DNA of 8,829 nucleotides from an uncultured Oscillospiraceae bacterium (GTDB taxonomy: Bacteria > Bacillota_A > Clostridia > Oscillospirales > Oscillospiraceae): positions 1 to 8,829 of the forward strand of contig CAAGIU010000045.1 in assembly GCA_900770015.1 (NCBI GenBank), read 5' to 3'. Below the pieces are notes generated by a model. It worked only from the letters and a program-made list of their open reading frames with translations. It ran no database searches and was not told where the DNA came from. This document shows positions 1 to 8,829 of this stretch, piece by piece. The translations under genes and the position numbers were made by a program. Numbering within the stretch: the stretch's first letter is position 1; every line of letters begins with the position of its first letter.

Positions 1-198
1 ATGGTACCACGCGGGACGCGGTACGGAGCGAAGCGACCTTGGCTCTCCCTATGGGAGAGCTGGCTGCGCCGTCAGGGGCAGTCTGAGAGGGTCCGGCGTC
101 AAAATTACCCGATCCCAACCCTCAACCGGGGTACCCTCTCAGTCAGCCTGTTCGGCTGATAGCTCTCCCAAAGGGAGAGCCAAGGGCGCTGCCGCGCC
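1..198 (+). repeat. MITE-like palindromic element, copy A
   Basis: This non-coding element has two inverted arms, 37-92 and 133-185, around a 40-nt core. The outer ends (CCTTGGCTCTCCC and GGGAGAGCCAAGG) and inner ends (CTGAGAGGGT and ACCCTCTCAG) are reverse complements. Each arm also contains two local hairpins: CTCTCCC/GGGAGAG, then a variable one (CTGC..GCAG on the left, TCAGCC-GAACA-GGCTGA on the right). Bases 1-185 align without a gap to 5239-5423, with 2 mismatches in the first 36 bases, 2 in the left arm and 1 in the right arm; the core is much more diverged. A GGCGC-TGCC-GCGCC hairpin (185-198) abuts the right arm. The element lies just past the mrnC stop and may end that transcript, but no T-run follows the hairpins, so it is not a standard terminator. 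The left end may extend beyond the window. No transposase is present, so mobility is inferred only from the copies. Confidence 0.85.
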
Positions 199-223
199 GG
201 TACTACAACAGACAGGCAAACAT

Positions 224-637
224 TCATGTGCCCTCCGGGGTGGAGATGGCGGCGAAAAACAATTCATTGAGCCGCTGGGTTTCTCCGGCCAGGTACAGGG
301 CGCCGAACAGGGCTTCCAGCCCAGTGGCCTTGCTGTACTCCATGGGGGTGGCGCCCTTGGGGACGGCGTGGACGTGGGAATTTTTGCCCCGGCGGTAGTA
401 GGCGGTCTCCTCCTGGGTCAGCAGGGGCAGAATTTTCTCCGCAAAGCCTGCCTGGGCGGGGGCTTTCACCATGGCTATGGTGTCCCGGTGGAGCTGGGCC
501 ACGGTTTTTTCGCCCTTGGAGCACAGGTAGCTCCGGCACAGCAGCTCCCAGACCCCGTCGCCGATGTGGGCAAGACCCAGATTGGAGATGGCGTCGATCT
601 GCTGTTTTGACAGCTTTATTTCAAAAAGGTTTTCCAC
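224..637 (-). CDS. mrnC: Mini-ribonuclease 3 (RNase III-like, 23S rRNA maturation)
   Basis: The 137-residue protein matches Mini-III, which carries the RNase III catalytic domain without the double-stranded RNA-binding domain. In Bacillus, Mini-III trims 23S rRNA precursors in the cytoplasm. Visible motifs are the active-site block HIGDGVWELLCRSYL (residues 24-38, with Asp27), the basic stretch YRRGKNSHVH (81-90) and the second acidic block ATGLEALFGALYL (104-116, with Glu108). The start is GTG at 637, chosen because GGGGAGG lies 6 nt upstream and the protein begins as the family does. The same frame stays open upstream to about 1174, but that part is an out-of-frame reading of the transporter gene. 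The start lies 22 nt inside the end of that transporter gene, which implies translational coupling. The family assignment is firm; the rRNA role is taken from the family. Confidence 0.93.
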   Translation of the reverse strand: MENLFEIKLSKQQIDAISNLGLAHIGDGVWELLCRSYLCSKGEKTVAQLHRDTIAMVKAPAQAGFAEKILPLLTQEETAYYRRGKNSHVHAVPKGATPMEYSKATGLEALFGALYLAGETQRLNELFFAAISTPEGT

Positions 638-1125
638 AGCTTTCCTCCCCGATTCACAAGAAATTGGGCGCAAAGCCCGGTAAACAGGCCGGTGAAAATA
701 CTGATGATGATGAGCACCGGCAGGTAGACCAGCACCCCCGGAGTCCCGGTGATGCAGACAGCCATCAGCACCTGCCCCACGGAATGGGCAATGGCGCCGA
801 AGATGCCCGCGGCCCAGAGCTGGTTCTGCTTCAGAATTTTCCGGGACAGGATGGTCACGAGGATGGCGCAGGCGCCGCCCGCCGCGGAATAGAAAATGGA
901 GCTGAAATTCCCGGCGAACACCGCCCCCAGGAACACCCGGCAGGCCAGCAGCGCCACGCCCTCCCCCGGGCCGATGGCAAAGACGGTGAACACCGTGACG
1001 ATGTTGGAAAGCCCCAGCTTCACCCCCGGCAGCGGCACCACCGGCGGGATCTGGGCCTCGATCATAAAAATCGTCAGCGCAATGGCCGTCAGCAGTCCCA
1101 GTAATGCAATTTTTTTTGTTTTCAT
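616..1125 (-). CDS. Gx transporter family / heptaprenyl diphosphate synthase component I-like membrane protein
   Basis: This 169-residue, very hydrophobic protein has about five predicted membrane segments (roughly 6-22, 38-52, 56-94 in part, 103-124, 130-157). It resembles the Gx transporter / Hpre_diP_synt_I family (the PF07456 type), which is related to substrate-binding S components of ECF vitamin transporters. Recognisable motifs are MIEAQIPP (21-28), PGVKLGLSNIVTVF (33-46) and GAIAHSVGQVLMA (110-122). The substrate is unknown; the older 'heptaprenyl diphosphate synthase component I' name is poorly supported by a membrane protein of this kind. ATG at 1125 is preceded by TTTGGAGG with 8-nt spacing. 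It is the first gene of a pair with mrnC. I see no convincing promoter in the 62 bases between its start and repeat B, so read-through from coaX is possible. No ECF ATPase or T component is in the window. Confidence 0.8.
   Translation of the reverse strand: MKTKKIALLGLLTAIALTIFMIEAQIPPVVPLPGVKLGLSNIVTVFTVFAIGPGEGVALLACRVFLGAVFAGNFSSIFYSAAGGACAILVTILSRKILKQNQLWAAGIFGAIAHSVGQVLMAVCITGTPGVLVYLPVLIIISIFTGLFTGLCAQFLVNRGGKLWKTFLK
644..650 (-). promoter_or_regulatory. Ribosome binding site that fixes the mrnC GTG start
   Basis: On the minus strand the sequence reads GGGGAGG, followed by six nucleotides and then GTG at 637. It lies inside the last codons of the preceding transporter gene. It is the best Shine-Dalgarno match near any candidate mrnC start and supports the GTG codon over a long N-terminal extension. 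Confidence 0.85.
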
Positions 1126-1187
1126 GGGAATGCCTCCAAAATAATGTACCGTTTATCAATAATTGCTCAGCCACCGTACTGCGTTCT

Positions 1188-1342
1188 AAGGCTCCCTCTG
1201 GGAGGGAGCTGTCAGCCGAACAGGCTGACTGAAGGAGAGAGCCCCGGACTTTAGATGCGGCATCGTAAGAAGCGCTGGTGGTGGACCAACGCTCTCTCCC
1301 TCAGTCCGCTTCGCGGCCAGCTCCCTCCCAGAGGGAGCCTTT
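1188..1342 (-). repeat. Palindromic element copy B (diverged subfamily), overlapping the end of coaX
   Basis: This copy has the same plan as A, C and D but a different sequence. The left arm is 1188-1242 (AAGGCTCCCTCTGGGAGGGAGC, read with a break after CCCTCT, then GTCAGCCGAACAGGCTGACT and GGAGAGAGC). The right arm is 1291-1342 and reads as its near reverse complement. The right-arm inner hairpin is CCGC-TTC-GCGG, whereas the left-arm one is CAGCC-GAACA-GGCTG. The 48-nt core (1243-1290) shows no similarity that I can see to the other cores. On the minus strand the right arm is translated as the last 13 residues of CoaX and supplies its stop codon. The element occupies most of the gap between coaX and the transporter gene. 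Its function is unknown. Confidence 0.8.
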
Positions 1343-2086
1343 GTTTTTTTGGTACAGCAGCGCCAGGCCTTTTCTGGTCATATCGGGGTCGAAAATGTGG
1401 TCGTGGCGCAATAGGTTGGTCACGTAATGTCCGCCGCCGCCGGTGAGGAGCAAGGTCACCGGGGAGCCGATCTCCTCCTCGATATCGCGCACCAGCCCGT
1501 CGATCATGGCGGCGGTGCCTGCCACGGCGCCGGAAATCATGCACTCCTCGGTATTTTTCCCCACGATCCCCGCGGGGCTGCGCAATTGCAGCCGGGGAAG
1601 CTGGGCAGTGTGGTCGGCCAGGGCATTCAGGCAGGTCTGGATGCCGGCGCAGATGATGCCCCCGGCGAAAATCTTCCCCGGCAGGATCACATTGAAGGTG
1701 CTGGCGGTGCCCAGATCTGCGGTGACGGCGGGCAGAGGATAGTATTCCGCCGCCCAGGCCGCGTCCGCCAGACGGTCCCGACCCACCTTTTCCGGCTCCG
1801 GCAGGTCGATGGTCAGCCCCGTTTCGGTTTCCGTGGAAACCACCATGGGCGCCGTCCCCAGAATCCGGCGGCAGCTCTCCCGGCAGGCGTCGGTGATCTG
1901 GGGCACCACGCTGGACAGAACCGCCCCTTCGCAGGTTATCCCTTCCAGAATCGGACGGAATTCCGCTTCATAGCGATCCGCGTCCCATTCCCGGTTGGTT
2001 CCCGCCGTGCCGCTGAAGAGGACCCGGTCCCCCTCAATGCCGGAGAGGGTCACCGTGGTGTTCCCAATGTCAATGACAACGATCAT
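1301..2086 (-). CDS. coaX: Type III pantothenate kinase
   Basis: CoaX phosphorylates pantothenate with ATP to give 4'-phosphopantothenate, the first committed step of CoA synthesis, in the cytoplasm. Members of this type need a monovalent cation and are not feedback-inhibited by CoA. The 261-residue protein shows the acetate/sugar kinase-fold motifs: DIGNTT (6-11), GRDR (102-105, the G-x-D-R block with the expected catalytic Asp104), DLGTASTF (124-131), GGIICAG (142-148) and LLTGGGG (213-219). GGIICAG departs from the usual GG-x-I-x-P-G by having Ala in place of Pro. ATG at 2086 follows AAGGAG with 8-nt spacing, and this AAGGAG overlaps the stop of the preceding gene, so translation is probably coupled. 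The last 13 residues (from Lys249) and the stop lie inside repeat B, so the ancestral end was probably near LLYQKNK. Its product feeds CoaBC, encoded across the divergent promoter region. Confidence 0.94.
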   Translation of the reverse strand: MIVVIDIGNTTVTLSGIEGDRVLFSGTAGTNREWDADRYEAEFRPILEGITCEGAVLSSVVPQITDACRESCRRILGTAPMVVSTETETGLTIDLPEPEKVGRDRLADAAWAAEYYPLPAVTADLGTASTFNVILPGKIFAGGIICAGIQTCLNALADHTAQLPRLQLRSPAGIVGKNTEECMISGAVAGTAAMIDGLVRDIEEEIGSPVTLLLTGGGGHYVTNLLRHDHIFDPDMTRKGLALLYQKNKGSLWEGAGREAD

Positions 2087-2094
2087 GGCTTTTT

Positions 2095-2100
2095 CTCCTT
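2095..2100 (-). promoter_or_regulatory. coaX ribosome binding site overlapping the upstream stop codon
   Basis: AAGGAG on the minus strand lies 8 nt before the coaX ATG and shares bases 2099-2100 with the TAA stop of the DHHW gene (2099-2101). This arrangement suggests reinitiation or coupling between the two genes. Confidence 0.75.
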
Positions 2101-3550
2101 AGTAATGGCAGAGGTTGGAGATCATGCTGGGGCCGTCCACCGACTGGGTGGCCGCCAGGTAGGGCATGAAGATGACATAATCACAATCATAGACTTCCGC
2201 CAGCTGGATCAGGGGCATATCCCGGAACTTCCGGTAGTCCACGGCATAGATGTTCTCAAAATTCTGGGTCAGGAAGGGCAGGAAGCAGTTGCCGAAGGAG
2301 TCCTTCACCACGATGCAGTTGGGCTTGCCCTTCTGATCTCTGTTTTCCAGATGGTTGATGGGCCAGTCGGTGCCGAAGACGCTGTATTTGCTGTCGTCGC
2401 TCCAGTTGGCATCCACCGTCAGCATGGGGTAGTCCTGTCCGCTGCCGTAGATGGTGGAATAGTAGACGGTGTTGGTGATGTCGCCCTGGGGCATGTAGAC
2501 ATACAGGTTGTCCCGTTTCAGGCTCCAGGGATTTTTGGCCCGGCCGTAGAGACTGCCGATGAAATCGCCCATGTCGATGACCTCCATGGTGTCGATGTCC
2601 ACCGGCTCCATGTCCAGGGCCCGGCAGACGGCCTCATAGGCATAGTATGCGCCCAAAGCCGTCCAGTGATGATCGGTGCGGAAATAGACGTATTCGTCGT
2701 TGTGCGCCAGCAGGGCGCTGACGGTATCCACCTTCACCACGCTGTCGCTGATGCCATCGTGGAGGTAGCGCAGGATGTCCACCTGGCTGGAGGAGCGGAG
2801 CTTGTACTGGAATTCCTCCTCCACCAGAATGCCCACCGCCGTGGGGGGCGGGGCGCTGACCACGGTGATGCCCGCTTCCTCCGCGTCGGCGGCAAAATCA
2901 TTGATGGCGGCGATGTAGCTGCGGCTGTTGTCCTGGGAGAAACCCAAAGCGCTGAACACGGAGTCGCCGATCTGGATGACGCTCTCGGTCCAGAGAATGT
3001 CCTCGTCGTTGGCCGCGTCCACGCCGCCCCACTGGGTGGGGGCAGGCTCCGTGGCAGCGGGGGTTGTTTCCACAGGCTTTGTTTCCGCAGGCTCGGTGGT
3101 TTCATCTTCCGTGGCCTCCGGTTCGGTTGCCTCGGTTTCCATAACAACAGGCGGCGTATCCTCCGGCAATTCGGGTTCGGGGTTCGTCACCGGTGGCTCC
3201 TCCTGAAAGTCGGGAACCTCCACCAGCTCCATGGGCAGGTCGCCCTCGATGGCCAGCTCGGAGCTGCCGTGCAGGGAGCTGGTGAAGGAGGCCAGCCGCA
3301 GCCAGCCCTCCCGTCCGGGGAAGGTGTCGGAGAACCAGAGGTTGATTTCGTCAAAATAATCCCCGGAAACCAGGCGTTCGGCGGAAAAGGGCGGGAATTC
3401 CTGGAGCTTTCGCTTCTCCATCTGGGACTGAGTGGGGCGCAGGGGGATGCAGAAGGACACCGCTGTCAGAATGGTGAGCGCCGCGAAAAAGGGGAGGGAC
3501 AGCCCGGCGCTCAGGCCGGTGGATTTGCGGATGTATTTATTATGAGCCAT
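2099..3550 (-). CDS. DHHW family, AlgJ/AlgX/DltD-like O-acylation partner protein
   Basis: This 483-residue protein has one N-terminal membrane anchor (about 14-36) and an extracellular domain. After the anchor comes the family's EKRKLQEFPPFS...YFDEINLWFSDTFPGREGW region (45-83, interrupted here). A long Pro/Thr/Glu-rich linker follows (about 117-173, repeats such as EATEPEATEDE), then the catalytic-type domain with DHHW (293-296) and KDSFGN (416-421). By analogy with AlgX/AlgJ, Asp293-x-His295 and Ser418 would form an SGNH-like triad; this is inference. Such proteins pair with MBOAT acyltransferases to move acyl groups onto an extracellular polymer. ATG at 3550 follows GAGG with 9-nt spacing, overlapping the MBOAT stop. 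The 11-nt gap to the MBOAT gene and 12-nt gap to coaX mark an operon. The polymer substrate cannot be told from sequence; exopolysaccharide, teichoic acid and peptidoglycan are all open. Confidence 0.86.
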   Translation of the reverse strand: MAHNKYIRKSTGLSAGLSLPFFAALTILTAVSFCIPLRPTQSQMEKRKLQEFPPFSAERLVSGDYFDEINLWFSDTFPGREGWLRLASFTSSLHGSSELAIEGDLPMELVEVPDFQEEPPVTNPEPELPEDTPPVVMETEATEPEATEDETTEPAETKPVETTPAATEPAPTQWGGVDAANDEDILWTESVIQIGDSVFSALGFSQDNSRSYIAAINDFAADAEEAGITVVSAPPPTAVGILVEEEFQYKLRSSSQVDILRYLHDGISDSVVKVDTVSALLAHNDEYVYFRTDHHWTALGAYYAYEAVCRALDMEPVDIDTMEVIDMGDFIGSLYGRAKNPWSLKRDNLYVYMPQGDITNTVYYSTIYGSGQDYPMLTVDANWSDDSKYSVFGTDWPINHLENRDQKGKPNCIVVKDSFGNCFLPFLTQNFENIYAVDYRKFRDMPLIQLAEVYDCDYVIFMPYLAATQSVDGPSMISNLCHY

Positions 3551-3561
3551 AGTCGATTACC

Positions 3562-5010
3562 TCAGAACTGGAAATAGAGGAAGGGATTGTAGCTGTCGCC
3601 GACGAGATTGGCCGTGGACAGCAGCAGCAGCGCCACGGGCACCAGGGCATAGAGCACCACATTCCAGACCCTCCGGGCATCTTCCCCCAGATGGCCCTCC
3701 ATGAAGACCTTGAAATTCCCCATGGCAGGTGTGCAGGCGAAGCAGCACACCGCCAGCAGCACCACATTGCTCCTGAGCTGGATGGCGTCGGTGAAGCTGG
3801 TCAGGGGATTGCCGCTGCAGCCGAAGAGGGTGCGGAATAACTGTCCGCATACCGTCAGGTCGGTGAACCGGAAGATCACCCAGCCCAGGGCCACCACAAT
3901 GAGCAGATAGAGGTTGGAAACCAGGGGCGCCTTTTCCAGAAAGCGCTTCAGGAACAGCCGCTCCAGCATCAGAAATACGAACATCCACAGTCCCCACACC
4001 ACAAAATTCCAGCTGGCCCCGTGCCACAGGCCGGTGAGCGCCCACACCACCAGGGTGTTCAGCATAGCCCGCAGGAAGCTGCACCGGCTGCCGCCCAGGG
4101 GGATGTAGACATAATCCCGGAAGAAGGTGCCCAGGGAGATGTGCCACCGCCGCCAGAATTCGGTGACGGTGCGGGAGATGTAGGGGTAGCGGAAATTCTC
4201 CGGGTAGTGCAGGCCCAGCATTTTGCCCATGCCGATGGCCATGTCGGAGTAGGCGGAGAAGTCCAGATAGATGTGCAGCGAGAAGGCGATGATGCCCACC
4301 CAGGCGCCCAGGACGGAGAGGTTCTGGAAATAGCTCAGGTTTTCCGCCAGCAGCTGGGGATTGGAAGCGGTGGAGGCGGGCAGGATCAGGGCGTCCGCCA
4401 GGGCGCCGCAGGGGTTTGCCAGCAGCACCTTCTTGGCAAGGCCCGCGCTGAACCGGGACACCCCGGCGGCCAGCTCCGGGGTACGATGGCCGAACAGCTC
4501 CCGGTCGATGGAGGCGTAGCGGACGATGGGTCCGGCGATGCACTGGTGGAACAGGGCGGCGTAGAGCAGGACGTTGAAGTAGCTGTCCTGGGCCGGGGCC
4601 TCCGCCCGGTACACATCCACCACATAGGTCAGCAGCTGGAAGGTGTAGAACGAGATGCCGATGGGCAGGGCGATGTTCCGGACGGCCTCCGGCACAGGCC
4701 CGAACAGGCCGCAGATCATGGAGGCGTACTTGAAGTAGGCGATCAGGGAGATGTCCACGATCACCGTCAGCGTCAGATAGAGGGTCTGGATGTTGGGATT
4801 CCGGGTCTGCTCAATTTTCAGGGCGAAGAACCAGCTGACCAGGGCCATGAACATCAGCAGCAGAACGTATTTCGGCTCTCCCCAGGCGTAGAAAATCAGC
4901 GAGGAGACCAGCAGCACCGCATTCTGCGACCGCCTGCCTTTGCACAAAAAGTAAGCCAGCAGCGACAGCGGGAAAAACGCGTACAGAAAAATCAGACTGG
5001 AAAAAACCAT
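3562..5010 (-). CDS. MBOAT family O-acyltransferase (AlgI-like)
   Basis: This 482-residue polytopic membrane protein is of the family's normal length and belongs to the AlgI/PatA/DltB branch of MBOAT enzymes, which pass an acyl group across the membrane for O-acylation of envelope or secreted polymers. Motifs in order: GISFYTFQ (118-125), YLDFSAYSDMAIG (248-260), NFRYPYISRTVTEFWRRWHIS (from 272, with the conserved His290), GTFFRDYVYIPLGGSR (294-309), LTGLWHGASWNFVVWG (325-340, with the expected catalytic His330) and the C-terminal YFQF. The start at 5010 is chosen because the protein begins MVFSSLIFLYAFFPLSL as the family does. Its Shine-Dalgarno is the less usual GGTGAT, 5 nt upstream. A -35/-10 pair at 5098-5070 suits a transcript with a ~50-nt leader. 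It is first in an operon with the DHHW partner and coaX. The acyl donor is probably an acyl-CoA, which would fit co-expression with a CoA synthesis gene; that link is inference. Confidence 0.94.
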   Translation of the reverse strand: MVFSSLIFLYAFFPLSLLAYFLCKGRRSQNAVLLVSSLIFYAWGEPKYVLLLMFMALVSWFFALKIEQTRNPNIQTLYLTLTVIVDISLIAYFKYASMICGLFGPVPEAVRNIALPIGISFYTFQLLTYVVDVYRAEAPAQDSYFNVLLYAALFHQCIAGPIVRYASIDRELFGHRTPELAAGVSRFSAGLAKKVLLANPCGALADALILPASTASNPQLLAENLSYFQNLSVLGAWVGIIAFSLHIYLDFSAYSDMAIGMGKMLGLHYPENFRYPYISRTVTEFWRRWHISLGTFFRDYVYIPLGGSRCSFLRAMLNTLVVWALTGLWHGASWNFVVWGLWMFVFLMLERLFLKRFLEKAPLVSNLYLLIVVALGWVIFRFTDLTVCGQLFRTLFGCSGNPLTSFTDAIQLRSNVVLLAVCCFACTPAMGNFKVFMEGHLGEDARRVWNVVLYALVPVALLLLSTANLVGDSYNPFLYFQF

Positions 5011-5069
5011 AAACCATCACCAATCCGCGAAAATATCAAAATGCCCATAAAAAGGGATTCTATCCAGAT

Positions 5070-5098
5070 ATCATACCAGAATTCAAGTGTTTTGTCAA
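5070..5098 (-). promoter_or_regulatory. Sigma-A-type promoter for the MBOAT-DHHW-coaX operon
   Basis: On the minus strand TTGACA (5098-5093) is followed after exactly 17 nt by TATGAT (5075-5070). The -35 is a perfect consensus and the -10 has one mismatch. Transcription would start near 5063, giving a leader of about 53 nt before the ATG at 5010. It lies back to back with the plus-strand promoter at 5128-5156. Confidence 0.75.
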
Positions 5099-5127
5099 TT
5101 TCTCAGAAAGAAACTGCCGCGATAAGG

Positions 5128-5156
5128 TTGAAAACAGGGGTGGAGTCTGGTATAAT
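5128..5156 (+). promoter_or_regulatory. Extended -10 promoter for the coaBC leader
   Basis: TTGAAA (5128-5133), a 17-nt spacer, then TATAAT (5151-5156), with TGG directly before the -10 (an extended -10, TG-n-TATAAT). The start would be near 5163. The transcript would carry a ~296-nt leader containing a small ORF and repeat copy C before coaBC at 5459. Its TCTGGTATAAT mirrors TCTGGTATGAT of the divergent promoter. Confidence 0.78.
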
Positions 5157-5188
5157 TTTTTCAAGCTGAAAATGAACCGGCTCCTGTA

Positions 5189-5195
5189 GGGGAGG
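5189..5195 (+). promoter_or_regulatory. Strong ribosome binding site before the leader small ORF
   Basis: GGGGAGG is followed by six nucleotides (CTATAG) and ATG at 5202. It sits about 26 nt downstream of the expected transcription start and has no other gene to serve: coaBC starts 264 nt further on with its own weaker AGGTG. Confidence 0.65.
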
Positions 5196-5201
5196 CTATA
5201 G

Positions 5202-5312
5202 ATGCCCGCCAGGTTGCGGTTTCTGAGTGTTCGGATGAATGGAACCACGCCGGACGCGGTACGGAGCGAAGCGACCTTGGCTCTCCCTATGGGAGAGCTG
5301 GCTGCCCCGTAA
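5202..5312 (+). CDS. Putative 36-residue leader peptide in the coaBC 5' region
   Basis: An ATG with an ideal Shine-Dalgarno (GGGGAGG, 6-nt spacing) opens a frame of 36 codons ending at TAA (5310-5312). The first twelve or so residues (MPARLRFLSVRM) come from unique sequence. The rest, ending in EATLALPMGELAAP, is read from the left part of repeat copy C. The peptide has no membrane segment or recognisable domain. The matching frame in copy A (3-86) is also open and reads almost the same residues, although no start is visible there. It may be a translated leader that affects coaBC expression, or the remains of a coding region that the repeat inserted into. The evidence is only the RBS, promoter position and open frame; I do not recognise the protein. 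Confidence 0.4.
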   Translation: MPARLRFLSVRMNGTTPDAVRSEATLALPMGELAAP

Positions 5313-5423
5313 GGGGCAGTCTGAGAGGGTCCCACGTTCCAATAGGAGCTGCCCAATCGTCAAACGGAGTACCCTCTCAGTCAGCCTGTTCGGCTGACAG
5401 CTCTCCCAAAGGGAGAGCCAAGG
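5239..5423 (+). repeat. MITE-like palindromic element, copy C, in the coaBC leader
   Basis: This 185-bp copy is collinear with copy A, with no insertion or deletion (offset 5238). The conserved left flank is 5239-5274, the left arm 5275-5330, the core 5331-5370 and the right arm 5371-5423. The left arm contains a perfect seven-pair hairpin CTGCCCC-GTAA-GGGGCAG with a GNRA-type loop, where copy A has a mismatch in the stem. The right arm is identical to the 53-nt arm of copy D and differs from A at one base. It lacks the GGCGC/GCGCC hairpin found outside the right arm of A and D. It lies between the plus-strand promoter and coaBC, so it would be transcribed in the leader RNA, where the arms could pair. 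A regulatory effect is possible but not shown by sequence. Confidence 0.87.
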
Positions 5424-5458
5424 GTGCGGCAAAAATACACGAAATCAGGTGTAAAAAC

Positions 5459-6676
5459 ATGGAAAAATTAACGGGAAAAACGGTTCTTCTGGGCATCACC
5501 GGGGGAATTGCGGCTTATAAAATGGCAAATGTGGCATCCGCTCTGCGCAAGGCCGGGGCGGAGGTACACGTCATCATGACCGAGAACGCCACGCAGTTCA
5601 TCACCCCCCTGACCTTCGAGACCCTGACCAACCACCGCTGCATTGTGGACACCTTTGACCGGAATTTCCAGTACGATGTGGCCCATGTGTCCCTGGCCAA
5701 GGCTGCGGATGTGATTCTGATCGCCCCGGCCACCGCCAACGTCATCGCAAAGCTGGCCCACGGCCTGGCCGACGATATGCTCACCACCACGGTGCTGGCC
5801 TCCCGCGCCCCCAAGCTGGTGGCCCCCGCCATGAACACCGCCATGCTGGAAAATCCGGTTACCCAGGATAACATAAAACTGCTGGAGCACTACGGCTTTA
5901 CCGTCATCCAGCCCGCCGTGGGGATGCTGGCCTGCAGGGATGTGGGCAGCGGCAAGCTCCCGGAGCCGGAGGCGCTGGTGGATGCCGTGTGCATGGAGAT
6001 TGCCCGGGAGAAGGACATGCAGGGTCTGCACGTCACCGTCACCGCTGGGCCCACCCGGGAAAAATTGGACCCGGTGCGGTATCTGACCAACCATTCCACC
6101 GGCAAAATGGGCTACGCCATCGCAAGGGAGGCAAGGCTCCGGGGCGCGGAGGTGACCCTGATCTCCGGCCAGGTGGCGCTGAACCCGGTGCCCGGGGTGA
6201 CCATGCAGTATGTGACCAGCGCCCAGGATATGCTGGAGGCGGTGCAGCAGGCCCTGCCGGGCACCGACATTCTCATCAAGGCCGCCGCCGTGGCCGACTA
6301 CCGCCCGGCAAATGTTGCCGATGAGAAGATGAAGAAGGGCGACGGCGAGCTGTCCATCCCCTTGGAGCGCACCGCCGACATCCTGGGCTGGGTCAGCGAA
6401 AACCGCCATCCGGGGCTGTTCGTCTGCGGCTTTTCCATGGAGACGGAAAATATGCTGGAAAACAGCCAAAAGAAACTGGAAAAAAAGCACCTGGACATGA
6501 TCGCCGCCAACAACCTGAAGACCCCCGGCGCGGGCTTCGGGGTGGAGACCAATGTGGTCACCATCCTCACGCCGGACGGCGTGAAGGAGCTGCCCCTGAT
6601 GGAAAAATCCCAGGTCGCCCAAGTGCTCCTGGACGAAATTCTGCGGCGACTCGCCGCAGCCAATGAGCAAAATTAA
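5459..6676 (+). CDS. coaBC: Bifunctional phosphopantothenoylcysteine decarboxylase / phosphopantothenate-cysteine ligase
   Basis: CoaBC ligates cysteine to 4'-phosphopantothenate (C-terminal CoaB, CTP-dependent in bacteria), then decarboxylates the product to 4'-phosphopantetheine (N-terminal CoaC, FMN-dependent). At 405 residues it has the normal fused length. In the CoaC half: GITGGIAAYK (12-21), HVSLAKAADVILIAPATAN (from His76, the expected catalytic His), PAMN (123-126) and GMLACRDVGSGKLPEPE (155-171, with Cys159 as the expected active-site Cys). In the CoaB half: VTAGPTREKLDPVRYLTNHS (194-213, with Asn211), GKMGYAIA (215-222), KAAAVADYRP (274-283), KMKKGD (290-295, with the expected Lys292) and IAANNL (348-353). 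The usual small residue after the active Cys (often Gly) is Arg160. ATG at 5459 follows AGGTG with 7-nt spacing. It is transcribed away from coaX, the enzyme that supplies its substrate, and has a long leader with a small ORF and repeat C. Confidence 0.96.
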   Translation: MEKLTGKTVLLGITGGIAAYKMANVASALRKAGAEVHVIMTENATQFITPLTFETLTNHRCIVDTFDRNFQYDVAHVSLAKAADVILIAPATANVIAKLAHGLADDMLTTTVLASRAPKLVAPAMNTAMLENPVTQDNIKLLEHYGFTVIQPAVGMLACRDVGSGKLPEPEALVDAVCMEIAREKDMQGLHVTVTAGPTREKLDPVRYLTNHSTGKMGYAIAREARLRGAEVTLISGQVALNPVPGVTMQYVTSAQDMLEAVQQALPGTDILIKAAAVADYRPANVADEKMKKGDGELSIPLERTADILGWVSENRHPGLFVCGFSMETENMLENSQKKLEKKHLDMIAANNLKTPGAGFGVETNVVTILTPDGVKELPLMEKSQVAQVLLDEILRRLAAANEQN

Positions 6677-6728
6677 GAATGTGCTTATCGGGCTTAGCAA
6701 ATTGCAATTTGGCGGGGCAAAACTTTCT

Positions 6729-6889
6729 TGCGCGCAGCGCATATCGAGTGCCATGCACATATCGAGTGCCATGCACATATCGATTGCGAAGCAAATATCG
6801 TTTTGATATATCGATATCTTTCCCATGGGAAAGTCGATATTGCCTTCGGCATCGATATTGATCGGTTGATCAAATGAGATACTTCGTAT
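6729..6889. repeat. Array of mini-hairpins separated by ATATCGA / TCGATAT motifs
   Basis: Between coaBC and rqcH lies a regular, entirely palindromic array. ATATCGA occurs at 6741, 6759 and 6777, with ATATCGT at 6795 (18-nt period). A palindromic centre ATATCGATAT follows (6808-6817). The reverse motif TCGATAT then occurs at 6834 and 6852, again 18 nt apart. Spacers between motifs are inverted repeats: GTGC-CAT-GCAC (6748-6758 and 6766-6776), TTGC-GAA-GCAA (6784-6794), CTTTCCCATGGGAAAG (6818-6833), TGCC-TTC-GGCA (6841-6851) and TGATC-GGTT-GATCA (6859-6872). TGCGC-GCA-GCGCA (6729-6741) and ATAC-TTC-GTAT (6879-6889) flank it, and ATATC-GTTTT-GATAT spans 6795-6809. Forward motifs can also pair with reverse motifs over long range. 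No named family is recognised. It may be a structured 3' or intercistronic RNA, a protein-binding palindrome cluster or a non-autonomous mobile element. No frame through it has a plausible start. Confidence 0.85.
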
Positions 6890-6942
6890 GTGCCCCGTCA
6901 AATTACAATATTACAGGGGAGTGCGCCCACGATTTCCAACGG

Positions 6943-6948
6943 AAAGGA
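6943..6948 (+). promoter_or_regulatory. Ribosome binding site that fixes the rqcH start
   Basis: AAAGGA lies 10 nt before ATG 6959 and is preceded by GG. The earlier in-frame GTG at 6890 has no purine-rich site and abuts the last hairpin of the array, so the ATG at 6959 is preferred. Confidence 0.7.
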
Positions 6949-6958
6949 CCAATATTTC

Positions 6959-8701
6959 ATGGCATTTGATGCTTTTTTTCTCACCTCGGTATTGGACGAG
7001 GTGCGCGCCCGGTGTCTGGGCGCCCGGGTGGAGAAGATCCACCAGCCCAGCCGGGATACGCTGATTCTGCTGCTGCGCTGCCAGGAGGGGCGGGAAAAGC
7101 TGCTCTTTGTGGCAAATCCCACGGCCCCCCGGCTGCACCTGACCACCGCCTCCCCGGAAAATCCCCCGGAGCCGCCCATGTTCTGTATGCTCCTGCGCAA
7201 GCACCTGTCCGGCGCCCGGCTGGTTTCCGTCACCCAGCCCCCCATGGAGCGGGCGGCCGCCTTCACCTTCGACTGCACCGACGAAATGGGCTTCCCGGTA
7301 CAGAAGCGGCTGGTGGCGGAGCTGATGGGCCGCACCTGCAACCTCTACCTGCTGGGCCCCGACGGGCGGATTCTGGACTGCCTGCGGCGCATCGGCCTGG
7401 ACGAGAGCGCCAGACGGGCGGCGCTGCCGGGACTGATGTACGTGGAGCCGGAGAAGGTTTCCAAGCAGAACCCCATGGAGCTGACCACAGAAGATTATGT
7501 CAACTTACTGAACCAACCCGGTGCCGACCTGCTTTCTGACCGGCTGATGGATGCCCTGGGCGGCCTGTCCCCTCTTGTCTGCCGGGAGGCGGCGCTGTAC
7601 TGCGCCGGGGACACCGACGCCCGGGTCAGCGCCCTGGATGTGGCTGCCGCGGCGGAAAAGCTCTGCCTGTTTTTTACCGAGCATCTGCACCACCCCCGCC
7701 CCTGCTTCTATGCCCAGGCCGACGGCACCCCCAAGCAGTTTGCCTTCTGCCCCATAAGGCAGTACGGCGATTATCAGGAAGCCGAGTCCTTCGGAAAACT
7801 TCTGGACAGCTACTACACCCTCCGGGACCGGAAGGACGCCATGCGGCAGAAGAGCCAGGGCATCCGCAAAACCGTCAGTAACCTCTGCCAGCGGCTGCGG
7901 CGGAAGCTGGCCGTCCAGGAAAAGGAGCTGGAAGCCACCTTCGACCGGGAGCGCCTGCGCCAGCTGGGCGACATCGTCACGGCAAACATCGGCAGGATCG
8001 TCAAGGGTCAGACCGTGCTGGAATGCGAGGACTTCTACGACGAGGAGATGAAGACCATCTCCATCCCCCTCTCCCCCATTCTCTCGCCCCAGCAGAACGC
8101 CGCCAAATTCTACAAGGACTACACAAGAATGAAAAACGCCCAGCGGGAGCTGACCCATCAGCTGGAGCTGGGCAGAGAAGAGCTGTCCTATCTGGAATCG
8201 GTGCTGGAGGAGCTGAACCGGGCCTCCACGGAAGCGGAGCTGGAGGAAATCCGGCAGGAGCTGCAGTCCGGCGGCTATGTGCGCATGGACACCGGCAGGA
8301 AGAAGATGAAGCAGAGCAGGCTCGCCCCCATGCGCTTTGAGAGCACCGACGGCTTTGCCATCTACGTGGGAAGAAACAACCGGCAGAACGACGAGCTGAC
8401 CTTCCGCCTTGCCCGGAAGGACGACATCTGGTGCCACGCCAGCAAGGTTCACGGCAGCCACGTCATCATCTCCTGCGGCGGCAGAACCCCTCCGGACAAC
8501 ACCGTCACCCAGGCGGCCCAGCTGGCGGCCTACTACGCCGAAACCGGCGGCGGCCAGAACATCCCCGTGGATGTCACCAGCGTCAAGCAGGTGAAAAAAA
8601 TCCCCAGCGGCAAGCCGGGGATGGTGATCTACCACACCTATAAAACCGTCATCGCCAACCCCTACCCCGACATCGTCATCGACGCCCTCAACGCGGAATG
8701 A
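6959..8701 (+). CDS. rqcH: RqcH, Rqc2/NEMF-type ribosome quality control factor (NFACT family)
   Basis: RqcH binds stalled, split 50S subunits carrying peptidyl-tRNA and directs addition of C-terminal alanine tails that mark the nascent chain for degradation. Older annotation calls it fibronectin-binding protein A. The 580-residue product starts MAFDAFFLTSVLDEV, as the family does, and is full length. Visible parts: the NFACT-N domain (about 1-270, with MLLRKHLSGARL 77-88 and KRLVAELMGRTCNLYL 117-132), a long charged coiled-coil region (about 285-440, broken by NAAKFYKDYTRMKNAQ 380-395) and the C-terminal NFACT-R domain (about 455-570, with GFAIYVGRNNRQNDELTFRL from 465 and GSHVII 499-504). 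At positions 97-98, where B. subtilis RqcH has the Asp-Arg pair needed for alanine tailing, this protein has Glu-Arg. The GSHV motif is preceded by His rather than the usual Pro. It stands alone, 282 nt after coaBC, behind the hairpin array; no clear promoter is seen. Confidence 0.94.
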   Translation: MAFDAFFLTSVLDEVRARCLGARVEKIHQPSRDTLILLLRCQEGREKLLFVANPTAPRLHLTTASPENPPEPPMFCMLLRKHLSGARLVSVTQPPMERAAAFTFDCTDEMGFPVQKRLVAELMGRTCNLYLLGPDGRILDCLRRIGLDESARRAALPGLMYVEPEKVSKQNPMELTTEDYVNLLNQPGADLLSDRLMDALGGLSPLVCREAALYCAGDTDARVSALDVAAAAEKLCLFFTEHLHHPRPCFYAQADGTPKQFAFCPIRQYGDYQEAESFGKLLDSYYTLRDRKDAMRQKSQGIRKTVSNLCQRLRRKLAVQEKELEATFDRERLRQLGDIVTANIGRIVKGQTVLECEDFYDEEMKTISIPLSPILSPQQNAAKFYKDYTRMKNAQRELTHQLELGREELSYLESVLEELNRASTEAELEEIRQELQSGGYVRMDTGRKKMKQSRLAPMRFESTDGFAIYVGRNNRQNDELTFRLARKDDIWCHASKVHGSHVIISCGGRTPPDNTVTQAAQLAAYYAETGGGQNIPVDVTSVKQVKKIPSGKPGMVIYHTYKTVIANPYPDIVIDALNAE

Positions 8702-8724
8702 GATGAATCGTAAATGATTGCACT

Positions 8725-8829
8725 GGCGCTTACGGCGCCCTTGGCTCTCCCTTTGGGAGAGCTGTCAGCCGAACAGGCTGACTGAGAGGGTACTACGTTT
8801 GAGGTTTGGAATCGGGTAATTGTGACGTG
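8725..8829 (-). repeat. MITE-like palindromic element, copy D, inverted and cut by the window end
   Basis: Read on the minus strand this is the right end of the A/C family. The arm 8739-8791 is identical over 53 nt to the right arm of copy C. The core 8792-8829 aligns without gaps to the core of copy A, with about 30 of 38 bases matching by my reading. Outside the arm lies GGCGC-TTACG-GCGCC (8725-8739), equivalent to the GGCGC-TGCC-GCGCC hairpin outside copy A. It starts 23 nt after the rqcH stop. The hairpins are not followed by a T-run, so a terminator role is unproven. The second arm lies beyond the window. Confidence 0.85.

Follow-up and report, generated by a model that had tools for sequence, protein, structure and literature searches.

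A mirrored ATATCGA hairpin array between coaBC and rqcH of an Oscillospiraceae bacterium, probably a solo copy of a dispersed class of heptamer-hairpin elements linked to PF05635 genes

The array in the coaBC-rqcH gap

The window, that is, the whole 8,829-nt stretch analysed here, carries a 282-nt gap (6677-6958) between coaBC upstream (5459-6676, plus strand; Pfam DFP and Flavoprotein) and rqcH downstream (6959-8701, plus strand; Pfam NFACT_N and NFACT-R_1), both lying outside the element described below. Direct reading shows that this gap is occupied by an array of short hairpins separated by a fixed heptamer. The left half (6741-6801, plus strand) consists of ATATCGA linkers at 6741, 6759 and 6777 and a one-base variant, ATATCGT, at 6795, alternating with hairpins at 6748-6758, 6766-6776 and 6784-6794. 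A further ATATCGA at 6808 opens the palindromic turning point ATATCGATAT (6808-6817, without strand), which also contains TCGATAT at 6811 and at which the direction of the heptamer reverses. Beyond it, the hairpin CTTTCCCATGGGAAAG (6818-6833, plus strand), with a 6-bp stem, leads into the right half (6834-6872, plus strand), with TCGATAT linkers at 6834 and 6852 and hairpins at 6841-6851 and 6859-6872, followed by the outermost hairpin ATACTTCGTAT (6879-6889, plus strand). A 4-bp stem and a 3-nt loop are kept in GTGCCATGCAC (present twice), TTGCGAAGCAA, TGCCTTCGGCA and ATACTTCGTAT, as well as in GCGCGCAGCGC (6730-6740, plus strand), which resembles the centre hairpin of related arrays, the stretch 6726-6783 aligning with the centre and half arrays in relatives.

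The flip of the motif at 6808-6817 and the 18-nt period on both sides of the centre can be read directly, as a preliminary description of this DNA had stated. That description also gave the spacers between the fixed motifs as 11 nt long with a 4-bp stem and a 3-nt loop; the stem and loop stand, whereas the length rule is not general, since two right-hand spacers, CTTTCCCATGGGAAAG (6818-6833) and TGATCGGTTGATCA (6859-6872), exceed 11 nt. It missed an enclosing inverted repeat of 19 nt, with its left arm at 6701-6719 and its right arm at 6891-6909 (both listed on the plus strand), so that the element is larger than supposed. These arms are 89% complementary (17 of 19 positions), a level reached by none of 3000 composition shuffles. 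Dinucleotide shuffles of the 282-nt gap held a mean of 0.18 motif copies and at most 3 in 500 trials, and the rest of the window contains a single occurrence of the two 7-mers taken together (1479). A strict detector applied to 6690-6920 found 3+2 units, and the window array has the heptamer on one side, its reverse complement on the other and hairpin spacers on both.

Folding 6699-6912 as RNA gave -80.7 kcal/mol, compared with -54.7 +/- 4.6 for 200 dinucleotide shuffles (z -5.6), none of which folded as low, and DNA energies gave a z of -6.6. The inverted-repeat hairpin array on ATATCGA/TCGATAT is confirmed as real. In the DNA fold, pairing between left and right linkers forms a spine with the hairpins projecting from it, an arrangement for which we coin the name "fishbone". 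A scan revealed no promoter-like site in 6600-7000 and no intrinsic terminator in the element; the sole terminator-like site (6609-6623, minus strand) lies within coaBC, in agreement with the earlier view that this is not a standard terminator. No Rfam family matches the window at the gathering score, and relaxing the limit to E 1 adds only a microRNA model that scores far under its own cut-off.

Two known kinds of repeat structure were considered for the window copy and rejected. A CRISPR array, already set aside in the preliminary description, is excluded by the palindromic spacers and the flipping repeat, and the genes named in the window, from the subset of frames scanned, are non-cas genes; a 23S rRNA intervening sequence is excluded for this copy by its position between coaBC and rqcH rather than within 23S rRNA.

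Among the species available for comparison, the best match of the window's rqcH is 86% identical, and its nearest records are from uncultured Clostridia, Oscillospiraceae and Faecousia. Among 80 rqcH loci of relatives, none has an array within 600 nt upstream of the gene (L047 and L050 have one stray motif each) and none has coaBC beside it, the window's gene order being unique among the 80, whereas mrnC, the ribonuclease III gene (Pfam Ribonuclease_3), lies at most 600 nt upstream of rqcH on the same strand in 61. In the window, mrnC (224-634) and hepT (616-1125) lie at the opposite end, on the minus strand. This arrangement, with mrnC far away and coaBC at rqcH, places the array at a rearranged junction that may be an inversion breakpoint, as if a block from coaBC to mrnC had been inverted.

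Two further repeats were observed in these neighbourhoods. The window carries inverted copies of another palindromic repeat near its ends (97-189 and 8735-8827, 92% identical over 93 bp), with a partial further copy at about 33-92. The mrnC-rqcH gap of one relative (L002) has an inverted tandem repeat of its own, of the TTGAAAA type, about 90 nt upstream of rqcH (3910-4000), which represents another class of the kind seen before PF05635 genes.

A dispersed family of arrays with kept pairing

Related genomes were searched with the pattern ATATCGAN{9,14}ATATCGA, the same pattern read backwards serving as control. Among 13 genomes, it matched 12 times in G002, 7 times in G013 and once in each of two others, while the backwards control gave 0 in all. 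Across 250 genomes of the family, the pattern is present in 53, compared with 12 for the control, with at most 3 control matches in each. Between 7 and 22 matches with palindromic spacers occur in six genomes (G002, G014, G075, G105, G162 and G183); multi-copy arrays are found in these six and in G013, and G157 has a single array. Single matches outside the array genomes were rejected as chance, judged by eye from their non-palindromic spacers, and G084 has a tandem repeat of another kind. The same architecture, in which ATATCGA and TCGATAT separate hairpins of free sequence, is multi-copy in a minority of related genomes, and the preliminary description's tentative remark on similar ATATCGA-rich gaps in gut Clostridia proved well founded.

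Forty array stretches were taken from nine genomes, 38 of which hold clusters of at least three linkers, 42 clusters in total. Most clusters follow the order TCGATAT-hairpins, centre, ATATCGA-hairpins; the halves stand in the opposite order in the window, in L285 and in five of the seven clusters of G162. Compared as DNA with 400 family genomes, the window array finds similar sequence in 9, chiefly along the centre and one half. A similarity search found no DNA resembling the window gap in plasmids or phages. In viral contigs, at least 120 stretches match a 14-base pattern, nearly all of the 80 stretches listed having one match. By eye, many array centres contain a word (for example GGAGCT or GGGAGCA) that matches an arm of the first hairpin, the two changing together (L314, L316, L317 and others), which hints at an alternative pairing. 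Arrays in L283 (G002) and L311 (G162) lie directly before dtd-like genes, named by eye from the gene start.

Pairing is kept while the spacer sequence changes, as the preliminary description had proposed from the window. Among 150 distinct spacers between ATATCG linkers, which have 38 different 5' arms, 123 pair at all four outer positions, with a mean of 3.77 of 4. When 3' arms were swapped among spacers, the mean was 1.55 and never exceeded 1.79 in 2000 trials, with at most 17 fully paired spacers, a test that shows pairing and not the number of independent compensatory events, because its statistics ignore spacer relatedness.

Orthologous sites were compared in one genus between two genomes, G162 and its sister species G086, and the array is absent from G086 at both sites examined. 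At L309, 252 bp with an array in G162 correspond to 31 bp between matching flanks in the G086 orthologue; at L311, the G162 insert of 373 bp comprises an array and another repeat, and G086 has only 16 bp between both genes, the gene ends being placed by eye. Judged from these alignments, array copies appear to come and go at orthologous sites.

Linkage to PF05635 genes and the heptamer tree

In 5 of the 40 ATATCGA array stretches, the array is immediately followed by a small gene encoding a PF05635 four-helix-bundle protein (23S rRNA IVP, S23p; TIGR02436), whose nearest solved structure is 2rld. The nine array genomes have 24 PF05635 genes, spread over eight of them; upstream of the other 19, several have arrays of other heptamers and others simpler repeats, often after a tRNA gene. 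PF05635 occurs in 60 of 250 family genomes (55 over cut-off), and 57 of 299 Bacillota genomes match. It is present in all seven ATATCGA-array genomes, compared with 53 of 243 others (p 3e-5), the seven excluding G078, which has one three-linker cluster and no PF05635 and whose inclusion makes the figure 7 of 8.

Upstream regions were analysed at 89 PF05635 loci, in 88 of which the gene was found by profile; L324, where the profile found no IVP, was left out, L391 and L407, with short upstream sequence, were omitted from part of the counts, and L409, at a contig end, had its upstream stretch miscut and was counted as a non-match. The strict detector was positive upstream of 23 of 86 PF05635 genes, compared with 2 of 252 other genes and 0 of 1720 shuffles, and both control positives themselves sit in PF05635 loci; in 666 kb around rqcH genes, it found no array. 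A crude 7-mer test exceeded all 60 shuffles in 36 of 87 PF05635 upstream regions.

By reading, the linkers before PF05635 genes are seven bases long. Where hairpin arrays are lacking, the upstream regions frequently contain tandem repeats with a seven-base period. Period 7 outranks every other period in 47 of 87 upstream regions, compared with 23 of 252 controls, and reaches 22 of 28 matches, counted as strong, in 28 of the 87, compared with 10 of 252. The 28 tandem-repeat regions and the 23 arrays do not overlap, so that by these tests 51 of 87 carry an array or a strong repeat and the other 36 lack both. In a Bacillota draw of 30 PF05635 genes, period 7 was best in 24 and strong in 10, and in 10 plasmid loci, picked from 25 records for spread (Cyanobacteriota, Bacteroidota, Spirochaetota, Chloroflexota and Bacillota), it was best in 10 and strong in 8. 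In 19 of 83 family loci and in 12 of 30 from Bacillota, words of the 5' side return as reverse complements on the 3' side to a degree that none of 100 shuffles equals.

PF05635 genes also keep company with stable RNAs. In 42 of 85 PF05635 loci, compared with 1 of 252 controls, a same-strand tRNA gene stands no more than 700 nt upstream; the array of L341 follows RNase P RNA; and in L376 and L382 a tmRNA gene of the opposite strand lies 92 nt from the start of the PF05635 gene. In Bacillota, PF05635 genes lie within 23S rRNA (four) and RNase P RNA (one) (L477, L483, L488, L489, L486).

Other neighbours were noted in passing. In L328, L333, L344, L369 and L395, PF05635 arrays follow, by eye, the 3' end of one same upstream gene, which we take to be an rlmD-like methyltransferase (DMFPHT-like motif). 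On plasmids, PF05635 genes separate cas2 from cas1, adjoin helicase or methylase genes, are flanked by restriction subunits, or separate drmD from pglX (L494, L495, L496, L497, L499), so that PF05635 stands inside defence gene clusters in 5 of the 10 plasmid loci.

The heptamer class follows the PF05635 tree, and the fit is perfect. On a tree of 87 PF05635 domains (L339, too short, being omitted), 34 array-type proteins fall into seven heptamer classes with six changes, the minimum possible, whereas 300 label shuffles gave a mean of 22.7 changes and never fewer than 18; the classes had been assigned by eye ahead of tree building, with one-base variants merged and 6 of the 87 rows without a label, and the tree itself comes from a quick method on 107 columns, with half of its inner branches weak. 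Automatic labels gave the same picture (21 proteins, six classes, five changes, again the minimum; shuffles at least 9). The ATATCGA class is represented by five proteins, each from a different genome, which group in a single clade (SH-aLRT 100). Such congruence is equally expected from co-inheritance of array and gene as from specific recognition.

Known elements, rival readings and meaning

The closest known relative of the window array is Gut-1 (RF01706), which the part of Weinberg et al. 2010 available to us (PMC2864571) places among non-coding RNAs and reports from human gut sequences alone. The likeness lies in hairpins split by a fixed heptamer (GUGAAAU), in the gut Clostridia that carry it and in the many copies per genome (at least 18 in some); the differences are the linker, ATATCGA rather than GTGAAAT, and the Gut-1 model, which has no match in the window at the gathering score or at E up to 1. 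In our loci, Gut-1 is the left half of GTGAAAT arrays (77.8, 76.2 and 68.4 bits in L330, L385 and L388), and the model scores 61.8 bits on L341, of a related ATGATAT class; the Rfam model covers one half and its own linker lineage only. The strict detector found both halves in 13 of 30 Gut-1 loci. Gut-1 occurs in 45 of 250 genomes (30 over cut-off), and among 14 control genomes E. coli has a match below cut-off. PF05635 is present in 30 of the 45 Gut-1 genomes, compared with 30 of 205 others (p 9e-12). The window array is a member of a many-linker class that includes Gut-1 and is tied to PF05635 genes, and the window copy is a new linker lineage of this Gut-1-like kind.

Two further systems share some of its features. 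In the part of PMC4990558 available to us, the Coxiella 23S rRNA intervening sequence has tandem heptamers before an S23p gene, a 28-bp terminal stem and RNase III excision; an S23p homologue forms a pentameric ring; and PF05635 proteins are said to be without known function. The PF05635 gene, the terminal inverted repeat and the heptamers before the gene are the points of likeness, whereas the window copy lies between protein genes without a PF05635 gene, and classical 23S rRNA intervening sequences have no known hairpin array. Intergenic tandem heptamers, TAACTGA in Beggiatoaceae (PMC4679880) and GGGNATC in Xanthomonas and Nostoc (PMC4692102), are ascribed to polymerase slippage in the portions of these articles consulted, and a term search of their text returned no mention of S23 or four-helix proteins. 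These repeats share the seven-base unit, and tandem heptamers precede many PF05635 genes; unlike the window array, they have no hairpins between units. The cyanobacterial STRR, likewise intergenic tandem heptamer repeats, differ from it in the same way. In the available part of PMC10910872, IVP appears in the figure legend of a CRISPR adaptation module, and the non-CRISPR repeat systems described are others. Within the literature available to us, partly as excerpts, we found no report tying PF05635 genes to hairpin arrays and no general heptamer rule.

Taken together, the window array is probably a solo, non-autonomous copy of a dispersed, IVP-linked class of heptamer-hairpin elements, the full form of which, on the same reading, would consist of a hairpin array with a PF05635 four-helix-bundle gene (23S rRNA IVP, S23p) downstream of it. 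No PF05635-like frame exists in the window, whose array stands as a solo copy. The heptamer keeps one orientation along one half and is reverse-complemented along the other, and the halves can pair into a spine that bears the hairpins. Mechanistically, an IVP ring might bind the hairpin-spaced heptamers in single-stranded DNA or RNA, and the protein, by recognising its own heptamer in structured nucleic acid, could help copies spread or persist, so that solo arrays would depend on an IVP copy elsewhere. An enzyme would spread the element, with solo arrays such as that of the window as passengers. Several observations count against this explanation: no PF05635 gene adjoins 35 of the 40 ATATCGA array stretches, 15 of the 45 Gut-1 genomes have no PF05635, G078 combines one small cluster with the lack of a PF05635 gene, and G002, G014 and G105 have both arrays and PF05635 genes, none of the latter that were fetched being of the ATATCGA class.

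The strongest rival, which we regard as unlikely, is a structured non-coding RNA under selection, in which the array would be transcribed and work as RNA, with its spread incidental and IVP a partner or neighbour. The kept pairing and the exceptional RNA fold are what such an RNA would present, Gut-1 is filed among non-coding RNAs in the part of PMC2864571 seen, and many PF05635 arrays come after stable RNA genes; the DNA fold, however, is at least as exceptional, the region around the window array lacks a promoter-like site, and the copies, which are found between unrelated genes, are absent from orthologous sites.

It is improbable that the array is mutational in origin, its arms rewritten by template switching that makes palindromes without selection or a protein partner. 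Near-perfect palindromes with as many different 5' arms as are found here are what arm copying predicts, yet this process leaves the fixed heptamers, the mirrored halves and the linkage to one gene family unexplained; it may act alongside the element class favoured above. Both alternatives of the preliminary description, selection on structure and a mechanism that copies palindromes, are compatible with these observations.

Least likely, and very doubtful, is a REP/BIME-like element mobilised by a Y1 (RAYT/HUH) transposase. In REPs, which are associated with Y1 transposases, the hairpin sequence is conserved, whereas the hairpins here are variable and the linker fixed, the opposite arrangement; the shared features are dispersed intergenic hairpins and palindromes in inverted pairs. 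Y1 genes occur more often in array genomes (6 of 7, compared with 98 of 243 others; p 0.02) and in Gut-1 genomes (29 of 45, compared with 75 of 205; p 6e-4), which is a weak co-occurrence, but the strict detector found an array in none of 20 Y1 loci of related genomes, mostly weak-scoring genes picked from array or Gut-1 genomes, in agreement with the preliminary description, which recognised no named REP/BIME in the array.

Beyond the window copy, a wider unification may be entertained, although we judge it short of probable: 23S rRNA intervening sequences, Gut-1 RNAs, many tandem heptamers and the window array could all be one kind of selfish element, made of a heptamer-specific four-helix-bundle protein and its array. 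Such elements would insert within or next to stable RNAs as well as between genes, and their solo arrays would be propagated in trans. The match between tree and heptamer gives PF05635, Gut-1 and the heptamer repeats a single hypothesis, in which IVP would be the heptamer-recognition protein of a selfish element, and the element class would explain a set of odd palindromic gaps seen in gut Clostridia.
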